DNA of 64,000 bases from Fodinicurvata sp. EGI_FJ10296. Its GTDB lineage: Bacteria > Pseudomonadota > Alphaproteobacteria > DSM-16000 > Inquilinaceae. The notes beneath the pieces are model-generated. The model was given only the letters and a program-made list of their open reading frames with translations, did not search any database and was not told the origin of the DNA. Location of the stretch: NCBI RefSeq assembly GCF_040712075.1, contig NZ_JBFCVL010000003.1, forward strand, positions 248,001 to 312,000, written 5' to 3'. Within the stretch, counting starts at the first letter, position 1; each line of letters opens with the position of its first letter. Positions 1 to 64,000 of the stretch are shown here, piece after piece. A program made the translations under genes and the position numbers.

Positions 1-744
1 GTGCTCAACGGCCACAAGCACTGGATCACCGGCGCCGGCGTGTCGCAACTGCACCTGATCTTCGCCCGCACCTTTGACGAGGACGGCACCGAACTGGGCA
101 TCGGCGGATTCATCGCGCTGCGCGACGAGACCGACGGCCTGAAGGTTTTGCGCCGCCAATACGCCATGGGCGTGCGCGGCCTGCCCGAAGGCGAACTGGC
201 GATCGAGGATGTCGTGGTGCCCGCCGACCGCGTCCTGACCTCGCCGCGCGGGTTCAAGCGCGGCTTCGGCGACCTGATGAACGCCTATAACGGCCAGCGC
301 GCGGGTGCCGCGACCGTGGCGCTGGGCATCGCCCGGGCGGCGTTCGAAAAGGCGCTGGACTATGCCCAGGAGCGCGAGCAGTTCGGCCGCCCGATCTGCG
401 AGTTCCAGGGGCTGCAATGGATGCTGGCGGATATGAGCATCGAGATCGACGCCGCCCGCCACATGATCCACGACGCCGCCGCCAGGGGCGTGCCCGGCAC
501 CGATCACCCGTTCCCGGAACCGGCGGCCGCGGCCAAGGCCAAGATCTTCGCCTCTGAAATGGCGCTCAGGGTGACCAACAACGCGCTGCAGGTTTATGGC
601 GCCAAGGGCTATGGCCGCGACTGCCCGATGGAACGCCATGTCCGCGATGCGCGCATGTTTACCATCGCCGGCGGCACCGCCCAGATCCTGCGCACGCTGG
701 TGGCCTCGAAACTCCTCAACCGCCGCCTGCCGCAGGGGCGGTAG
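1..744 (+). CDS. acyl-CoA dehydrogenase, C-terminal part (cut by window edge)
   Basis: The last 247 residues of an FAD-dependent acyl-CoA dehydrogenase; the true start lies before base 1. Visible are the middle beta-domain (WITGAG near residue 8), the helical-domain signature YAQEREQFGRP (about 121-131) and the C-terminal block VYGAKGYGRD...IAGGTAQILR. Such enzymes oxidise acyl-CoA at C2-C3 and pass electrons to ETF. In MCAD-type members the catalytic base is the Glu of YEGTxQI; here that position is Gly224 (IAGGTAQI), as in isovaleryl-CoA-type members where the base lies elsewhere. The substrate therefore cannot be assigned. It converges on the gene at 860 across a hairpin. Confidence 0.9.
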   Translation: MLNGHKHWITGAGVSQLHLIFARTFDEDGTELGIGGFIALRDETDGLKVLRRQYAMGVRGLPEGELAIEDVVVPADRVLTSPRGFKRGFGDLMNAYNGQRAGAATVALGIARAAFEKALDYAQEREQFGRPICEFQGLQWMLADMSIEIDAARHMIHDAAARGVPGTDHPFPEPAAAAKAKIFASEMALRVTNNALQVYGAKGYGRDCPMERHVRDARMFTIAGGTAQILRTLVASKLLNRRLPQGR

Positions 745-822
745 GGTCGCGCCCGATGATCGTGATGTGGGTTTCGTGGAAGCTTTTTCCCGATGCATGA
801 ATGGATCGGGATGACTCTTGCG

Positions 823-855
823 GGCTGCGCCTGCGGTTTACCCGCAGGCGCAGCC
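823..855. terminator. bidirectional terminator-like hairpin
   Basis: A perfect 14-bp inverted repeat (GGCTGCGCCTGCGG and its complement) with a 5-nt loop TTTAC lies between two convergent genes, ending 5 bp before the stop of the leftward gene. There is no long T-run on either strand. A smaller repeat CCCGAT...ATCGGG lies just upstream (about 790-810). The position suits termination of both genes. Confidence 0.6.
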
Positions 856-859
856 AGTC

Positions 860-1483
860 TCAGTACGCTTCGATGATCTCGTTGTAGTCACCGCTGACCT
901 GCAGGGTCACAGTGATTTCGGCGCTGTCGCGGTTGCGCCAGAACCAGCCGTGGTTGCCATCAAAAGCCGCCTCGATAGAGCCTTCCCCCGAGGTTTCGCC
1001 CCGGCCCCGCTCATAGGTGATGGATTGATCGCCGCCGTGGGCGTGCAGATCGAAGTTGATCCGTCCGCCCTCTGCGAACCAGGCGTAGTCTGCGGTGGCA
1101 CCCTCGGCCATCACCATCTTGATATCGGCAGAAGCATCGGGGGCGAGCGTGAAGGTCAGCACGTCCTGCCAGACATCTTGTTCTTGCGCATGTGCTGTCC
1201 CCACAAAGACGCCGAGGATGTTGTTGAGCAGGCTGGATTGATCATCGCCCGCCGCCTCCATCTGGCGATCCATTTCGGCCTCCTGGGCAAGCTGCGTCTT
1301 GATCTCGCCCATCTCGGTAAGCCCTAGCACGCGACCAACCCGTGTTGGATCGACGCCGTATTCCGCAGGAAGCACGACAGTGACGAGGATCGCCACAGCA
1401 GCGACGCCCGCAATGATGGTAGACCGACGAAGCTGGGCCGAGCTCGGCAGTTCTTCGAGGCTCGGTTTTTCTGCGTTGAACAT
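860..1483 (-). CDS. single-pass membrane-anchored protein next to HupE
   Basis: A 207-aa protein with one membrane segment at about residues 22-40 (IIAGVAAVAILVTVVLP) and a mostly acidic extracytoplasmic part. The C-terminal half (from about AQEQDVWQD) looks like a beta-rich domain with His and acidic residues. ATG at 1483 is chosen over the in-frame TTG at 1495 because GGAG lies correctly upstream. It follows the HupE gene by 19 bp on the same strand. This pair (HupE/UreJ plus transmembrane anchor) recurs in alphaproteobacteria near metal-efflux genes, from general knowledge. The function is unknown; a role in metal handling is inference from context. Confidence 0.7.
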   Translation of the reverse strand: MFNAEKPSLEELPSSAQLRRSTIIAGVAAVAILVTVVLPAEYGVDPTRVGRVLGLTEMGEIKTQLAQEAEMDRQMEAAGDDQSSLLNNILGVFVGTAHAQEQDVWQDVLTFTLAPDASADIKMVMAEGATADYAWFAEGGRINFDLHAHGGDQSITYERGRGETSGEGSIEAAFDGNHGWFWRNRDSAEITVTLQVSGDYNEIIEAY

Positions 1484-1502
1484 GTGTTTCTCCAATAATT
1501 CT

Positions 1503-2231
1503 TCAGGATGCTACGAAGTAGCCGGTGATCTGATAGCCCACGAGGATGAAACCCATTGACATCATGGCGACATTGGCGGTGTAGGCCTGACGAAAGAAGG
1601 CCGGTGATTTCCGCCAATAGCCCATGACAATCAGGATCACGGCGAGCGCCATTATCTGACCGATCTCGACGCCGACGTTGAACGCCAGCAGATTGGGCAG
1701 AAGCCCTTCCGAGGCGATTTCATAGTCGAGAATCTTGGTGGCAAGTCCCGTGCCGTGGAAGAAGCCGAAGATCAGCGTCGCGGCCTTGGTGTCTGGCTGG
1801 AACCCGAACCAGCGCTGATAGGCGCCAAGATTGTCGAGCGCCTTGTAAACCACCGAAAGGCCAATAATGGCATCGACGATATAGGCATTCACGCCCCAGC
1901 CAAACCATACTCCTGCCAGCATGGTGACCGAATGGCCAATGGCGAAGAGGCTGACATAGATGGCAACATCCTTCATCCTGTAAAGGAAGAAGACGACGCC
2001 AAGCAGGAACAGGATGTGGTCGTATCCCGTGACCATGTGCTTGGCGCCGAGATAGGCAAAGGGGATGAGCTTCACCCCCCAGATTTCCTGGATATAGCCC
2101 GCGTCACCCGGTGTGACGTTATGAGCAAGGGCTTGGCTGACGCTCATAATGAGCGCCGACAGCATCAGAAGGATCAGCGTGGCCAACTGACGTGACGTCA
2201 AGGCACGCCAATCCCGAAAATTCGGGGTCAT
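1503..2231 (-). CDS. HupE/UreJ family membrane protein
   Basis: A 242-aa polytopic protein with an N-terminal signal/first helix (about 16-36), then roughly six hydrophobic segments. It has the HupE/UreJ core: a His-containing stretch (MVTGYDHILFLLGV), GHSVTML, FGFFHGTGLA and FNVGVEIGQ. Family members are nickel/cobalt or related metal permeases or accessory proteins. ATG at 2231 has GGAG about 9 nt upstream. It is probably cotranscribed with the anchor gene downstream (19 bp) and perhaps the His-rich gene upstream (57-bp gap). The transported metal cannot be read from sequence. Confidence 0.8.
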   Translation of the reverse strand: MTPNFRDWRALTSRQLATLILLMLSALIMSVSQALAHNVTPGDAGYIQEIWGVKLIPFAYLGAKHMVTGYDHILFLLGVVFFLYRMKDVAIYVSLFAIGHSVTMLAGVWFGWGVNAYIVDAIIGLSVVYKALDNLGAYQRWFGFQPDTKAATLIFGFFHGTGLATKILDYEIASEGLLPNLLAFNVGVEIGQIMALAVILIVMGYWRKSPAFFRQAYTANVAMMSMGFILVGYQITGYFVAS

Positions 2232-2288
2232 GGATTAATCTCCGTGGTGCAGTTGTCTGATCAATGAAGCGGCGCGGCGCGGCGCCGA

Positions 2289-2636
2289 TCAGGCACGCGG
2301 AGGTCGTTCGATGCGGAATACGCGGTAAGAACCATTGCGGAATTGCCGGAGCTGCCAGCTATCCCGTTTGCCGAAAATGCCCTTGTCACCGAGTACGGCT
2401 AATGCCTGGCTGTGATCGTGATCGACGGCATCGTGGCTGTGCCCATGCGAAGCCCAGAGAAGATCCTGCAAAAGTCCGTGCGAATGGCCATGGTCGGCGA
2501 CCATCTCCGCGTGCTCTTGCAGCGTTTCGCTAACCTTCGGGACATGCAAGACCGTAGGCGCGATCGACCAAGCCACCAGCGACAGGCACAACAGCGCGAC
2601 CAGCGCCTTCTGTCCGAGGGTCCGCCATGGTCGCAT
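2289..2636 (-). CDS. histidine-rich exported protein
   Basis: A 115-aa protein. The reading frame extends upstream, but ATG at 2636 (MRPWRTLGQKALV) gives a clean signal-anchor of about 20 hydrophobic residues; the upstream extension runs through repeat-like sequence. After the signal come His/Asp clusters (DHGHSHG, SHGHSHDAVDHDHS), typical of periplasmic metal-binding proteins of zinc, cobalt or nickel resistance loci. It precedes the HupE and anchor genes on the same strand, suggesting a three-gene metal-response unit. No enzyme motif is visible. The ribosome-binding site is weak, so the start is moderately certain. Confidence 0.6.
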   Translation of the reverse strand: MRPWRTLGQKALVALLCLSLVAWSIAPTVLHVPKVSETLQEHAEMVADHGHSHGLLQDLLWASHGHSHDAVDHDHSQALAVLGDKGIFGKRDSWQLRQFRNGSYRVFRIERPPRA

Positions 2637-2675
2637 CGATAATGCCTGTCCACTCGTCAAATCCAGCCTTATCCC

Positions 2676-2706
2676 ATTCTCTCTTAAGGACACCGTCCTT
2701 CTATAA
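2676..2706 (-). promoter_or_regulatory. possible MerR-type promoter of the His-rich/hupE unit
   Basis: Just upstream of the His-rich gene a 15-bp dyad AAGGAC-ACC-GTCCTT (2686-2700) sits between a -35-like TTATAG (2701-2706) and a -10-like GAGAAT (2676-2681), read on the minus strand. The spacer is 19 bp. A dyad inside an overlong spacer is the architecture of MerR-family metal-responsive promoters. Both hexamers are poor and no merR-like gene is in the window. Confidence 0.3.
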
Positions 2707-2779
2707 CAAGGCCTCTTGTGAATGCAACACGTCCCGCTCAGCAGTCCCCGGCCACTTGCGGCCCATTCCTTTCCCATTG

Positions 2780-2933
2780 CCAGAAGCCCGAAGCGCCGTC
2801 CGGGGTCTACACGCGCCGGATGAGCCCGATCGCGCACCGACCCCTCATCCCCGCCATTGCGTGGCGATCAGGCGATCGAGGTCGGGCATGTCAGGACAGT
2901 CAAAGATCAGTTCACGCTCGTCCTTGTCGGTCA
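2780..2933 (+). repeat. left copy of 154-bp direct repeat flanking the R-M genes
   Basis: This stretch matches 5809-5962 in the same orientation at a constant offset of 3029 bp, with about six mismatches, all in the first half. The last about 75 bp are identical. The right copy contains the 3' end of the HTH gene (codons for ...[11 protein letters not shown]... to the stop), so this copy is a duplicated gene tail. The stop codon of the restriction gene (2931-2933) lies exactly at the repeat edge. Confidence 0.9.
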
Positions 2934-3680
2934 TCCTGCCTCACACCGGGCAGCGGTGGCAGCGATATGACCCGCAAAGGCTGTCACAAAAGATTTGAGC
3001 GAGGTTAGATCGCTTACGCTCGAATACTCTCCATCTTCAGAGGCAGTCCGCGGCGAACTCAGGAAAGCTGCTCCTGTGTATAAGTTCTCTTTTACGAGTT
3101 TTCGACACAGAAGATCATAGCGCATGAGGTAAGATGCCCCCTTGAATTCCGGAAAAACGGGAAAATGCGGCTCTGCATCACGCACGGGTGATTGTGACGC
3201 CGGACAATCTTCTACAAGCATTACCCAACCAAGGAAAGGGCGAGGCGCGTCTCCACCAAGCGCACCTTCGCGATAGGCCGTCCAGAGATCGTGCGCAGTT
3301 CCGATGGCTTCTTCAGAACGGTTGTTGAAGTTGTTTCCGAATGAAGGCCCGACCTGGGACTTGAACTCAAGCGCCGCAACAAGCTGACCCTTGTTCATGA
3401 CCAACATGTCCCAAAGTTTCGTTGGACGAAAAAATCCGGGCAGCGTAAGAACGCGCCGCTGTACGCATAGCTCGGCAGTTAGCAGCCCATTGGCAGTCAC
3501 CAGTTCCCGGGCCAGGCCAAGAAAGCCGTCCATGTTCTTTCCTGCTGTAACAGCGCCGCGCGAGCCCGCATCCTGGTTGCCTGCCTCGATTTGTTTCGCA
3601 AACGCCGCATTGCGGTTGCCCCAAAACAATTTAACTGCTTCGTTCGCCTGTTCTTCAAAATTGGCAAGATCCAGACTCAT
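2931..3680 (-). CDS. type II restriction endonuclease, XhoI/PaeR7I family
   Basis: A 249-aa protein of the XhoI/PaeR7I family (PF04555), whose known members cut CTCGAG. The family core is [38 protein letters not shown] (split here: [32 protein letters not shown]). A PD-(D/E)xK-type site is readable as Asp91...Glu105-x-Lys107. The length matches PaeR7I-type enzymes. Its ATG overlaps the methyltransferase stop by 4 bp (ATGA at 3677-3680), so it is translated after the protective methylase. GC is visibly lower than in neighbours, consistent with acquisition. The recognition site is inference from family. Confidence 0.85.
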
Positions 3681-5410
3681 GCTTCATTCGTTCCTTCAAT
3701 CAACTTAAGCTCGGCAACCGTCAGCCCGTAGAGCTCGGATACGATTTCGTTCAGAGCGTTGCGGTCGTTGGTTTCGGCATACTGCGCGAGCCGATGCCTT
3801 AATTCGAAACTGACATCCTGCCACCTCGGAATTCTGATCTTGCGAAGATACTGCGCCTGAAAGCGCAGATAACCGCCCCTCATGCGGGTGCAGTAGAGCG
3901 ACACGAACAGCCGCGCGATGCCCGAACGCATGACGGCCTGCAACGCGTGAACATCCCACTCGTCAGAAACGACGTAATACAGATTGTGGTGCGGATAGAG
4001 CCTGCCTCCTTCATAGACGATGGAAGCATCCCCCTTGATGTCGGGGATCAAAAGCTTCTCGCGGTAGGTCAAGGCGGGATAAATACGGTCGATGGTGCGA
4101 TACCAGCCACGCGGATTCTTTGCGGCGACATGACGGCCCGCGATCTGCTCCTTGCGGTCATCAAAATATGCGCGGAGCTTCGGGAAGTCCTCCAGCGCCA
4201 CGAGCTTTCCGTCATCGCCGAAAGGATTGACGGTACCTTTCCCGCGCCAGACTACGTGGCCTTCACGGATATCGCGCGTCATCACCAGCGGCAGCTTGCG
4301 CGAGGGCTCGACATCAAGGCTTTCGAAGTCACCGATGAAAGCCTTGTCTGCGCCGGTTGCAACGCCGATGCCGACCTTGCAGCCTGCATCTTCCAGGGCA
4401 GGGAACTGCATTTCCAGCCGCCGCACCAGGGCTAGCTCTTCAAATGAATCGAGAACCCAGGGCTCACCGCCTGCAGTGACGTTTTCGATTTCGCACGCAT
4501 TGGTTATTTCCGGAAGATTAAAGGCCGTCAGCTCGGAGGCCAGAGACCTGAGAAGTTTGGCGTCGATGGGGGGACGAGCAAACACGCGGGTCGCATTTGC
4601 CTTATCCTTCGCAATGACGGTGATCGCCGGATAGGCGCTCACTTCGGTGTGAAAAGCATCGACGCCGAACATATCCACATAGATTTTCAGCGCGTAACTC
4701 TTGCTGACCAGATCGCGGAGTTTCCTGCCGTATTTGTTCTTCATCCAGCGATCAGAACAAATGAATCCGAGATTGCCGCCGTTCGACAATAGCGCCAGCG
4801 ATCGTTCGATAAACGGGACGTAAATATCGGCGCGGTCGTAGATGGTCTTGTATCGCAAGCGGTACTCGGCGATCAGAATATCAGGAATGGCCTCCTGTCG
4901 CACATAGGGGGGATTGCCGACGACATGAGTAAAGGCAGGCTCAAGATCGGCCAGAAGAAAGTCGCCCTGAAAGAGCCAGGTATTGCAAAGACGCGCCGCG
5001 GTTTCGCGCGAGAGACCGGCTTTGCGAAGGCGCTCGCCGACCAGCGCGCGCGTTCTCTCAAAGGTGGTGCGGTGCAACTCAATCCCGCGAATAGCTGGCG
5101 CAAGTGCAGCATAGGTTAGCTTGCCGTCACGTTTGGCTGCAGCCAGCAGGCGGTCGACTACGGGAACAAGGAAGTCGCCATCGCCGAAAGAGGGTTCAAG
5201 GAGGCAGCAGTCGGCTAGCCGCGCGCTTTCGGTGTATCCCGTCAGATCAAGGATGAATTCTACGACCTCGCGCTTGGTATGGATCGCGCCACGTTCATCG
5301 ATACCACCTTCGGTCGCCAGCTTCTCGACGGCTTCTGTCACGGGGCAGAAGCCCGGCGAAGCGGGATTGAGATCCAGCGGTGCGGTCACGCCTGATTCCT
5401 TATCGAACAT
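3677..5410 (-). CDS. N6-adenine DNA methyltransferase of the XhoI/PaeR7I-type system
   Basis: A 577-aa class I SAM-dependent methyltransferase. The SAM-binding motif I is [12 protein letters not shown] (about 70-81) and the catalytic motif IV is NPPY (166-169), diagnostic for adenine-N6 modification. The C-terminal half is the target-recognition region ([20 protein letters not shown]). ATG at 5410 is preferred to an in-frame TTG at 5449 that would add 13 residues. It is translationally coupled to the endonuclease gene. Pairing with a XhoI-like nuclease implies that it protects CTCGAG, as M.PaeR7I does; this is inferred. Confidence 0.85.
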
Positions 5411-5808
5411 TCCAAGAACGGATAACCCTTCGTAGCATAGGTGGTGCAAGCCCTGCCAGACCTTACTAGATATGACATCAGGCTACAGGACCGTCTGCCA
5501 AAACGATGAGCGCAGGGAGAGCGCAGTCTCCTGCACGGGCGTGAGTCGGTCAACCGTCCCTGGCCTCTCCCGATCACCTCCCTTCCCTCACCCCGGAAGC
5601 GCGACACACAGGGGCCCACACACGCCGAATGAGACCGACCGCGTTTCGACCGCCGGGAGCCACCGCACCCGATCCCGGGCCTGCAGCGCGTCACTCTCGT
5701 GCCGCGCTGCGCACGGGAATTGGAGAAGGTGGAAGCCGCCCGGATCACCCCTTGCCCCTCGCCCCAGGCAGAATCGCGAAAGGCGGGCGCCGCGCCCCTT
5801 CCCCCGCC
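5411..5808. other. gene-free stretch upstream of the R-M genes
   Basis: About 400 bp without a convincing gene; open frames here have no recognisable motif and composition is CG-rich and irregular. A degenerate third relative of the flanking repeat is readable at about 5594-5645 (GGAAGCGCGA...ACACGCCGAATGAG, compare GAAGCGCGAAGCG...ACGCGCCGGATGAA in the right copy). The R-M promoter is presumably just upstream of 5410, but no good -10/-35 pair was found. Confidence 0.5.
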
Positions 5809-5962
5809 CCAGAAGCGCGAAGCGCTGTCCGGGGTCTACACGCGCCGGATGAACCCGATCGCGCAAAGCCCCCTCATCCCCGCCATTGCGTGGCGATCAG
5901 GCGATCGAGGTCGGGCATGTCAGGACAGTCAAAGATCAGTTCACGCTCGTCCTTGTCGGTCA
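5809..5962 (+). repeat. right copy of 154-bp direct repeat
   Basis: Matches 2780-2933. It spans the last 89 bp of the intact HTH gene (stop at 5874-5876) plus 65 bp downstream of it. The copies diverge abruptly at 2933/5962, where the left side enters the restriction gene and the right side continues into the HTH gene. This is the layout expected if a 2.9-kb R-M segment was inserted with a long target duplication. Confidence 0.9.
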
Positions 5963-6338
5963 GACCGTCACAGAATTCGGGCGCTGACGGATTTGGCGCG
6001 TCGAGGAAGGATTGCGCGGGCCGGGGCGGGCTGGCCAGCGGCATCAGCATGCGCTCCAGCGTGACGGCAAACAGCCCGGCCAGCCGCACGGTTTCCGCCA
6101 AGGTCGGCAGCGTACGGCACAGCTCCAGCTCTGCAACACGCTGGGGCGAAACGCCCAAGGCCAATGCTACCTTGCGCATCGACCAGCGCCGGGCCTGACG
6201 ACACCGGATCATGTTGTAGGCGACCGCGCGGCCGGTTTCGCGTTCGACCGAAGCCCCGCGCCACGGGCTGTCGGGCGGCAGAACGGCGTCGGCGGGATGC
6301 GCAGTGTGGTGAGTGTGATCGATCACTGATGCGGCCAT
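5874..6338 (-). CDS. XRE-like helix-turn-helix regulator
   Basis: A 154-aa protein with one HTH of the Cro/CI type: RCRQARRWSMRKVALALG then VSPQRVAELELCRTLPT, in about the central third. The C-terminus is acidic ([19 protein letters not shown]) with no recognised domain. Two adjacent ATG codons (6341 and 6338) follow AAAGGGGA; the second has the better spacing. The 3' end of this gene was duplicated on the far side of the R-M pair (2780-2933). No target is known; it may regulate itself or neighbouring genes. Confidence 0.65.
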   Translation of the reverse strand: MAASVIDHTHHTAHPADAVLPPDSPWRGASVERETGRAVAYNMIRCRQARRWSMRKVALALGVSPQRVAELELCRTLPTLAETVRLAGLFAVTLERMLMPLASPPRPAQSFLDAPNPSAPEFCDGLTDKDERELIFDCPDMPDLDRLIATQWRG

Positions 6339-6842
6339 CATGTCCCCTTTGGCAAATCTGCCCCTGCCCGCCATCCCCGCCTGATGGGCGGGAATGACAG
6401 ACCGGGCAGAGGTCGGGGGGTTGAAAGGCCGACACAGAGGCGGCTCCGCCTGCCTTTAGCAACGCGAGCACGTCACCTGGACATACGCAGGCGGCCCCCC
6501 GACCCCGAAGGATCGACGGGCACTTGGGAGTGAGTGGGTACACCATCCCCATTGCCTGTCAACCGATCCGCGGTCAGGGTTCCGGGCGCCGATAAGGCGA
6601 CGCCACCTTCTGTGTTGAGGCTTTCAAACCCCAGGGCCGCACCACGCGGCCCCAGCAGCACGCTATCATGTGGTAGAGTTTTTCGCCATAAGGTTGTTGA
6701 ACTTCGTGCCGGACGGACGCCCGCGCAAAGGTGCAGACCGCCGAAACGTCGCCTGACGCCTGACCGCCCCATTCCTCCTATCGGCATCGCGCGCACTCGG
6801 ATATTCTGCGCCGACTCGAAAACGGGCTCGAATGGAGGACGC
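6339..6842. other. gene-free divergent region
   Basis: About 500 bp between the leftward HTH gene and the rightward CoA-transferase gene. The CoA-transferase frame is open from 6534, but residues encoded before 6843 do not resemble the family and GGAGG precedes ATG at 6843, so the upstream part is treated as non-coding. No repeat, RNA gene or clear promoter was recognised. Confidence 0.45.
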
Positions 6843-8033
6843 ATGATCAGCGCGGGCGCACTGGATGGGGTGAAGATACTCGACCTCACGCGCATACTGG
6901 CCGGACCGACGGCGACGCAGTTGCTGGGCGATCTCGGCGCCGACGTCGTCAAGATCGAAAACCCCGGCAAGGGTGACGACACCCGAAGCTGGGGGCCGCC
7001 CTTCGTCCCCGATGCCGATGGCAACGACACCCCGGAAAGCGCGTATTACCTGTGCGCCAACCGCAACAAGCGTTCCGTGGCCGTCGATCTGGCCACGCCG
7101 GAGGGGGTGGAGACGATCCGCGCCCTTGCCCGCGAAAGCGACGTTCTGGTGGAGAATTTCAAGGTCGGTGGGCTGAAGAAATATGGCCTCGACTACGACA
7201 CGTTGTCCGCCCTCAATCCCGGCCTCGTCTATTGCTCGATCACCGGATTCGGTCAGGACGGCCCGCGCGCGTCGCAGCCGGGCTATGACTTTCTGGCCCA
7301 GGCCATGGGCGGGATCATGAGCCTGACCGGCGATCCCGAGGGCGAGCCGACGAAGGTCGGCGTCGGCATCGCCGACGTCATGTGCGGCATGTACGCGACC
7401 GTCGGTATTCTGGCGGCACTCCGCCACCGCGAGCGCACCGGAGAAGGCCAGCACATCGACGTCGCGTTGTTCGACTGCCAGTTGGCGTGGCTGATCAACG
7501 AGGGCACCAACTCGTTTCTATCCGGCCAGGACCCCGCGCGCCGGGGCAACCAGCACCCGAACATCGTGCCCTATGCCGCGTTCCCGACGGCCGACGGGCA
7601 CGTCGTGTTGACCGTCGGCAACGATCTGCAATTCCAGCGATGGTGCGCCGTTGCAGGCGTGCCGGACTGGGTGGCCGATCCGCGTTTCGCCACCAATGCC
7701 GCCCGCGTGCGGAACCGCGACGCGCTGCATGCCTTGATGAACCCGCTGATGAAGACCCGCAGTTCGGGCGACTGGACCGATGCGCTTGTCGCTGCCGGTG
7801 TGCCATGCGGACCGGTCAACTCGGTCAGCGGTGCCTTCGCCGACCCGCAGGCCCGGCATCGCGGCATGAAGATGCGCATGGATCACCCGACATCGGCAAC
7901 CGGCGCCGTCGACCTGATCGGCAATCCGTTGAAGCTGTCGAAAACGCCCGTGACCTATCGCCGGCCGCCGCCGACCCTGGGCGAGCACACCCAGGCCGTT
8001 CTGAATGAGGCCCGCGATCGCGAACAAACGTGA
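6843..8033 (+). CDS. CaiB/BaiF family (class III) CoA-transferase
   Basis: A 396-aa protein with the full class III CoA-transferase fold. The N-terminal signature is LDLTRILAGPTATQLLGDLGADVVKIE, followed by NRNKRSVAVDL, LVYCSITGFGQDGP, PGYDFLAQAMGG and GQHIDVALFD. Members move CoA between a carboxylic acid and an acyl-CoA through an aspartyl-CoA anhydride. ATG at 6843 has GGAGG 6 nt upstream. The gene stands alone: the next gene is convergent. The substrate is unknown; a link to the acyl-CoA dehydrogenase or the TRAP/amidase module is only positional. Confidence 0.88.
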   Translation: MISAGALDGVKILDLTRILAGPTATQLLGDLGADVVKIENPGKGDDTRSWGPPFVPDADGNDTPESAYYLCANRNKRSVAVDLATPEGVETIRALARESDVLVENFKVGGLKKYGLDYDTLSALNPGLVYCSITGFGQDGPRASQPGYDFLAQAMGGIMSLTGDPEGEPTKVGVGIADVMCGMYATVGILAALRHRERTGEGQHIDVALFDCQLAWLINEGTNSFLSGQDPARRGNQHPNIVPYAAFPTADGHVVLTVGNDLQFQRWCAVAGVPDWVADPRFATNAARVRNRDALHALMNPLMKTRSSGDWTDALVAAGVPCGPVNSVSGAFADPQARHRGMKMRMDHPTSATGAVDLIGNPLKLSKTPVTYRRPPPTLGEHTQAVLNEARDREQT

Positions 8034-8039
8034 TCGCGG
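8012..8039. terminator. weak hairpin at the convergent junction
   Basis: An inverted repeat CCGCGATC...GATCGCGG (8012-8019 and 8032-8039) overlaps the CoA-transferase stop and precedes the convergent dctM gene end at 8068. There is no T-run; a terminator role is tentative. Confidence 0.3.
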
Positions 8040-8067
8040 CGCATCAGGCGCGCGCCCCTACCTGACA

Positions 8068-9348
8068 TCAGTATTGGGCGATGGTCGGCAGCCAGGTCGC
8101 CAGCGACGGAACCAGCATGACCAGAATCGTGAAGCCGATGATGACAAAGAAGAACGGCAGGTTGGCCTTGAATATCTTCATCTGATCGACATCGGCGATC
8201 CGGCTGGTGATGATCAGCGCCATCGCCAGTGGCGGCGTCAACTGGCCGATCACCACCGACAGCGTCATCAGGACGCCGAACTGGATCACATCGACATTAT
8301 ACATCATCATCGCAGGCAGGATGATCGGCACGAGAACCGGGATCAGCGGGTCCAGTATCATCCCGGCGATGATGGCGAGGCCGACCAGCACCAGCAGCAC
8401 CAGGAACATGTTGTCGCCGAAGTCCATCAGCGCGATGAAATTGCCGATGGCGGCGGGAACGCCAAGGATGGCGAGACTGGAGCCGAGCGCAAAAGACAGG
8501 CTGACGATCAGCATCAACTCGCCGGTAAGCTGAACGGCGTTGCCGAATATCCGGTACAGATCGCGCCATGACAGCGAGCGATAGACGAAACAGGATATGA
8601 TCAGCGCATAGGCGACCGCGAATGACGCGCCCTCGGTCGGCGTGAACACGCCGAAGACCAGACCGGCGACGATGATGATCGGCATGCCGAAGGCGAGCAC
8701 CGAACGCGCGCCGGTTTGCAGCACCTCGCGCCAGGCGAGATTGCCCGTCGGCTTCCATCCCCGCCGCCGGGCGATCACGGTGATCGCCCCCATCAGTGTC
8801 AGCCCGAGCAGGATGCCGGGGATCAGGCCGGCCAGAAACAGCGCGCCCAGAGACGTGCCGGTGACCGCGGAATAAAGGATCATCGGCGAGCTGGGCGGAA
8901 TCATCGGCCCGACCCCCGCCGACGAGGCGGTGACGGCGGCAGAGAACTCCGAGGAATAGCCTTCCCGCTTCATTGCCGGAATGACGATGCTGCCGGTGCC
9001 GGCCAGATCGGCGGTCGACGAGCCGACCATGCCGCCGAAGAACATGCTGGTGACGACATTGACATGGGCCAGACCGCCGCGTGTCCAGCCGACCAGGGCG
9101 CGCGCGAAATCGAACAACCGGCCCGAGATGCCGCCCGCGTTCATGATGCCCCCGGCCAGCAGGAACATCGGCAGTGCCAGCAGCATGAACAGGCTCATCC
9201 CGGAGACCATGGATTGCGGCAGCGTGAGCGCCCACGATCCGGACAGGATGATATTGAGGCTGACGATCCCCATGATCGCCACCAGCATCGGGACTCCGAG
9301 CAGCAGCAATGCGATCAGGGCACCGATCGTCAGGACGGCTGTCAACAT
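8068..9348 (-). CDS. dctM: TRAP transporter large permease DctM
   Basis: A 426-aa protein with about 12 hydrophobic segments, the DctM length. Family motifs include SLNIILSG near the N-terminus, SADLAGTGSIVIPAM, GVGPMIPPSSPMILY, and repeats of similar helical hairpins in the second half. It is the sodium-driven transport subunit working with DctQ (9394) and the binding protein DctP (10125). It is the last gene of a leftward unit that begins with the aminotransferase at 14943. The ligand is probably an organic acid, but cannot be named. Confidence 0.9.
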   Translation of the reverse strand: MLTAVLTIGALIALLLLGVPMLVAIMGIVSLNIILSGSWALTLPQSMVSGMSLFMLLALPMFLLAGGIMNAGGISGRLFDFARALVGWTRGGLAHVNVVTSMFFGGMVGSSTADLAGTGSIVIPAMKREGYSSEFSAAVTASSAGVGPMIPPSSPMILYSAVTGTSLGALFLAGLIPGILLGLTLMGAITVIARRRGWKPTGNLAWREVLQTGARSVLAFGMPIIIVAGLVFGVFTPTEGASFAVAYALIISCFVYRSLSWRDLYRIFGNAVQLTGELMLIVSLSFALGSSLAILGVPAAIGNFIALMDFGDNMFLVLLVLVGLAIIAGMILDPLIPVLVPIILPAMMMYNVDVIQFGVLMTLSVVIGQLTPPLAMALIITSRIADVDQMKIFKANLPFFFVIIGFTILVMLVPSLATWLPTIAQY

Positions 9349-9393
9349 GATGGTGCGTCCTCGGTCTGAAGCGCCGGTTTTGCGTCCGGCGGC

Positions 9394-10050
9394 TTATGAG
9401 GCGGACTGGTCGTCCCGGAATCGACGGCGAACGGGCAACAGAAAGGCCAGCGCAACGGCTATGCCGCCGATGAGCAACGCCGACTGGAAGACGCCCTTCG
9501 GCAGTTTCATGTAAGTCGTCGCATCGCCGCCGAACAGCGAGACATAGCTGAATGCTCCCCACGACAGATAGGCGAAGACCAGTGCCGAAAGCACATGGGA
9601 AAACAGTGTCAGGGCCTGCTGGATACGCGGCGGCAGATTGTCGACGAAAAAGCCGATGCGGATGAAGCGCCGGCGCCGCACCGAAAGAAACAGGCCGATG
9701 AAGGCCAGCCAGGGAATGGATCCGATCGCCAGCTCGTCACCCCAGATGAACGAGGTGGCGAAGGCATAGCGCAACACCGCGTTGGTGAAGATCAGCACCG
9801 TGATCAGGATCAGCACCGCCACGCCGACGGCCTCGGCAACCTGGTTCACGCGGCGGTCGAACGACGACATGCCCAGATCGGGATCTTCGAGCTCGTGCCG
9901 TCGCGAGGCCTGGCCGATGGCTGCAGACAGATCCGGAGCCCCCGGATCAGTGCCCCCGAGGTCCGCCTCGGACTGCGGTATCTCTGGCCCGGTCGGGCCG
10001 GACCGGGGTTTTCTCCGGGATCGCCCCTTGCGTTGGCCCGGTTTGCTCAT
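9394..10050 (-). CDS. dctQ: TRAP transporter small permease DctQ
   Basis: A 218-aa protein with a long basic/acidic cytoplasmic N-terminal extension (about 70 residues, KPGQRKGRSRRKPRSG) before four membrane segments. ATG at 10050 is used because GAGGT sits 8 nt upstream; an earlier in-frame start adds 16 unremarkable residues. Typical DctQ proteins have 150-190 residues, so the N-terminal tail is unusual. A 45-bp gap separates it from dctM and a 74-bp gap with a hairpin separates it from dctP. Confidence 0.85.
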   Translation of the reverse strand: MSKPGQRKGRSRRKPRSGPTGPEIPQSEADLGGTDPGAPDLSAAIGQASRRHELEDPDLGMSSFDRRVNQVAEAVGVAVLILITVLIFTNAVLRYAFATSFIWGDELAIGSIPWLAFIGLFLSVRRRRFIRIGFFVDNLPPRIQQALTLFSHVLSALVFAYLSWGAFSYVSLFGGDATTYMKLPKGVFQSALLIGGIAVALAFLLPVRRRFRDDQSAS

Positions 10051-10087
10051 GGCATGAACCTCGTCGACCGATGGACCGAATTCGGAA

Positions 10088-10116
10088 CCGGGCGCCACCG
10101 CGATGGCGACGCCCGG
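10088..10116 (-). terminator. intercistronic hairpin between dctP and dctQ
   Basis: CCGGGCG (10088-10094) pairs with CGCCCGG (10110-10116), extended by CCA/TGG inside. It lies 3' of dctP and 5' of dctQ. Hairpins here commonly stabilise the binding-protein message or attenuate the permease genes, giving excess DctP; that role is inferred. Confidence 0.45.
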
Positions 10117-10124
10117 AGGCGGCT

Positions 10125-11123
10125 TTACTCGCCCGCTGCTTCGACGGCGGCCAGCAGACGCTCGACGAAGTCGGCCCCGGCCAGTTCCGCAACCGAATCA
10201 TAGACCGGCTGAGAGGCTTCGCGGAAGGCAGGAATATCAGCCTGATTGATCTCCATTTCCTCCTCGAAGGCGGTGATCAGCCGATCGTCCGCGTCGGCGC
10301 CGTTCTGACGCGTCCACTCCACGGCGGCGCGGGCCGCCTCTTCCACAGCGGTACGCTGCTCGTCGGTCAGGTTGTCATAAGTCTCGCCGTTCATGGTCAG
10401 CGTGATCGGCGTATAGACGTGGTTGGTGATGCTCAGATATTCCTGAACTTCCTGGAAGGATCCGGCATCGATCGAGATCAGCGGGTTTTCCTGACCATCG
10501 ACCGTGTTCTGCTGCAGAGCCAGATAAAGTTCACCGAAATTGATGTCGACCGGCACGGCGCCGAAAGTTTCCAGCATCAGCGCCCGTGTTTCACTGCCCG
10601 GAATGCGGATGCGCATGCCGTCCATATCTTCGGGCACGTTGATCGGGCGGATGTTGTTGGTCATCTGGCGGAAGCCGATCTCGCCATAGCCCAGCACCTC
10701 GATACCGGCGGCCTCGCGCATCGACGCGGCCATCTCCTCGCCGATCTCGCCGTCCAGAATTTCCGCCACCACGTCGCGGTTCGCGAACAGGAACGGCATG
10801 TCGAAGATCGCCCATTTCGGGTCGAGCTGAATGGCGTCGGAACCGGTGGAGTGAACGTCGATCTGTCCGGTGCGGATCTGCTGAAGATGGACTTCCTCGT
10901 TGCCGAGCACGCCGCTGTCGAAGATCTCGATCTCGACATCGTCGCCGAGGCTTTCTTCCAGATGCTCGGCAAAGCGATTCAGGATGTGAACAGTGTTGCC
11001 GCCCGGAGGGTTCTCCGAGGACAGCCGCAGGCTCAGGGACTGGGCGCTGGCGGTTGTCGCCGCACCGGCGCAGATCACGGCCGATACGCCGGCGATGAGG
11101 CAATTGCGAAATAGGACAGACAT
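10125..11123 (-). CDS. dctP: TRAP transporter substrate-binding protein DctP
   Basis: A 332-aa periplasmic protein with a signal peptide (MSVLFRNCLIAGVSAVICAG...ASAQ, cleavage about residue 27). It has the DctP fold motifs: ILNRFAEHLEES, GNEEVHLQQIRTGQIDV, MRIRIPGSETRALMLETFGAVPVDINFGELYLALQQNTVDGQENPL (read in parts), where the Arg of MRIRIP-GSETR is the usual carboxylate-binding residue. The ligand is therefore most likely a carboxylic acid. It follows the enolase-superfamily gene by 45 bp. Confidence 0.9.
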   Translation of the reverse strand: MSVLFRNCLIAGVSAVICAGAATTASAQSLSLRLSSENPPGGNTVHILNRFAEHLEESLGDDVEIEIFDSGVLGNEEVHLQQIRTGQIDVHSTGSDAIQLDPKWAIFDMPFLFANRDVVAEILDGEIGEEMAASMREAAGIEVLGYGEIGFRQMTNNIRPINVPEDMDGMRIRIPGSETRALMLETFGAVPVDINFGELYLALQQNTVDGQENPLISIDAGSFQEVQEYLSITNHVYTPITLTMNGETYDNLTDEQRTAVEEAARAAVEWTRQNGADADDRLITAFEEEMEINQADIPAFREASQPVYDSVAELAGADFVERLLAAVEAAGE

Positions 11124-11168
11124 TATTGAGCTCCTCTGTTCGGGGTAAGTTTTAGTGCGCCTTCGAGT

Positions 11169-12266
11169 TCAGCCCGTCTTGATGAGCGTGTCCCGAAGAA
11201 CGTCCTTGTTGACGGTGAGTCCGAAGCCGGGGCCCCGGGGCACCGCAATCACGCCATTCGTCGGTTCCGGAGCATCGACGAAAAGCTGGCGTTCGACCTG
11301 TTCGACCTGAAGATGGCTTTCGGCGAGCGTCCCGTTCCGGAATCCGGCCACATGGTGAACGCTGTAGAGTCCGCCACCGCCGGCATCGCTCAGCGGCCGA
11401 TTGTAGATCTGGGCCAGATGCGCGACCTTGCAGGTTTCGGTCATGCCGCCATTATAAAGGCTGTTGGGCATGAAGATGTCGAGGCTGCCGTGCTCGATCC
11501 ACTGGCGGAAGCGCTGGCTGTGACCGTCCATCTGCCCACCGGAAAGCGGGATGCTGGTCATGGTCCGCAGCCGCGCCAGATCGCGCGCATCCATATTATG
11601 CAGCGGGTCCTCGAACCAGTCGATGTCGCACTCTTCCAGCGCCCGGGCCAGACGGACGGCACTGTCCAGGGGCAGGGATTCGTTGGCGTCGATCGACAGC
11701 CCGACATCGGGGCCCAGCGCCTCGCGAACGGCCTGAACGCGCCGGACATCCTCGCGCCAGCCCTCTTTCGCCGTGCCGACCAGAACCTTCAGGTTGCGGT
11801 GACCCTTGGCGACCAGATCGCGTCCGACCTGAATCAGTTCCTCGGTGGCATAGGTGCCGAAGCCGTAGGTGATGTAGACGCCGACCTCGTCGCGATAACC
11901 GCCCAGCATGCGCGCGACCGTTTCGCCCCGCACCTGGCCATTCAGGTCCCACAGCGCGAGATCGACGCAGGACAGGGCGTTGAGATTGATGCCGCTCATG
12001 CATCCGCGTTCGGTCATCACCTTTTCCAGACGCTCATGGATTTTCTCCATGTCGCGGATATCCATGCCGACGATCGCCGGTTTCAGATGTTCGGTGACGG
12101 CAGACGCGATGGCGTGGGGCATGAATTTCGCGCTCATGCCGAAGCCGACGCGGCCGTCGGTTGTTTCCATTTCGCAATACACGCGGTCGCTGCCCCGCGC
12201 TGGCTTGCGCAGCGGCAGTTGGGTTTCGAACCGGTGGACGCTGGTCCGGATATCGGCGATCTGCAT
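11169..12266 (-). CDS. enolase-superfamily (MR/MLE-like) protein with altered active site
   Basis: A 365-aa protein with capping domain (1-125) and barrel domain. Canonical members use a KxK pair and three acidic metal ligands. Here Lys160 is present, but the second Lys is Leu162 (LKVLVG); Asp193 and Glu219 are kept, and the third ligand is Gln245 (SGGQ instead of GE). A possible His at 304-305 (SVHH) is present. So the usual proton-abstracting Lys and one metal ligand are missing, and it may be a divergent lyase/racemase or a non-canonical member. It lies between amidase and dctP genes, suggesting action on the imported compound. Confidence 0.8.
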   Translation of the reverse strand: MQIADIRTSVHRFETQLPLRKPARGSDRVYCEMETTDGRVGFGMSAKFMPHAIASAVTEHLKPAIVGMDIRDMEKIHERLEKVMTERGCMSGINLNALSCVDLALWDLNGQVRGETVARMLGGYRDEVGVYITYGFGTYATEELIQVGRDLVAKGHRNLKVLVGTAKEGWREDVRRVQAVREALGPDVGLSIDANESLPLDSAVRLARALEECDIDWFEDPLHNMDARDLARLRTMTSIPLSGGQMDGHSQRFRQWIEHGSLDIFMPNSLYNGGMTETCKVAHLAQIYNRPLSDAGGGGLYSVHHVAGFRNGTLAESHLQVEQVERQLFVDAPEPTNGVIAVPRGPGFGLTVNKDVLRDTLIKTG

Positions 12267-12310
12267 TTACTCTCTCCGGGATGGGTCGGCTTTGCAGCGC
12301 GAGGCGGCGG

Positions 12311-13762
12311 TCATGAGGACATGGCAGGTATCGGGCGCTTGAGGACGGGATCGCCGGCAAAGGCGGCCTCCAGGGCGGCCGCGGCGGCAAGCGTTACTCC
12401 GTCGCCACCGCGCGGCCCCACGACCTGGAGCCCGAACGGCAGCGCCAGCGAATCCCGGCCACAGGGCAGGACCACGGAAGGATGCGTCGTCACGGTGATG
12501 CCATAGGTGATCGCAATCCAGTGGATGTAGGAATTCAGCCGCTGGCCGTCGATTTCGTCGATATAAAGCTGATCGATCGGGAATGGCGAAACGGCGGCGG
12601 CGGGGCAGATCAGAACATCGATATCCTGCCAGAACGCGTGGCACCGTCTGAGGATTTCGGTCTGAAGCGCCTGTGCCCGACCGACATCGCCGATGGTATA
12701 GCGGCGGCCGTCGGTGACGTTCGTGCGGACATTCGCCCCGATCGTTTCGCCGTGCCGGTCGACCAGTGCCCCGTAATTGTCGACGAAGCCCACCGCCCGC
12801 AGAACCTCGAACGCGAATTCGGCATCGCCGAGGTCGGGATGCGCCCATCGCGCTTCGCCAAACAGGGGCGTCAGGCGGTCGGCGCGGTCGCGGAACGTCT
12901 CGCGGATCGATCCGGAAACCGGCGCAAAGCCGAGATCGGGTGAGAACGCCACACGCAGGGATGAAAGATCGACGGGCGGATGGCCGCTCAGCCGGCTGCG
13001 GTCGACACCGACCGAAAGCGGATCGCGCGGATCGCTGCCCGCCATGGCGTCGTACATCAACGCGGTGTCGGCGACGGTCCGGCCCATCGGCCCGTCCACG
13101 GACAGGGTGGCCCAGCCATGACGGCGGCCTTCGTTGGCGATCGCGCCGGGGCTGGGGCGGAATCCGGTCACGCCGCAGAAGGCCGCCGGCGTGCGCAGAC
13201 TGCCGCCCATATCGGACCCGGTCGCCAGCGCCACCATATCGGTCGCCAACGCCACCGCCGATCCGCCGGACGACCCCGCGCAGGTCAGCGACGTATCGAA
13301 GGGATTGCGGGTCGGGCCATAGACCTTGTTGACCGTCTGCGCCCCGGCGCCGAATTCCGGCGTGTTGGTCTTGCCCATGACGATGGCACCGGCTTCGCGC
13401 AAACGCGCGACCACGCCGCTGTCGGCGGCGGGCACGTTGTCGCGATGCACGAGCGAGCCGTAGGTCGTGACCAGATCCTTCGTCGCGGTCAGGTCCTTGA
13501 TGCCGATCGGCAGCCCATGCAGCGGACCCAGCCGGTCGCCCGCGAGAACCGCACGTTCCGCTGCCTTTGCCTCGGCGCGCGAAACCTCGTCGTTCTGCGC
13601 GACCATGGCGTTGACGGCCGGATTGAGCCGGTCGCGCTGGGCGAGAAAACTTTCCAGCACTTCGACCGGGGAAATCTCCTTGCGGCCGATAAGACCGCGC
13701 AGCGTGACGGCGTCGAGCGTGCACAGCGGCGTCTTGGCAGTCGTGGGTGTCGGCACCGTCAT
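12311..13762 (-). CDS. amidase-signature family hydrolase
   Basis: A 483-aa amidase of the GatA/FAAH type. The Ser-cisSer-Lys triad is readable: Lys89 (IGIKD), Ser165 (CAGSSGGSA) and nucleophile Ser188 (GSDMGGSLR). Members hydrolyse amides to acid plus ammonia. The ATG at 13762 overlaps the stop of the aminotransferase gene by 4 bp (13759-13762), so the two are translationally coupled. A longer open frame upstream is ignored because it would overlap the aminotransferase gene. The substrate is unknown; it may release the carboxylate handled by its operon partners. Confidence 0.85.
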   Translation of the reverse strand: MTVPTPTTAKTPLCTLDAVTLRGLIGRKEISPVEVLESFLAQRDRLNPAVNAMVAQNDEVSRAEAKAAERAVLAGDRLGPLHGLPIGIKDLTATKDLVTTYGSLVHRDNVPAADSGVVARLREAGAIVMGKTNTPEFGAGAQTVNKVYGPTRNPFDTSLTCAGSSGGSAVALATDMVALATGSDMGGSLRTPAAFCGVTGFRPSPGAIANEGRRHGWATLSVDGPMGRTVADTALMYDAMAGSDPRDPLSVGVDRSRLSGHPPVDLSSLRVAFSPDLGFAPVSGSIRETFRDRADRLTPLFGEARWAHPDLGDAEFAFEVLRAVGFVDNYGALVDRHGETIGANVRTNVTDGRRYTIGDVGRAQALQTEILRRCHAFWQDIDVLICPAAAVSPFPIDQLYIDEIDGQRLNSYIHWIAITYGITVTTHPSVVLPCGRDSLALPFGLQVVGPRGGDGVTLAAAAALEAAFAGDPVLKRPIPAMSS

Positions 13763-14943
13763 GCGCCCGCCTCCGCAGAGGTTTTCGCAAGAAATGACAG
13801 CGCCTGGTCGAGCCCGCCCCTGGTATGGGGAACGTCGGCCAGTTGCAAACCCATATCGACACCGGCCAGCGTTCCGGCCAGCATCAGATCGTTGAACGAC
13901 CCCAGATGCCCGATCCGGAAGATCCTGTCGGTCATGCGGCCGAGGCCGGCGCCGAGCGACATGTCGAATGCGCTCAGAACCCTTTTTCGGAAATCGTCGG
14001 CGCCGCTTCCATTCGGCATGACCACTGCCGTCAGGGCGTTGGAATGTTCGTTGGGCGACTGACACAGGGTTTCCAGCCCCCAGCCCCTGACCGCGATCCT
14101 TGTCGCCTCGGCATGACGGGCGTGGCGGGCGAATACCGCCTCCAGCCCCTCTTCGTGCAGCATGGCGATGGCTTCGCGCAGGCCGTAAAGCAGGTTGGTC
14201 GAGGGCGTATAGGGGAAAAAGCCGTTCTTGCCGGCGTCCAGCATCGGGCGCCAGTCGAGCACCGAGCGGGGCATGCCGCCGGTCTCGGCGGCGGCGAGCG
14301 CCTTGTCGCTGACGGCGTTGAAGCTGAGGCCCGGCGGCAGCATCAGGCCCTTTTGCGATCCGCCGACGGTGACGTCGACGCCCCAGGCATCATGGCGATA
14401 GTCGATGGAGCCCAGCGACGAAATCACGTCCACCATCAGCAAAGCCGGGTGGCCGGCGTTGTCGATCGCCTGCCTGATGGCCGGAATGTTGCTGGTCACG
14501 CCGGTCGAGGTCTCGTTGTGCACGACCATGACCGCCTTGATCCGTCGGCCGCCGTCCTGGCGCAGCGCCTCTTCGACGCTTGCCGGGTCGGCGCCGTGAC
14601 GCCAGTCGCCGTCCAGTGTCTCGACGTTCAGGCCCAGCCGTCCGGCCATCTCGCGCCACAGATTGGAGAAGTGTCCGGTTTCGCACAGCAGAACCGCGTC
14701 GCCCGCCGACAGCGTGTTAACCAGCGCGGCTTCCCAGGCGCCGGTCCCACTCGTCGGAAAGATGACGACCGGATTGTCGGTGACGAAGATGGTCTTGATC
14801 CCGGCGAGCACCTCGCGGCCGAGTTCGGCAAAGGTCGGCCCGCGATGATCGATGGTCGGATTGTCGATCGCCCGCAGGATCCTGTCCGGTACGTTCGTCG
14901 GTCCGGGAATCTGGAGGAAATGCCTCCCCGTCCGTGCGGTCAT
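13759..14943 (-). CDS. class V PLP aminotransferase (serine/alanine-glyoxylate type)
   Basis: A 394-aa fold-type I enzyme. It opens with FLQIPGPTNVPDRILRA, typical of serine-glyoxylate and alanine-glyoxylate aminotransferases. SGTGAWEAAL binds the cofactor phosphate, Asp172 (LLMVDVISS) contacts the pyridine nitrogen, and Lys198 (GGSQKGLM) forms the Schiff base. ATG at 14943 has GGAGAGG just upstream. It heads the leftward unit aminotransferase-amidase-enolase homologue-dctPQM and faces the FAD/Fe-S gene across a palindrome. A role in glyoxylate or hydroxy/amino-acid metabolism is likely; the exact donor is not readable. Confidence 0.85.
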   Translation of the reverse strand: MTARTGRHFLQIPGPTNVPDRILRAIDNPTIDHRGPTFAELGREVLAGIKTIFVTDNPVVIFPTSGTGAWEAALVNTLSAGDAVLLCETGHFSNLWREMAGRLGLNVETLDGDWRHGADPASVEEALRQDGGRRIKAVMVVHNETSTGVTSNIPAIRQAIDNAGHPALLMVDVISSLGSIDYRHDAWGVDVTVGGSQKGLMLPPGLSFNAVSDKALAAAETGGMPRSVLDWRPMLDAGKNGFFPYTPSTNLLYGLREAIAMLHEEGLEAVFARHARHAEATRIAVRGWGLETLCQSPNEHSNALTAVVMPNGSGADDFRKRVLSAFDMSLGAGLGRMTDRIFRIGHLGSFNDLMLAGTLAGVDMGLQLADVPHTRGGLDQALSFLAKTSAEAGA

Positions 14944-15004
14944 CGTGCCTCTCCGAGTTCCCTGTTGCCTTTTGCGGCGGCAACGTTCTAGCATCTTGGA
15001 TAAC

Positions 15005-15024
15005 GCATCTTGCATGCAAGATGC
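15005..15024. promoter_or_regulatory. 20-bp palindromic operator in divergent promoter
   Basis: A perfect palindrome GCATCTTGCATGCAAGATGC lies between the leftward aminotransferase operon (starts 14943) and the rightward FAD/Fe-S gene (15151). A further half-site-like AGCATCTTGG lies at about 14990. The core TTGCATGCAA resembles operators of FCD-type GntR regulators and shares its ATGCAA half-site with the repeat upstream of the GntR gene at 28116. Confidence 0.6.
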
Positions 15025-15150
15025 ACACTGGTGTCAAGCTTCTTCGTTTGGAACACCGGAAAATTCACCCTCGGAACCGGCGACTTCGATCAGGAGTGTC
15101 CGGCGCCGGGGTAACAAACGTTGAAGCCCGACCAGGAGCCGCCCGCCGCC

Positions 15151-18087
15151 ATGACGGTATCGCCGCACACTCTCACACGTCAGTCTGCCCACGGATTTGC
15201 GGCGCCCGGACCGGGCGACCCGGCCGTTGCGCGGCGCCTGGCTCGCGAAACCCGGGCCGAGGTCCGCTTCGATGCGTTCTCGCGGGGGCGGTATGCCACC
15301 GACGCCTCCATCTATCAGGTCGAGCCCATGGGCGTCGTTCTGCCCCGGCACGCCGCCGACCTGGAAGCCATCCTGTCGATCGCGGCGGAAGAAGGCTTTG
15401 CCGTCATCCCGCGTGGTGCGGGCACGTCGCAGAATGGCCAGGTGGTCGGTCCGGGGCTGGTGGTCGATTTCAGCCGCTATCTGAACCGGATCGAGTCCAT
15501 CGATCCCGACGCGCGGACGGCGCGCGTCCAGCCGGGCGTCGTTCTGGCAACGCTGAACGCCGAAGCCAGGCGCCACGGTCTTTTCTTTCCGGTGGAACCG
15601 TCAACGGCCAGCCGGTGCACGCTTGGCGGCATGGCCGGCAACAACTCCGCCGGCGCGCGTTCGCTGCGCTATGGCATCATGGCCGACAACACCCGCGCGA
15701 TCGACGGACTGCTGGCCGACGGCACGCCGATCCGCTTCGACCGGGCCAGCTATGCCGCCGACCGCACCACTGGCCGGCAGGCAGGTTTGCTGGAGACGGT
15801 CGATGGCCTCGTCGCCGATGTGCGCGACGCCCTGATCCGCAACGTGCCGGCCGTCCAGCGCCACGTCGCGGGCTATAATCTGCACCGGCTGCTGGGCAAC
15901 GACCGCAATGCCGCCGCCCTTCTCGTCGGATCCGAGGGCACGCTGGCGCTGACGACCGGTGTGGAGATCGACCTCCAGCCGCTGCCCGATCACCGCGTCC
16001 TTGGCGTCTGCCATTTCCCCAGTTTCCGCGAAGCCATGGCCCATACAAAGGCGCTGGTCGACCTCGACCCCGTCGCCGTGGAACTGGTGGACCGCAACAT
16101 CCTGGATCTGGGCGGCGAGATACCGATGTTCCGCGCGGTGTTCGACCGCTTCGTCCGTGGCACGCCCGGCAGCCTTCTGCTGGTCGAATTCGCGGGCGAC
16201 GATTTGGCAACGCTGCAACGAAAGCTGGCCGACCTGGACGCCTGCATGAGCGATCTCGGCTTTGCCGACGCCGTCGTGCGGGTCACGGATATGAGCGATC
16301 AGAAATCGCTCTGGTCGGTGCGCGAGGCCGGGCTGAACATCATGATGTCGATGAAGGCCGACGCCAAGCCGGTGTCGTTCATCGAGGACTGCGCCGTCCC
16401 GCTGGAGCATCTGTCCGAATACACCGCCGGCATCAACGATGTCTTCGCCCGGCACGGCACGGCCGGCACCTGGTACGCCCACGCCTCGGTCGGCTGCCTG
16501 CATGTCCGCCCGATCCTGAACATGAAGGACCCTGCCGATGTCGGCCGCATGCGGGCGATCGCCGAAGAGGCGATGGACCTCGTGCTGCGTTACAAGGGCT
16601 CCCATTCCGGCGAACACGGCGACGGCATCAGCCGCTCGGAATTCCACGAACGCATTCTGGGCCGGCCGATCGTCGATGCCTTTGCCGCGGTGAAAACCGC
16701 CTTCGATCCCGACAAAAGGCTGAACCCGAACAAGATCGTCGACGCCGCGCGCATGGACGACACCGACCTGATGCGCTTCGGCCCCGATTATCAGCCGATG
16801 TCGATCGACACGGGTCTGGACTGGTCGGATTGGGGCGGTTTCGGCAATGCCGCCGAGATGTGCAACAACAACGGCACCTGCCGCAAACGCGACGCCGGCG
16901 TCATGTGCCCGTCGTATCGCGTCACCGGCGACGAGACCCATGTCACGCGCGGCCGCGCCAATGTATTGCGGCTCGCGCTTTCCGGCCAGCTCGGTCCGGA
17001 TGCCCTGACGTCGCCTGAAATGGACGAGGCGATGTCGCTCTGCGTTTCGTGCAAGGGCTGCCGCCGCGAATGTCCCACCGGCGTCGACATGGCGCGCATG
17101 AAGATCGAGGTCCTGTACCAGCGCAACAAGCGCCGCGGCCTGGCGCTGCGCGACCGGCTGATCGCTTATCTGCCGCGCTATGCGGCAACGCTGGCCCGGT
17201 TCGGGGCGGTCACCGGACTGCGCGATCGCATTCCCGGCCTGCCGGCATTGTCGGAAAAAATGCTGGGACTCAGCGCCCGGCGAAGCTTGCCGAGGTTCCG
17301 CCGCGACCGGACACCGGCGGCAGATGAACCGGCCGGGATCGTCGGCGACGGGCGCGATGTGGTGCTGTTCGCCGACACGTTCAGCGCCCATATGGAACCG
17401 GAATCGTTGCAAGCCGCGCGACGGGTGCTGACAGCGCTGGGCTATCGCGTCCATCGCCCGTCCTCCGGCGGCCGGGGCCCGTGCTGCGGCCGTACATTCC
17501 TTGCCGCCGGGCTGGTGGATCAGGCGCGCGCCGAACTGCGCCGATCACTGACCGCATTTGCGCCGTTCCTGGAGCGCGGCGTGCCGATCGTCGGCCTGGA
17601 GCCGTCATGCCTGCTGACGTTCCGCGACGAGGCGCCCGCCATCCTGAAAGGCGCCGACAGCGACAAACTGGCCGCGAGCACCTTCCTGTTCGAGGAATTT
17701 CTGGTCCGCGAGATCGATGCCGGCCGCGCCACGCCCGCATTCGACCCGCAGCCGGGACGCCGCGCCCTGATCCACACCCATTGCCACCAGAAGGCATTCG
17801 GCGTCGACGGCACCGTGGCGCGGCTGTTGTCGATGGTGCCGGAACTGACCGTGGAAACGGTGGACTCCGGGTGCTGCGGCATGGCCGGCGCCTTTGGCTA
17901 CACGGCGGAAAATTTCGACGTCTCGATGAAGATGGCCGAGGAAAGCCTGTTGCCGGCCGTCCGAAACGCCGGACTCGACACGATCATCGTCGCCGACGGC
18001 ACAAGCTGCCGCCACCAGATCGCCGACGGCGCCGGTCGCGACGCCCGCCACGCCGCCGCCGTACTGGCGTCGATGCTGCCTGCGTGA
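15151..18087 (+). CDS. FAD-binding and Fe-S-binding oxidoreductase (D-2-hydroxyacid dehydrogenase type)
   Basis: A 978-aa fusion of a GlcD-like FAD half and a GlcF-like Fe-S half, as in Dld/D-2-hydroxyglutarate dehydrogenases. The FAD PP-loop is PRGAGTSQNG with NNSAGARSLRYG; the FAD-oxidase C domain ends with HSGEHGDG and FDPDKRLNPNKI. Fe-S ligands follow: CNNNGTC (from 571) and CVSCKGCRRECPTG (from 631), then two CCG domains (GPCCGRTF at about 778 and GCCGMAGAFG at about 908). It probably oxidises a 2-hydroxy acid and reduces quinone. ATG 15151 is preferred, but TTG 15121 is possible. Divergent from the aminotransferase/TRAP unit, so likely co-regulated with it. Confidence 0.85.
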   Translation: MTVSPHTLTRQSAHGFAAPGPGDPAVARRLARETRAEVRFDAFSRGRYATDASIYQVEPMGVVLPRHAADLEAILSIAAEEGFAVIPRGAGTSQNGQVVGPGLVVDFSRYLNRIESIDPDARTARVQPGVVLATLNAEARRHGLFFPVEPSTASRCTLGGMAGNNSAGARSLRYGIMADNTRAIDGLLADGTPIRFDRASYAADRTTGRQAGLLETVDGLVADVRDALIRNVPAVQRHVAGYNLHRLLGNDRNAAALLVGSEGTLALTTGVEIDLQPLPDHRVLGVCHFPSFREAMAHTKALVDLDPVAVELVDRNILDLGGEIPMFRAVFDRFVRGTPGSLLLVEFAGDDLATLQRKLADLDACMSDLGFADAVVRVTDMSDQKSLWSVREAGLNIMMSMKADAKPVSFIEDCAVPLEHLSEYTAGINDVFARHGTAGTWYAHASVGCLHVRPILNMKDPADVGRMRAIAEEAMDLVLRYKGSHSGEHGDGISRSEFHERILGRPIVDAFAAVKTAFDPDKRLNPNKIVDAARMDDTDLMRFGPDYQPMSIDTGLDWSDWGGFGNAAEMCNNNGTCRKRDAGVMCPSYRVTGDETHVTRGRANVLRLALSGQLGPDALTSPEMDEAMSLCVSCKGCRRECPTGVDMARMKIEVLYQRNKRRGLALRDRLIAYLPRYAATLARFGAVTGLRDRIPGLPALSEKMLGLSARRSLPRFRRDRTPAADEPAGIVGDGRDVVLFADTFSAHMEPESLQAARRVLTALGYRVHRPSSGGRGPCCGRTFLAAGLVDQARAELRRSLTAFAPFLERGVPIVGLEPSCLLTFRDEAPAILKGADSDKLAASTFLFEEFLVREIDAGRATPAFDPQPGRRALIHTHCHQKAFGVDGTVARLLSMVPELTVETVDSGCCGMAGAFGYTAENFDVSMKMAEESLLPAVRNAGLDTIIVADGTSCRHQIADGAGRDARHAAAVLASMLPA

Positions 18088-18220
18088 TGGTCAGGACAAG
18101 TGGCAGGCCTTGGAGTTACCCGATGCTCACGTATTGCCCTTATTTCGCTCATATTGAAGCGCAGCGTGATATCATCGATAAATTGACCGCAGTTCTCAGA
18201 AGGTCGCCAAGAGGTTTAAA

Positions 18221-18715
18221 ATGTTATCTCGGACACACCTCGTTATACTCGCGTCATCCCTTTCTGGCCTTTTCCTGACCTTCTCCGCAAGCGCTACCGT
18301 CGCAGGCCCAATTAATGCCCAGGGTGTGATGGCGAATGGCTCGCACGAGGGGATTATTGCTGCAAACGGTGAGCAACAATTCTTTACGGATGTCGAGCGA
18401 CGGATCCTGCAAGGCATCCTGGACGAGATGTCACCTTCGGAAACGGGAGAGGTTCAGCGCGATCACCAGGGGCGCGGCCAGCAATCCAGGGGTGGGCCGC
18501 CGGGGCGCTCAGGCGGCCTCCCGCCGGGAATAGCCATGAACCTGGAGCGAGGCAAGGCGCTTCCGCCTGGAATTGCAAGACAGTATCCCCCTTCCAGCGT
18601 TCAAAACCGTCTTCCTGAACGCACCGACCATGAAATTGTGATCGTCAATGACGATGCCTATCTGATCGGCAGAGCAACGGGCGTGATCGTCGATATCCTG
18701 CTTGGTAATCGATAA
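18221..18715 (+). CDS. small exported protein, CigR/RcnB-like
   Basis: A 164-aa protein with a signal peptide (MLSRTHLVILASSLSGLFLTFSASATVA). The middle is rich in Gly, Gln and Arg. The C-terminal part has the pattern GLPPGIAMNLERGKALPPGIARQ...PERTDHEIVIVNDDAYLIGRATGVIVDILL, like CigR/RcnB-type periplasmic proteins. AGAGG lies 9 nt before ATG 18221. Its neighbour to the right is a decayed region at an island border. The exact function is unknown; periplasmic. Confidence 0.65.
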   Translation: MLSRTHLVILASSLSGLFLTFSASATVAGPINAQGVMANGSHEGIIAANGEQQFFTDVERRILQGILDEMSPSETGEVQRDHQGRGQQSRGGPPGRSGGLPPGIAMNLERGKALPPGIARQYPPSSVQNRLPERTDHEIVIVNDDAYLIGRATGVIVDILLGNR

Positions 18716-18930
18716 AATACGAATATCTGCTCAGTGCGATGGTCCGGTCAGGCGAGCTGGGGCGAATGGTTGGGACAGTCACACCGAGTAAAGTCATCGC
18801 ATCTTCCGCGCCACGATGACGGTTGAGTCTGTCGTGGTTGCAATCGTATCGCAATGCTATTTGCCAATAGCGACTCATCGCCACCGGGGAAGAATAATTG
18901 GCACCATGACGCTGTGCTATTTGTGATCTG
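18716..18930. other. gene-free stretch left of the island
   Basis: About 215 bp without a recognisable gene. Composition is lower in GC than the host. If the 49-bp repeat that follows is a target duplication, this is the original sequence downstream of the M20 peptidase gene. The duplicated tail would then read into it and end ...DIGADHK-stop. Confidence 0.4.
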
Positions 18931-18979
18931 CGCCGATATCCCAGAACAGGCCGGTCATGATCGCCATGCCGCTGGCCGC
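18931..18979 (+). repeat. left copy of 49-bp direct repeat (M20 peptidase gene tail)
   Basis: Identical to 26515-26563 except one base (G at 18953, C at 26537), same orientation, offset 7584 bp. On the minus strand it encodes AASGMAIMTGLFWDIG, the C-terminus of the M20 peptidase at 26507-27883. It marks the left edge of the low-GC island. Confidence 0.85.
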
Positions 18980-19258
18980 AGGCAATAAGAAAATTCAGAT
19001 GATGGAGGCATTGTGCACTGACCCCAAGTGCTGGCAGATCGCGCAATCCCTCCTCCTCCTCAAAGGAGGGCGTAAGGAACTCGATAAGCGTTGTCCGGTC
19101 CGTCTGTTGCCAGCGCCAGATCTTGTTGCGATCGAGTGACGGAACGGGCTCGGCAGGCCGACCTTGCGCATCATGGCGGTCAGTTCCTCGGTGGGCTTGG
19201 TATCCCGTTTGCTGCTCACTAAACGTATGCGGGGAATTTTTTCTATGGCCGGTTCCAT
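18980..19258 (-). pseudogene. frameshifted remnant of a nucleotidyltransferase-fold protein
   Basis: Two minus-strand frames join into one protein-like sequence. Frame A runs from ATG 19258 (MEPAIEKIPRIRLVSSKRD ... TAMMRKVGLPSP). About 19140 it continues in frame B as PSLDRNKIWRWQQTDRTTLIEFLTP, FEEEEGLRDLPALGVSAQCL, HHLNFLIA, then runs into the M20 fragment at 18979. The frame-B block resembles GSU2403-type nucleotidyltransferase-fold proteins (pattern EFLTP...LPALGVSAQ...LNFLI). A shift plus loss of the C-terminus means it cannot be functional. The family call is from pattern memory only. Confidence 0.5.
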
Positions 19259-19335
19259 CGATTGAGCCTTTCAACGAACTCATCCCGGTATATCGCGATG
19301 CCGCTCAGAGCCGTCACCTCACAGTCCTCATCGCC

Positions 19336-20088
19336 TCATCCGATCCAGAAACCTCCATTAACATCTACTGTCGCGCCAGTCACATAGGAAGCGGCGTCAG
19401 AGGCGAGGAAGGCGATCACCGCACCGATCTCGTTGGCATTCGCGAGGCGACCTTTCGGGATTGCGGCCTCAATCTTTGCTCGCATCTCCGTCGGCATGTG
19501 TTCTCGAATTAAGTCAGTGTCGACTACACCTGGCGCGATGGCGTTTGCGCGGATGCTGTGTGCCGCCATCTGGCGGGCCAGCGTCTTGGTGAACGCTATA
19601 ATGCCTCCTTTCGAGGTGGCATAGTGAATGCCACCGTTCATGGCACCTTGACGGGCGACGATCGATGAAGTGGAGACGATGCTGCCGCCACCGCGAGCAA
19701 TCATCGAGGGAAGTACGGCCTTTGTGCAAAGGAACACGCTCTTGAGGTTGATATTTATCACTCGATCCCATTCTTCTTCTCCCATGTCGAGGATAGGGAT
19801 CGCCTTGTCGACGCCTGCGTTGTTCACAAGAATATCGACACCACCCAGTCTGGAAACACTGTCTTCGACCATGCGCCGGACCTCTTCAGATTTCGCGACG
19901 TCAGTGCGAATAGCATAGGCTCGCTCGCCGAGCGCTTCTGCTGTTTGTATTGCCATCTCAATGTCGAGATCGGCGACAACTATGGTCGCCCCCCGTGTGT
20001 GCATGGCCTCGGCGGCTGCTTTTCCAATACCTCGCGCCGCACCGGTCACAATTGCAACTTTTCCGTTCAGAGCATCGTTCAGGGTCAT
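19336..20088 (-). CDS. short-chain dehydrogenase/reductase (FabG-like)
   Basis: A 250-aa classical SDR. The cofactor motif GAARGIG is at about 16-22, NNAG at 89-92, and the catalytic Ser142, Tyr156 and Lys160 (HYATSK) are present. Asp40 after the second strand (VVADLD) suggests NAD preference. ATG 20088 (after GAGGA) is chosen over a start 12 codons upstream. It is the last gene of the leftward TRAP/dehydratase operon, 213 bp after the dehydratase gene. Likely role: oxidation of a sugar acid or keto-sugar intermediate; the substrate is inferred from neighbours. Confidence 0.85.
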   Translation of the reverse strand: MTLNDALNGKVAIVTGAARGIGKAAAEAMHTRGATIVVADLDIEMAIQTAEALGERAYAIRTDVAKSEEVRRMVEDSVSRLGGVDILVNNAGVDKAIPILDMGEEEWDRVININLKSVFLCTKAVLPSMIARGGGSIVSTSSIVARQGAMNGGIHYATSKGGIIAFTKTLARQMAAHSIRANAIAPGVVDTDLIREHMPTEMRAKIEAAIPKGRLANANEIGAVIAFLASDAASYVTGATVDVNGGFWIG

Positions 20089-20301
20089 TGTAGGATCCTC
20101 AATGCAGACAATTTTGGGTTCCACGCGAAGACCGTTGGTGAATGGATACCGGATTGCATATCAGTGTCGGATGCCAGGCATTCGTGGCCAATGCTATCAG
20201 GTGGACAGCCCGAATGCGTTCCTGAGAGGGTGCAAAGGCGGTTCAGCACAAACAGCCCAAAGCTTGCACGGTCGAACCAACATGCAGGTGCATGGTGGTC
20301 G

Positions 20302-21465
20302 CTAAGGCGATATTGCCGTATCGGAAAAACGCGCAATAGCCTCGGACGTGATCTCAGCTCCGTGACCATTTCCCACTGGGGGAAGGCCCGCTCCCTGATG
20401 TAGCTTGATCTGCGGCCCCAACCCGTCACGCAATGGATTGGGCATTCGGTTGATCTCGAAGCACAGGAAACTGTCCATTTTGGCCGCGACGTGCAGTGTG
20501 CTGGCCACCGCCACGATTCCGCCTACGCCGTGGGGGGCAACCCGAGCGCTTTGCTGCATGGCCAAGGCATCGATCGCCAGCATACCTGTAACGCCGCCAG
20601 CGCGGGTGATATTGGGCTGGAGAATGCTGATACCCGCCTCGGATGCTAGTCTGCGAAAGGCGGCGGGTGAAAATTCGTTCTCACCTGCGGCGAGTGGAGT
20701 CTTCCATCTTTCGGCAAGATAACGCAGCCCCGCAATATCCTCTGTGGCAAGTGGCTCCTCTAGCCACGCGATATCCAATGAGGCGATTTCAGCGAGCAGT
20801 TCGGATGCCTGTTCCAAAGTGTAAGCGCAATTTGCGTCCAGCATGAGTTGAACGTTCGAGGGCAGTGCATCACGCACGGCGGTGATGAAAGCCACATCTT
20901 CGGCAACAGTCCGCCCGATCTTGAGTTTCATCGCGGAAAAATCTTGCGCGAGCGACCTAGCCCTTTCGGCGGTTTGCTGGGGAGATGGCAGAAACGGAAT
21001 TGGGCTGACATAGGTGGGTACAGGAACTGCGTCTGCCCCCAGGTATACAGCCAGTGGCTGCCCCGCACGCCGGGCCGCGAGATCCCACAGCGCAATATCA
21101 ACGCCGCTCATTGCCTCCATGGACGGTCCCTTTGTGTGGCCTAGTCTTGCGAAGAAGCCGTTGAGCTCGCGTAGCATCTGAGCCGGTTCCGTAATTTGAT
21201 GTCCGACGATGGCCGGAGCGATTACGCGGTTGACGACTTCTGCCGATGCAAAAGGCGTCGGCAGGCCGAAACACTCGCCAATTCCTGTGGCTCCATCTGA
21301 AGATCGTGCCAGAACAAGCGTGCAGAACTGACCCGTCCTTGGAATCGATTGGAAATGAGATGCCGGTTTGCTGATCTCTTCGGGAATGTTGCCAACGCCG
21401 CCATAGATCGTTGCAAAACTTGCAGTAAGAGGTACGGCCTCAAGAGAGGCAAGTGTGATGGTCAC
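20302..21465 (-). CDS. mandelate racemase/muconate lactonizing family dehydratase
   Basis: A 387-aa enolase-superfamily enzyme with an intact site: Lys180-x-Lys182 (MKLKIG), metal ligands Asp210 (LDAN), Glu236 (WLEEP) and Glu262 (AGEN), and His312 (VAPHG). This fits acid-sugar dehydratases or racemases acting next to a carboxylate. The start is GTG at 21465 with GGAGG 8 nt upstream. It lies 3 bp after dctM in the leftward operon, so it probably acts on the TRAP-imported acid. The specific sugar acid cannot be named. Confidence 0.88.
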   Translation of the reverse strand: MTITLASLEAVPLTASFATIYGGVGNIPEEISKPASHFQSIPRTGQFCTLVLARSSDGATGIGECFGLPTPFASAEVVNRVIAPAIVGHQITEPAQMLRELNGFFARLGHTKGPSMEAMSGVDIALWDLAARRAGQPLAVYLGADAVPVPTYVSPIPFLPSPQQTAERARSLAQDFSAMKLKIGRTVAEDVAFITAVRDALPSNVQLMLDANCAYTLEQASELLAEIASLDIAWLEEPLATEDIAGLRYLAERWKTPLAAGENEFSPAAFRRLASEAGISILQPNITRAGGVTGMLAIDALAMQQSARVAPHGVGGIVAVASTLHVAAKMDSFLCFEINRMPNPLRDGLGPQIKLHQGAGLPPVGNGHGAEITSEAIARFSDTAISP

Positions 21466-21468
21466 GTT

Positions 21469-22758
21469 CTAGCCTCCAAGGAGATTCGGCAGAAAAGTGG
21501 TGAGTTCAGGTATCAGGATGAGGAGGCCAAGCAAGGCCAGAAGTGAGAGGTAGAATGGCGCCAATGCCACGCACAGTTCGCGCATGGACACTTTGGCCAC
21601 GTCCATCATGATGAATAAAATCATCCCGACGGGGGGTGTCGTGATGCCTATGACCACAGTAAGCACAACCACCACGCCGAATTGAATCGGATCGATGCCG
21701 ACCGTCTGTATGAGCGGGTAGAGCATCGGTACGGCGATCAGAAGAATTGGCGTAGGCTCCATAACCATCCCGGCTATGAACAGGCCGCCCGCGACAATCA
21801 GTAGAACCGTCAAGGGGTCGGCGCTGATCCCCAGGATACTCTCTGTGAGAATGGCCGGAAGGTTGTTCACGGCAATGATCCAGCCGAACGGAATGCCTAC
21901 GGCGATCAAGAAGAGAATCATTCCGCAAGAGACCGCTGTTTCCCGAAGCGCAAAGTGCAGCCGGCGCCAGTCTAGGGATCGATAGAAAAGCCCCAGAACC
22001 ATTGCATATGCGCAAGTGAGGGCCCCCAGTTCGGTGGGTGTGGCAACAACACCGAGCAACAGTCCGCCAATCAGGAGTAGGGGCGCAAATATGGCAGGCA
22101 GCGCCCGGATGAATGTGCGGCCGATGTCACCTACGCTCGCTCGGCTTCGCACGGGCACGTTTACCCGGCCCGTCACCGCCAGCAGGTAGACCGTCACCAT
22201 CAGGAGGGTCGCCATAAGCAAACCGGGTATAATACCGGCTAGGAACATGTCGCCGATCGAAACCTGTGCCATGACTGCGTAGATGACCATAATGACGCTA
22301 GGCGGAATAATGGGGCCAATGATCGAAGATGAGGCCGTGATGGCAGCGCTGAACGGCGCCGGAAAGCCGGCCTTTCGCATCGCTCGGACCTCGATTGCGC
22401 CCAATCCTGCTGCGTCCGCTGCGGCCACGCCGGACATTCCGGCGAATATGGTGCTCGCCAGAACATTGACATGTGCGAGGCTGCCCCGGATATGGCCGAC
22501 AAGCGCGAGTGCAAACGCAAAGATGCGCTCTGCTAGTCCCGCTTGATTCATGAGGTTACCGGCCAAAATGAAGGTCGGGATGGCAAGAAAGGGAAAGCTT
22601 TCAAGCCCGGGCGCCATGCGTTGCAGGAGGATTGTGAGCGAGAAGGTGCCATCAAGGAGTATGTAGGCGACAGCCGACCCGAGCATCGCGTAGGCGACCG
22701 GCAACTCGATCACCAGCAGAATCGCAAAGATGACAAGCATCACAATGAGCATAGTCAT
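21469..22758 (-). CDS. dctM: TRAP transporter large permease DctM (island copy)
   Basis: A 429-aa permease with about 12 membrane segments and DctM motifs (ADAAGLGAIEVRAM, GPIIPPSVIMVIYAV). Its ATG overlaps the dctQ stop by 4 bp (22755-22758). It is only distantly similar to the DctM at 8068 and has lower GC, so it is not a recent duplicate. It imports the substrate bound by the DctP at 23424. Confidence 0.9.
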   Translation of the reverse strand: MTMLIVMLVIFAILLVIELPVAYAMLGSAVAYILLDGTFSLTILLQRMAPGLESFPFLAIPTFILAGNLMNQAGLAERIFAFALALVGHIRGSLAHVNVLASTIFAGMSGVAAADAAGLGAIEVRAMRKAGFPAPFSAAITASSSIIGPIIPPSVIMVIYAVMAQVSIGDMFLAGIIPGLLMATLLMVTVYLLAVTGRVNVPVRSRASVGDIGRTFIRALPAIFAPLLLIGGLLLGVVATPTELGALTCAYAMVLGLFYRSLDWRRLHFALRETAVSCGMILFLIAVGIPFGWIIAVNNLPAILTESILGISADPLTVLLIVAGGLFIAGMVMEPTPILLIAVPMLYPLIQTVGIDPIQFGVVVVLTVVIGITTPPVGMILFIMMDVAKVSMRELCVALAPFYLSLLALLGLLILIPELTTFLPNLLGG

Positions 22759-23327
22759 GAGACCCGCCCAGATTGATCTGGCGCCATGATATCTTCGGAA
22801 AGAGTTGGATCGGGAAATGTAGGCAGGATCGGGTCAAAACGGCCGGCCAGCGCCTCTATCGCAAAAAATAGAGCACTTAGTATCATCGAGATAAAGGCGA
22901 CTAGTGTCGGAACCGAGAAGAACAGGTGTTTTGGCAATGTTACGGGAAGAGAAACTGTCTCTCGCAGCATTTCCGTACGCATTGCACTGGGCAAATGAAT
23001 CACAAGCGCAGTTAGTGTGGCGGCAATAATGAGGTGTACGAGGGCGCTGCCCAGACGGTGCGATCGCTCCCCAACCAGCCCGGAGTAGGCTTTGATGGCA
23101 ATGTGCCGATGCAACTTGTAGGCTACTGACGCCGTTACGAACCCCAGCCATATCAACAAGTATGTAGCAAGCTCTTCCGGCCAGGTCAGCGGTCGTCCAA
23201 AGACATAGCGTGACGTGACTTGGGTGAGTATGATTGCCACAATGGCGACAAGTATAATAATCCCTAAAGCTAGTTCGAGGCGACCTAGCATCTTCAACAC
23301 ATCGCGCGCACGGCGTTGAAAACTCAT
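22755..23327 (-). CDS. dctQ: TRAP transporter small permease DctQ (island copy)
   Basis: A 190-aa protein with four membrane segments (LALGIIILVAIVAIILTQV first) and the DctQ motif TWPEELATYLLIWLGF. ATG 23327 has GGAG 9 nt upstream and is preferred to an in-frame start 17 codons earlier. It lies 96 bp after dctP; a short GGGGC...GCCCC stem (23389-23401) sits in that gap. Confidence 0.87.
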   Translation of the reverse strand: MSFQRRARDVLKMLGRLELALGIIILVAIVAIILTQVTSRYVFGRPLTWPEELATYLLIWLGFVTASVAYKLHRHIAIKAYSGLVGERSHRLGSALVHLIIAATLTALVIHLPSAMRTEMLRETVSLPVTLPKHLFFSVPTLVAFISMILSALFFAIEALAGRFDPILPTFPDPTLSEDIMAPDQSGRVS

Positions 23328-23423
23328 GTAAGGGGTCTCCAACAAGGGTGCGGGACGCCCACTCGAGGTGGACGTCACCGCAAGGAAGGGGGCTGTGCCC
23401 CGTTGAGCCCGAATGATCGGCGA

Positions 23424-24386
23424 TCAGAGATCTTGAATGTCGTGCCAAAGTCCTTCGCGCCACAACCCTTCGGATTCCATCTGCTCCACCGCGTCTTCCA
23501 CGCGGTTCTGGAACGGTTCCTTATCGATATCTGAAATGGTTGCACCTTCTTCTTCGAACTCAGTCAATACGCTGTTCAACTCCGTTTGAGCTTGGTCCAT
23601 ACCCCATTGCGTGGCCTCTTCGGCGATGCGACCCATGGTTGTTTGTTGATCTTCGCTCAGTGATTGCCAAGTCGATTCGTTAATTGAAATATGGACAGTC
23701 GAGTAGAGGTGATCGGTGCGAGTCACATGAGGAGCGGCCGTGTGAAAATCTTGCTTGCCGGCATCGCTCGGCGGGCCTTCTGCAGCGACCACGACCCCAG
23801 TGTTGAGCGCCAGATAAACCTCGCTCCAAGAAACTTGCGTTGGGCGAGTTCCTAGTGCAGTCCACAGCTCCAGGTACGCTCTAAGTTGTGGAACGCGCAT
23901 CTTGATGTCTTGGATGTCGTCGACTGAGTCGACGGGATCCTTGGAGAAGAGCATCCGAGGCTGTGTCGGGCGCGCTGCCAATATCCGCACCCCGTTGTCG
24001 ATAGCTTCTTGTGCGAGCGGGTCGAATAGATCGCTCTCAAAGAAGTCCACCATGTGCTCCGGGCTTCGGAAGGTGAATCCCCAGCCCAGAATCTGGAAGT
24101 CGTCAACATAGTCGGCGAACCAGACAAGTTCGTTGCAGAATATGTCCACCGAACCGTTCACGTGCTGCTCCATAACGGAGCCTGCTGAACCGAGTGCCTC
24201 GCCCTGCACGAAATTCAAGGAGACGTCAGGCAGTTCCTCGCGCACTCCGTTCACAAACTGCTGACACATACGGTCCTTGAGTGAATCGACGGGATCGGCG
24301 GCCGCAACGACCAAATCCTGCGCAAACGACGGAGTGGTCAAAGCCAGTGCGGCAGTTCCCATCAGTGCGTATCGTAAGAATCTCAT
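23424..24386 (-). CDS. dctP: TRAP transporter substrate-binding protein DctP (island copy)
   Basis: A 320-aa periplasmic protein with signal peptide MRFLRYALMGTAALALTTPS-FAQ. DctP features: CQQFVNGVREELPDVSL, GSAGSVMEQHVNGSVDIF and DIQDIKMRVPQLRAYLELWTALGT. The KMRVPQLR segment holds the usual carboxylate-binding Arg. It is the first gene of the leftward operon and is divergent from the IclR-SMP30 gene, with operator half-sites between them. Confidence 0.9.
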   Translation of the reverse strand: MRFLRYALMGTAALALTTPSFAQDLVVAAADPVDSLKDRMCQQFVNGVREELPDVSLNFVQGEALGSAGSVMEQHVNGSVDIFCNELVWFADYVDDFQILGWGFTFRSPEHMVDFFESDLFDPLAQEAIDNGVRILAARPTQPRMLFSKDPVDSVDDIQDIKMRVPQLRAYLELWTALGTRPTQVSWSEVYLALNTGVVVAAEGPPSDAGKQDFHTAAPHVTRTDHLYSTVHISINESTWQSLSEDQQTTMGRIAEEATQWGMDQAQTELNSVLTEFEEEGATISDIDKEPFQNRVEDAVEQMESEGLWREGLWHDIQDL

Positions 24387-24403
24387 TGCTTTCCTCCCAG
24401 TTT

Positions 24404-24429
24404 GTCCATATTGTGGACAGTATGTCCAT
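24404..24429. promoter_or_regulatory. candidate IclR-type operator between dctP and the fusion regulator
   Basis: An inverted repeat TGTCCA-TATTG-TGGACA (24404-24420) is followed by a third half-site TGTCCA (24424-24429), in the 103-bp divergent gap. IclR-family proteins bind such short dyads in intergenic regions they share with their target operon. The spacing of half-sites suggests binding by more than one dimer; this is inferred. Confidence 0.55.
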
Positions 24430-24489
24430 TATATGAACTTAACAGACCTGCACCTCACCCGCAAGTCCGCATGTTAAGAAGGAGAATCG

Positions 24490-26103
24490 ATGGCTGAGAT
24501 TGATGGAACAAAAGGGGCGGGGTCGCTCCGCAAGGCATTGAGTCTCCTCGAAATCGTTAGGACCCAGCCGAACGGAATGAGCATGCAAGATCTTGTGGCG
24601 GCGTCCGGTCTAGCGCGCCCTACTGCCTATAGAATGGTTGGCGCGCTCACCGAAGAAGCGTTTCTTTCGCAGGATTCTGAAACCAAAGCAGTATCCCTTG
24701 GCCCAAAGCTGCTCGAACTTGCACAGTCTGTTTGGCGTGATCAGGATTTGCGCGGGGTCGCGCGAGGCGAACTGGCCTTGCTTGCAAGGAGGACGGGGGC
24801 GACAGCCCTCCTCATGGTCAGATCCCAGAACATGATGACCTGCATTGAACTTAGTAAATCGGAGCCGGCACTTCAGGACTGGCACGTAGGAACGGCGTTG
24901 CCTGTCAACAACTGTGCGGGGGGCATGGCTGTGCTCGCCTTTGGAGATTGGGAGCAACTCGATCACGAACTCGAATCGCTTGGTGTTGCAGATCCAAGAG
25001 CCTTTAAATCAAGACTTGGCGTTGCACGCTCGCGATTCTACGCGACGGATAATCCAATGACGCCGACTGGATTGGCCGGCGTCGCTGCACCGGTGTTTGA
25101 CTTCTCTGGCGTGCCGGTGGCTGCGATCTGCCTTTACGGTGATGCCACCTCTTCGCTTCATGATCTCGGGGCTGCGGTTGTCCAAGCAGCCCGAAATATA
25201 TCGAGAGCTCGGGGCGGCTATCCGTTCGGCCTCGAAATTTCACTCGATCAGTTCGCCACGCCTGATCGCAATGTCACTTGCCTTGCGGACTCTCACTGCC
25301 TGATCGGAGACAATCCAATTGTTGAGCATAACCAACTGATTTGGGTAGACATTCTAGCACCGGCAGCGATTTATCTAAACGAAGAAACTGGTGAGATCAG
25401 ACGTAGACCCATGAGCGAGGTCGTCGGTGCATTGCTGCATTTGGAACCTGGTCGATTCTTGGCGGCGCAACAATCCCGCCTTTCGATACTGGATTTGGAG
25501 GGAACCGAGATCTGGCAAAGGTCTGCCCCCGGACTCCAGCCAGGGTTTCGGTATAATGACGGCGCGATTGACTCTGAAGGCCGCATCTGGCTCGGCGTTA
25601 TGGACATGGCTGCCACGAGCGGGACTGGCCAATTGCACTGCTACGAGGAACTCGACGGAGATCCATCAACCCTTCCGGGTTTTAGCCTTCCGAACGGAAT
25701 TGCTTTTTCGGAAGGCGGCGAGCGCATGTACGTCATCGACTCAATGGAAAGAACACTGTCCATCTTCACCTATGATAAAAAGACTAGTGCTGCGTACCTT
25801 GAGCAACGAGTCGAACTCCTGGCGCGCCAAAGTGGTCGGCCAAGCGGGCTGGCCCGAGGTCCTGGTAATAGCCTCTTCACATGCCATTGGGATGGTGGCA
25901 AAATCCTGCAGATCACGAGCGACGGCCGCTGCATCGACGAATTTCATGTCCCCGTTCCGCGCCCGTCCGGAGTAACCTATGATGAAGGAAATAACCGCCT
26001 GATTGTTACCTCTGCGAGGGCAAGACTTTCCGAGGCAGATGTTGATGCCTTTCCGCTGTCCGGAGGCACATTCTCGATCACACTCGACCGAGACGGTCAA
26101 TAA
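24490..26103 (+). CDS. IclR-family regulator fused to a SMP-30/gluconolactonase-like domain
   Basis: A 537-aa two-part protein. Residues about 12-59 form the IclR winged HTH (SLRKALSLLEIVRTQ...GLARPTAYRMVGAL) and about 75-250 the IclR effector domain (GVARGELALLARRTG, GLAGVAAPVFDFSG). Residues about 260-537 form a six-bladed SMP-30/gluconolactonase/LRE domain (LIWVDI, RYNDGAID, LPNGIAFSEGGERMYVIDS). Of the SMP-30 metal-site residues, Asn356 and Asn402 are kept, the N-terminal Glu is Asp274 (GDNP) and the catalytic Asp is Ser452 (RPSGL). Lactonase activity is therefore doubtful and a ligand-sensing role is plausible. RBS AAGGAG precedes ATG. Divergent from the dctPQM/dehydratase/SDR operon, its likely target. 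Confidence 0.85.
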   Translation: MAEIDGTKGAGSLRKALSLLEIVRTQPNGMSMQDLVAASGLARPTAYRMVGALTEEAFLSQDSETKAVSLGPKLLELAQSVWRDQDLRGVARGELALLARRTGATALLMVRSQNMMTCIELSKSEPALQDWHVGTALPVNNCAGGMAVLAFGDWEQLDHELESLGVADPRAFKSRLGVARSRFYATDNPMTPTGLAGVAAPVFDFSGVPVAAICLYGDATSSLHDLGAAVVQAARNISRARGGYPFGLEISLDQFATPDRNVTCLADSHCLIGDNPIVEHNQLIWVDILAPAAIYLNEETGEIRRRPMSEVVGALLHLEPGRFLAAQQSRLSILDLEGTEIWQRSAPGLQPGFRYNDGAIDSEGRIWLGVMDMAATSGTGQLHCYEELDGDPSTLPGFSLPNGIAFSEGGERMYVIDSMERTLSIFTYDKKTSAAYLEQRVELLARQSGRPSGLARGPGNSLFTCHWDGGKILQITSDGRCIDEFHVPVPRPSGVTYDEGNNRLIVTSARARLSEADVDAFPLSGGTFSITLDRDGQ

Positions 26104-26240
26104 GCGGGGCTGTGACCCTGCCCGCTGCAATGTACCCGTTTATTTGTTAGTCTGTCGCCGATTGTGACTTGGCTGAATTTCAGTTCTTCTTTGTCGTCCG
26201 GATCGAGCGACATTGCGCCCTCGGGTTCCTCGATGTTCAT
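26097..26240 (-). CDS. very small protein, second gene of a possible pair
   Basis: A 47-aa frame (MNIEEPEGAMSLDPDDKEEL then KFSQVTIGDRLTNK...) whose ATG overlaps the stop of the upstream small gene by 4 bp (26237-26240). It is acidic and has no recognised domain. It runs 7 bp into the end of the IclR-SMP30 gene on the other strand. The coupling is the main argument that it is real. It could equally be a fragment of a decayed longer gene. Confidence 0.35.
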   Translation of the reverse strand: MNIEEPEGAMSLDPDDKEELKFSQVTIGDRLTNKRVHCSGQGHSPAY

Positions 26241-26434
26241 TTAACATCCCAGAAATCTGGCGGTATAGCCCGTGCCAACACCTCGGCCAGTTCCTCGATC
26301 CGCTGGTTTGTCTGTGCGCTCGCAACGGTCTCAAGCTTCGGTGAGCCGCGCAATTCGGTGAAATGCGTGTCTTTCAGCATGTGCGGAAGATCGGCGCAGG
26401 CAGTCGTTCCAATGTGGCTATGATGTCTAAACAT
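26237..26434 (-). CDS. small protein, first gene of a possible pair
   Basis: A 65-aa protein; from the second Met it reads MLKDTHFTELRGSPKLETVA then SAQTNQRIEELAEVLARAIP, with an amphipathic helix. An inverted repeat TACCCTAC/GTAGGGTA lies 7 bp upstream of the ATG, where an operator could lie. It is followed by a 4-bp-overlapping second frame. Small, coupled and with its own dyad, the pair resembles toxin-antitoxin or regulator modules in layout only; no family is recognised. Confidence 0.35.
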   Translation of the reverse strand: MFRHHSHIGTTACADLPHMLKDTHFTELRGSPKLETVASAQTNQRIEELAEVLARAIPPDFWDVK

Positions 26435-26440
26435 GCGACA

Positions 26441-26468
26441 TACCCTACAAAAAATACGGTGTAGGGTA
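26441..26468. repeat. inverted repeat upstream of the small-gene pair
   Basis: TACCCTAC (26441-26448) and GTAGGGTA (26461-26468) are separated by a 12-nt A/T-rich spacer. It may be an operator for the small genes or part of the right end of the island, which finishes about 46 bp further right. Confidence 0.5.
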
Positions 26469-26506
26469 AGCGGTCAGTCCATGATCCCTTGAGGCCCGTG
26501 CGGTGC

Positions 26507-27883
26507 CTATTCCTCGCCGATATCCCAGAACAGGCCCGTCATGATCGCCATGCCGCTGGCCGCGACGTCGGCCAGCATGTGCTCATCGGGGGCATGCTGG
26601 CCGCAGGCCGGGTGCGAATGCGGGATCCAGACCGTCGGCAGGCCCAGCGTTTCGGCAAAGACCTCGTTGGGCAGCGATCCGCCGAGGCCCGGCATGATGC
26701 TCGGTGCACGGCCCGTCGTCGCGGCGATCGACGACCGCGCCAATCCGACCCACGGGTCGTCCGGATCGGTGCGCGTGGCCCGGAAGAAACCGGTCGGCGA
26801 CGCGGTGACCGTGACGCCGGCAACGCCCTCGCGCGCCAGATGGGCACGCAGGGCCGGCACGATCGCATCGGGATCGACGCCGACGACATAGCGCAGCTGG
26901 CAGTGCGCGGCGGCGCGGCCGGCGATGGCGTTGACCGGCGCTTCGGGCCGCCCGGCCTGCATCGCCAGAACGGCAAAGCTGCTCCACGCGTAAAGTTTCT
27001 CCGGTCCGCTGAGGCCGGGTTCGCCCCAGTCCGGATCGATCGCAGGGTCGCCGGGCGACGGGTCGAGCGTCAGCTTCTCGGTCAGGGCACGGACAGAGTC
27101 CGGGATTTCTGGCGGCAGCCATTCCGGCACCCGGATGTGGCCTTGCCGGTCGGTGATGGCGGCGATGGCATGCGCCAGCGTGATCGCCGGGTCGGCAAGC
27201 AGTCCACCCCAGTTGCCCGAGTGATGGGCGCCGTCACGGAAATCGCAGACAAGGTCGAAGTTGATCACGCCACGCGACCCGAGAAAGATGGTCGGTTCGG
27301 CATTGGAGATGCGCGGGCCGTCGGACGCGATGAGAACATCCGCCGCCAGCGCGTCCTTGTTTTCCCTGCAGAACGCGTCCAGGCCCGGCGAGCCGATCTC
27401 CTCGCCCATTTCCAGCAGGATCTTTACGTTGAAGCCGAGCCGTCCGCGCACCTGCAGTACCACGGCCAGGGCGGCGAGGTTGATGCTGTGCTGGCCCTTG
27501 TTGTCGACCGCGCCACGACCGTACCACCGCCCGTCCCGCTCGGTCAGGCACCAGGGATCGCCGCCGTCGGACCATGCGTCGTCCATGCCGTACAGAACGT
27601 CTCCATGACCATAGATGAGGATCGTCGGACGGTCGGCGTCCTCGTGCCGGTGGGCGACCAGGACCGGTGCGCGGGCATCGGCAGGGTTGTCGTGGATACC
27701 GGTCTGGAACCCCATTTGCTGCAATGCGGGCACGATTTCATCGGCAAGATAGCCACGCAGCAAAGGGCCGCTGTCTGGGCGCTGACTTTCGGTGCTGAGG
27801 GCGATCCGGCGGGCCAGATCGGCCTTCAATGTCCCGTTTGTCACGTGGCGGTCGGCCGCCGCCAGGGCGTCGTCACGGCTCAT
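26507..27883 (-). CDS. M20 family metallopeptidase/deacylase
   Basis: A 458-aa M20 (ArgE/DapE/CPG2-like) enzyme. Metal-site motifs: YGHGDVLYG (His, Asp), GAVDNKGQ (Asp), EMGEEIGSPG (catalytic Glu and ligand Glu), IASDGP, and the C-terminal PHSHPACGQHAPDEH. Members hydrolyse peptide or amide bonds of amino-acid derivatives with two zinc ions. ATG 27883 is preferred to TTG 27892. The last three codons (EE-stop) lie outside the 49-bp repeat shared with 18931-18979, so the present C-terminus may have been created by the island insertion. Divergent from the GntR gene. Confidence 0.88.
   Translation of the reverse strand: MSRDDALAAADRHVTNGTLKADLARRIALSTESQRPDSGPLLRGYLADEIVPALQQMGFQTGIHDNPADARAPVLVAHRHEDADRPTILIYGHGDVLYGMDDAWSDGGDPWCLTERDGRWYGRGAVDNKGQHSINLAALAVVLQVRGRLGFNVKILLEMGEEIGSPGLDAFCRENKDALAADVLIASDGPRISNAEPTIFLGSRGVINFDLVCDFRDGAHHSGNWGGLLADPAITLAHAIAAITDRQGHIRVPEWLPPEIPDSVRALTEKLTLDPSPGDPAIDPDWGEPGLSGPEKLYAWSSFAVLAMQAGRPEAPVNAIAGRAAAHCQLRYVVGVDPDAIVPALRAHLAREGVAGVTVTASPTGFFRATRTDPDDPWVGLARSSIAATTGRAPSIMPGLGGSLPNEVFAETLGLPTVWIPHSHPACGQHAPDEHMLADVAASGMAIMTGLFWDIGEE
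26515..26563 (+). repeat. right copy of 49-bp direct repeat
   Basis: Lies inside the 3' end of the intact M20 gene and matches 18931-18979 with one mismatch. The 7.5 kb between the copies is the lower-GC TRAP/IclR segment. Similarity stops sharply on both sides. Confidence 0.85.
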
Positions 27884-27967
27884 TTTCGGCAATTCCCCAT
27901 GGCATTGGCTGGACGATTTCCAACTGGCAGCTTGCTATCGGCGACTGGAAACATAGTTACGATAATG

Positions 27968-27995
27968 CTTTGCATGCGGAATGCAATATGCAAAG
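27968..27995. promoter_or_regulatory. candidate GntR operator between M20 gene and GntR gene
   Basis: CTTTGCAT (27968-27975) and ATGCAAAG (27988-27995) form an inverted repeat with a 12-nt spacer that holds a further ATGCAA. The site lies in the divergent gap, 85 bp upstream of the M20 start and 120 bp upstream of the GntR start. Its TTGCAT/ATGCAA half-sites match the core of the palindrome at 15005-15024. Confidence 0.5.
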
Positions 27996-28115
27996 ATTTC
28001 TGCTTGAAGGCATCCAGCCCATGGCAACCTCCCTTGTGGCCGGTCGGCCCCCGGCTATCGTCCGGACAAAGACATCGATGCCACCCGGACCAGCAACTAC
28101 ACTGAGACCATCCTG

Positions 28116-28871
28116 ATGTCCGCGACACGCGAGTCCCGCCCCCAAGCTTCGACCCGTTTCAAGGTGACGCGCCGGTCGCTTTTCGACGATGTCGTCAGCC
28201 AGTTGCGGGAAATGATCGTCACTGGCGTGCTGCGGCCGGGTGACCGCCTGTGGGAAAAGCAGATGTGTGACACGCTGGGCGTCTCGCGGACACCTTTGCG
28301 CGAGGCGCTGAAGCTGTTGGCCCGCGAAGGGCTGGTGGAATTGCTGCCCAATCGCGGCGCGCTCGTGACGCATCTGTCTGTCGCCGAACTCGACGAGGTC
28401 GTCGAGGTCATGGCGCCCCTGGAAACGCTGATCGGCCAGCTTGCGGCGGCGCGGGCCAACGCGGCGGATATCGCGGAGATCGACCGGCGTCACGCCGAGA
28501 TGATCCAGGCACAGGGCGTCGGCGAACTCAGTCAGTATTTCCGGCTGAACCAGGCGATCCACGAGCGCATTATCGAAGCCACCGGAAACCCAAGCCTCCT
28601 GGCCGTATGGACCGGTTTCAACCTGCGGATTCAGCGATACCGATACATGGCCAACCTCGACCCCCACCGTTGGGACAAGGCGATCGCCGAACACGAAGAA
28701 ATTCTCGATGCGCTCAAGGCCGGTGATGGCGAGCTGCTGGGCCGGCTGCTCCGCGTTCACCTGACCAACACCGCCGAAAACTGCAAACTGTCCTTTTCAC
28801 AAGCGTCGGGAACCGAGGTGTCGGCGTCTCCGGAACCGGGTCGGGAATCCGAAGAAGGCATAATCGCATGA
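28116..28871 (+). CDS. GntR-family regulator, FCD subfamily
   Basis: A 251-aa repressor-type protein. The winged HTH is at about 20-85 (VVSQLREMIVTGVLRPGDRL, GVSRTPLREALKLLAREGLV). The all-helical FCD ligand domain follows, with metal/ligand residues in LNQAIHERI, AEHEEIL and RVHLTN. FCD regulators usually sense organic acids or their metabolites. It is coupled by a 4-bp overlap to the isomerase gene (28868) and divergent from the M20 gene. Candidate operators are at 27968 and perhaps 15005. Confidence 0.87.
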   Translation: MSATRESRPQASTRFKVTRRSLFDDVVSQLREMIVTGVLRPGDRLWEKQMCDTLGVSRTPLREALKLLAREGLVELLPNRGALVTHLSVAELDEVVEVMAPLETLIGQLAAARANAADIAEIDRRHAEMIQAQGVGELSQYFRLNQAIHERIIEATGNPSLLAVWTGFNLRIQRYRYMANLDPHRWDKAIAEHEEILDALKAGDGELLGRLLRVHLTNTAENCKLSFSQASGTEVSASPEPGRESEEGIIA

Positions 28872-29692
28872 ACGGGGTCGAATCACGGATCGGGATCGAT
28901 TTTGGCGGCGCTTTGGCCATCGAAGACGCCATCGCCTGGGCAGGCGACAACGATATCCGCCATATCGACGTGCAGATCGACGCCGACCTGATGAGACTTG
29001 CCGACGGCGGCCCCGCGGCAGAGGCGGTGCGCAAGCTGGCAACCGAACGCGGTGTCGCCGTTCATCTGCACACGCTGTCCGGCCTCAATACAGCGGAAAT
29101 CTCGCCCTTCGCCGCCGAGGCCGCGACGCGCTATCTGAACGCCTATATCGATGCCGCCGCCGCGATGGGCGCCGCGACCGTCGTCGTCCATGGCGGATAT
29201 CATTTCACGGCCGATTACGACCGGCGCCGCGCCGCCTCGCTTGAAAGGCTTCGCCGCGCTGTCGATCGCGCCGCCGTGCGCCATGTCGTTCTGATGCTGG
29301 AAAACATGAACAAGGAACCCGCCGACGCCGAGGTCAAGTATCTCGCCCACAGTCTGGACGAGTGCCGATACTATTTCGCCCGGCTGCCCGCGCCGCATCT
29401 GGCCTGGTCCTTTACCGTCAATCACGCGCATCTGCTGCCGGAGGGTATTGCCGGGTTCGTCGACGGTCTGGATATGAGCCGATGCCGCGAAGTCCGGATC
29501 GCGGATTGCCGGGGCACGGTGGAAGAGCATCTGTTCCCCGGCGACGGCACCATCGATTTCGCCGACATGTTCCGACGGATCGAAAACGCCGGATACCGCG
29601 ACCGCTATACCCTGGCTTTCGGCACACCCGACGACATGCTCCAAGGCAGATCCATTCTGGCCGATCACCTGGCCGCCGTGTCAGGGCCCTGA
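28868..29692 (+). CDS. sugar phosphate isomerase/epimerase-like TIM barrel
   Basis: A 274-aa AP-endonuclease-2-type TIM barrel. Recognisable strands: HLHTLSGLN, TVVVHGGYHF, VLMLENMNKEP (metal Glu), VNHAHLL and VRIADCRGTVEEHLFPGDGTIDF (read in two parts; the Asp, His and Gly-x-Gly pattern of the metal site). Members isomerise or epimerise ketoses, inososes or related acids. The start overlaps the GntR stop (ATGA), so it is probably coexpressed with the regulator. The substrate is likely linked to the sugar-acid dehydratase that follows. Confidence 0.8.
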   Translation: MNGVESRIGIDFGGALAIEDAIAWAGDNDIRHIDVQIDADLMRLADGGPAAEAVRKLATERGVAVHLHTLSGLNTAEISPFAAEAATRYLNAYIDAAAAMGAATVVVHGGYHFTADYDRRRAASLERLRRAVDRAAVRHVVLMLENMNKEPADAEVKYLAHSLDECRYYFARLPAPHLAWSFTVNHAHLLPEGIAGFVDGLDMSRCREVRIADCRGTVEEHLFPGDGTIDFADMFRRIENAGYRDRYTLAFGTPDDMLQGRSILADHLAAVSGP

Positions 29693-29726
29693 TCCGCCGG
29701 ATTACATTGCGCACGCCGCCCCTGGT

Positions 29727-29738
29727 GTAAGCGTTTAC
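29727..29738. promoter_or_regulatory. LacI-type operator, upstream site
   Basis: GTAAGCGTTTAC, within TGGTGTAAGCGTTTACCA, is the classic LacI/GalR-family dyad around a central CG, one mismatch from perfect. It lies 34 bp after the isomerase stop and 75 bp (centre to centre) from the second operator. The LacI-type regulator encoded at 34363 is the natural candidate. Confidence 0.65.
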
Positions 29739-29771
29739 CACTCCCACGCTTTTCCGACAGTATGCGGAGGG

Positions 29772-29777
29772 TTGACT
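29772..29777 (+). promoter_or_regulatory. -35 element of the dehydratase/TTT operon (candidate)
   Basis: TTGACT lies between the two LacI-type operators. A good -10 is not evident at 17-18 bp (CACGGT); the second operator covers the expected -10/+1 region, which would suit repression. Confidence 0.35.
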
Positions 29778-29801
29778 CCCGTGTTCTCGGTCGGCACGGT
29801 A

Positions 29802-29813
29802 GTAAGCGCTTAC
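29802..29813. promoter_or_regulatory. LacI-type operator, promoter-proximal site
   Basis: GTAAGCGCTTAC is a perfect 12-bp palindrome, 26 bp before the start codon of the dehydratase gene. Together with the site at 29727 it forms a two-operator arrangement compatible with looping. Confidence 0.7.
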
Positions 29814-29838
29814 AAGAAGAACGCTGCGCGAGGGGGCT

Positions 29839-30960
29839 ATGCCGAAGATTCAAACCGTGGAAGCGTGCGCCGTCCGGGTGCCGCTGAACAAGACGACCTC
29901 GTTCGCCACCCGCGTCGTGACCGGACGTGAGTATCTTCTGGTCCGCGTGACCGGCGACGATGGCGTGACCGGTATCGGGTTCTGCTATCTCGGCACCGCG
30001 GGCGGGCGGCTCGGCACGATTTCCGTGCGCGAAGTGCTGGCCCCGGCGGTCGTCGGGAAAGACACGCACGCACCGGAAGCGATCTGGCAGTCCATGTACG
30101 ACGAAGCGCTGATTCAGGGACGGACCGGCGTCGTGATGCGCGCGATCAGCGCCATCGACACGGCGATATGGGACCGCAATGCCCGCGCGGCGAAGCTGCC
30201 GCTGCACAAGTTTCTCGGCGCCCACCGGACCGATACCGTGCCGGCCTATGCCAGCGGCGGCTATTATCTCGACGGCAAGTCGCCCCAGGATCTCGGCCGG
30301 GAACTGGCGGGATACGTTTCCGCCGGCTTTCGGGCTGTCAAGATGAAGGTCGGCCGTCTGGGGCTTGACGAGGAAGAAGAACGCCTGCGCGTGGCCCGGG
30401 AATCGGTCGGCGACGATGTGCTGATCATGCTCGACGCGAACAACGCCTGGCGCGATGTGCCGACGGCGTTGCGCTACATGGATCGCTATGAACGCCATGA
30501 TCCATACTGGATCGAGGAACCGTTCAGCCCTGACGACATCGATGCCCATGCCCAGCTTGCCGAGCGGTGCCGAACGACGGTTGCCACCGGCGAGATAGAA
30601 TACGGGCGCTGGCGGCACAAGGAACTGGTGGAAAAGGGCGCGGCAGCCATTCTGCAGACCGATGCGGCCGTCTGCGGCGGTATCACCGAGTTCCGGCGGA
30701 TTGCGGCGTTCGCGGACTGCCACAGCATCATGCTGTGCCCGCACTGGTACCACGATCTGCATGCGCCGCTGGTCGCTTCGATACCGAACGGACAGTATGT
30801 CGAGTTCTTCATCGACAGCGAAGTCTTCAATTTTCGCGAGTTGATCGACCGCCAACTCGGTTTCCGGGACGGCATGCTGGAACTGCACCAGGAACCGGGC
30901 CTCGGATTCAACTTCGACGACAAGGCCGTAAAACGCTTTGTCACCGATCCCTGGGGTTAA
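29839..30960 (+). CDS. mandelate racemase/muconate lactonizing family dehydratase
   Basis: A 373-aa enolase-superfamily enzyme with a complete active site: Lys168-x-Lys170 (VKMKVG), Asp199 (LDANNAW), Glu226 (IEEPF), Glu252 (TGEIE) and His302 (CPHWYHDLH). This is the pattern of sugar-acid dehydratases/racemases. It is the first gene after the LacI-type operators and precedes the TTT transporter genes, so it probably processes the imported acid. It is only about family-level similar to the two other enolase-superfamily proteins of the window. Confidence 0.88.
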   Translation: MPKIQTVEACAVRVPLNKTTSFATRVVTGREYLLVRVTGDDGVTGIGFCYLGTAGGRLGTISVREVLAPAVVGKDTHAPEAIWQSMYDEALIQGRTGVVMRAISAIDTAIWDRNARAAKLPLHKFLGAHRTDTVPAYASGGYYLDGKSPQDLGRELAGYVSAGFRAVKMKVGRLGLDEEEERLRVARESVGDDVLIMLDANNAWRDVPTALRYMDRYERHDPYWIEEPFSPDDIDAHAQLAERCRTTVATGEIEYGRWRHKELVEKGAAAILQTDAAVCGGITEFRRIAAFADCHSIMLCPHWYHDLHAPLVASIPNGQYVEFFIDSEVFNFRELIDRQLGFRDGMLELHQEPGLGFNFDDKAVKRFVTDPWG

Positions 30961-31112
30961 TCCACCGGGGTCAGGTCGAAAGTCCGGCGGGGCCGTCGAG
31001 GCGGGCCCGCCCCACACCGGCCGAACGCCGCTTATGGCCGGAAAACACCGCCTGCGAAGGGCGCCGCGAGAGCGCCTGCCGGCGGGTCAACCACTACGGG
31101 AGGACAGGACGA

Positions 31113-32141
31113 ATGCGCAAGACACTCATCAGGGCCACCACGGCCACCGCCGCCCTGGCGATCGCCGGCTCCGCCGGACTTGCCCAGGCCCAGGATCAGG
31201 ACTTCTCCGACGTTGAAGTGCCGTCGACGATCCGTGTGATCGTTGCCTATAGTGCCGGCGGGTCGAGCGACGCCCTTGCCCGCGTGACGCTGCCCTATGT
31301 CGAACAGGCGATCGAGGACCTGTCGGGGCAGAGCACGAACGCCGTCGTCGTCAACCTGCCCGGTGCGGGCGGCGAAATCGGCTGGACGAGCCTGGCCAAT
31401 GCCGACGCCGATGGCAGCACCATCGGCATCATCAATCTGCCGGCGGTGCCGATCGTCGAAGCGGCGCGCGACGCCGGCTATGCGCCGTGGCTTGAAACGC
31501 TGGAGCCGATCGGCGTCAACGTCATCGACCCCAACATCGTAAGGCTCGGCCAGGATACCGAATACGATTCGCTCAGCGAGGCGATCCAGGCTGCGATCGA
31601 CGAACCGGGCTCCGTCACCGTCGGCGCCGACGGTCCGCTCTCCGACGACCATCTGGCCATGTATGCGCTGGAACAGGAAAGCGGCGCGACGTTTTCCTTC
31701 ATCCCCTATCCCGGCGGCAGCCCCGCCAATCAGGCGTTCCGCTCCGGCGAAGTCGAGATCGGCATCGGCAATGTCTTCGACTATCTGCAAACCGAGGAAT
31801 CCGTCGCCGATGCCGCCATTCTGTGGGGCAGCGAGTATTCGATGGCCGAAGGCGTACCCCCGGCCGGCGAACATCTCGGCATGGATGTCGGCGAACTGGG
31901 CTCGACACGCGGCTTCGCCGCCCCCACCGGCATGCCGGAGGATCTGATGAACCTGTACCGGGCGGCCTTCGAGGACGCCTTCAACAACGAGGACTATCAG
32001 GCAGAGGCCCGCGAGCGGAACATCACCATGGTCGATCCGCGCATCGGCGATGCCTTTGGCGATGTGATGGAAAACCAGCAGAACCTGGTTTCCGACCTGC
32101 TCGAATACTTTGAAGAGGGCGGTTACCTCGGCGACGAATAG
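31113..32141 (+). CDS. tctC: TTT transporter substrate-binding protein TctC
   Basis: A 342-aa periplasmic Bug/TctC protein. Signal peptide MRKTLIRATTATAALAIAGS-AGLAQA; then the family motif IRVIVAYSAGGSSDALAR, NLPGAGGEIGWTSLANADADG and FIPYPGGSPANQAFRSGEVEIGIG (in parts). GGGAGGACAGGA precedes ATG 31113; the frame is open upstream, but the extension is not protein-like. It binds a carboxylated ligand for the TctA/TctB channel encoded downstream. Confidence 0.88.
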   Translation: MRKTLIRATTATAALAIAGSAGLAQAQDQDFSDVEVPSTIRVIVAYSAGGSSDALARVTLPYVEQAIEDLSGQSTNAVVVNLPGAGGEIGWTSLANADADGSTIGIINLPAVPIVEAARDAGYAPWLETLEPIGVNVIDPNIVRLGQDTEYDSLSEAIQAAIDEPGSVTVGADGPLSDDHLAMYALEQESGATFSFIPYPGGSPANQAFRSGEVEIGIGNVFDYLQTEESVADAAILWGSEYSMAEGVPPAGEHLGMDVGELGSTRGFAAPTGMPEDLMNLYRAAFEDAFNNEDYQAEARERNITMVDPRIGDAFGDVMENQQNLVSDLLEYFEEGGYLGDE

Positions 32142-32156
32142 GCCGACCGACCGGCC

Positions 32157-32182
32157 GGGATCGGCTCCCCGGGGCCGATCCC
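32157..32182 (+). terminator. intercistronic hairpin after tctC
   Basis: A perfect 9-bp stem (GGGATCGGC, GCCGATCCC) with an 8-nt loop TCCCCGGG lies 16 bp after the tctC stop and 52 bp before the next gene. It may attenuate the membrane-subunit genes or protect the tctC message. Confidence 0.5.
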
Positions 32183-32234
32183 GCCATTCGGGCGTGGCCT
32201 GAGGCACGAAACGGACACGAGGGGAGCAACTCCG

Positions 32235-32408
32235 GTGCGCAGGACCGATATCATCTCGGCGCTGATCCTTCTGGCGATCAGTGGCTATGGTGTGGGGGAA
32301 TCCCTGACTTTCCCCAGCCGCGCGGCGGCGTGGCCGTTGTGGATGTGGGGTGCGCTGCTGGTGTCGAGCCTCGGCCTGCTGGTGCAGGCCGTGTTGCGCA
32401 AGCAATGA
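32235..32408 (+). CDS. N-terminal half of TctB (split subunit)
   Basis: A 57-aa protein starting at GTG 32235, with GGGGAG 8 nt upstream. Two membrane segments are visible (IISALILLAISGYGVGE and PLWMWGALLVSSLGLLVQAV). Length and pattern match the first two helices of TctB/DUF1468, as seen by comparison with the intact TctB at 48793. It ends TGA at 32406 and the second half follows in another frame. Confidence 0.65.
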   Translation: MRRTDIISALILLAISGYGVGESLTFPSRAAAWPLWMWGALLVSSLGLLVQAVLRKQ

Positions 32409-32466
32409 CCGCTGCGCCGGCGGCTGACGCACGCCGATGCGAACAGGCAAAACGGAGCCCCTGCCC

Positions 32467-32703
32467 ATGACCGGCAATCCCAGAGTCCTGATCAGCCTGG
32501 CCTTGCTGACGGCCTATGTCTTCGTCGTTCCTGTCGCAGGATTCTTCGTAACGACGGGTGCCTATCTGGCGGCGCATATGGCGTTCCTGGGGATCCGTCC
32601 GGCGTGGCTGGTTCTGGGCGTCGTGGCCGGCGCGCTGGCCTTCCTCTATCTCGTCTTCATCCAGTTTCTGGGCGTCCCGATACCCCACGGCGCCCTCTAC
32701 TGA
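32467..32703 (+). CDS. C-terminal half of TctB (split subunit)
   Basis: A 78-aa protein (MTGNPRVLISLALLTAYVFV...) with two or three hydrophobic stretches that match the last two helices of TctB. It starts at ATG 32467 with its own GGAG 9 nt upstream; an in-frame ATG at 32437 lacks this. Frame differs from the first half (offset 232 bp) and 58 bp separate them. Separate ribosome sites suggest a genuine two-piece subunit rather than a recent frameshift. Confidence 0.65.
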   Translation: MTGNPRVLISLALLTAYVFVVPVAGFFVTTGAYLAAHMAFLGIRPAWLVLGVVAGALAFLYLVFIQFLGVPIPHGALY

Positions 32704-32767
32704 TCGCAACCGGCAGAGCGCGGCATCGGGCCTTTAATCTCCAGCCGCATGGAACAGGGAGCACTCG

Positions 32768-34288
32768 ATGATCGAGCCGATCCTGGACGGTTTCCTGGTC
32801 GCCCTTCAGCCCTGGAACATCGTCTTCGCTTTCATCGGCGCCCTGCTCGGCGTTCTTCTCGGCGGCATGCCGGGCATTTCGGCGACGCTGGGGATCGCGC
32901 TTTTGGTTCCGGTGACTTTCGACATGCCGACCGTCGGCGCGCTGATCTTTCTGGGCGGCGTCTATTGCGGCGCCATTTACGGCGGTTCGATTTCCGGGAT
33001 TCTGATCAACGTGCCCGGCACGCCGGCCGCCGTCGCCAGCATGCTCGACGGTTATGAAATGACCCGTCAGGGACGCGGCGGCCACGCGCTCGGAACAGCG
33101 GTCGCGGCTTCGCTGGTCGGCGGCCAGATCGGCGTCATCGTCCTGCTGTTCCTGGCGCCGATCGTGGCCATGATTGCGCTTGAGATACGCTCGGCGGAAT
33201 TCTTCTGGATCGTCGTGTTCGCGATGACGACGGTTGGCGCCATCGGCAGCGATTCAGCGCTCAAGGGCCTGATGTCCGGCATGATTGGCCTCGCCATTGC
33301 GACCGTCGGCATGCATCCGATGACCGGCACGCTGCGCTTTACGTTCGGCGAACCCGCCCTTTACGAGGGCATCCCCGTGATCGTCGGTCTCGTCGGCCTG
33401 TTCTCGATCTCTCAGGTTCTGGTGTTGTGCGAAGGCCAGGGCATGAATACCCAGCTCAAGGTGCCGAAGCTGGGGTCGATGTGGCCCGGGTTCCAGCAAC
33501 TGAATCGCTATCGCGGCACTTTCTTTCGCTCATCCGTCCTTGGAACGCTTGTCGGCCTGATACCGGGGGCCGGTGCGGATATCGCCGCCTTCATCGGCCG
33601 CAGCGAGGCCCGGCGCCGGTCCCGCGAGCCCGAACAGTACGGCAAAGGCAGCATGGAAGCCGTCGTCGGATCGGAAGCCGCCAACAACGCCGTTGTCGGC
33701 GGCAGCCTGATTCCGATGCTGACGCTGGGGATCCCCGGCAACGCGGTGACGGCGGCGTTGCTGGGCGGACTGCTGATCCACGGCCTGATCCCCGGCGCCC
33801 GGCTTTTCGACAATCACAGCGACATCCTTTATCCGTTCATGGTCAGCCTGCTGCTGGCCAATCTGTTCTTCGCCGTGATCGCGTTCACTCTGCTGCGCTA
33901 TATCGCCAAGGTGATTCTGGTCCCGCAGGGCATCATCGCGCCGATGGTCATGGCGCTGGCAGTAATCGGGGCATTCTCGTACCGCAACATGGTGTTCGAC
34001 ATCTACATCATGCTGGCCCTCGGACTGGTCGGATATCTGATGCGCAAAGCCGCCTTCCCGCTGGCGCCGATCATTCTGGGCATTATCCTCGGTCCATTGG
34101 CCGAGGAGAACCTCGATCGGGTTTTCTCGCTCGCCAACGCCCAGGGCATATCCGTTATCCAATATTTCTTCAGCCGTTGGATTACCATAGCGCTTATGGC
34201 ATTGACCGGGGCCACGATCGTGCTGTCGATCGTCAGGGAGGTGCGGTTCCGTCGGGAAGGTCGAACCGAGACGGCGCCCGAGGGATAA
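32768..34288 (+). CDS. tctA: TTT transporter large membrane subunit TctA
   Basis: A 506-aa protein with about 12 membrane segments. TctA signatures: GVLLGGMPGISATLGIALLVP, GGVYCGAIYGGSISGILINVPGTPAAVAS (in parts), GLIPGAGADIAAFI, and SEAANNAVVGGSLIPMLTLGIPGN (in parts). It forms the proton- or sodium-driven channel with TctB, fed by TctC (31113). GGGAG precedes ATG 32768. Confidence 0.92.
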   Translation: MIEPILDGFLVALQPWNIVFAFIGALLGVLLGGMPGISATLGIALLVPVTFDMPTVGALIFLGGVYCGAIYGGSISGILINVPGTPAAVASMLDGYEMTRQGRGGHALGTAVAASLVGGQIGVIVLLFLAPIVAMIALEIRSAEFFWIVVFAMTTVGAIGSDSALKGLMSGMIGLAIATVGMHPMTGTLRFTFGEPALYEGIPVIVGLVGLFSISQVLVLCEGQGMNTQLKVPKLGSMWPGFQQLNRYRGTFFRSSVLGTLVGLIPGAGADIAAFIGRSEARRRSREPEQYGKGSMEAVVGSEAANNAVVGGSLIPMLTLGIPGNAVTAALLGGLLIHGLIPGARLFDNHSDILYPFMVSLLLANLFFAVIAFTLLRYIAKVILVPQGIIAPMVMALAVIGAFSYRNMVFDIYIMLALGLVGYLMRKAAFPLAPIILGIILGPLAEENLDRVFSLANAQGISVIQYFFSRWITIALMALTGATIVLSIVREVRFRREGRTETAPEG

Positions 34289-34362
34289 CGCCCGAGGGAT
34301 AGCAATCGAGGACCCGCCCGCCAACCGCTCCGCGACGAAGGGTGTCATGGGCAAGGGTTATG

Positions 34363-35454
34363 ATGGATAGCAGGGACAAAGGGACCGGCGGCGAACGCCG
34401 CGTGCGGCAGAGGGCGCGGCGGCAAGGCCGCACCATGGCGCCGACGCTGACGGATGTCGCCCGTCTGGCCGACGTTTCCACGGCCACCGTCTCCCGCGTC
34501 CTGAACAATTCCGGCCAGGTGAGCGAGGATCGCAAGCGGGCGGTAGAGGAGGCGATCGAGGCGCTGGGATACGTCCCCAACTCGGCGGCGCGCAGTCTGG
34601 TGTCCCAGCGTTACAACACGATCGGCGCCATCGTGCCGACGCTGGAAAACGCGACCTTCGCACGGCTTGTGGAAGCATTCCAGAAACGCGTCAGCGCGTC
34701 GGGTGCGGCGATGATGGTTGCAAGTTCCGCCTATGACCCCGAGGTGGAACTGAAGCACGGCAGGAAACTGCTGGAAAGCGGTGTCGACGGCATCATGCTG
34801 ATCGGCAGCGTCCACAACCCCAAGCTTGACCAGCTCCTGCGCGAGCATGGCGTCGCCGTCGTCAGTTGCCTGGTGCTCGATCAGGAACGCGACACCGCCA
34901 GCGTCGGATTCGACAATGCGACCGCCGCGGCCATGGCGGCGGATTATCTGATGGATCTCGGCCACCGGCGCATCGGGCTGATTGCCGGCATGATCCGCAT
35001 GAACGATCGCGCGGAGCAGCGGGTGCGCGGCATACAGGCCGCACTGCAGCGCCGTGGCGTGCCATTCGCCGCGGAATACCTGCTCGAACGCCCCTACAGG
35101 ATCGAGGAAGGCGGCGTGGGCTTCCAATACCTGATGGGGCTGGACTTGCCGCCAACCGCGATCATCTGCGGCAATGACGTGCTCGCCTTCGGCGCACTGA
35201 TCCAGGCGCGGCGGTCCGGTCTGGACGTGCCGGGCGACGTCTCGATCATCGGCTTCGACGATCAGGCCTTTGCCGCGCATCTGACGCCGTCGCTGACCAC
35301 CCTGCATGTGCCGGCAGAGGAAATCGGCATCCAGGCCGCCGACTATATCCTGACCACCGTCGCCGGAGGCACCGCGCCGCACATTGTCCCCGTGGCCGTC
35401 AATCTCGTCGTCCGCCAGTCCACCGGCCGGCCGAAGCCGCCGCAGGGTCAGTAG
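34363..35454 (+). CDS. LacI/GalR-family transcriptional regulator
   Basis: A 363-aa regulator. The HTH and hinge lie at about 28-75 (LTDVARLADVSTATVSRVLN ... VPNSAARSL), followed by a periplasmic-binding-like sensor domain (NTIGAIVPTLENATF, GVDGIMLIGS, IICGNDVLAFGA, VSIIGFDDQ). The basic N-terminal extension before the HTH depends on the start; ATG 34363, 34360 and 34435 are all possible. It closes the dehydratase/TTT cluster. GTAAGCGCTTAC-type operators at 29727 and 29802 match its family, so it likely represses that operon until a sugar acid binds. Confidence 0.88.
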   Translation: MDSRDKGTGGERRVRQRARRQGRTMAPTLTDVARLADVSTATVSRVLNNSGQVSEDRKRAVEEAIEALGYVPNSAARSLVSQRYNTIGAIVPTLENATFARLVEAFQKRVSASGAAMMVASSAYDPEVELKHGRKLLESGVDGIMLIGSVHNPKLDQLLREHGVAVVSCLVLDQERDTASVGFDNATAAAMAADYLMDLGHRRIGLIAGMIRMNDRAEQRVRGIQAALQRRGVPFAAEYLLERPYRIEEGGVGFQYLMGLDLPPTAIICGNDVLAFGALIQARRSGLDVPGDVSIIGFDDQAFAAHLTPSLTTLHVPAEEIGIQAADYILTTVAGGTAPHIVPVAVNLVVRQSTGRPKPPQGQ

Positions 35455-35566
35455 ATCATTTCCGCAAGGACGGTTCGGACGACGATGTCAGATCACGTTG
35501 CCAAGGGCCGACTTTGGCGCCACCTTGCTGATCATGGCGCGCACGGCAAGAGTGAGGGACGAGGGC

Positions 35567-36658
35567 ATGGCCGGACGATCGGAAACCGGGCAGCAAGGCC
35601 GCATCGCCGGTATCGACGTGGCCCGCGGCCTCGCGATCATCGGCATGCTGGCCGTCCATATCGGACCGACCCATCTGACCGATCCCGCCGGCCGGCTCTA
35701 TGCCCTGCTGACGCATGGCCGCGCGTCGATCCTGTTCGGACTGCTCGCCGGCGTCGGCGTGGCGCTGCTGGGCGCGAGCCGCAGTTCGACACCGGCGGCG
35801 GCCCGGCTTCGCCTCGTCTGGTTCGCCGTGGTACTGCTGCCGCTCGGGCTATGGCTCCAGGGGCTGAACATTTCGGTCCTGGTCATCCTTGCCAATTATG
35901 CGCTGCTGTTCCTGTTCGGCGCGCTGTGCATCGGGCTCTCCAATCGCGCAATCGCCGGTCTGGCGGTCGCGTTTGCGATCCTCGGACCGATCGGGTTCCT
36001 GACCGGCAAGATCGTCGACCCCGGCACTTTCAACCGCTTTCCGGTTTCGTGGGCGAACTCGCCGGCGGAAATTCTCCACGGCCTTGCCTTGTCCGGCCCC
36101 TATCCCTTCATCACCTGGGCGGCACCGTTTCTGACCGGCATGTGGCTGGGACGCCAGAACCTCAACGACAACGGCTTCAGGATGCGCATGGTCCTCGTCG
36201 GCGGCGCGACGATGGTCGCCGCCGTGGCGCTCGCCGCCCTGCTGAATACGATGCTTGACCCGCCCACCTATCTGCGCGGTCTGCATCGTCTGCTCGACGC
36301 TTCGCCGCACAGCCAGATGCCGCTCTGGCTGATCGGCGCCACCGGATCGGCCGTGTTCGCGCTCGGCCTTTCGCTGATCGCGGCCGACCGGCTGGGACGC
36401 GCCGTCTCGCCACTCGCGTTGGCCGGGCAACTGGCGTTGAGCATCTATGTCGGCCATCTTGTCGCGCTCCACTTTCTGGGCCGAACCATGAAGTCGTCGG
36501 ATGTCGGCGAGGCCATCGGCATTATCGCCCTGATCCTGGCGGTCTCGCTTGTCATCGGCGGCATCTGGCGGCACTTCTGGCCACGAGGGCCGCTGGAGAC
36601 GGTGTTGGCCCTGCCCTGGACGCTGTCGGCTTCCCTGTCTTCTGCCGGCAGGCGCTGA
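35567..36658 (+). CDS. acyltransferase-like integral membrane protein (DUF418/heparan N-acetyltransferase type)
   Basis: A 363-aa protein with about ten hydrophobic segments. The opening GIDVARGLAIIGMLAVHIGP is the signature of the DUF418/DUF1624 membrane acyltransferase group. FITWAAPFLTGMWLGR and the late LSIYVGHLVALHFLGR support this. ATG 35567 is preceded by GAGGGACGAGG. The frame is open upstream into the LacI gene, but the extra sequence is not membrane-like. The substrate is unknown; it may O-acylate envelope glycans. Confidence 0.7.
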   Translation: MAGRSETGQQGRIAGIDVARGLAIIGMLAVHIGPTHLTDPAGRLYALLTHGRASILFGLLAGVGVALLGASRSSTPAAARLRLVWFAVVLLPLGLWLQGLNISVLVILANYALLFLFGALCIGLSNRAIAGLAVAFAILGPIGFLTGKIVDPGTFNRFPVSWANSPAEILHGLALSGPYPFITWAAPFLTGMWLGRQNLNDNGFRMRMVLVGGATMVAAVALAALLNTMLDPPTYLRGLHRLLDASPHSQMPLWLIGATGSAVFALGLSLIAADRLGRAVSPLALAGQLALSIYVGHLVALHFLGRTMKSSDVGEAIGIIALILAVSLVIGGIWRHFWPRGPLETVLALPWTLSASLSSAGRR

Positions 36659-36667
36659 CAATTTCGC

Positions 36668-36706
36668 TTGACGCATCGATCATCACGGGCATAGATCATC
36701 TATGCC
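36668..36706 (+). promoter_or_regulatory. promoter with 19-bp palindromic operator for the padR unit
   Basis: A -35 TTGACG (36668-36673) is followed at 18 bp by a -10-like TAGATC embedded in the perfect palindrome GGCATAGAT-C-ATCTATGCC (36688-36706). An operator over the -10 suits autorepression by the PadR protein encoded next. It also argues that translation starts downstream (36789), not at the ATG inside the palindrome (36702). Confidence 0.6.
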
Positions 36707-36788
36707 TAGAACTTCAATGCATAACGGAGCGGCCCAACGGTCTGCCGTCGACTATACGGACCGACGGTACTGGAACGGCATCATCAAG

Positions 36789-37151
36789 ATGAGTCTTTCC
36801 AAGTTCTTCATCCTGCGCGTCCTGCACGACCGGCCGATGCACGGCTATGAAATCGCACGCGCCGTCGAAACGACCACGAACGGATGCTGTTCGCCGACCG
36901 AAGGCACCATCTACCCGGTTCTGCGCGAGTTCGAGACCGGCGGCTACGTGACCTCGGCGGAGGAAACCGTTTCGGGCCGGGGCCGCAAGGTCTACACGCT
37001 GACCGAAAAGGGCCGGGCGGCTTTCAAGGTTGGGGTGGAAGCCTGGATGGAGGTAACCGACTGTCTGGTCGAATCCGGCAGAACCGCGGACACGACCAGC
37101 CGCACCGAGTCCGGCGACGCTCCGGAGTCTCCAGCGGAACGCTGCTGCTGA
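36789..37151 (+). CDS. PadR-family regulator with paired cysteines
   Basis: A 120-aa PadR winged-helix repressor: LSKFFILRVLHDRPMHGYEI, SPTEGTIYPVLREFETGGYV and RGRKVYTLTEKGRAAF are family landmarks. A Cys33-Cys34 pair (NGCCSP) sits where many PadR proteins have Phe-Trp, and the protein ends in Cys-Cys (ERCC). Thiol pairs suggest a metal(loid) or redox signal rather than a phenolic acid. It leads a rightward set with a flavoprotein and an MFS pump and has a 19-bp palindrome in its promoter. Arsenic is a plausible inducer, but this is inferred. Confidence 0.78.
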   Translation: MSLSKFFILRVLHDRPMHGYEIARAVETTTNGCCSPTEGTIYPVLREFETGGYVTSAEETVSGRGRKVYTLTEKGRAAFKVGVEAWMEVTDCLVESGRTADTTSRTESGDAPESPAERCC

Positions 37152-37205
37152 TTTTTTTGGCTTCATACCTCGATCCTCTATGCAATGACCATAAAGGGGT
37201 GTGCC

Positions 37206-38585
37206 ATGAATGAAAACGATACCATTGCCGTCATCGGCGCCGGCCCTGTCGGCCTTGCCGCCGCTGCACATCTCGTGGGTCGCAGCCTGAAACCGATGAT
37301 ACTGGAACAGGCGGACCATGTCGGCGCCGCCATCGGCCAATGGGGCCATGTACGCGTCTTCTCGCCCTGGAAATACAATATCGACGAAGCCGCCACCGCC
37401 CTGCTTGACGAAATGCCATGGATGCGCCCCAATCCGGAAGACCTGCCGACCGGCACCGAAATCGTCCGCGACTATCTGGCCCCGCTGGCGGCTCACCCCG
37501 CCATCGCGCCGCATCTGATATTGGGGGCACGGGTGACGCAAGTAATGCGCGAAGGCCGGGCCGACCAGCCGCTCACGATTGCGTGGCGGGGCACCGACAA
37601 CGTGGAACACAGCCACAGGGTTCGCGCTGTCATCGATGCCTCCGGCACCTGGGGACAGCCAAACCCGATGGGCGTCAACGGCGGCGCCGTTCCCGGCGAA
37701 ACCCAACACAGCGACCGGATCGCCTATGGCATCCCTGACATACACGGAGCATCGCGCGCCGAATATGCCGGCCGCCGCGTGCTGGTGGTCGGCGGCGGCC
37801 ATTCGGCGGTCAATGTCGTGCTCGACCTTGTCCGCCTGCGGAAATCGACGCCGGAGACGGAAATCGTCTGGGCGCTCAGAAGCGAACGGGTCGATAAACG
37901 GCTCGGCGGCGGCTCGGCGGACCAGTTGCCGGCGCGCGGCGCCCTCGGCGACGCCGCAAGGCAGGCCGTCGACAGCGGCACGGTCACCGTCCTGGCGCCA
38001 TTCGCCGCTCAGCGAATCGCGGCCGACGCCGATAATCTGATCGTCGACGGCCGTCATGGGACACGGGCCATTTCGCTTGATGTCGACCGCGTGGTTGTCG
38101 CAACGGGATTCCGGCCCGATTTCTCGATGCTGGAGGGGCTGAGTATTGCCATCGACCCTGTCGTCGAAGCGCCACCGGCACTGGCGTCGCTGATCGATCC
38201 GGCATTGCATTCCTGCGGCACGGTCCCGCCGCACGGCGCGCGGGAACTGGCGCATCCCGAACCCGGATTCTACATCGTGGGTGCCAAGTCCTACGGCCGT
38301 GCGCCGACATTCCTGATGATGACCGGCTACGAACAGGTGCGGTCAGTCGTCGCCGAGATTGCCGGCGATCACGCAGCCGCCAACGACGTCCGGCTGATAT
38401 TGCCCGAAACGGGTGTGTGCAGCGCCGTGCCGCAAGCAGCGCCGCAAACCTCGATCACGGACCCACCACGATCGGCATCTGGATGTTGCGGTGGGCCAGA
38501 ACCGGTCAGCGTTGATGCCTGCTGCGTCAAGGACGCCGAGGCCAAGACCGGAGGCGCCACGGGCTGCGGGTGCTCGGTCGCATGA
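37206..38585 (+). CDS. FAD-dependent pyridine nucleotide oxidoreductase with Cys-rich tail
   Basis: A 459-aa flavoprotein monooxygenase/reductase-like protein. The FAD motif is GAGPVGLAAAAHL (N-terminus) and the NAD(P) motif VLVVGGGHSAVNVVLDL is central; VVVATGFRPD precedes the last third. The final about 40 residues carry six cysteines (GCCGGPEP, DACCVKD, GCGCSVA). Similar Cys tails occur, to my recollection, on flavoproteins in arsenic gene islands. ATG 37206 with AGGGG upstream is preferred to ATG 37185. It shares an operon with padR (54-bp gap) and overlaps the MFS gene by 4 bp. Substrate unproven. Confidence 0.75.
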   Translation: MNENDTIAVIGAGPVGLAAAAHLVGRSLKPMILEQADHVGAAIGQWGHVRVFSPWKYNIDEAATALLDEMPWMRPNPEDLPTGTEIVRDYLAPLAAHPAIAPHLILGARVTQVMREGRADQPLTIAWRGTDNVEHSHRVRAVIDASGTWGQPNPMGVNGGAVPGETQHSDRIAYGIPDIHGASRAEYAGRRVLVVGGGHSAVNVVLDLVRLRKSTPETEIVWALRSERVDKRLGGGSADQLPARGALGDAARQAVDSGTVTVLAPFAAQRIAADADNLIVDGRHGTRAISLDVDRVVVATGFRPDFSMLEGLSIAIDPVVEAPPALASLIDPALHSCGTVPPHGARELAHPEPGFYIVGAKSYGRAPTFLMMTGYEQVRSVVAEIAGDHAAANDVRLILPETGVCSAVPQAAPQTSITDPPRSASGCCGGPEPVSVDACCVKDAEAKTGGATGCGCSVA

Positions 38586-39790
38586 GGTCCGGATCCCGCA
38601 GAACCGGCGTCATTCTGGCACTAGGCGGCGCGCAGACATTGGCCTGGGGCTCGACATACTATCTGCCGGCGATCCTGGCGGTGCCGATGGGCGAAACCAT
38701 GGGCACCACGACAGGACCAATCTATGGCGCGTTTTCCGCCGCCCTCGTCCTGTCCGCGCTGCTGGGGCCGGCGGCCGGACGGCGGATCGACCGCTTCGGC
38801 GGCCGCGACGTGCTGGCGGTGTCCAGTCTGGTTTTTGCTGTCGGTCTCGCCACCCTCGGCGCGGCACAAAGCCTGTGGATGCTGTATGCCGGATGGCTGA
38901 TTCTGGGCATCGGCATGGCCATGGGGCTTTATGAAGCGGCCTTTGCCACGCTTGCCGGAATCTATGGCAGCTCGGCGCGCGGCGCCATCACGGGGATCAC
39001 GTTGCTGGCGGGGCTCGCCAGCACCATCTGCTGGCCGATCACAGCGCTGATGGAGGCGGAAATGGGCTGGCGCGCGGCCTGTTTCGCCTGGGCGACGGTG
39101 CATGTGGCGATCGGTCTTCCCGTCAACCGGTTCCTGATTCCGGCAATGCCGGTTCAGATGGAAGCGCCGGCAGACGCCCCGCCGGACCCACCGCGCAACA
39201 CCCCGAAAGCCAATGCCGGCCTCTGGGACCGGAACATGGTGCTGCTGGCTTTCGCCTTTACGACAACCTGGTTCATCAGCACGGCGATGGCTGCTCATCT
39301 GCCCCGCCTGCTGCAGGATTCCGGCGCAACGGCCGCCGGCGCGATCGCCATCGCGGCGCTGGTCGGCCCCGCTCAGGTCGCCGGACGGCTGCTGGAATTC
39401 GGCCTGCTGCAACGGTTCCACCCACTGCTTTCCGCGCGCCTCGCGGGCGCTGCCCATCCTTTGGGTGTCGCCGGCCTGGCGCTGTTCGGCGCGCCCGCGG
39501 CGATTTTTTTCGCCGTCGTCCACGGCGCCGGCAACGGCATCCTGACGATCGCAAAGGGGACCGTGCCGCTCGCGCTGTTCGGCCCATCCGGCTACGGCTT
39601 GCGCCAGGGCGTACTGTCAGTGCCGGCCCGTTTCGGGCAGGCAGCCGCGCCCTTCGTCTTCGCTCTGGCGATAGACCGCTATGGCGCGTCGGCCCTGTTG
39701 CTGTCGGCGACGCTGGGGCTGGCCGGCACGACCGCGCTTCTTTTCCTTCGAAGCCAGCCCTCGGGGTCCCAGGTTTCAACGGCAGACTGA
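38582..39790 (+). CDS. MFS transporter (probable efflux pump)
   Basis: A 402-aa, 12-helix major facilitator protein. GRRIDRFGGRDVL is the loop 2-3 motif of MFS carriers, and GIYGSSARGAITGITLLAGLAS lies in the middle of the N-half. A hydrophilic loop (about 195-215, Pro/Ala rich) separates the halves. The ATG overlaps the flavoprotein stop (ATGA, 38582-38585), so it is translationally coupled. In this setting it probably exports the product of the flavoprotein or the metalloid itself; inferred. Confidence 0.8.
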   Translation: MRSGSRRTGVILALGGAQTLAWGSTYYLPAILAVPMGETMGTTTGPIYGAFSAALVLSALLGPAAGRRIDRFGGRDVLAVSSLVFAVGLATLGAAQSLWMLYAGWLILGIGMAMGLYEAAFATLAGIYGSSARGAITGITLLAGLASTICWPITALMEAEMGWRAACFAWATVHVAIGLPVNRFLIPAMPVQMEAPADAPPDPPRNTPKANAGLWDRNMVLLAFAFTTTWFISTAMAAHLPRLLQDSGATAAGAIAIAALVGPAQVAGRLLEFGLLQRFHPLLSARLAGAAHPLGVAGLALFGAPAAIFFAVVHGAGNGILTIAKGTVPLALFGPSGYGLRQGVLSVPARFGQAAAPFVFALAIDRYGASALLLSATLGLAGTTALLFLRSQPSGSQVSTAD

Positions 39791-39858
39791 CGGCCGGAGG
39801 GATTCGGCAATCGAGCGCCCCTTGCCCTCGGAAGTGATTTCAGCGAAAACCTCGTGAG

Positions 39859-40929
39859 ATGCAGAACATGCCCGTCAACAATCGGGAACATCGGGGGCGC
39901 GGAAACGTGACAACGGGATTCACTGAAAAATCGGCCATCGAATCCGGTTTTGCGCAGATCTATGATGAAAGGATTGCGCCGAAGCTCGAACGGCTCACGG
40001 CCGATCGCGCCGGTTTGCGCCACAGAACGCGCCGGGATCTGCTGATCATCGCAGGTATCGGCGCCGTGGTCGCGATAGCCATTCCCCTGATACTGGGCAG
40101 CGCCTGGGCGTGGATTTCATTTCTGGTAATGACCGGCGCCATAATCCTGGCCCTGCTTTACGTCCAACGGCGGTCGAAGGACTGGAATGCCATGCTGATC
40201 GAGGCTTTCATGCCGGATGTCTGCCAGTTCCTGGGCGATCTGAGGTACGACCGTGAGGGTGCCCACGACAGTTTCGTCACAGCTTTTCAGGACGCCGGCA
40301 TCCTGCGGCCGTCGGCAAAACGAACACTGACCCACCACTTTGCCGGCAGCTACCGGAACACCGGATTCGAATTGGTCGAGGCGCATCTGAAGCGTAAGAA
40401 GCGGAACAAGGACTCCAGCGATTCGACTATTTTCAACGGCCTCCTGTTCAAGATCCAGGTGCCGGCCGCGATTCCCGGACGCATCGTCATCGTGCCCAAC
40501 TACGGCGCCTTCATGCAGAAGCTCGCCGATGCTCTGGGGCCGACCAGCGTCCGGTCCCTGGACGTGGTCCCGATGGACAAGCCCGATTTCGATGAGCGAT
40601 TTACCGTGCGCGGCGAGGTCCCCGACGGCACGCGTGCGCTGCTGACGCCGGGATTCATGGATGCGCTGCTGGAAATCGATGAGCACGAGGGCGGTGCCTC
40701 GCAAAAACGGTCTCTGGCAGCAGCCTTCGTCGACAATACGTTTCTGCTGACGCTCACCCGGCACGAACAGATCTTTTCACTCGGCCCGATCAAATTCGAA
40801 CGGCCGCGCCCCTTTCTGGCAACGCGGTCCATCCTTCGCGACAACCCCGACCTCCAGGGCACCGTCCATACGATGTTCGATGATATCGGTGTCGCCTATC
40901 GCGTCATCGACCGCCTTCACGGCAGTTGA
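39859..40929 (+). CDS. DUF3137 family membrane protein
   Basis: A 356-aa protein. After a hydrophilic N-terminus two adjacent membrane helices occur (about 61-103: LLIIAGIGAVVAIAIPLI and WISFLVMTGAIILALLYV), followed by a soluble domain with FNGLLFKIQVPAAIPGRIVI, VVPMDKPDFDERF and SLAAAFVDNTFLL, matching the DUF3137 pattern. No function is established for the family. ATG 39859, 39868 and GTG 39907 are possible starts. It stands alone, 68 bp after the MFS gene. Confidence 0.7.
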   Translation: MQNMPVNNREHRGRGNVTTGFTEKSAIESGFAQIYDERIAPKLERLTADRAGLRHRTRRDLLIIAGIGAVVAIAIPLILGSAWAWISFLVMTGAIILALLYVQRRSKDWNAMLIEAFMPDVCQFLGDLRYDREGAHDSFVTAFQDAGILRPSAKRTLTHHFAGSYRNTGFELVEAHLKRKKRNKDSSDSTIFNGLLFKIQVPAAIPGRIVIVPNYGAFMQKLADALGPTSVRSLDVVPMDKPDFDERFTVRGEVPDGTRALLTPGFMDALLEIDEHEGGASQKRSLAAAFVDNTFLLTLTRHEQIFSLGPIKFERPRPFLATRSILRDNPDLQGTVHTMFDDIGVAYRVIDRLHGS

Positions 40930-40987
40930 ATAATGGCCGCATGATTGCCTTCCGGCGACGGCAAGGCCGGTATCGAGGACTGAACCC

Positions 40988-41911
40988 ATGCAGATGCTCC
41001 CCGGCGGCGACGCCATCCATCTCGACCATCTGGCGCATTTCGTGCCCGATCTGGAGGCAACCGCGGCCGCGCTTGAGCGCATGGGCTTTCTGCCCACGCC
41101 GGTTGCCGTTCAGCAGAACCGGACCGAGCACGGCATGGTGCCGGCCGGTATGGCCAATCGGTGCACAATGCTGCGACAGGGCTATCTGGAATTTCTGACC
41201 GCCGTATCGGACACCGAACTGGCGCGCCAGTTCCACAAGGCTATTGCCCGCTATACCGGCGTCCATCTGGTGGCCATGGGTGTGGACCGCCCCGACGCGG
41301 CGTTCGACGCATTGCAGCAGAACGGCTTCGCCCCGACGCCGCCGGTCAATCTGACGCGGCCCGCTCCAGCGCCGGAAGGCCAGGAGCCGCCCGAAGCACG
41401 GTTCACCGTCATTCGCGTACCGCCCGGCACCATGCCCGAAGGCCGCATCCAGATCCTCAAGCATCACACGCCCGACATCGTCTGGCAGGAACGCTTCATG
41501 GCGCACCCGAATGCGGTCGTGTCGCTGGAAGCCGTCCTGATGATTGTGGTGGACGCTGCCGCCACCGCCGCGCGCTACGGCCGGTTCCTGAATCGCCAGC
41601 CGGAAACCCTCGGCGCCGGCCACAGCATCGTGCGCTTCGAGCATGGCTGCCTGGTCTTTGTCGAACCGGAGGCGCTGGCAGCGACGCAACCAGCAATCGA
41701 GGCCGAGGGACCATTACCGCGCATTGCCGCCTATTGCGTCGGCAGCGCCGATGTCGCTGAAACGGAGCGGGTCTTCCGTGCCGGCGGCCTGGAGGGCGAG
41801 GTCTCGGGCAAAGTCGAGAAAACCTGGCGCCTGCCATCGGTCCTGGGCGGCTTCATGACCGTGTGCCCGCGCGATGCCGGTCCGACCTGGTCAAGACCCA
41901 CGGCACCATAA
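40988..41911 (+). CDS. VOC-superfamily protein, glyoxalase-like domain
   Basis: A 307-aa protein. It begins with the VOC pattern IHLDHLAHFVPDLEATAAAL; a long middle part and a second half (VSLEAVLMIVVDAAATAARY) repeat the beta-alpha-beta-beta-beta module, as in glyoxalase-like domain proteins (PF13468 type). The first-strand His (LDHLAHF) is a possible metal ligand. GAGGA precedes ATG 40988. Catalytic function is unknown. Confidence 0.7.
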   Translation: MQMLPGGDAIHLDHLAHFVPDLEATAAALERMGFLPTPVAVQQNRTEHGMVPAGMANRCTMLRQGYLEFLTAVSDTELARQFHKAIARYTGVHLVAMGVDRPDAAFDALQQNGFAPTPPVNLTRPAPAPEGQEPPEARFTVIRVPPGTMPEGRIQILKHHTPDIVWQERFMAHPNAVVSLEAVLMIVVDAAATAARYGRFLNRQPETLGAGHSIVRFEHGCLVFVEPEALAATQPAIEAEGPLPRIAAYCVGSADVAETERVFRAGGLEGEVSGKVEKTWRLPSVLGGFMTVCPRDAGPTWSRPTAP

Positions 41912-42004
41912 CGAAGGATCGGCGGAAGACACTGTTAACCAATTCCGAGGTAGCATCCCGGCCAGCATATCTGGACCCAGACACACAGCCGGGCACGACC
42001 GTTC

Positions 42005-43528
42005 ATGAACCTTTGGGCAAAGGCGTCTCTTGCAATATTCCTGATGCTGGCTTGCGCGTGGCTCCCGGCGGGGCGTGCACTCGGCGATACAGTCCGGGTC
42101 GCGGACTTGCCCGACGCGGCGCTGTTCGGCAATGCGCCGGCTCCGACGCTTGTGACCGAATTGTCGGCGGCGTTCCGTCTGCCGCTGTCCGACAGTGACG
42201 CCGTTCTTCTGCCGCGCGCGCGGCTCACGGTGTCCGATAGGCCGGAATGGGTGCTGCTGGCCTACAGTTTCGCCAATGGCGCGCCCAACCCCACGGGCCG
42301 GTCGATTCCGCCTATCGGTTTGGCCGTCTATCGCGCCAAGGCGGATGGCGACGCTACGGCCGGGACGACGTCGTTCGACCGGATCGGCGATTGGGTGCTG
42401 ACCGCGCCCGAAGGCGGCCTGCCCCACGGCATTGACAGCGTTCGCCTGATGGAGCAACCGGGTGGTGCGGTCCTTCGAGTCGCGGGACCGTCACTGTCGA
42501 TCTCGCTCGACGACCAGTCACTCAGCCGGGTGCAGACGCTGATCCCGCTGACCGCAGATGGGCAGTCCGCCGGCCCTTCACTTACATTGCCGGCCGAAAT
42601 CCGGATTGCCGAGCACACCCTGCCCGACGGCGGCTATGGCCAGGAATCCGGCAACCCGGAACCCACCGGGCCGATACTGACCCTTACCCTGCTGCCCAAA
42701 GCCCTGGCCACGCGAACCGACGCGGCCGCTCCGGATTGGCCGGCCATGCTGATCGTCGCCGACCCGGCGGCGGAGCGAACGGAGGCCGGGCATCGGCCCG
42801 CCGCAATAGAGATCGACATCGATCCGGCCACCGGCCTGCTGACGGCTTCCAATGCCGAAGCCGCCCGCCATTTGCGCCGACTGGCCGACAGCATTGGCGA
42901 CGACGCGCTGGCCGCGGCAGGATTGGTCGTGCCCGAACTGCTGCGTAGCGGCCGGACGATAGCCATGATCGCAGCGCCAGACCGTGATGGGGGCCTTCTG
43001 GACCGGATCGCCCCGCCAGCACCGGCGACACCGGCAAAGGTTACTTTTACCAACCCCATGGCGACATTCATCAACGCGGTGCCCTATACTGGCACGAAAT
43101 CCGTGGTGACCGGCTATGGGGTGAACCGATCAATTGTAAACGGATCCACCTCGACGACATCCCGCGACGGCACCCGGGGCGATGACTATCGGCCGCCACG
43201 CCAGCGCGCGGTTTGCGACCGGCTGCGCTGGGACGGCGCCACCGTGGCGGCGAATATCCTGGGCGAGGGCCGCCTGACCAACTGGCTCAGCCGGATTACC
43301 CATGTCGCCGCGGCCGATCCCATGGGCCGAGTGCGGGTAACGATGGATCTCTGTCCCGGGCGTGGACCCGCCATCGCCGTGCCGGTCGAGATTCCGGCCG
43401 CCGACGCGGCGCGGCTGCTGACCGGCCCCCGTGTCGGTCTGACCCGGCTGACCGGCGTGCCAACCGCCCTGCGAAGCACCCCCGGCGTGCGCATCCGGGC
43501 GCTGAGCGCGTCGGTACCGACCTCCTGA
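42005..43528 (+). CDS. exported protein of unknown function
   Basis: A 507-aa protein with an N-terminal signal peptide (MNLWAKASLAIFLMLACAWL then PAGRALG). The mature part has no recognised domain. It includes a beta-rich middle (GGAVLRVAGPSLSISLDDQS), a Pro/Ala-rich linker (PPAPATPAKV) and a C-terminal region with two lone cysteines (RAVCDRLRW, MDLCPGRG) that could form a disulfide. Codon use is like the host genes. Gaps of 93 and 181 bp on either side suggest a single-gene unit. Confidence 0.6.
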   Translation: MNLWAKASLAIFLMLACAWLPAGRALGDTVRVADLPDAALFGNAPAPTLVTELSAAFRLPLSDSDAVLLPRARLTVSDRPEWVLLAYSFANGAPNPTGRSIPPIGLAVYRAKADGDATAGTTSFDRIGDWVLTAPEGGLPHGIDSVRLMEQPGGAVLRVAGPSLSISLDDQSLSRVQTLIPLTADGQSAGPSLTLPAEIRIAEHTLPDGGYGQESGNPEPTGPILTLTLLPKALATRTDAAAPDWPAMLIVADPAAERTEAGHRPAAIEIDIDPATGLLTASNAEAARHLRRLADSIGDDALAAAGLVVPELLRSGRTIAMIAAPDRDGGLLDRIAPPAPATPAKVTFTNPMATFINAVPYTGTKSVVTGYGVNRSIVNGSTSTTSRDGTRGDDYRPPRQRAVCDRLRWDGATVAANILGEGRLTNWLSRITHVAAADPMGRVRVTMDLCPGRGPAIAVPVEIPAADAARLLTGPRVGLTRLTGVPTALRSTPGVRIRALSASVPTS

Positions 43529-43709
43529 GGCACCGCCTCGAATTGCTTGCGAAATTGGCTGAGCTGGCCGGAGTCCTGTCCCTGCTGACGGCCCCCTTGC
43601 CGTTTCGGACCCCGTATTGGATATTCCCGTATTGCCTGCTAGGCTTCGACTTCAATCCGATCCGTTCGAAGGCGGATACGACAAACATCGAAGTTTCGAG
43701 GAAAAGCCC

Positions 43710-44693
43710 ATGCATGTGTTGGTGATCGGCGCCGCCGGAATGGTCGGCCGCAAGCTGACCGACCGCCTGATCGGCGACGGCCAGTTGAACGGACGCAAGA
43801 TCGATACGCTGACCCTGGCGGATGTCGTCGCCAGCGACCGCACCGCCGGAGGTTCCGGCATCGACGTCCGCGTCAGGACCGGCGATATGGCCGGTGCCGA
43901 CGCGACCACCGATCTGGTTCGCGACCGGCCCGACGTCATCTTTCATCTGGCGGCCATCGTTTCCGGACAGGCCGAGCAGGATTTCGAGCTCGGCTACCGG
44001 GTCAATTTCGACGGTGTGCGCAATCTGGTCGAAGCGATCCGGCTGGCGGGAGACGACTATTGCCCGCGGCTGGTGTTCACATCGTCGATTGCCGTGTTCG
44101 GCGCGCCCTTCCCCGACCCGATTCCGGACACCTGGTATCACACGCCCCTGACCAGCTATGGCACACAGAAGGCGGTCGGCGAATTGCTGCTGTCGGATTA
44201 TACCCGGCGCGGTCTGCTCGACGGTGTCGGCATCCGACTGCCGACCATCGTCGTCCGCCCCGGCGCGCCCAACAAGGCGGCGTCCGGCTTCTTCTCCGGC
44301 ATCATCCGCGAGCCGCTGCAGGGCACGGAAGCGATCCTGCCAGTCGACGAGTCGGTCCGGCACTGGGTGGCCAGTCCGCGTTCGGCGGTCGGATTCCTGA
44401 TCCATGCCGCCGGCCTGGACAAGGCGACACTGGGACATCCGGTTTCCATGACCATGCCGGGTCTGGACATCACCGTGGGCGAGATGATCGCCACATTGGA
44501 AAAAGTGGCCGGGAAAAAGGTCGTCGACCGTATCCGGCGGGAGCCCGATCCGTTCATCCAGTCCATGGTCGCGGGTTGGCCGGAAGCATTCGACACCCGC
44601 CGGGCGCTCGATCTGGGCTTCAGGTCGGAAAGCCGGTTCGAGGACATAATCAACATCTTCATCGAGGATGAATTGCAGGGCCGCATTGCCTGA
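43710..44693 (+). CDS. denD: NAD-dependent epimerase/dehydratase family, DenD-like (D-erythronate dehydrogenase)
   Basis: A 327-aa extended SDR. The NAD motif is VIGAAGMVGRKL at the N-terminus, FHLAAIVSG and FTSSIAVFG follow, and the catalytic Tyr-x3-Lys is YGTQKAVGELLL. The blocks IRLPTIVVRPGAPNKAASGF and VRHWVASPRSAVGFL match D-erythronate dehydrogenase DenD, which oxidises C2 of D-erythronate with NAD. GAGGA precedes ATG 43710; the upstream frame is non-family sequence. Usual partners (OtnK, OtnI) are not in the window, so the pathway assignment is tentative. Confidence 0.75.
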   Translation: MHVLVIGAAGMVGRKLTDRLIGDGQLNGRKIDTLTLADVVASDRTAGGSGIDVRVRTGDMAGADATTDLVRDRPDVIFHLAAIVSGQAEQDFELGYRVNFDGVRNLVEAIRLAGDDYCPRLVFTSSIAVFGAPFPDPIPDTWYHTPLTSYGTQKAVGELLLSDYTRRGLLDGVGIRLPTIVVRPGAPNKAASGFFSGIIREPLQGTEAILPVDESVRHWVASPRSAVGFLIHAAGLDKATLGHPVSMTMPGLDITVGEMIATLEKVAGKKVVDRIRREPDPFIQSMVAGWPEAFDTRRALDLGFRSESRFEDIINIFIEDELQGRIA

Positions 44694-45387
44694 TAATCTC
44701 TTTTCGGCGTCCAAACATTCTCCTGCCGAGAACACAACGGCCGCGCCCTGCCCGCTCTGTGCCGTCGGCAGCGGGCGGCACTTCGCCGAAGTCAACGGGC
44801 GCCGATACCTGCGGTGCCCGAACTGCCTGCTCACCTGGCTGGCCCCGGCGCAGCGTCCGGACGCCGATGCCGAACTGGCGGAATATGGCCATCACGACAA
44901 CCGGCCTGACGATCCCGGCTATCGCCGCTTTCTGAACAAGGCGGTCGAACCCTTGTGTCTTCGTCTGGCCGAAAAGGGTGTGGCACAGGCGGATGGGCTT
45001 GATTTCGGCTGCGGGCCGGGGCCGACACTGTCGGTCATGATGGACGAACGCGGCCACCGGTTCGTCGACTTCGATCCGTTTTTTCGTCCCGACGGGCGCC
45101 TGCTCAAACGACGCTATGACGCCATCGCCTGCACCGAGGTCGCGGAGCATTTCCACGATCCGACACGCGAATTCACGCTGCTCGACAGCCTGCTGGTGCC
45201 AGGCGGCGTGCTGGCGGTCATGACGTCGATCCTTTACGACGACGATGCATTCGCCGGCTGGCATTACATCCGCGAGCTTAGCCACGTTGTGTTCTATCGC
45301 CCGGAAACGATGGTGTGGATCGCGACGCAGTTTGGCTGGTCGATGACCGCGCCCAGCCCAACGGTGCGCCTGTTCGAAAAGGCCTGA
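44668..45387 (+). CDS. SAM-dependent methyltransferase with N-terminal zinc-ribbon-like motif
   Basis: A 239-aa class I methyltransferase. The SAM motif is GLDFGCGPGPTLS, with IACTEVAEHFHDP and LLVPGGVLAVMTS later. CPLC and CPNC near the N-terminus resemble a zinc ribbon. ATG 44668 would overlap denD by 26 bp; TTG 44686 is an alternative. Overlap or near-overlap suggests cotranscription with denD. The substrate is unknown. Confidence 0.75.
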   Translation: MNCRAALPDNLFSASKHSPAENTTAAPCPLCAVGSGRHFAEVNGRRYLRCPNCLLTWLAPAQRPDADAELAEYGHHDNRPDDPGYRRFLNKAVEPLCLRLAEKGVAQADGLDFGCGPGPTLSVMMDERGHRFVDFDPFFRPDGRLLKRRYDAIACTEVAEHFHDPTREFTLLDSLLVPGGVLAVMTSILYDDDAFAGWHYIRELSHVVFYRPETMVWIATQFGWSMTAPSPTVRLFEKA

Positions 45388-45483
45388 CCGGCGGCGGCAC
45401 CGTCCGGAACCATCCCTGAAGCCAATCGTGACAGACGATGGTACACTTCGGTATTGCACCGCACCATCCACGACAGGCATGCC

Positions 45484-46401
45484 ATGGACTTTCGCGTTCT
45501 ACAGAACTTTCTCTGCCTGGTCAGGGTCCGTAACTTTTCCCGCGCGGCCCGCGAGAGCAACCTGACTCAACCCGCCCTGAGCCGCCGCATCAAGGCGCTG
45601 GAAGAGTGGATCGGCGCGCCTCTGCTCGACCGGTCGGCCCAGCCGATCGCACCGACGCGGATCGGCGCGGCGTTCTTCGAACTCGCCACCGAATTCGAGG
45701 AGCGGTTCACGATCTTTCGCCAGTTGGCCGCGCGCGACCGCTCCGAAGAAGCGAGAACCCTGAATATCGCCGCGATCCACACCCTGGCCATGGGCATCCT
45801 GCCTTCGGTGGTGATGGGTCTGGAGCAGGCGTTGCCCGGGACGCTGTGCAACGTGTCCGCCAACGATCATCAGCGCTGCATCGACATGCTGTTTGCCGTC
45901 GAAGCCGACCTGATGTTCTCGTTCTCGTTGTCGGCGCAGGACCGGCCCGAACATCAAGGCGACGCCATCAGCATGGTGATCGGCCATGACAGCCTGGTTC
46001 CGGTCAGTGCGCCCGACGAGGGGGGCCAGCCAATCCACACCCTGACCGGCCATCCGGGCGCCGAGGCCGCCTTTCTGTCCTATGGCGACGACGCCATGCT
46101 GCAACGCGGTCTGGAGTCGGCACTGGCGGCGCCGTTGCGGAATTGCCATCTGCGCACCGTGTTCAAGAACTCGATGACGGAAGTTCTCCGGCGCTGCGTT
46201 CAGGCCGGATTCGGCCTGGCCTGGCTGCCACAAAGCATGGTCGCCGAAGATCTGGCTCGGGCGGCACTCGTCCCCGCCGGCGGCAAGGAATGGCACGTCC
46301 CGATGGAAATACGGGCGTCGCGGCGTAATACGCCCGGAGTGCCGCTGATCGACGAGGCCTGGGCCGTTATCGGAAGCACGGCCGATGCGCCTGAGGCATA
46401 A
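45484..46401 (+). CDS. LysR-family transcriptional regulator
   Basis: A 305-aa LysR protein. The HTH is at the N-terminus (FRVLQNFLCLVRVRNFSRAA, NLTQPALSRRIKALEEWIGA), then a substrate-binding domain (LNIAAIHTLAMGILPSVVMG, GHDSLVPVSAP, VQAGFGLAWLPQS). It precedes the cysteine desulfhydrase-like gene by 136 bp on the same strand. It may activate that gene and the TTT transporter; no T-N11-A box was pinned down. Confidence 0.85.
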   Translation: MDFRVLQNFLCLVRVRNFSRAARESNLTQPALSRRIKALEEWIGAPLLDRSAQPIAPTRIGAAFFELATEFEERFTIFRQLAARDRSEEARTLNIAAIHTLAMGILPSVVMGLEQALPGTLCNVSANDHQRCIDMLFAVEADLMFSFSLSAQDRPEHQGDAISMVIGHDSLVPVSAPDEGGQPIHTLTGHPGAEAAFLSYGDDAMLQRGLESALAAPLRNCHLRTVFKNSMTEVLRRCVQAGFGLAWLPQSMVAEDLARAALVPAGGKEWHVPMEIRASRRNTPGVPLIDEAWAVIGSTADAPEA

Positions 46402-46537
46402 TGCGATACCGATCGGGCATTGGACAGGCATGGCCGGGGGTCCCTAACCTTCGTGCAATACCATGCGGCACAGCGGCACTGCGGCGCCGCCGGACAACGC
46501 GGCACAGCAGCGCCGCCCGAAAAGGTGAACCGAGACC

Positions 46538-47551
46538 ATGCTGGATCTGAGCGGCTTCGACCGCATCCGCCTCGCCCATCTGCCCACACCAGTCGAGCCC
46601 ATGGCCCGCCTTGCCGCGGACCTTGGCGGCCCGAACCTGCTGGTCAAGCGCGATGACTGCACCGGTCTGGCGACCGGCGGCAACAAGGCGCGCAAGCTGG
46701 AATTTCTTATGGCCGCCGCGGTCCGCGAGGGCGCCGACACCGTGCTGACCCAGGGCGCCGTCCAGTCAAACCATGTCCGTCAAACAGCAGCCGCAGCCTG
46801 CCGGCTGGGATTGAAGTGCCGGGTGCTGCTGGAAGAACGGCTCAGCAATCCACCGTCGCAATATGAAACCTCGGGCAATGTCTGGCTCAATACCCTGTTC
46901 GGGGCCGAGGTTGCCTATCGTCCAGGCGGCAGCGACATGGCGGCCGAACTCGACGCCGAAGCCGAAGCCGTCCGCAGCGCCGGCGGCGTGCCCTATGTCA
47001 TTCCCGGCGGCGGGTCGAACCCGCTCGGCGGTCTGGGGTATGTCGCCATGGTCGAAGAACTGGCGATACAATTGCGCGATCAGAAGCTGGCCGTCGATCA
47101 TATCGTTCACGCGACCGGCAGCGCCGGCACCCAGGCCGGCATTCTCGCCGGTCTTTCTGCTCTGGGGATGGATATTCCGGTCCACGGCATCGGCGTCCGC
47201 TTCGACAGCGAGACCCAGGAAAGCCGCGTTCATGCCCTGACAGACAAGATCACCGACCTGATCGGCGCACCGGCCGTACCGCGCGCCTCGGTCCGTGCGG
47301 CCGACGGCTATATCGGCGACGGCTACGGTCATCCGACCCCCGGCATGGTGGACGCCGTGCGGACGACGGCGCGGCTGGAAGGCCTGCTGCTCGATCCGGT
47401 CTATTCCGGCAAAGGCATGGCCGGGCTGATCGACCTTGTCCACAAGGGCGTATTCTCCCGGAAAGAAACGGTGCTTTTCCTTCACACCGGCGGCGCCGTC
47501 GGGTTGTTCGGTTATCAGTGGGCCTTCGATGATCCGCCAGCCGGAGCCTGA
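46538..47551 (+). CDS. D-cysteine desulfhydrase / L-cysteate sulfo-lyase family enzyme
   Basis: A 337-aa fold-type II PLP enzyme of the ACC-deaminase/DcyD group. Lys50 (ATGGNKARKLEFL) is the Schiff-base lysine; QGAVQSNHVRQTAAAA and HATGSAGTQAGILAG bind the cofactor. DcyD makes pyruvate, sulfide and ammonia from D-cysteine; the close relative CuyA cleaves L-cysteate to pyruvate, ammonia and sulfite. Sequence alone does not separate them here. The neighbouring LysR gene and carboxylate importer favour a catabolic role on an imported sulfur amino acid. Confidence 0.8.
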   Translation: MLDLSGFDRIRLAHLPTPVEPMARLAADLGGPNLLVKRDDCTGLATGGNKARKLEFLMAAAVREGADTVLTQGAVQSNHVRQTAAAACRLGLKCRVLLEERLSNPPSQYETSGNVWLNTLFGAEVAYRPGGSDMAAELDAEAEAVRSAGGVPYVIPGGGSNPLGGLGYVAMVEELAIQLRDQKLAVDHIVHATGSAGTQAGILAGLSALGMDIPVHGIGVRFDSETQESRVHALTDKITDLIGAPAVPRASVRAADGYIGDGYGHPTPGMVDAVRTTARLEGLLLDPVYSGKGMAGLIDLVHKGVFSRKETVLFLHTGGAVGLFGYQWAFDDPPAGA

Positions 47552-47695
47552 CGCCCGAACCGCAACACTGAAAACAGCGGGCTTGACCCCTGAAGAAGAC
47601 AAGGCGGAAGAAGAATCGTTGACCGCACCATTCGTGAGCATGAAAGTGATCATGCCTGCGAAAAATGAAGCAGTACCACAGGAGGCTTATTATTG

Positions 47696-48691
47696 ATGGC
47701 CAATAGCATCAAACGGACCCTTTCGACCACTGTCGCCGCCGGACTGGCGTTTTCGGCCTATTCCGGTCTGACAACCGCCACCGCGATGGCGGACGACACT
47801 TCCAATTATCCCGACGAGCAGATCAGGCTGGTCATTCCCTATTCACCCGGCGGCGCGACCGACATCATTTTCCGTCTGGTTGCCACCGAGCTGGAGGATG
47901 AACTCGGCGTTGCCGTTGTTCCGGTCAACATGTCCGGGGCGTCGGCCACGATCGGCTCGCGCGAAGTCCGCAACGCCGATCCGGACGGCTACACCATTCT
48001 GGGCAGCCACGATGTGATCGCGGCCGCATATCTTTCCGGCGTCGTCGACTATTCGTTCGATGCCTTCGAGCCGATCTCGCTGATCACACAGACGCCGAAC
48101 ATGGCGACGATCAGTTCCGATCTCGGCATCGACTCCCTGGACGCGTTCATCGATTATGTGAACGAGAATCCGGGCGAACTTGCCTGGGGCATCACGCCGG
48201 GATCGACGTCGCATTTCTTCGTCGCCATGATGATGGACGCGATCGGCCTGGAAGATGGCAGCCTTCGCATGATCGACTATGAAGGCACCGGCGACGCGAT
48301 CGTCGCGGTCCAGCGTGGCGAGATCGCCGGCACCATGACCAACTACACCTCCGCCCGCAGCGAGATCGAGGAAGGCACGTTCACCGCCCTCGCCGTCGCG
48401 CACGAGGAACGGCTGCCGCAGATGCCCGACACGCCGACCTTCGTCGAACTGGGCTATGAAATGGAGCACGCCACCAGCCGGGGCTTCTTCGCGCCGCTGG
48501 GCACGCCCGAGCCGATCATCGAGACCCTGTCGGCGGCAATCGAAGCCGTCGCGCAATCTCCGGATCTCAGTCAGCAGATCGAGGACGAACTCGGCTCCAT
48601 CGTCCGTTATCTGCCGCCGGAAGAGTATGAAGAGTTCGTGGCGAACGTCCAGACGACACTGGAACGGACGGCCGAAAACATCGACATGTAG
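47696..48691 (+). CDS. tctC: TTT transporter substrate-binding protein TctC (second system)
   Basis: A 331-aa Bug/TctC protein. Signal peptide MANSIKRTLSTTVAAGLAFS...ATAMA; motif IRLVIPYSPGGATDIIFRL, NMSGASATIGSREVRNADPDG and GTGDAIVAVQRGEIAGTM. ACAGGAGG precedes ATG 47696 (an adjacent TTG is ignored). It heads tctCBA and follows the desulfhydrase-like gene by 144 bp. The ligand is a carboxylate; a sulfur-containing amino acid derivative is a guess from neighbours. Confidence 0.88.
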   Translation: MANSIKRTLSTTVAAGLAFSAYSGLTTATAMADDTSNYPDEQIRLVIPYSPGGATDIIFRLVATELEDELGVAVVPVNMSGASATIGSREVRNADPDGYTILGSHDVIAAAYLSGVVDYSFDAFEPISLITQTPNMATISSDLGIDSLDAFIDYVNENPGELAWGITPGSTSHFFVAMMMDAIGLEDGSLRMIDYEGTGDAIVAVQRGEIAGTMTNYTSARSEIEEGTFTALAVAHEERLPQMPDTPTFVELGYEMEHATSRGFFAPLGTPEPIIETLSAAIEAVAQSPDLSQQIEDELGSIVRYLPPEEYEEFVANVQTTLERTAENIDM

Positions 48692-48728
48692 TCGTTGCGG
48701 TTCCGGCCGGTCCTGACCGGCAGGCCTT

Positions 48729-48757
48729 GAACCCGCTCCCATTCCGGGGGCGGGTTC
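48729..48757 (+). terminator. intercistronic hairpin after tctC (second system)
   Basis: GAACCCGC (48729-48736) pairs with GCGGGTTC (48750-48757), extended inside by TCCC/GGGG. It lies 37 bp after the tctC stop and 35 bp before tctB, the same place as the hairpin in the first TTT cluster. Confidence 0.5.
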
Positions 48758-48792
48758 CGTCGTGAATACACCGCCACACGGGATCCGACCGG

Positions 48793-49251
48793 ATGACGCG
48801 AAACATCGCCCTCTCGCTGGGAATGCTGGTTTTCTGCGCGCTGATGTACTGGGAAACCTTCAATTTCCCCGAAGCCTCCCGGTTCCGCGCCGGCCCTGAA
48901 GTCTTCCCGCGCTTCATACTGCTTATCATCGCCGGATTGTCGGCGATCCTGTTGATCAGGTCGCTTGTCACCGAACGGCACGGCCTGAAAAACGTCGAGT
49001 TCGACTTCCGTGTCTTCGCCAGGGAATACTGGCTCGTCATTGCCCTGTTCGCGTTGTTCGGCGTCTATGTCGTCGCCCTGACGGTTGTCGGCTTCGTTCC
49101 CGCGACGCTGGTCTTCCTGATGGCCGGCCAGATCATGATCGCGCGCCGGACCGACGCAAAAACGCTGGGGATCGCGGCCGCCGTGACGATCTTCGCGACG
49201 CTGTCCATATCCTACATCTTCAGTCAGGTCCTGCGCATCTGGCTGCCGTAA
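48793..49251 (+). CDS. tctB: TTT transporter small membrane subunit TctB
   Basis: A 152-aa intact TctB/DUF1468 protein with four membrane segments (about 4-20, 40-58, 78-95, 97-115, plus a last stretch 120-145 that may fold back). The motif FRAGPEVFPRFILLIIAGLS is typical. It serves as the reference for the split TctB at 32235-32703. It lies between tctC and tctA. Confidence 0.88.
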   Translation: MTRNIALSLGMLVFCALMYWETFNFPEASRFRAGPEVFPRFILLIIAGLSAILLIRSLVTERHGLKNVEFDFRVFAREYWLVIALFALFGVYVVALTVVGFVPATLVFLMAGQIMIARRTDAKTLGIAAAVTIFATLSISYIFSQVLRIWLP

Positions 49252-49303
49252 GAAGCCCGGACCAGCCGTCCCAACCACATGGCCGCCTTTCGCTGGAGCG
49301 ACA

Positions 49304-50821
49304 ATGGATCATTTCATCTTTCAGTCGATTCAGGAGATCATGGTCCTAGACCGGATTCTGCTGATCCTGATCGGGGTCATCGCCGGCATCATTGCTGGCG
49401 CCATCCCCGGATTTACAGTCACCATGGGCATCGTGCTCGCGTTTCCGTTCACCTTCGCAATGGACGCGACCAGCGGCCTTGCGCTGATGATCGGCATCCT
49501 GGTTGGCGGTTATGCCGGCGGCATGATATCGGGAATCATGCTTGGCATTCCCGGCACGCCCTCGTCGATCGCGACAGTGTTCGACGGCTTTCCGATGGCA
49601 AAGAACGGCGAGCCCGGCCGGGCACTGGGCATCGGCATCGCGTCGTCGTTTCTGGGGACGGTATTCAGTGTCGGGGTGCTGGTCGCGATCGCGCCGCTGG
49701 TGGCCCAGTTCAGCCTGAATTTCGGACCGTGGGAGATCACCGCCCTGGTCATCTTTGCCATTACGCTGGTCGGTTCGCTATCCTCCGGCGCCATGCTCAA
49801 GGGCTGTATCGCCGGTGCCATCGGGCTGCTTATCGCCACCACCGGCCCGTCGCCGGGCGGGCAAATCCGGTTCGATTTCGGGTTCGACGCCCTGGCGCAG
49901 GGCGTGGAGATGCTGCCGGTCCTGATCGGCGTCTTCGCCTTCTCGCAGTTGATGGATGCGGTCGAGACCGAGACCAAGCGCCTGAAGTCGCCCCAGGGCT
50001 CGCTGGAACGAAATCTCCAGATGGCGCGGATCGACATTCCGTATGCCCGGATCGTCAAGGACATGCTCGGCCAGAAGCTCAATCTCCTGCGGTCGAGCTT
50101 CATCGGCAGTGTCGTCGGCGCCATACCGGCGGTCGGCGGCACAGCGGCCAATTTCGTCAGCTATGATCAGGCCAAGAAGTTCTCGCGCAAATCCAAATCG
50201 TTCGGCACTGGCATCCCTGACGGCATCGTCGCGACGGAGGCATCGAACAGCGCCCTGATCGGCGGCGCGCTGATCCCGACATTGACGCTCGGCATCCCGG
50301 GCAGCCTGACCATGGCGATCATGTACGGCGTTTTCATTCTGCACGGCCTCAATCCCGGCCCGCGCCTGTTCGTCGATCAGCCGGTGCTGATCGGCGGCAT
50401 CTATGTCAGCATCGTGGTCGCCGGCGTTTTCATGCTGGTTTCGATGCTGGTGCTGATCCGGTTCTTCGCCAAAATATCGCTGGTTCCGACGTCGATCCTG
50501 GTTCCCATGGTCCTGATGCTCGCGGCCGTTGGCGCTTATGCGTTGAACAACAGCATCGTCGATATCTGGACACTGCTGGTCTTCGGCGTCATCGGCTATC
50601 TGTTCGTGAAGGCCGGGGTGCCTCTGACGCCGCTGATCCTGGGCGTCGTCCTGGGTCCGTCTCTGGAGGTCAATCTGTTCCGGGCACTGCAGCTCGACCC
50701 CAACGTCATGACCTTCCTCACCCGCCCGATTTCGCTGGCCCTGCTGTTGTTCACTGCCGCATCGGTCATATTCGCCACCTGGCAGGAAGTGCGCAGTGCC
50801 AGATCGCGGGAGGCCACCTGA
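49304..50821 (+). CDS. tctA: TTT transporter large membrane subunit TctA (second system)
   Basis: A 505-aa, about 12-helix protein with TctA motifs: AGAIPGFTVTMGIVLAFP, GGYAGGMISGIMLGIPGTPS, GAIPAVGGTAANFVSYDQAK and EASNSALIGGALIPTLTLGI. GGAG precedes ATG 49304. It forms the transport channel with the TctB at 48793. A GGT-like enzyme gene follows by 55 bp. Confidence 0.92.
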   Translation: MDHFIFQSIQEIMVLDRILLILIGVIAGIIAGAIPGFTVTMGIVLAFPFTFAMDATSGLALMIGILVGGYAGGMISGIMLGIPGTPSSIATVFDGFPMAKNGEPGRALGIGIASSFLGTVFSVGVLVAIAPLVAQFSLNFGPWEITALVIFAITLVGSLSSGAMLKGCIAGAIGLLIATTGPSPGGQIRFDFGFDALAQGVEMLPVLIGVFAFSQLMDAVETETKRLKSPQGSLERNLQMARIDIPYARIVKDMLGQKLNLLRSSFIGSVVGAIPAVGGTAANFVSYDQAKKFSRKSKSFGTGIPDGIVATEASNSALIGGALIPTLTLGIPGSLTMAIMYGVFILHGLNPGPRLFVDQPVLIGGIYVSIVVAGVFMLVSMLVLIRFFAKISLVPTSILVPMVLMLAAVGAYALNNSIVDIWTLLVFGVIGYLFVKAGVPLTPLILGVVLGPSLEVNLFRALQLDPNVMTFLTRPISLALLLFTAASVIFATWQEVRSARSREAT

Positions 50822-50876
50822 CGCGGCCCCTGTCCTGCGCTCCCTGATGCCCCGCCTCCGACGCGATGGAGTTCCC

Positions 50877-52487
50877 ATGACTTATGACGCACTCTCCTAT
50901 TCCCATCCGTCGCGGCGATTCATGCGGTATGGCCACAAGGGCATGGTGGCGACGTCGCAGCCGCTGGCGGCGCAGGCCGGACTCGACATGCTGCGCCAGG
51001 GCGGCAACGCTGTCGACGCCGCCATCGCCACGGCGGCGTGCCTGACGGTGGTCGAACCGACCTCCAACGGCATCGGCGGCGACGCGTTCGCCCTGGTATG
51101 GCTGGACGGCAAGTTGCACGGCCTGAACGCCAGCGGCCAATGCCCACAGGGTCTCTCGATCGACCGGCTTCGCGCGGACGGACACGAGACGATGCCCCAG
51201 CAGGGCTGGATGACGGTCACCGTTCCCGGCACACCCAGCGCCTGGGCGGCATTGTCCGAACGTTTCGGCGTGCTGCCGTTCGAGCGGCTGTTCGAGCCGG
51301 CGATCGCCCATGCACGCGATGGTTTCGCCATCGCGCCGATGCTGGGCAAACTTTGGCAGAAGGCCGCGGAGTCGTTCGCCCGGACGCTCTCCGGGCCGGA
51401 ATTCGCACCCTGGTTCGAAACCTTCACACGCAACGGCGCTGCGCCGGAAATTGGTTCGGTCTGGCGGTCGCCCGATCAGGCTGCGACGCTGGCCCGGATC
51501 GCCGCGTCGGGTGCACGCGATTTCTATGAAGGCCAGTTGGCGGAAAAGATCGACGCGTTCGCCCGGCAATTCGACGCGCCGCTGCGGGCCGCCGACCTCG
51601 CCGCCCATCGTCCTGAATGGGTGACGCCGATTTCCACGACGTACCGCGATCACGAGGTCTGGCAGATACCGCCCAACGGCCAGGGGATCATTGCGCTGAT
51701 GGCGCTCAATATCCTCAAGGCCGCAAATTTTGCGCCCGGCGACGAATGCGAACGGCAACACGCGCTGATCGAAGCGCTGAAAGCGGCATTCGTCGACGGC
51801 CAGATGCATATCGCCGATCCCGCGCATGGGCCCGTGCCGACCGACTGGATGTTGTCCGATGCCTATGCGCGGGCCCGCCTTTCGGATATCGGGCCGACGG
51901 CCGCCGACCCGCAGCCGGTCGGCATGCGGCCCGGCGGGACGGTCTATCTGGCCGCCGCGGACGGACAGGGCAACATGGTTTCGCTGATTCAGAGCAACTA
52001 CAAGGGGTTCGGGTCCGGCGTCGTGGTACCGGGAACAGGCATCGCGCTGCACAACCGTGGGCGCGAATTCTCGCTGGATGCCGGTCATCCCAATGCCCTG
52101 GCGCCGGGCAAGCGGCCCTACCATACGATCATCCCGGGGTTCCTGACGCGCGGCGGCCGGGCCGTCGGCCCGTTCGGCGTCATGGGCGGCTACATGCAGC
52201 CTCAGGGGCACCTTCAGGTGCTTTCCAACATGCTCGATCTGGGCATGAATCCGCAGGCCGCGCTCGACGCGCCACGCTGGCTGTGGCAGGGCGGTCGGCG
52301 CATTGCCGTCGAGCCGCATTTCCCATCGGATATCGCCCAGCGTCTCGCGCGCCGGGGCCATGCGGTGCAGCCGCAGCTCGATGAGACCGGATTCGGGCGG
52401 GGGCAGATCATACAGCGCGACGACGCGACCGGGGTGCTGGCCGGCGGGACCGACCCGCGCACCGACGGCGAAGCAGCCATCCTGTAG
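50877..52487 (+). CDS. gamma-glutamyltransferase family protein (Ntn hydrolase)
   Basis: A 536-aa GGT-type autoprocessing hydrolase. The N-terminal half has MVATSQPLAAQAGLDMLRQG, GGNAVDAAIATAACLTVVEP and SNGIGGDAFALVW. The nucleophile is Thr355 in GGTVYLAAADGQGNMVS, where self-cleavage would give two subunits. Downstream are GTGIALHNRGREFSL and MGGYMQPQGH. No signal peptide is seen, so it is probably cytoplasmic, unlike periplasmic GGT. GATGGAG precedes ATG 50877. It follows tctA, so it may hydrolyse an imported gamma-glutamyl or related amide. Confidence 0.85.
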   Translation: MTYDALSYSHPSRRFMRYGHKGMVATSQPLAAQAGLDMLRQGGNAVDAAIATAACLTVVEPTSNGIGGDAFALVWLDGKLHGLNASGQCPQGLSIDRLRADGHETMPQQGWMTVTVPGTPSAWAALSERFGVLPFERLFEPAIAHARDGFAIAPMLGKLWQKAAESFARTLSGPEFAPWFETFTRNGAAPEIGSVWRSPDQAATLARIAASGARDFYEGQLAEKIDAFARQFDAPLRAADLAAHRPEWVTPISTTYRDHEVWQIPPNGQGIIALMALNILKAANFAPGDECERQHALIEALKAAFVDGQMHIADPAHGPVPTDWMLSDAYARARLSDIGPTAADPQPVGMRPGGTVYLAAADGQGNMVSLIQSNYKGFGSGVVVPGTGIALHNRGREFSLDAGHPNALAPGKRPYHTIIPGFLTRGGRAVGPFGVMGGYMQPQGHLQVLSNMLDLGMNPQAALDAPRWLWQGGRRIAVEPHFPSDIAQRLARRGHAVQPQLDETGFGRGQIIQRDDATGVLAGGTDPRTDGEAAIL

Positions 52488-52503
52488 ACGGCAGTCCCTC
52501 GCG

Positions 52504-53322
52504 TCAGCGTTCCCACAGATCGACGAAGTGATGAATGGGGCCGTGGCCGCTTCCGACCGACAGCCGGTCCGCCCCGGCAATCGCCCGGTCGATATAGCAT
52601 TTTGCTGTCTCGACAGCCGCGTGGACATCATCGCCCTGCGCCAGTCTGGCGGCGATCGCCGAGGACAGCGTGCAGCCGGTACCGTGGGTATTGGATGTCA
52701 GATGGCGCATCCCCTCGAACCAGACCGGCGCGTGCCCGTCACCGTCGCCGGCCATGATGAGAACGTCCGGCGACGCGGCTTCGTCGAGATGGCCACCTTT
52801 GGCGAGTATGGCTCTGCTGCCATGATGCAGACACGCCGCCGCTTGCGCCGATAGTGCAGCGCGGTCCGGGGCCGGCATGTTGTCGGTTAGGACGGCAAGT
52901 TCCGGAACATTCGGGGTCACGATGAACGCCAGCGGCATCAGGCGGTGGCGAACGGCCTCGATCGCATCCTCTGCCAGCAGCCGCGCGCCGCCCTTGGCCA
53001 CCATCACCGGGTCCAGAACAATCGGTGCGTCGCAGACACGCCGCAAGATATCGGCAACGGCGTCGGCGATCTCCGCCGAAGCGATCATTCCGATCTTGAC
53101 GGCATCAACGCGGACGTCGTCGAACACGGCGGCGATCTGATCGGCGACGAAGCCCGGCCGGACCGTCTCTACCCCGGTCACGCCGCGAGTGTTCTGGGCC
53201 GTCAATGCGGTCAGTGCGGCCATGCCGTAGGCGCCGTGCGCCGAGAAAGCCTTCAGGTCTGCCTGTATGCCGGCCCCGCCCGATGGGTCGGAACCGGCAA
53301 TACTCAACACGTTCGGAATCAT
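52504..53322 (-). CDS. thiD: hydroxymethylpyrimidine/phosphomethylpyrimidine kinase
   Basis: A 272-aa single-domain ThiD, which phosphorylates HMP and HMP-P in thiamine synthesis. Motifs: VLSIAGSDPSGGAGIQADLK at the N-terminus, VLDPVMVAKGGARLL, FIVTPNVPELAVL and NTHGTGCTLSSAIAA with the catalytic Cys/Gly loop. ATG 53322 fits the family start; the longer frame adds 23 unrelated residues. It is convergent with the GGT gene (16 bp apart). No TPP riboswitch was recognised upstream. Confidence 0.92.
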   Translation of the reverse strand: MIPNVLSIAGSDPSGGAGIQADLKAFSAHGAYGMAALTALTAQNTRGVTGVETVRPGFVADQIAAVFDDVRVDAVKIGMIASAEIADAVADILRRVCDAPIVLDPVMVAKGGARLLAEDAIEAVRHRLMPLAFIVTPNVPELAVLTDNMPAPDRAALSAQAAACLHHGSRAILAKGGHLDEAASPDVLIMAGDGDGHAPVWFEGMRHLTSNTHGTGCTLSSAIAARLAQGDDVHAAVETAKCYIDRAIAGADRLSVGSGHGPIHHFVDLWER

Positions 53323-53363
53323 CGTCACCTTTTTCTCCGGCAGGCGTCCGATCGACAGAGTCT

Positions 53364-53388
53364 GCGGCGCCCGGACCCCGGGCGCCGC
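53364..53388. terminator. strong GC hairpin between csbD-like gene and thiD
   Basis: A perfect 11-bp stem (GCGGCGCCCGG and its complement) with a 3-nt loop lies 31 bp after the CsbD-like stop on the minus strand and 41 bp before thiD. No T-run follows, so it may be a factor-assisted terminator or a processing signal. Confidence 0.45.
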
Positions 53389-53419
53389 CAACGTTCCGAA
53401 CGTTTTCAGTCGCCGCCGG

Positions 53420-53617
53420 TTATTGCTTGTTCAGCCAATCATCGATTTCACGTTCGGCCTCTTCCTTGGCATAGCCGTAACGCGCCTGGAGTTTACCGGC
53501 GAGTTCGCGGCGGTTGCCCTTGACTTCCTGCAGGTCGTTCTCGGTCAGCTTGCCCCACCTTTGCTGAGCCTTGCCGGTGTATTCGGTCCATTTGCCTTCG
53601 ATCTGATCCCAGTTCAT
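53420..53617 (-). CDS. CsbD family stress protein
   Basis: A 65-aa hydrophilic protein with the CsbD pattern MNWDQIEGKWTEYTGKAQQR, WGKLTENDLQEVKGNRREL, AGKLQARYGYAKEEAEREID. CsbD-like proteins are small, abundant and induced by stress in many bacteria; their biochemical role is unknown. GGGAGAG precedes ATG 53617. It is a single-gene unit with a hairpin behind it. Confidence 0.9.
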   Translation of the reverse strand: MNWDQIEGKWTEYTGKAQQRWGKLTENDLQEVKGNRRELAGKLQARYGYAKEEAEREIDDWLNKQ

Positions 53618-53734
53618 CGAGATCTCTCCCTCGTTGGTGGCAGTGCCGATGGGCACCGGGGTAACGGTGCCCAAGAGGCACCTTGGTCTACCAACACAGG
53701 AAGGTGGTCAGTTGTTCCAAACGTTCAGACAAGC

Positions 53735-54277
53735 TCAGACCGGACCTGCGCCACAGCGGGGGAACGGGCGTCCACCATCGGCAAAGGCCAGCACGACCAC
53801 GATCTCGTCGTGGCGCGGCGCATCGGCGATGGCCACCGTCATGGTATCGAAATGATCGAACGACCAGACATTGTCCTTGTGGCCGAGCGGGACATCCAGC
53901 GACGCTCCCAGCGCCGCCATCTTGACGTTTGACGGGATCACCGCGCCGCCGCCGCCGATCGCGCCGCGCATCGGCTTGCCCAGCATCGGATGGATACAGG
54001 CACCGCCGTGCTCCATCTCTCCGGACATTCCCACCAGCGCGCCCTTGCCATAGGCGACGGCCGGCCCGACAAGGAGACCGGCAACTTCGGCGGCGATCCG
54101 CCCACCAAGGTCCCCGCCGATGGCGAACAGATCGCCAAGGTCTTCGGCATACCGACCGGCATACGGATTGGCGATGACGGCTGCTCCAAGCGCTCGGGTT
54201 ATCGGCGTCGGCAGTTCGCGGCCCATCTCGGAGTTGATGGTCTCACGCAGCGTGACGAGCTTTCGTATCGGTACCAT
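53735..54277 (-). CDS. amino acid synthesis family protein (PF06684 type)
   Basis: A 180-aa protein resembling the AA_synth family: VIANPYAGRYAEDLGDLF, GKGALVGMSGEMEHGGACIH, PMLGKPMRGAIGGGGAVIPS and HFDTMTVAIADAPRHDEIVV. Family members occur in amino-acid and heterocycle-degradation clusters; their reaction is poorly known. It lies 12 bp downstream of the alpha/beta-hydrolase gene, so the two are probably one operon. Confidence 0.8.
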   Translation of the reverse strand: MVPIRKLVTLRETINSEMGRELPTPITRALGAAVIANPYAGRYAEDLGDLFAIGGDLGGRIAAEVAGLLVGPAVAYGKGALVGMSGEMEHGGACIHPMLGKPMRGAIGGGGAVIPSNVKMAALGASLDVPLGHKDNVWSFDHFDTMTVAIADAPRHDEIVVVLAFADGGRPFPRCGAGPV

Positions 54278-54289
54278 GGGCAGGGTCCT

Positions 54290-55240
54290 TTATCGGCGCG
54301 CGGAACCGGCGACTTCCGGTTCCATCCGGTTCACGGTCATTTGATCAAGGGCGGCTGCGCCCAGCAGTCCGTATGGATTGGCCAGCGTTTCCAGAATTTC
54401 GAAATGGTTGCAGTGTTCGGCAATCAGAAGCCGGACCGGATGGCCGCGGGCGGTCATCGCGTCGGCGAAATCGGCCGATTGTCGCTTGAATTCCGGTGTT
54501 TCCAGCGTTCCATACGCGACGACCAACGGCGGCGCCACGGTTTCCAGATGGCGCATGGGGCTGAGTGCTGCCTCGCTCTCGTCGCTGAAGGTCACATAGG
54601 TGCTTCGGGCCGACAGCCTTACCGGCCGCATTTCGTACATGCCGCTGCACAACAGGGCGCTCTTGATCGCATCTGCCGGAACGTCGAAGGCCACCGGCCA
54701 GTCCGTCGTCAGCGCCACCGCCGCCATATGAGCGCCGGAGGAATGGCCCGACAAGTGGATACGGTTCCGGTCGCCGCCAAAGGAGTCGGCATTGTGCCAG
54801 ACCCAGGCGATCGCGCGCCGGATCTGGTCGGCGATCGGCATCAGATCGCCGTCGTGATCCTGAACCCAGTCGAAATCAGGCACCACGAAATGCGCTCCGG
54901 CCCGAACGAATGTCTCGGCCGGAAAGCCGTATCGCTCGGCCAGTCCGGATCGCCATGCGCCGCCGTGGATAAAAATCTGGACCGGCGCCGGTGTCGATGA
55001 TGCAGCCGGATAGACGTCCATGCGTTCGCGCTCGCCGCTGCCATAAGCAAACCGCAACGGCGCTCCCAGACGCTGCCGCACCCGCTCACTGCTGGCGGCA
55101 AAACGATCGAGGATCTGCCGGCGGTTCGGCGCATAGACCGTCTGGTCATAGGCCGCATCGAGCGTCGCCTGGTCCATTCCGCCCCAGACTGCGCCGACTT
55201 TCGACGTGGTCTGGCTGGAAGTTGCGTCGTCGGAGGGCAT
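54290..55240 (-). CDS. alpha/beta hydrolase (carboxylesterase/kynurenine formamidase-like)
   Basis: A 316-aa hydrolase. The oxyanion motif FIHGGAWRSG, nucleophile elbow LSGHSSGAHMAA and the late catalytic His (HCNHFEIL) are readable; an acid is likely in the TLETPEF region. The HGGAW element is found in esterase/arylformamidase-type enzymes. No signal peptide, so it is cytoplasmic. It is the first gene of a two-gene unit with the amino-acid-synthesis family protein, suggesting a small amide/ester degradation step. Confidence 0.82.
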   Translation of the reverse strand: MPSDDATSSQTTSKVGAVWGGMDQATLDAAYDQTVYAPNRRQILDRFAASSERVRQRLGAPLRFAYGSGERERMDVYPAASSTPAPVQIFIHGGAWRSGLAERYGFPAETFVRAGAHFVVPDFDWVQDHDGDLMPIADQIRRAIAWVWHNADSFGGDRNRIHLSGHSSGAHMAAVALTTDWPVAFDVPADAIKSALLCSGMYEMRPVRLSARSTYVTFSDESEAALSPMRHLETVAPPLVVAYGTLETPEFKRQSADFADAMTARGHPVRLLIAEHCNHFEILETLANPYGLLGAAALDQMTVNRMEPEVAGSARR

Positions 55241-55642
55241 GACGGGTTAACCTGGTAATGGGCCCGGGAATCGGCCCAGGAGGAATTCAGGAACGGTCTG
55301 TTGCCAGAAATCTAGAATGCGAAGGTATGCAGCGCAACAGCGTTCTGGCGCCATCAGTCCGCACCATCCTCTGGTCGCCCCTGACATTGATTGCGGGAAT
55401 AATGATTTCCTCACCCTGATCGTCCCGGGCGCATTGCGGCATGAAATGCTGCGATGCAGAACCGGGACCTCGCGCAGCAACTCTCGATCGTGACACACGA
55501 ACCGGGCGCATCCGGCTCGGGGTCCCCGATCGGTGTCGGGGACGGTCAGGAGGGGACGATAAGGCGGGGGCGATAAGGCGGGGGCGATCAGGATGGGGCG
55601 GCGGGGCCGTCACCCGTATATCATCCCCCGCATTCGCGGCCG
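55241..55642. other. gene-free region with hairpin and short tandem repeat
   Basis: About 400 bp without a supported gene. It holds an 8-bp inverted repeat GTCCCCGA/TCGGGGAC (55522-55529 and 55536-55543) and a 14-bp tandem repeat (see 55558). Promoter elements for the hydrolase gene on the minus strand must lie near 55250-55300 but no clear hexamers were found. Confidence 0.5.
55558..55599 (+). repeat. 14-bp tandem repeat, two perfect and one degenerate copy
   Basis: GATAAGGCGGGGGC occurs at 55558-55571 and 55572-55585, followed by GATCAGGATGGGGC. It lies just behind the 3' end of the transaldolase gene and has no evident function. Confidence 0.75.
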
Positions 55643-56593
55643 CTAAAGCTTCTCCGCCAGCAGCTTCTTCAGCGCGACCAGATCCTTGTTGAACATCCGG
55701 ATGCCTTCGGCCAGCTTTTCCGTCGCCATGGCGTCTTCGTTCATGCCCCAGCGGAAGGCAGCTTCGGACGCGTCCAGCTTGTCTTCGCCGAAGCGTCCGG
55801 CGAGGTTCGGCGAAAGCTTGCGCTCGACCGCGCCGTCCTGGCCGGCCAGCTCGTCCAGCAGTGCCGGGCTGATGGTCAGGCGGTCGCAGCCGGCCAGTGC
55901 CTCGATCTCGCCCAGCGTTCGGAACGACGCGCCCATGACTATGGTGTCGTATCCGTGCCGCTTGTAATAGGAATAGACCCGCCGGACGAAAACGACGCCG
56001 GGATCGTTCTCGTCATCGAAATCCGTATGACCGGCCTTGACGAACCAGTCGCGGATGCGGCCGACGAACGGCGAGATCAGCGTGACCCCGGCTTCGGCAC
56101 AGGCAACGGCCTGATGCATGCCGAACAGCAGGGTCAGATTGCACTTTATGCCGTCCTTCTGCAGACGTTCGGCGGCACGAATGCCCTCCCAGGTGGACGC
56201 GATCTTGATCAGCACGCGGTCGGTATCCGCGCCCATATCGGCGTACAGATCGATCAGCCGCTTCGCCTTGTCGATCGTGGCGGCCGTGTCGAACGACAGG
56301 TCGGCGTCGACCTCCGTCGATACATAGCCCGGCACGATTTTCAGCAGTTCGCTGCCGAAGGATACCGCCAGCATGTCGGCGACGGCATGTACGTCCGCGC
56401 CCGACTTCTGTTTGGCGCGATCGATGGCACCGGCGACCACCGACTGATACGCCTCCGATCCGGCGGCTTTGAACAATAATGTCGGGTTCGTTGTGCAGTC
56501 CTGGGGCTTGAGACGGCGGATCGTCTCGATCTCCCCGGTATCGGCAACGATGACCGTGCTTTCCTTAAGGCTCTCAAGTCTGTTCGGCATCAT
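55643..56593 (-). CDS. tal: transaldolase
   Basis: A 316-aa class I transaldolase of the TalB type, acting in the non-oxidative pentose phosphate pathway. The Schiff-base lysine is Lys130 (RVLIKIAST). Other landmarks: QDCTTNPTLLFKAA, GYVSTEVDADLSFD, NLTLLFGMHQAVACAEAG, ISPFVGRIRDW and SFRTLGEIEALAGCDRLTIS. Two adjacent ATG codons (56593, 56590) follow GGAGAGG. Single gene. Confidence 0.95.
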   Translation of the reverse strand: MMPNRLESLKESTVIVADTGEIETIRRLKPQDCTTNPTLLFKAAGSEAYQSVVAGAIDRAKQKSGADVHAVADMLAVSFGSELLKIVPGYVSTEVDADLSFDTAATIDKAKRLIDLYADMGADTDRVLIKIASTWEGIRAAERLQKDGIKCNLTLLFGMHQAVACAEAGVTLISPFVGRIRDWFVKAGHTDFDDENDPGVVFVRRVYSYYKRHGYDTIVMGASFRTLGEIEALAGCDRLTISPALLDELAGQDGAVERKLSPNLAGRFGEDKLDASEAAFRWGMNEDAMATEKLAEGIRMFNKDLVALKKLLAEKL

Positions 56594-56674
56594 GCCTCTC
56601 CGATTCCCTGCAATGACGATGATCTGGCTATAGCACGGGCCGCGCCTCGTTGACGATCCGCACGGCGTCGAAAC

Positions 56675-57631
56675 CTATAAACTGGCGACCAGATACCCGA
56701 CATAGCCGATATAGGCAGCAACGAAAATGCCGCCCTCTGCCCGGCTGATCCGCGATCCGGTCACCGCGAACGCGACCATCCCAAGCGTCGCGGCCAGCAT
56801 CACCCAGACATCGACAGCGGCGATCGATGGCGGCACGGAGATCGGATGCACGATCGCCGTCACGCCCAGAATGCCCAGCACGTTATAGATGTTGCTGCCG
56901 ATGATATTGCCCAACGCGACATCCGACTGCCGGCGCAGCGCCGCAATGATCGACGTCACGAGTTCCGGCAGCGATGTCCCGATAGCCACCACCGTCAAAC
57001 CGACCACGGTTTCGGGCACGCCCGCTGCCTGTGACAGGTCGATGGCCCCGGAAACCAGGAACCGAGCGCCGACAATGGTCAGCACCAGCCCCCCGACCGT
57101 AAAGGCGGCGGCCACCCACACGGACCGCGGGCCCGGTTCGGCGAGGGTCGCTTCCGACTGGTGAACCACTGCAGACGGACTGCTGCCAACGCGTTCGGCG
57201 CGATAGGTGTAGATGACATAGGCGGCAAGCAGCCCCACCGACACGAGGCCGACAACGCGGCCGAGATCGCCGACGAGGATCATGCCGACACATAGTACGG
57301 CGACCAGCACCGAGACGGTGCCGTCGCGCAGGAACGCCGCGCGGGCGACCACCAGCGGCGAGATCACGGCCGCCACGCCGAGTATCAGCAGGATATTGGC
57401 GATGTTGCTGCCGACAACGTTGCCGACAGCTATGCCCGGCGAACCGGCGAATGCGGCCTGAATGCTGGTCACCAGTTCCGGCGTGGAAGTACCGAAACCG
57501 ACCAGCGTCAACCCGATCAGCAGCGGCGAGATGCCGAACCGGCGGGCCAGCGCCACCGCACCCCGGACCAGTGCGTCGCCGCCCGCGACGAGCAGGATCA
57601 AACCGAGCAGGAGTTCCAGATAGACAGACAT
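56675..57631 (-). CDS. calcium/sodium antiporter, CaCA superfamily
   Basis: A 318-aa membrane protein with two homologous halves of five helices, each with the ion-binding alpha repeat: GFGTSTPELVTSIQAA in the first half and AIGTSLPELVTSIIAAL in the second, plus GNVVGSNIANILLILG and GNIIGSNIYNVLGILG. This fits YrbG-like Na/Ca exchangers that expel calcium. A separate gene, 81 bp upstream of the transaldolase gene on the same strand. Confidence 0.92.
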   Translation of the reverse strand: MSVYLELLLGLILLVAGGDALVRGAVALARRFGISPLLIGLTLVGFGTSTPELVTSIQAAFAGSPGIAVGNVVGSNIANILLILGVAAVISPLVVARAAFLRDGTVSVLVAVLCVGMILVGDLGRVVGLVSVGLLAAYVIYTYRAERVGSSPSAVVHQSEATLAEPGPRSVWVAAAFTVGGLVLTIVGARFLVSGAIDLSQAAGVPETVVGLTVVAIGTSLPELVTSIIAALRRQSDVALGNIIGSNIYNVLGILGVTAIVHPISVPPSIAAVDVWVMLAATLGMVAFAVTGSRISRAEGGIFVAAYIGYVGYLVASL

Positions 57632-57823
57632 GATTGTTGTTGCCCTTTGTCTGCGACGACGGCCGGAATGCCTGTGTCCGCGAGGGGTTCAGATGGGGAG
57701 CCGGCGCAAGCCGTTGCACCCCGCGATGCAGCATTTTTTTCAGCGAAAGACCTATTGCACTCCACGGGCGAACCGATTAGGTTTCCGGCGTCGCGGCGGC
57801 CGCCATAGGGCGCCGCGCAGTGC

Positions 57824-57897
57824 TGGGGCGTGGCCAAGCGGTAAGGCAACGGTTTTTGGTATCGTCATCCCAGGTTCGAATCCTGGCGCCCCAGCCA
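57824..57897 (+). tRNA. tRNA-Gln (anticodon TTG)
   Basis: A complete cloverleaf: acceptor TGGGGCG pairs with CGCCCCA, D-arm with GGTAAGGCA, anticodon loop TTTTGGT giving TTG, T-arm with GGTTCGAATCC, discriminator G and encoded CCA (57895-57897). It reads CAA codons. The gene is a common integration site in bacteria, but no integrase gene is near. Confidence 0.95.
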
Positions 57898-58060
57898 ATC
57901 TTTTCCTCGCGAACATTGACGCCGATTGGGCCGATTCTCCCTTCCGCTCCCCCCAATGAGACGGCTGCATGGGCTTGCCGCCTAGGTCGCGCCTCCATAC
58001 ATCTGTCCTTGTATCGCTGCGAAGATCGCATATCGAAAAGTGGACCGGAGGGAGCAGTAC

Positions 58061-58270
58061 ATGGCTCATGACGAGGACCCGCAACGCGTTCGACAGTCGA
58101 CGAAGCGCGGCAACACCCGCGGCATCCTGATCATATCGCTGATCATCGTGATCCTGCTGCTGGGCGGGGCGTACTTCTACTTCGCCGGCCAGGACACAGG
58201 CGATGTCGTGGACGGTGTGGTCGTGGATCCGGACTCCGAACCGGTCGAGGAAAACGGCACCGTCGACTAA
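58061..58270 (+). CDS. small single-pass membrane protein
   Basis: A 69-aa protein with a basic N-terminus, one membrane helix (about 22-43, ILIISLIIVILLLGGAYFYF) and an acidic tail (about 45-69, DTGDVVDGVVVDPDSEPVEE). GGAGGGAG precedes ATG 58061. The topology would be N-in, acidic tail outside. Similar anonymous small proteins are common in Rhodospirillales-type genomes; function unknown. Confidence 0.7.
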   Translation: MAHDEDPQRVRQSTKRGNTRGILIISLIIVILLLGGAYFYFAGQDTGDVVDGVVVDPDSEPVEENGTVD

Positions 58271-58487
58271 GGCCGTCCGGCGCTGCGGCAAGTCGTTGCA
58301 AACATTGCCGCAGCGGGCGAAACCCGGATAAAGCCGAAAAGTTGTGCAGTTGGGGCCAACACTGTCAGATCGCTTGGTTAAAAACATTATCACCCTGTCG
58401 TGAAAAGCTTTCCTTTTTTTGGGATTTGGCTAAATCTGGGCTGCATTTCTGGCTCTAGCCAAACAGCATTGACAGGCGACTCCACCC

Positions 58488-61040
58488 ATGCCCATTGCCC
58501 CGAAATCGTCGACCACCCGGCTGGCGTGGATCCGACGCCCCACCGCCGGCCTCGCATCCGCCCTTGCCCTTGCCGCCATTACCCTCCCCGACGCCGAAGC
58601 GAATGGTGGGACGTCCTGGAACGGCAATGTCGATACCGATTGGTTTGAAGCCGGCAATTGGACCAGCGGCGTTCCGGGCAGTTCGACCGACACTTTCATC
58701 AATACGGCACCGCCAGCGGTCGTCGCAGGGGGCGGATCGGCCGAGACGGCTCAGATCATCATCGCCAACGGTGGCGGCGACATGGGTCAACTGGTGGTCG
58801 AAGGTATCGGTTCTACCCTGACTACGGGTGCTGAAAAGATTCTGAACATCGGTTGGTCTGGTTCCGGTGACATGACGATTCGGGACGGTGGAAGTGTCAG
58901 TACGGGGGGAGGCACTTTCATCGCCATATTGCCGGGCGATGTCGGGACCGCGACCATAAGGGATGCCGGAAGTACGTTGCTCGTCGGCGGCGAACTTGCG
59001 GTCGGCCGCACGGGCACCGGATCGATGTCAATCCTGAATGGCGGCCAGGTCGAGAGCGAAGAAGGCTTCATCGGCAGAAACTCCGGCGAAGGATCGGTCC
59101 GGATCGACGGCGCCTCGTCCCTCTGGACAATCGGCAATGGGCTATCTGTCGGAAGGGGAGAAACGGGCGCGACCGACGGCACACTGACTCTATCGAATGG
59201 CGGCAGGGTCGTGGTCGGCGGCGGAACAGGCACGGCAACCATCGCAGAGAACAGCGACGCTACCGGTACCCTCAACATCGGCGCGGCCGAGGGCGAAACG
59301 CCGGTCGCGCCGGGACAAGTCCGGGCAGCGACAGTCGCCTTCGGCGACGGCACCGGCGCGGTCGTCTTCAATCACACCGATACCGGCTACACCTTTGCCC
59401 CGGCCATCACCGGCGACGGCGCGCTGCGTTTTCTTTCAGGCCGGACGATCCTGACCGGCGATTCCGGCGACTTCGACGGGACCACGGCGCTCAGCGGCGG
59501 CGAACTGGTCGTCAACGGCACCCTCGGCGGCACGACGACCTTCGCCAGCGGATCACGCCTGTCGGGAACCGGGCGCGTCGGACCGACGGTGCTGGAGTCC
59601 GGGGCCACGGTGGCGCCGGGCAATTCCATCGGCACCCTGACCGTCGACGGTGATCTGACGTTCAACTCCGGCACCGTCTACGAGGTCGAGGTCAACCCCA
59701 CCGGCGCCGCCAGCGACCTCATCGTGGTCAACGGCACGGCTTTTCTCGACGGAACGGTCACCCATATCGGCGAGGACGGCGCCTATCGTCCCTCGGCCGA
59801 CTATGTAATCCTGACTGCCACGAACGGTTTCGACGGCACGCGGTTCGACGGCGTTACGTCTGATTACTACTTCCTCGATCCGTCGCTGCTTTATGGCAGC
59901 AACGATGTCACCTTGCGCCTGCTGCGCAACAACATCGCGTTCGCCGCCGTGGCCGAAACGGCAAACCAGCGGGCGGCTGGCGACGGCGCCGACAGCCTGT
60001 CACTCGGCAACGATCTTTACGATGCCCTGAGCGTCCTGAGTGCACCGACGGCACGCGGCGCGCTGGACCAGATCTCCGGCGAGATCCACGCCTCGGTGCA
60101 ATCGGCGCTGCTCGAACAGACCGGCCAGCTTCGCCGGTCGATCGTCCATCGGGCCGCCGATCTCGGCGGCGACGCGGTCGCCGGATCCGACATGACGACT
60201 GCCGGATCGGCAGAGGGGCAATTCACCACCTGGGCACAGGCTTTCGGCAATTGGGGCCATGCGGAGTCCGACGGCAACGCCGCGGCGATGGACCACGACC
60301 AGCGCGGCCTGCTGTTCGGCGGCGATGTGCGCCTGGGCGAGCGGACGCGGTTGGGCGTGACCGCCGGCAGCAGCCGATCCTCGGCATCGGTCGACGACCG
60401 CGCTTCGTCCGCGACCGGCGACACGCTGCATCTCGGCGTCTATGGCGGGACGGCTGTCGGACCCTGGCGGTTTATCGCCGGCGCCAGCCATAGCTGGCAC
60501 GAGATCGAGACCGACCGCAGCATCGCCTTCGCCGGGTTCACCGACCGGCCGACAGCGTCCTACGATGCCCGCACCGCTCAGGTCTTTGGCGAGGCCGCGT
60601 ACGACGTTTCGCTGGAGCCGGTCCAACTGCAGCCGTTCGTCGGCCTTGCCCATACCCGGCACGACGTGTCGTCCTTTTCGGAATCCGGCGGCGCTGCAGC
60701 CCTGGCGGCGGAAAGCGCCGACGCGGCGGCAACCTTCTCGACGATCGGGCTACGCGCCGCCACCGATTTTGCGGTCTCCGGCATGACGACCACACTGCGC
60801 GGATCGCTCGCCTGGCAGCAAACGCTCGATGACGTCACGCCGTCCACGCGCCTTGCATTCGGGGGCGGAACCGCGTTCAACGTCGATGGCACGCCATTGG
60901 GCCGCGACGCCGCGCTGATCGAGACCGGCATCGATGTTGCCGTCAGCGATGCCGTGACCTTCGGCGCCTCTTATGATGGGCGCTTCGACGATGCCGGGCA
61001 CGAGCACGGCGCCCGCGCCCGGCTGTCGATCAGGTTCTAG
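58488..61040 (+). CDS. autotransporter (type Va) with beta-helix passenger
   Basis: An 850-aa secreted protein. Signal peptide about 1-38 (RRPTAGLASALALAAITLPDA). The passenger (about 40-540) is built of Gly/Thr-rich repeats such as IGWSGSGDMTIRDGG, VGRTGTGSMSILNGGQV and IGRNSGEGSVRIDGASS, typical of a beta-helix. A linker helix region (LSAPTARGALDQISGEIHAS) precedes a C-terminal beta-barrel domain (about 580-850) ending in Phe (RLSIRF). It would be surface-exposed or released; no protease triad or lipase motif was seen. Its last 11 bp overlap the convergent gene at 61030. Confidence 0.88.
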   Translation: MPIAPKSSTTRLAWIRRPTAGLASALALAAITLPDAEANGGTSWNGNVDTDWFEAGNWTSGVPGSSTDTFINTAPPAVVAGGGSAETAQIIIANGGGDMGQLVVEGIGSTLTTGAEKILNIGWSGSGDMTIRDGGSVSTGGGTFIAILPGDVGTATIRDAGSTLLVGGELAVGRTGTGSMSILNGGQVESEEGFIGRNSGEGSVRIDGASSLWTIGNGLSVGRGETGATDGTLTLSNGGRVVVGGGTGTATIAENSDATGTLNIGAAEGETPVAPGQVRAATVAFGDGTGAVVFNHTDTGYTFAPAITGDGALRFLSGRTILTGDSGDFDGTTALSGGELVVNGTLGGTTTFASGSRLSGTGRVGPTVLESGATVAPGNSIGTLTVDGDLTFNSGTVYEVEVNPTGAASDLIVVNGTAFLDGTVTHIGEDGAYRPSADYVILTATNGFDGTRFDGVTSDYYFLDPSLLYGSNDVTLRLLRNNIAFAAVAETANQRAAGDGADSLSLGNDLYDALSVLSAPTARGALDQISGEIHASVQSALLEQTGQLRRSIVHRAADLGGDAVAGSDMTTAGSAEGQFTTWAQAFGNWGHAESDGNAAAMDHDQRGLLFGGDVRLGERTRLGVTAGSSRSSASVDDRASSATGDTLHLGVYGGTAVGPWRFIAGASHSWHEIETDRSIAFAGFTDRPTASYDARTAQVFGEAAYDVSLEPVQLQPFVGLAHTRHDVSSFSESGGAAALAAESADAAATFSTIGLRAATDFAVSGMTTTLRGSLAWQQTLDDVTPSTRLAFGGGTAFNVDGTPLGRDAALIETGIDVAVSDAVTFGASYDGRFDDAGHEHGARARLSIRF

Positions 61041-61953
61041 ATTTGCCGCCCGGCTTGCCGCCCGACTTACCAGCGGCATAGCGTTCGCCCTGTTCGAGGA
61101 TCGCGTCGGTTCCGATCAGGGCGTTCAGGCCACCGAAGTCGAACATCCGGTCGGCGAATGCGGCATTGGAGCCGGTCGCCTTCAGCCCGGCGTAGTAGTC
61201 CCGCGCCGTGCGGGCAACGGCGCGCACGATGCCGCCGGGAAAGATCACCAGCGAGAATCCCAGCGCCTGAAGGTCTTCGGCCTCGGCGAGCGGCGTCGCG
61301 CCGCCTTCGACCATATTGGCCATCAGCGGCACCCGATCGCCGAAGGACTCGACGATGGCCGCCATCTGATCCCGCGAGCGCGGCGCCTCGACGAACAGCG
61401 CATCCGCACCGGCATCGATATAGCGCTCACCCCGTTCCAGCGCCGCCTCGAACCCTTCGACCGCGATCGCGTCGGTGCGCGCGATGATCAGCGTCTCGTC
61501 GCTGGCGCGGGCGTCGGCCATGGCCGCGATCTTGCCCGTCATCTCGGTCGCGCCGATCAATGTCTTGTCGCGCAAATGGCCGCACCGCTTGGGGAAAGTC
61601 TGATCTTCCACCTGCAAGGCATTGGCGCCCGCACGCTCTAGGGTGCGGATCGTGCGCTGTGCATTCAGTGCATTGCCGAACCCGGTATCGGCATCGACAA
61701 CGATCGGCAGGGCGATCCGGTCGCGGATCATGGCCAGCGTGTCTGTCACCTCCGACACCGTGGTCAGGCCAATATCGGGTCGTCCGAGCCTTGTATAGGC
61801 CACGGCAGCGCCCGACAGATAGACCGCCTCGAACCCGGCATCCTCGGCTAGGGCCGCCGTCAGGCCGTCATAAACGCCGGGGGCAACGAGAATTTCGGGC
61901 GCGGCCAAACGGGCCTTGAGCGACGGGCGGGGCGGTTGCGGGGTCGTCGTCAT
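61030..61953 (-). CDS. PEP mutase/isocitrate lyase superfamily protein
   Basis: A 307-aa protein with the (beta-alpha)8 fold: VAPGVYDGLTAALAEDAGFE, VVDADTGFGN (metal Asp87/Asp89), QVEDQTFPKRCGH (Glu116 and the lyase-type Lys-Arg-Cys-Gly-His 122-126), then IIARTDAI and LGFSLVIFPGG. The KRCGH motif indicates a C-C lyase (methylisocitrate lyase, dimethylmalate lyase or oxaloacetate decarboxylase type) rather than a phosphonate mutase. ATG 61953 with GGAGGAG upstream is used; the longer frame is not family sequence. Reaction not decidable further. Confidence 0.85.
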   Translation of the reverse strand: MTTTPQPPRPSLKARLAAPEILVAPGVYDGLTAALAEDAGFEAVYLSGAAVAYTRLGRPDIGLTTVSEVTDTLAMIRDRIALPIVVDADTGFGNALNAQRTIRTLERAGANALQVEDQTFPKRCGHLRDKTLIGATEMTGKIAAMADARASDETLIIARTDAIAVEGFEAALERGERYIDAGADALFVEAPRSRDQMAAIVESFGDRVPLMANMVEGGATPLAEAEDLQALGFSLVIFPGGIVRAVARTARDYYAGLKATGSNAAFADRMFDFGGLNALIGTDAILEQGERYAAGKSGGKPGGKSRT

Positions 61954-62041
61954 CGCGGTGCATCTCCTCCATTTTTCGCATACAAAGGAATACCGCGCCC
62001 AGGGCCCGCTGTCGACGCTGCGCGGCCGGAGACGTCGCGAT

Positions 62042-63499
62042 TCAGGCCCGGCTGCCGCTCGTAACAGCAGCATCCATCGATCCGCCGACCGGTGGTTCCT
62101 CGCACCGCAACAACTCGATCCCATCGGCCGGCACTGCCGATTTCGACGCCGCGTCGCGAAAGGCGGTCCTCAGCCCCTCTTCCAGCACCGGATGGTAGAA
62201 CGGCTGTTTCAGAATATCCTGAACCGTCAGTTCCATGGTGATGGCGAGCGAGAAGAACTGCGCGAAATGCTCCGCCCCCGGTGCGATCATCTCCGTTCCC
62301 AGAATGGTGCCGGACGTGCGGTCGGCATAGACGTGAACCATGCCTCGCGCACGCTGCATGATCGTCGCCCGGCCCTGACGATCGAACAAAACCGCGCCGG
62401 TCACGAAATCCGCGCCGCGATCGGTCAGTTGCCGATGGGTTTCACCGATCATCGCGATTTCAGGGTCCGAAAACGTCACCGCCATGGCCATGCGGCGGGT
62501 GAAGCGATGGTCGTCACCGGCGACGGCATTATACCCGGCAATGGCGCCCTCGTCGGCCGCCTCGTGCAGGAGCTTCCGCGCGCCCGTCGCGTCGCCGGCA
62601 ACATAAATATCGCTCCCTTTTGCACGCAGGGTGCTCGGATCGATATCCGGCATGTTCCCGTCCCCGTCCAGCAGGCCGATTGCATCCAGACCAAGCCCGT
62701 CAAAGGCGGGTCGGCGGCCGAGCGCAAGCAATACCCGGTCAACGATCCAGCGGCGGCCGTCGTCGAGGGTCACGGCGATTCCATCCCCCTCAGGACCGGC
62801 GATATCGGCCTTGCCGAATCCGGTCTCGATTTCGGCGGCGATGGTCTCGGCAGCATAGTCCTGAACCGTGGGATCGGTCAGCCCGCCCAACGATTTGTCC
62901 ATCGACAGCCCGACGACCTCGACGCCAAGCCGACCCAGCGCCTGTCCCAGTTCCAGTCCGATGACGCCAAGGCCGACTACGGCCATGCGCCGGGGCAGCG
63001 CATCCAGTTCGAAGATGCCGTCGGTGTCCAGAAGCCATTGTTCATGCGACTTCCAAGCCTCCGGCACGACCGGGCGCGACCCGGTGGCCAGAACGATCCG
63101 CCGGGCGCGGATCGTCGTGCCGTCGACGTCGAGGGTGTGGGGGTCGACGAACCGGGCGCGGCCCTCCACCAGATGATCGGCCCGCCAGCGCTCCATCCGG
63201 TCGAGCACCGAACCGACGAAGTAGTCCCGCAAATCCCGTACGTGACGCATGACGGCGGCGCCGTCGACGGTCAGGCCGTCGCTGCCGCGTATGCCCTCGC
63301 CCTCGAAAACCGTGCGGCGGTGAAAGTCATTGGCGGCCTGAATCAGCGCTTTCGACGGCATGCAGCCGACCCGGGCGCAGGTCGTGCCCAGCGGCCCCTC
63401 GTCGATGACGACATAGCTGTCGGTCTTGCGAGCCACTTCGCGTTGCGCGGAAAGCCCGGCACTGCCCGCGCCGATGATGGCGACATCCACATCCCTCAT
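62042..63499 (-). CDS. dihydrolipoyl dehydrogenase-like disulfide oxidoreductase
   Basis: A 485-aa class I pyridine nucleotide-disulfide oxidoreductase. FAD motif IIGAGSAGLSAQREV, redox disulfide Cys41-Cys46 (TTCARVGCMPSK), NAD(P) motif MAVVGLGVIGLELGQAL, second FAD motif DIYVAGDATG, and dimer-domain HPVLEEGL with the His-Glu pair. It lacks a lipoyl domain and stands apart from 2-oxoacid dehydrogenase genes, so it may serve another partner. AGGAG precedes ATG 63499. It lies 88 bp upstream of the PEP mutase-like gene on the same strand. Confidence 0.88.
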   Translation of the reverse strand: MRDVDVAIIGAGSAGLSAQREVARKTDSYVVIDEGPLGTTCARVGCMPSKALIQAANDFHRRTVFEGEGIRGSDGLTVDGAAVMRHVRDLRDYFVGSVLDRMERWRADHLVEGRARFVDPHTLDVDGTTIRARRIVLATGSRPVVPEAWKSHEQWLLDTDGIFELDALPRRMAVVGLGVIGLELGQALGRLGVEVVGLSMDKSLGGLTDPTVQDYAAETIAAEIETGFGKADIAGPEGDGIAVTLDDGRRWIVDRVLLALGRRPAFDGLGLDAIGLLDGDGNMPDIDPSTLRAKGSDIYVAGDATGARKLLHEAADEGAIAGYNAVAGDDHRFTRRMAMAVTFSDPEIAMIGETHRQLTDRGADFVTGAVLFDRQGRATIMQRARGMVHVYADRTSGTILGTEMIAPGAEHFAQFFSLAITMELTVQDILKQPFYHPVLEEGLRTAFRDAASKSAVPADGIELLRCEEPPVGGSMDAAVTSGSRA

Positions 63500-63609
63500 G
63501 GTCCGTACTCCTGCTGCCTGAAGACGCGCAAACTGTGCCCTGTCAACCCGTGAGCGCACCTTCGGGTTCCGCAGCCGCATGTGCTGGACCGTCGACTGAT
63601 GCGCCGAGG

Positions 63610-64000
63610 CTATTCCTTGCGGCGCGACAGGCGAATGGCGACCGATGGCCGACGTTCGCTCCGCTCGTCGCGGTGCATCGCCACCGACAACATGATCACG
63701 GGCAGCAGACTGACCAGAACGATCGTCAGGGCCGACGACGACGCCTGGCTCAGCCGTTCGTCGCTGGCCAGCTGGTGCGCCCGCACGGCCAGCGTATCAT
63801 AGTTGAAGGGCCGCAACATGAGCGTTGCCGGCAGTTCTTTCATGACATCCACGAACACCAGGATCATCGCCGCCAGCAGGCTGCCGCGCATCATCGGGAT
63901 GTGAATGCGGAATAGTGTCGATATCCGGCCGTGGCCGAGGGAACGGGACGCTTCATCGACGGAGGGCGTAATCTTGGTCAGGGCCGCGCTGACGGTGCCG
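63610..64000 (-). CDS. iron(III) ABC transporter permease, C-terminal part (cut by window edge)
   Basis: The last about 130 residues of an FbpB/ThiP-type permease; the frame is open to base 63999 and its start is outside the window. The conserved EAA loop reads EASRSLGHGRISTLFRIHIP, followed by the typical ELPATLMLRPFNYDTLAVRA and a last membrane segment. Such permeases move Fe3+ with a periplasmic binding protein and an ATPase, not in the window. A basic tail ends SRRKE. Confidence 0.85.
   Translation of the reverse strand, partial: GTVSAALTKITPSVDEASRSLGHGRISTLFRIHIPMMRGSLLAAMILVFVDVMKELPATLMLRPFNYDTLAVRAHQLASDERLSQASSSALTIVLVSLLPVIMLSVAMHRDERSERRPSVAIRLSRRKE

Follow-up and report, generated by a model that had tools for sequence, protein, structure and literature searches.

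We found that the window, by which we mean the whole 64-kb stretch analyzed here (Fodinicurvata sp. EGI_FJ10296, NZ_JBFCVL010000003.1; all coordinates are window positions), contains what looks like a three-gene arsenic-detoxification cassette made of a sensor, a flavin oxidase, and an export pump, in which an unrelated PadR-type sensor replaces the usual ArsR. Judging from sequence, this is very probably a PadR-controlled cassette that detoxifies trivalent arsenicals, among which organoarsenicals such as methylarsenite are the most likely substrates. Gene order is defined, operators and cysteines are conserved, and linkage to arsenic genes is consistent. We assign an arsenic-type role because of this linkage in 78/80 relatives, the invariant C62-C63 of the regulator, the conserved operators, and the occurrence of the same flavoprotein behind ArsR in ars islands. 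The initial annotation had described a 19-bp perfect palindrome followed by padR, a gene for a flavoprotein with a six-cysteine tail, and an MFS gene, all of which we located at the expected places.

36671 to 36691, no strand: weak partial operator-like site, possibly a spare half-site (matrix score 6.8; may be due to chance)
36687 to 36707, no strand: candidate operator copy A, corresponding to the perfect palindrome GGCATAGATCATCTATGCC at 36688-36706 (family matrix score only 6.8)
36702 to 36722, no strand: candidate operator copy B, the best upstream family match (score 22.7), which covers the padR start codon and encodes MPRTSMH
36702 to 37151, plus strand: padR, encoding a 149-aa PadR-type regulator with C62-C63, C121 in the long C-terminal helix, and a C148-C149 tail
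37132 to 37150, plus strand: weak terminator-like hairpin and T-run at the end of padR (2 overlapping forms vs. a mean of 0.6 in shuffles)
37165 to 37185, no strand: second candidate operator, between padR and the flavoprotein gene (score 20.0)
37180 to 37200, no strand: weaker overlapping candidate operator copy (score 11.2), centered 15 bp downstream of the 37165-37185 site
37206 to 38585, plus strand: gene for a putative ArsV-like FAD/NAD(P)H oxidoreductase with a six-cysteine tail
38582 to 39790, plus strand: gene for a putative MFS exporter of the ArsK/ArsW kind, with an ATGA overlap with the flavoprotein gene

The best start codon for the MFS gene is the ATG at 38582, which overlaps the TGA of the flavoprotein gene (38583-38585), and translational coupling, as had been proposed, is therefore likely.

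The padR product belongs to the PadR family PF03551 (78.8 bits vs. a cut-off of 27), and the top Foldseek matches of its predicted model are PadR structures. Searches of Pfam and NCBIfam returned neither an ArsR match, which would indicate ArsR/SmtB, nor a MarR match, which would indicate MarR_ars. In the model (mean pLDDT 86.8), C62-C63 lies in the loop preceding helix 67-80, just ahead of the recognition helix, and this pair is invariant in 81/81 sequences (the window and 80 relatives). The two cysteine pairs previously noted in the sensor, C62-C63 and C148-C149, are indeed both present in the window PadR, but C62-C63 alone is universal. The window protein also carries C121, which had been overlooked. 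C121 and the C-terminal pair vary by lineage, the former being found in 45/81 and the tail positions in 36-39/81, and seven sequences (L033, L044, L045, L062, L067, L069, and L077) have no cysteines other than C62-C63 from the KMSLSKF motif onward. As controls, we used 20 distant PadRs and read stretches of up to about 5 kb on each side; none has the cysteine pair and none has an ars gene nearby. It is conceivable that PadR represses constitutively, or in response to aromatic ligands, and that its cysteines are purely structural, since its fold matches that of LmrR, a drug-binding regulator (LmrR and Rv3488 share the PadR fold and are distant in sequence). However, the contrast between 81/81 and 0/20 for C62-C63, together with partner genes that are consistently of arsenic type, makes this scenario highly improbable.

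From public genomes we retained the 80 PadR relatives closest to the window protein and examined their neighborhoods; these 80 loci are mutually related and were picked as closest, and therefore do not represent independent events. In 78 of them, padR precedes ars-type genes on the same strand within 3.5 kb. The first guess of the initial annotation, arsenicals, which would have failed had homologs lain only near unrelated pathways, is thus well supported by genomic context. The downstream genes encode ArsV-like, ArsH, ArsP, ArsM, ArsD, ArsA, or ArsK-like proteins. With the window included (n = 81), 31 loci have an ArsV-like partner, 24 have ArsH, 17 have ArsP, ArsM, ArsD, or ArsA, 7 have only an ArsK-like MFS protein, and 2 have none (L049 and L067). 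Representatives scored above the relevant cut-offs for ArsH (378.3 vs. 292.25 bits), ArsA (896 vs. 650), ArsD (95 vs. 90), and ArsP (Pfam ArsP_1, 189 vs. 32.3); the representative ArsM fell below its own (153.6 vs. 263). This arsenic-linked PadR group is discrete, with 9 copies at ≥58% identity in 289 genomes and the next match at 35%. The window PadR combines all three features by which we define the subfamily, i.e., C62-C63, the conserved operator, and a downstream ars-type gene. Among 8 further copies, two from one genome (L173 and L174) lack a recognized ars partner; by inspection, the gene behind L174 resembles those for glutathione transferases. A Roseomonas cassette, which is on a plasmid, adjoins chromate genes.

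The operators tell a similar story of conservation. A family matrix detects a 21-bp operator upstream of padR in 79/80 relatives (L037 being the exception), with the consensus AYRCMTYGATSATCRAKGYRT, and 67/80 have a further copy at the padR end; the window has both. Shuffled sequences gave 3 such matches per 977,104 bases. The padR-end copy has a +15 neighbor with a score of at least 5 in 25/80 relatives. One locus with PadR, flavoprotein, and MFS genes (L172) has no operator match at a score of 12. In the host genome, a loose 17-base operator pattern with ≤2 mismatches occurs at 96 places per strand vs. 3 for a reversed-pattern control, and it is absent in front of the host's two other ars loci. 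We did not accept the palindrome by itself as demonstrating an operator: the 64-kb window contains 2 perfect palindromes of odd length with arms of 9 bp vs. 0.44 expected, which is near chance level, and the weight of the 36688-36706 site comes from its place and from the conservation of related sites. Copies A and B overlap by 6 bases. The palindrome is exact, as initially described, but its position over a promoter -10 is plausible rather than established because the -10 hexamers available to TTGACG at 36668 are all poor. The sole promoter-like consensus match between 36500 and 37300 is CTGACA-17-GATCAT (36655-36683).

These data bear on the possibility that the cassette deals with some soft electrophile or oxidant other than arsenicals (Hg, other oxyanions, thiol oxidants, or reactive electrophiles), its ars linkage merely reflecting shared islands. 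The two copies without ars partners in one genome, one of them next to the glutathione-transferase-like gene, and the chromate genes beside the Roseomonas cassette would fit, as would the PadR proteins known in connection with aromatic compounds or, in the case of Bacillus cereus SJ1, with chromate. ChrI is described as a chromate-induced PadR homolog. Yet the padR-end operator stands ahead of the next gene in 67/80 relatives, every one of which is among the 78 with a downstream ars-type gene, and the partners differ (ArsV-like, ArsH, ArsP, ArsM, and ArsDA) with arsenic as their common theme. We therefore consider this explanation improbable and retain an arsenical as the probable ligand.

Pfam profiles identify the flavoprotein as Pyr_redox_3 and the pump as MFS_1. 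The six-cysteine tail reported earlier for the flavoprotein corresponds to C427, C428, C439, C440, C454, and C456, with the first pair kept in 52/53 sequences. The cysteine conservation on which the initial annotation had made its proposal depend extends from C62-C63 of the regulator to C337 and C405 of the flavoprotein, which are invariant (53/53). The predicted model has a mean pLDDT of 71.5, which drops below 50 in the tail. ArsO (NF040505) and ArsK (NF033733) are the best curated models for enzyme and pump, but we rejected both assignments since scores are far under the cut-offs (61.2 vs. 425 bits and 226.7 vs. 400 bits, respectively), whereas the Ensifer ArsK reaches 513 bits on the ArsK model. 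A review reports ArsV as a flavin monooxygenase oxidizing methylarsenite and ArsW as a methylarsenate exporter (PMC10080717; Chen et al. 2021 and Zhang et al. 2022 cited therein), an enzyme–exporter pairing that ours would resemble in its predicted function. The names ArsV-like for the enzyme and ArsW-kind for the pump are proposed by analogy.

The same flavoprotein (47-58% identity) followed by an MFS gene is found in arsR-flavoprotein-arsK/MFS plasmid cassettes of Ensifer, Rhizobium, Nitrobacter, Hydrogenophaga, and Neotabrizicola, which lie inside ars islands in 5/6 records examined and in which the regulator is ArsR/SmtB instead of PadR. By script count, ArsR is next to the flavoprotein in 14/24 cases. 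The MFS protein annotated as ArsK in Ensifer and Rhizobium is only 30-32% identical to that in the window, while those in Nitrobacter, Hydrogenophaga, and Neotabrizicola are 52-58% identical. We rejected the idea that this pump type is confined to ArsH loci because it also accompanies ArsR and the flavoprotein on plasmids. The novelty lies in the sensor family, PadR, for which the papers that we searched showed no arsenic sensor; the flavoprotein and MFS/ArsK pair also stands behind ArsR in plasmid ars islands.

Operator anatomy suggests how the cassette might work. In the absence of ligand, a PadR dimer would sit on two operator sets, at the padR start and before the flavoprotein gene, keeping the cassette off. 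C62-C63, which lies where the recognition helix begins, would be bridged by a trivalent arsenical and perhaps by Sb(III) or As(III) as well, upon which PadR would leave both operators. The ArsV-like flavoenzyme would then use NAD(P)H and O2 to oxidize the trivalent compound, and its cysteine tail may capture the arsenical or pass it on. By analogy with ArsV/ArsW, the cotranslated MFS protein would export the oxidized product.

Alternatively, the ligand of the same cassette might be As(III) and/or Sb(III) in inorganic form. C121 or the C-terminal pair would then contribute the third sulfur of the binding site, and the MFS protein would export As(III)/Sb(III) like ArsK. The window PadR does have C121 and C148-C149, ArsK is the best curated model for the pump, and some PadR relatives adjoin acr3/arsC/arsR genes or precede ArsD-ArsA. 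However, no third cysteine is universal, as seen from the counts above and the seven sequences with C62-C63 only, and the partners are mostly ArsH, ArsV-like, ArsP, or ArsM. ArsH, ArsV, ArsP, and ArsM are tied to organoarsenicals or methylation. Moreover, the host already has acr3 and arsC-arsH next to ArsR-like genes elsewhere in its genome. An inorganic ligand is thus unlikely, albeit a serious contender, and we favor organoarsenicals.

A broader proposal, to which we give slightly less than even weight, is that these proteins form a separate PadR-fold arsenic-sensor family whose sensing site is a vicinal Cys-Cys pair alone, placed where the recognition helix begins, and which reads trivalent organoarsenicals (two-thiol ligands) and not As(III). 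This family would replace ArsR across several phyla and control arsV-like, arsH, arsP, arsM, or arsDA genes through a shared operator. MarR_ars, too, is a regulator of arsV that is not an ArsR protein and has two adjacent cysteines, but it has a MarR fold and a three-cysteine site, whereas the window protein has a PadR fold and only one universal pair. In the papers on PadR and arsenic resistance that we searched, we found no PadR arsenic sensor. Text matches to PadR there (PMC12191737, PMC6016940, PMC12652892, PMC2936356, PMC7677001, PMC3899966, PMC12685809, and PMC4094778) relate to chrA-padR structures, ChrI as a regulator responding to chromate, a list of genes for aromatic catabolism, a predicted interaction network linking an arsenic-related Exiguobacterium protein with a PadR-like protein, and similar strings in references, such as Padro or Padroes. 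If our proposal is correct, PadR would join ArsR and MarR_ars among the families that have evolved an arsenic switch, the operator consensus would allow searches for target genes, and a sensor with one universal thiol pair would lend itself to the design of a biosensor selective for methylarsenite. Finally, since ArsV-like and ArsH oxidases both stand behind the same regulator and operator, our findings suggest that they fill the same slot.

We established the gene order, operators, cysteine conservation, and linkage of the PadR cassette in the window, which is part of a 4.83-Mb genome. Its features, with operator scores against the 21-bp family matrix, are as follows:

36688-36706, perfect palindrome, score 6.8
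36702-36722, best upstream operator, score 22.7, overlapping the perfect palindrome by six bases
36702-37151, + strand, padR (Pfam PadR)
37165-37185, first site of the second operator set, score 20.0
37180-37200, overlapping site of the second operator set, score 11.2
37206-38585, + strand, flavoprotein gene (Pfam Pyr_redox_3)
38582-39790, + strand, MFS gene (Pfam MFS_1)

The perfect palindrome at 36688-36706 reported in the initial annotation was confirmed in the sequence and is one of two odd perfect palindromes with 9-bp arms observed in the window versus 0.44 expected. The longest PadR frame starts within it. Since D17, Y23, W24, G26, and I28-M30 of PadR show no variation in the 81 aligned rows, translation must start before D17, at ATG 36702 or 36717. 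A further perfect 19-bp palindrome, GGCGATCACGGTGATCGCC, lies at 8770-8788. The top NCBIfam models were ArsO for the flavoprotein (61.2 bits, below the cut-off of 425) and ArsK for the MFS protein (226.7 bits, below the cut-off of 400), which both lean towards arsenic, with membership in neither by curated cut-off. Where padR ends (37132-37150), directly ahead of the second operator, a weak hairpin resembling a terminator would put the enzyme–pump pair on its own transcript.

PadR relatives are linked to arsenic genes. A species-genome collection was scanned with six peptide patterns, only one containing the Cys pair, so selection was not on the pair alone, but it favored close relatives; of 202 pattern matches, 121 were relatives, and the best 80 of these were used. 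By tblastn, with references from these loci and the plasmids, 78 of the 80 were found to have a co-oriented ars-type gene no more than 3.5 kb downstream. Including the window (n = 81), the downstream classes were ArsV-like (31), ArsH without ArsV (24), ArsP/ArsM/ArsD/ArsA (17), MFS only (7), and none (2), the seven MFS-only loci being weaker evidence because MFS is a broad family. Representatives of ArsH, ArsA, ArsD, and Ensifer ArsK reached curated model cut-offs and three permeases matched Pfam ArsP_1, while the ArsM representative scored below its cut-offs (153.6 versus 263 bits). In a quick PadR tree, indicative only since it rests on few columns, 11 partner-class changes were needed versus 41 in shuffles, and the ArsP/ArsM/ArsD/ArsA rows all lay to the same side of a branch with weak support. 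The 81 loci are mostly from Pseudomonadota, with single loci filed as Bacillota, Chloroflexota, Verrucomicrobiota, and Actinomycetota, the last name being perhaps wrong. In the record titled Mycobacterium sp. KBS0706 (L019), which is possibly misnamed, PadR and its neighbors resemble Inquilinus loci. PadR-ArsP-ArsM loci in Stutzerimonas (L055:2189-5125) and a Rhizobiaceae MAG (L057:6001-8936), each preceded by a gene read as relaxase, have nearly identical ArsP and ArsM (99%), probably through recent mobile transfer. Nine insect-associated Photorhabdus/Xenorhabdus genomes (L028, L029, L033, L036, L040, and L042-L045) encode PadR and ArsM, four of them ArsP too.

PadR matches among 289 genomes of the class form two groups, a close one of nine copies in eight genomes (58–100% identity, at least 141 bits), below which values fall to 55 bits and 35% identity. 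The 20 best distant matches served as controls, excluding G004, a genome whose match contains stops. There was no ars gene near any of the 20 (up to about 5 kb on each side), and none had the Cys pair. Operator-like matches scoring at least 12 occurred at two of the 20 loci, near the padR gene (L147:5350-5461, scores 19.2 and 16.2; L150:5056-5482, score 12.4). These two PadRs, distant (34% and 38%) and without the Cys pair, are perhaps cousins with DNA specificity, but not ligand, in common. In the close group, ArsV-like and/or MFS genes lie downstream in six of the eight copies besides the window, one of which (L172) has no operator at score 12, and are absent in two, both from genome G252. 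At L174:4247-5381, two operators accompany an arsenic-type PadR whose downstream neighbors, as read from their translations, are a glutathione-transferase-like gene with a terminal CC, a possible new target of the regulator, and then an aminotransferase-like gene; at L173:3047-5427, an arsenic-type PadR adjoins what read as transposition genes of Tn7-like look.

A symmetric 21-bp matrix, palindrome-seeded and then refined on 81 upstream regions, yielded the consensus AYRCMTYGATSATCRAKGYRT. All 81 regions have a site that scores higher than the 99th percentile obtained by shuffling, and the same site was chosen in 80 after leaving similar sites out. At score 10, an operator lies upstream of padR in 79 of 80 relatives (the exception is L037) and a copy lies between -90 and +140 of the padR stop in 67, every one belonging to the 78 relatives followed by an ars-type gene, versus 3 matches per 977,104 bases of shuffled loci; these counts overstate independence because the matrix was trained on the same loci and the loci are related. 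Sites at 15-bp centre spacing (score at least 5) neighbor the second site downstream in 25/80 relatives and the first site upstream in 14/81 loci, and we tentatively suggest that overlapping sites might accommodate two PadR dimers.

None of the 81 PadR rows departs from Cys at C62 or C63. Position 121 carries Cys in 45 rows and the two tail positions do so in 39 and 36, while position 57 is Cys in 10, every one of the ArsP/ArsM/ArsDA kind. In the predicted model, whose top Foldseek matches are PadR proteins including LmrR and Rv3488, C62-C63 lie in a loop preceding helix 67-80, by our reading the PadR-fold recognition helix, and C121 is within helix 102-137. In 53 closed flavoprotein frames, C337 and C405 are present in all, the first tail Cys pair in 52, the second in 41–42, and the CGC cysteines in 25–26.

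The flavoprotein gene can follow either a padR or an ArsR-like gene. At E 1e-60, an ArsV-like flavoprotein is present in 25/289 class genomes; in the 24 other than the window, a co-oriented gene no more than 400 bp ahead of it encodes PadR in 5 and an ArsR-like protein in 14 (three scoring only 36–40 bits), and 5 have neither. PadR therefore replaces ArsR before the same enzyme. Searching plasmids by tblastn gave 175 records at E 1e-5, and nine annotated stretches were inspected, including ones found via PadR or MFS. Six (two Ensifer, Rhizobium, Nitrobacter, Hydrogenophaga, and Neotabrizicola) have the order ArsR, flavoprotein, MFS or ArsK, all except Hydrogenophaga near an azurin-type arsenate reductase/AioA-like subunit, acr3, arsC, arsH, or arsJ. 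A Roseomonas plasmid has PadR, flavoprotein, and MFS with chromate genes adjoining; a Cupriavidus plasmid (found via PadR) has PadR and then a permease; and a Bosea plasmid (found via MFS) has no regulator listed in the PLSDB gene table, itself incomplete.

The window MFS shares 58–66% identity with 19 of the 21 matching MFS proteins of ArsH loci (32% and 37% for the other two) and 57–61% with five of seven from MFS-only loci, but just 29–42% with those of 24 other PadR-ArsV loci with a match. The same pump type stands beside ArsR and flavoprotein in Nitrobacter, Hydrogenophaga, and Neotabrizicola (52–58%). It therefore pairs with either oxidase, which fits a common product, presumably a pentavalent compound.

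In the proposed mechanism, PadR would repress at two operators and be released when a trivalent arsenical binds C62-C63, the flavoenzyme would oxidize the arsenical, and the pump would export the product. According to a review (PMC10080717), ArsV oxidizes methylarsenite and ArsW extrudes methylarsenate, to which we liken the cassette enzyme and pump without claiming orthology. Because the Cys pair alone is universal and most partners handle organoarsenicals, MAs(III) or another ligand that takes two thiols seems likelier to us than As(III), though this is a preference rather than proof. The enzyme–pump pair is of an already known kind; we found no PadR arsenic sensor in the open literature searched, and one may be in print elsewhere, subscription papers being mostly outside the search.

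No second flavoprotein match was found in the host genome, and its one other PadR match is distant (34%). Contig C1 encodes ArsH (392.7 bits, above cut-off) behind genes read as arsR and arsC, and C2 encodes Acr3 (398.1 bits, above cut-off) adjoining an ArsR-like gene; the top ArsM-like match is under its cut-off (189.9 versus 263). No PadR operator was found ahead of either the ArsH or the Acr3 set, and two operator matches on the C1 stretch (12.6 and 13.0) lie kilobases from the ArsH set. Across the whole genome, a loose operator pattern (at most two mismatches) occurs at 96 places per strand versus 3 for a reversed-pattern control that may be poor.
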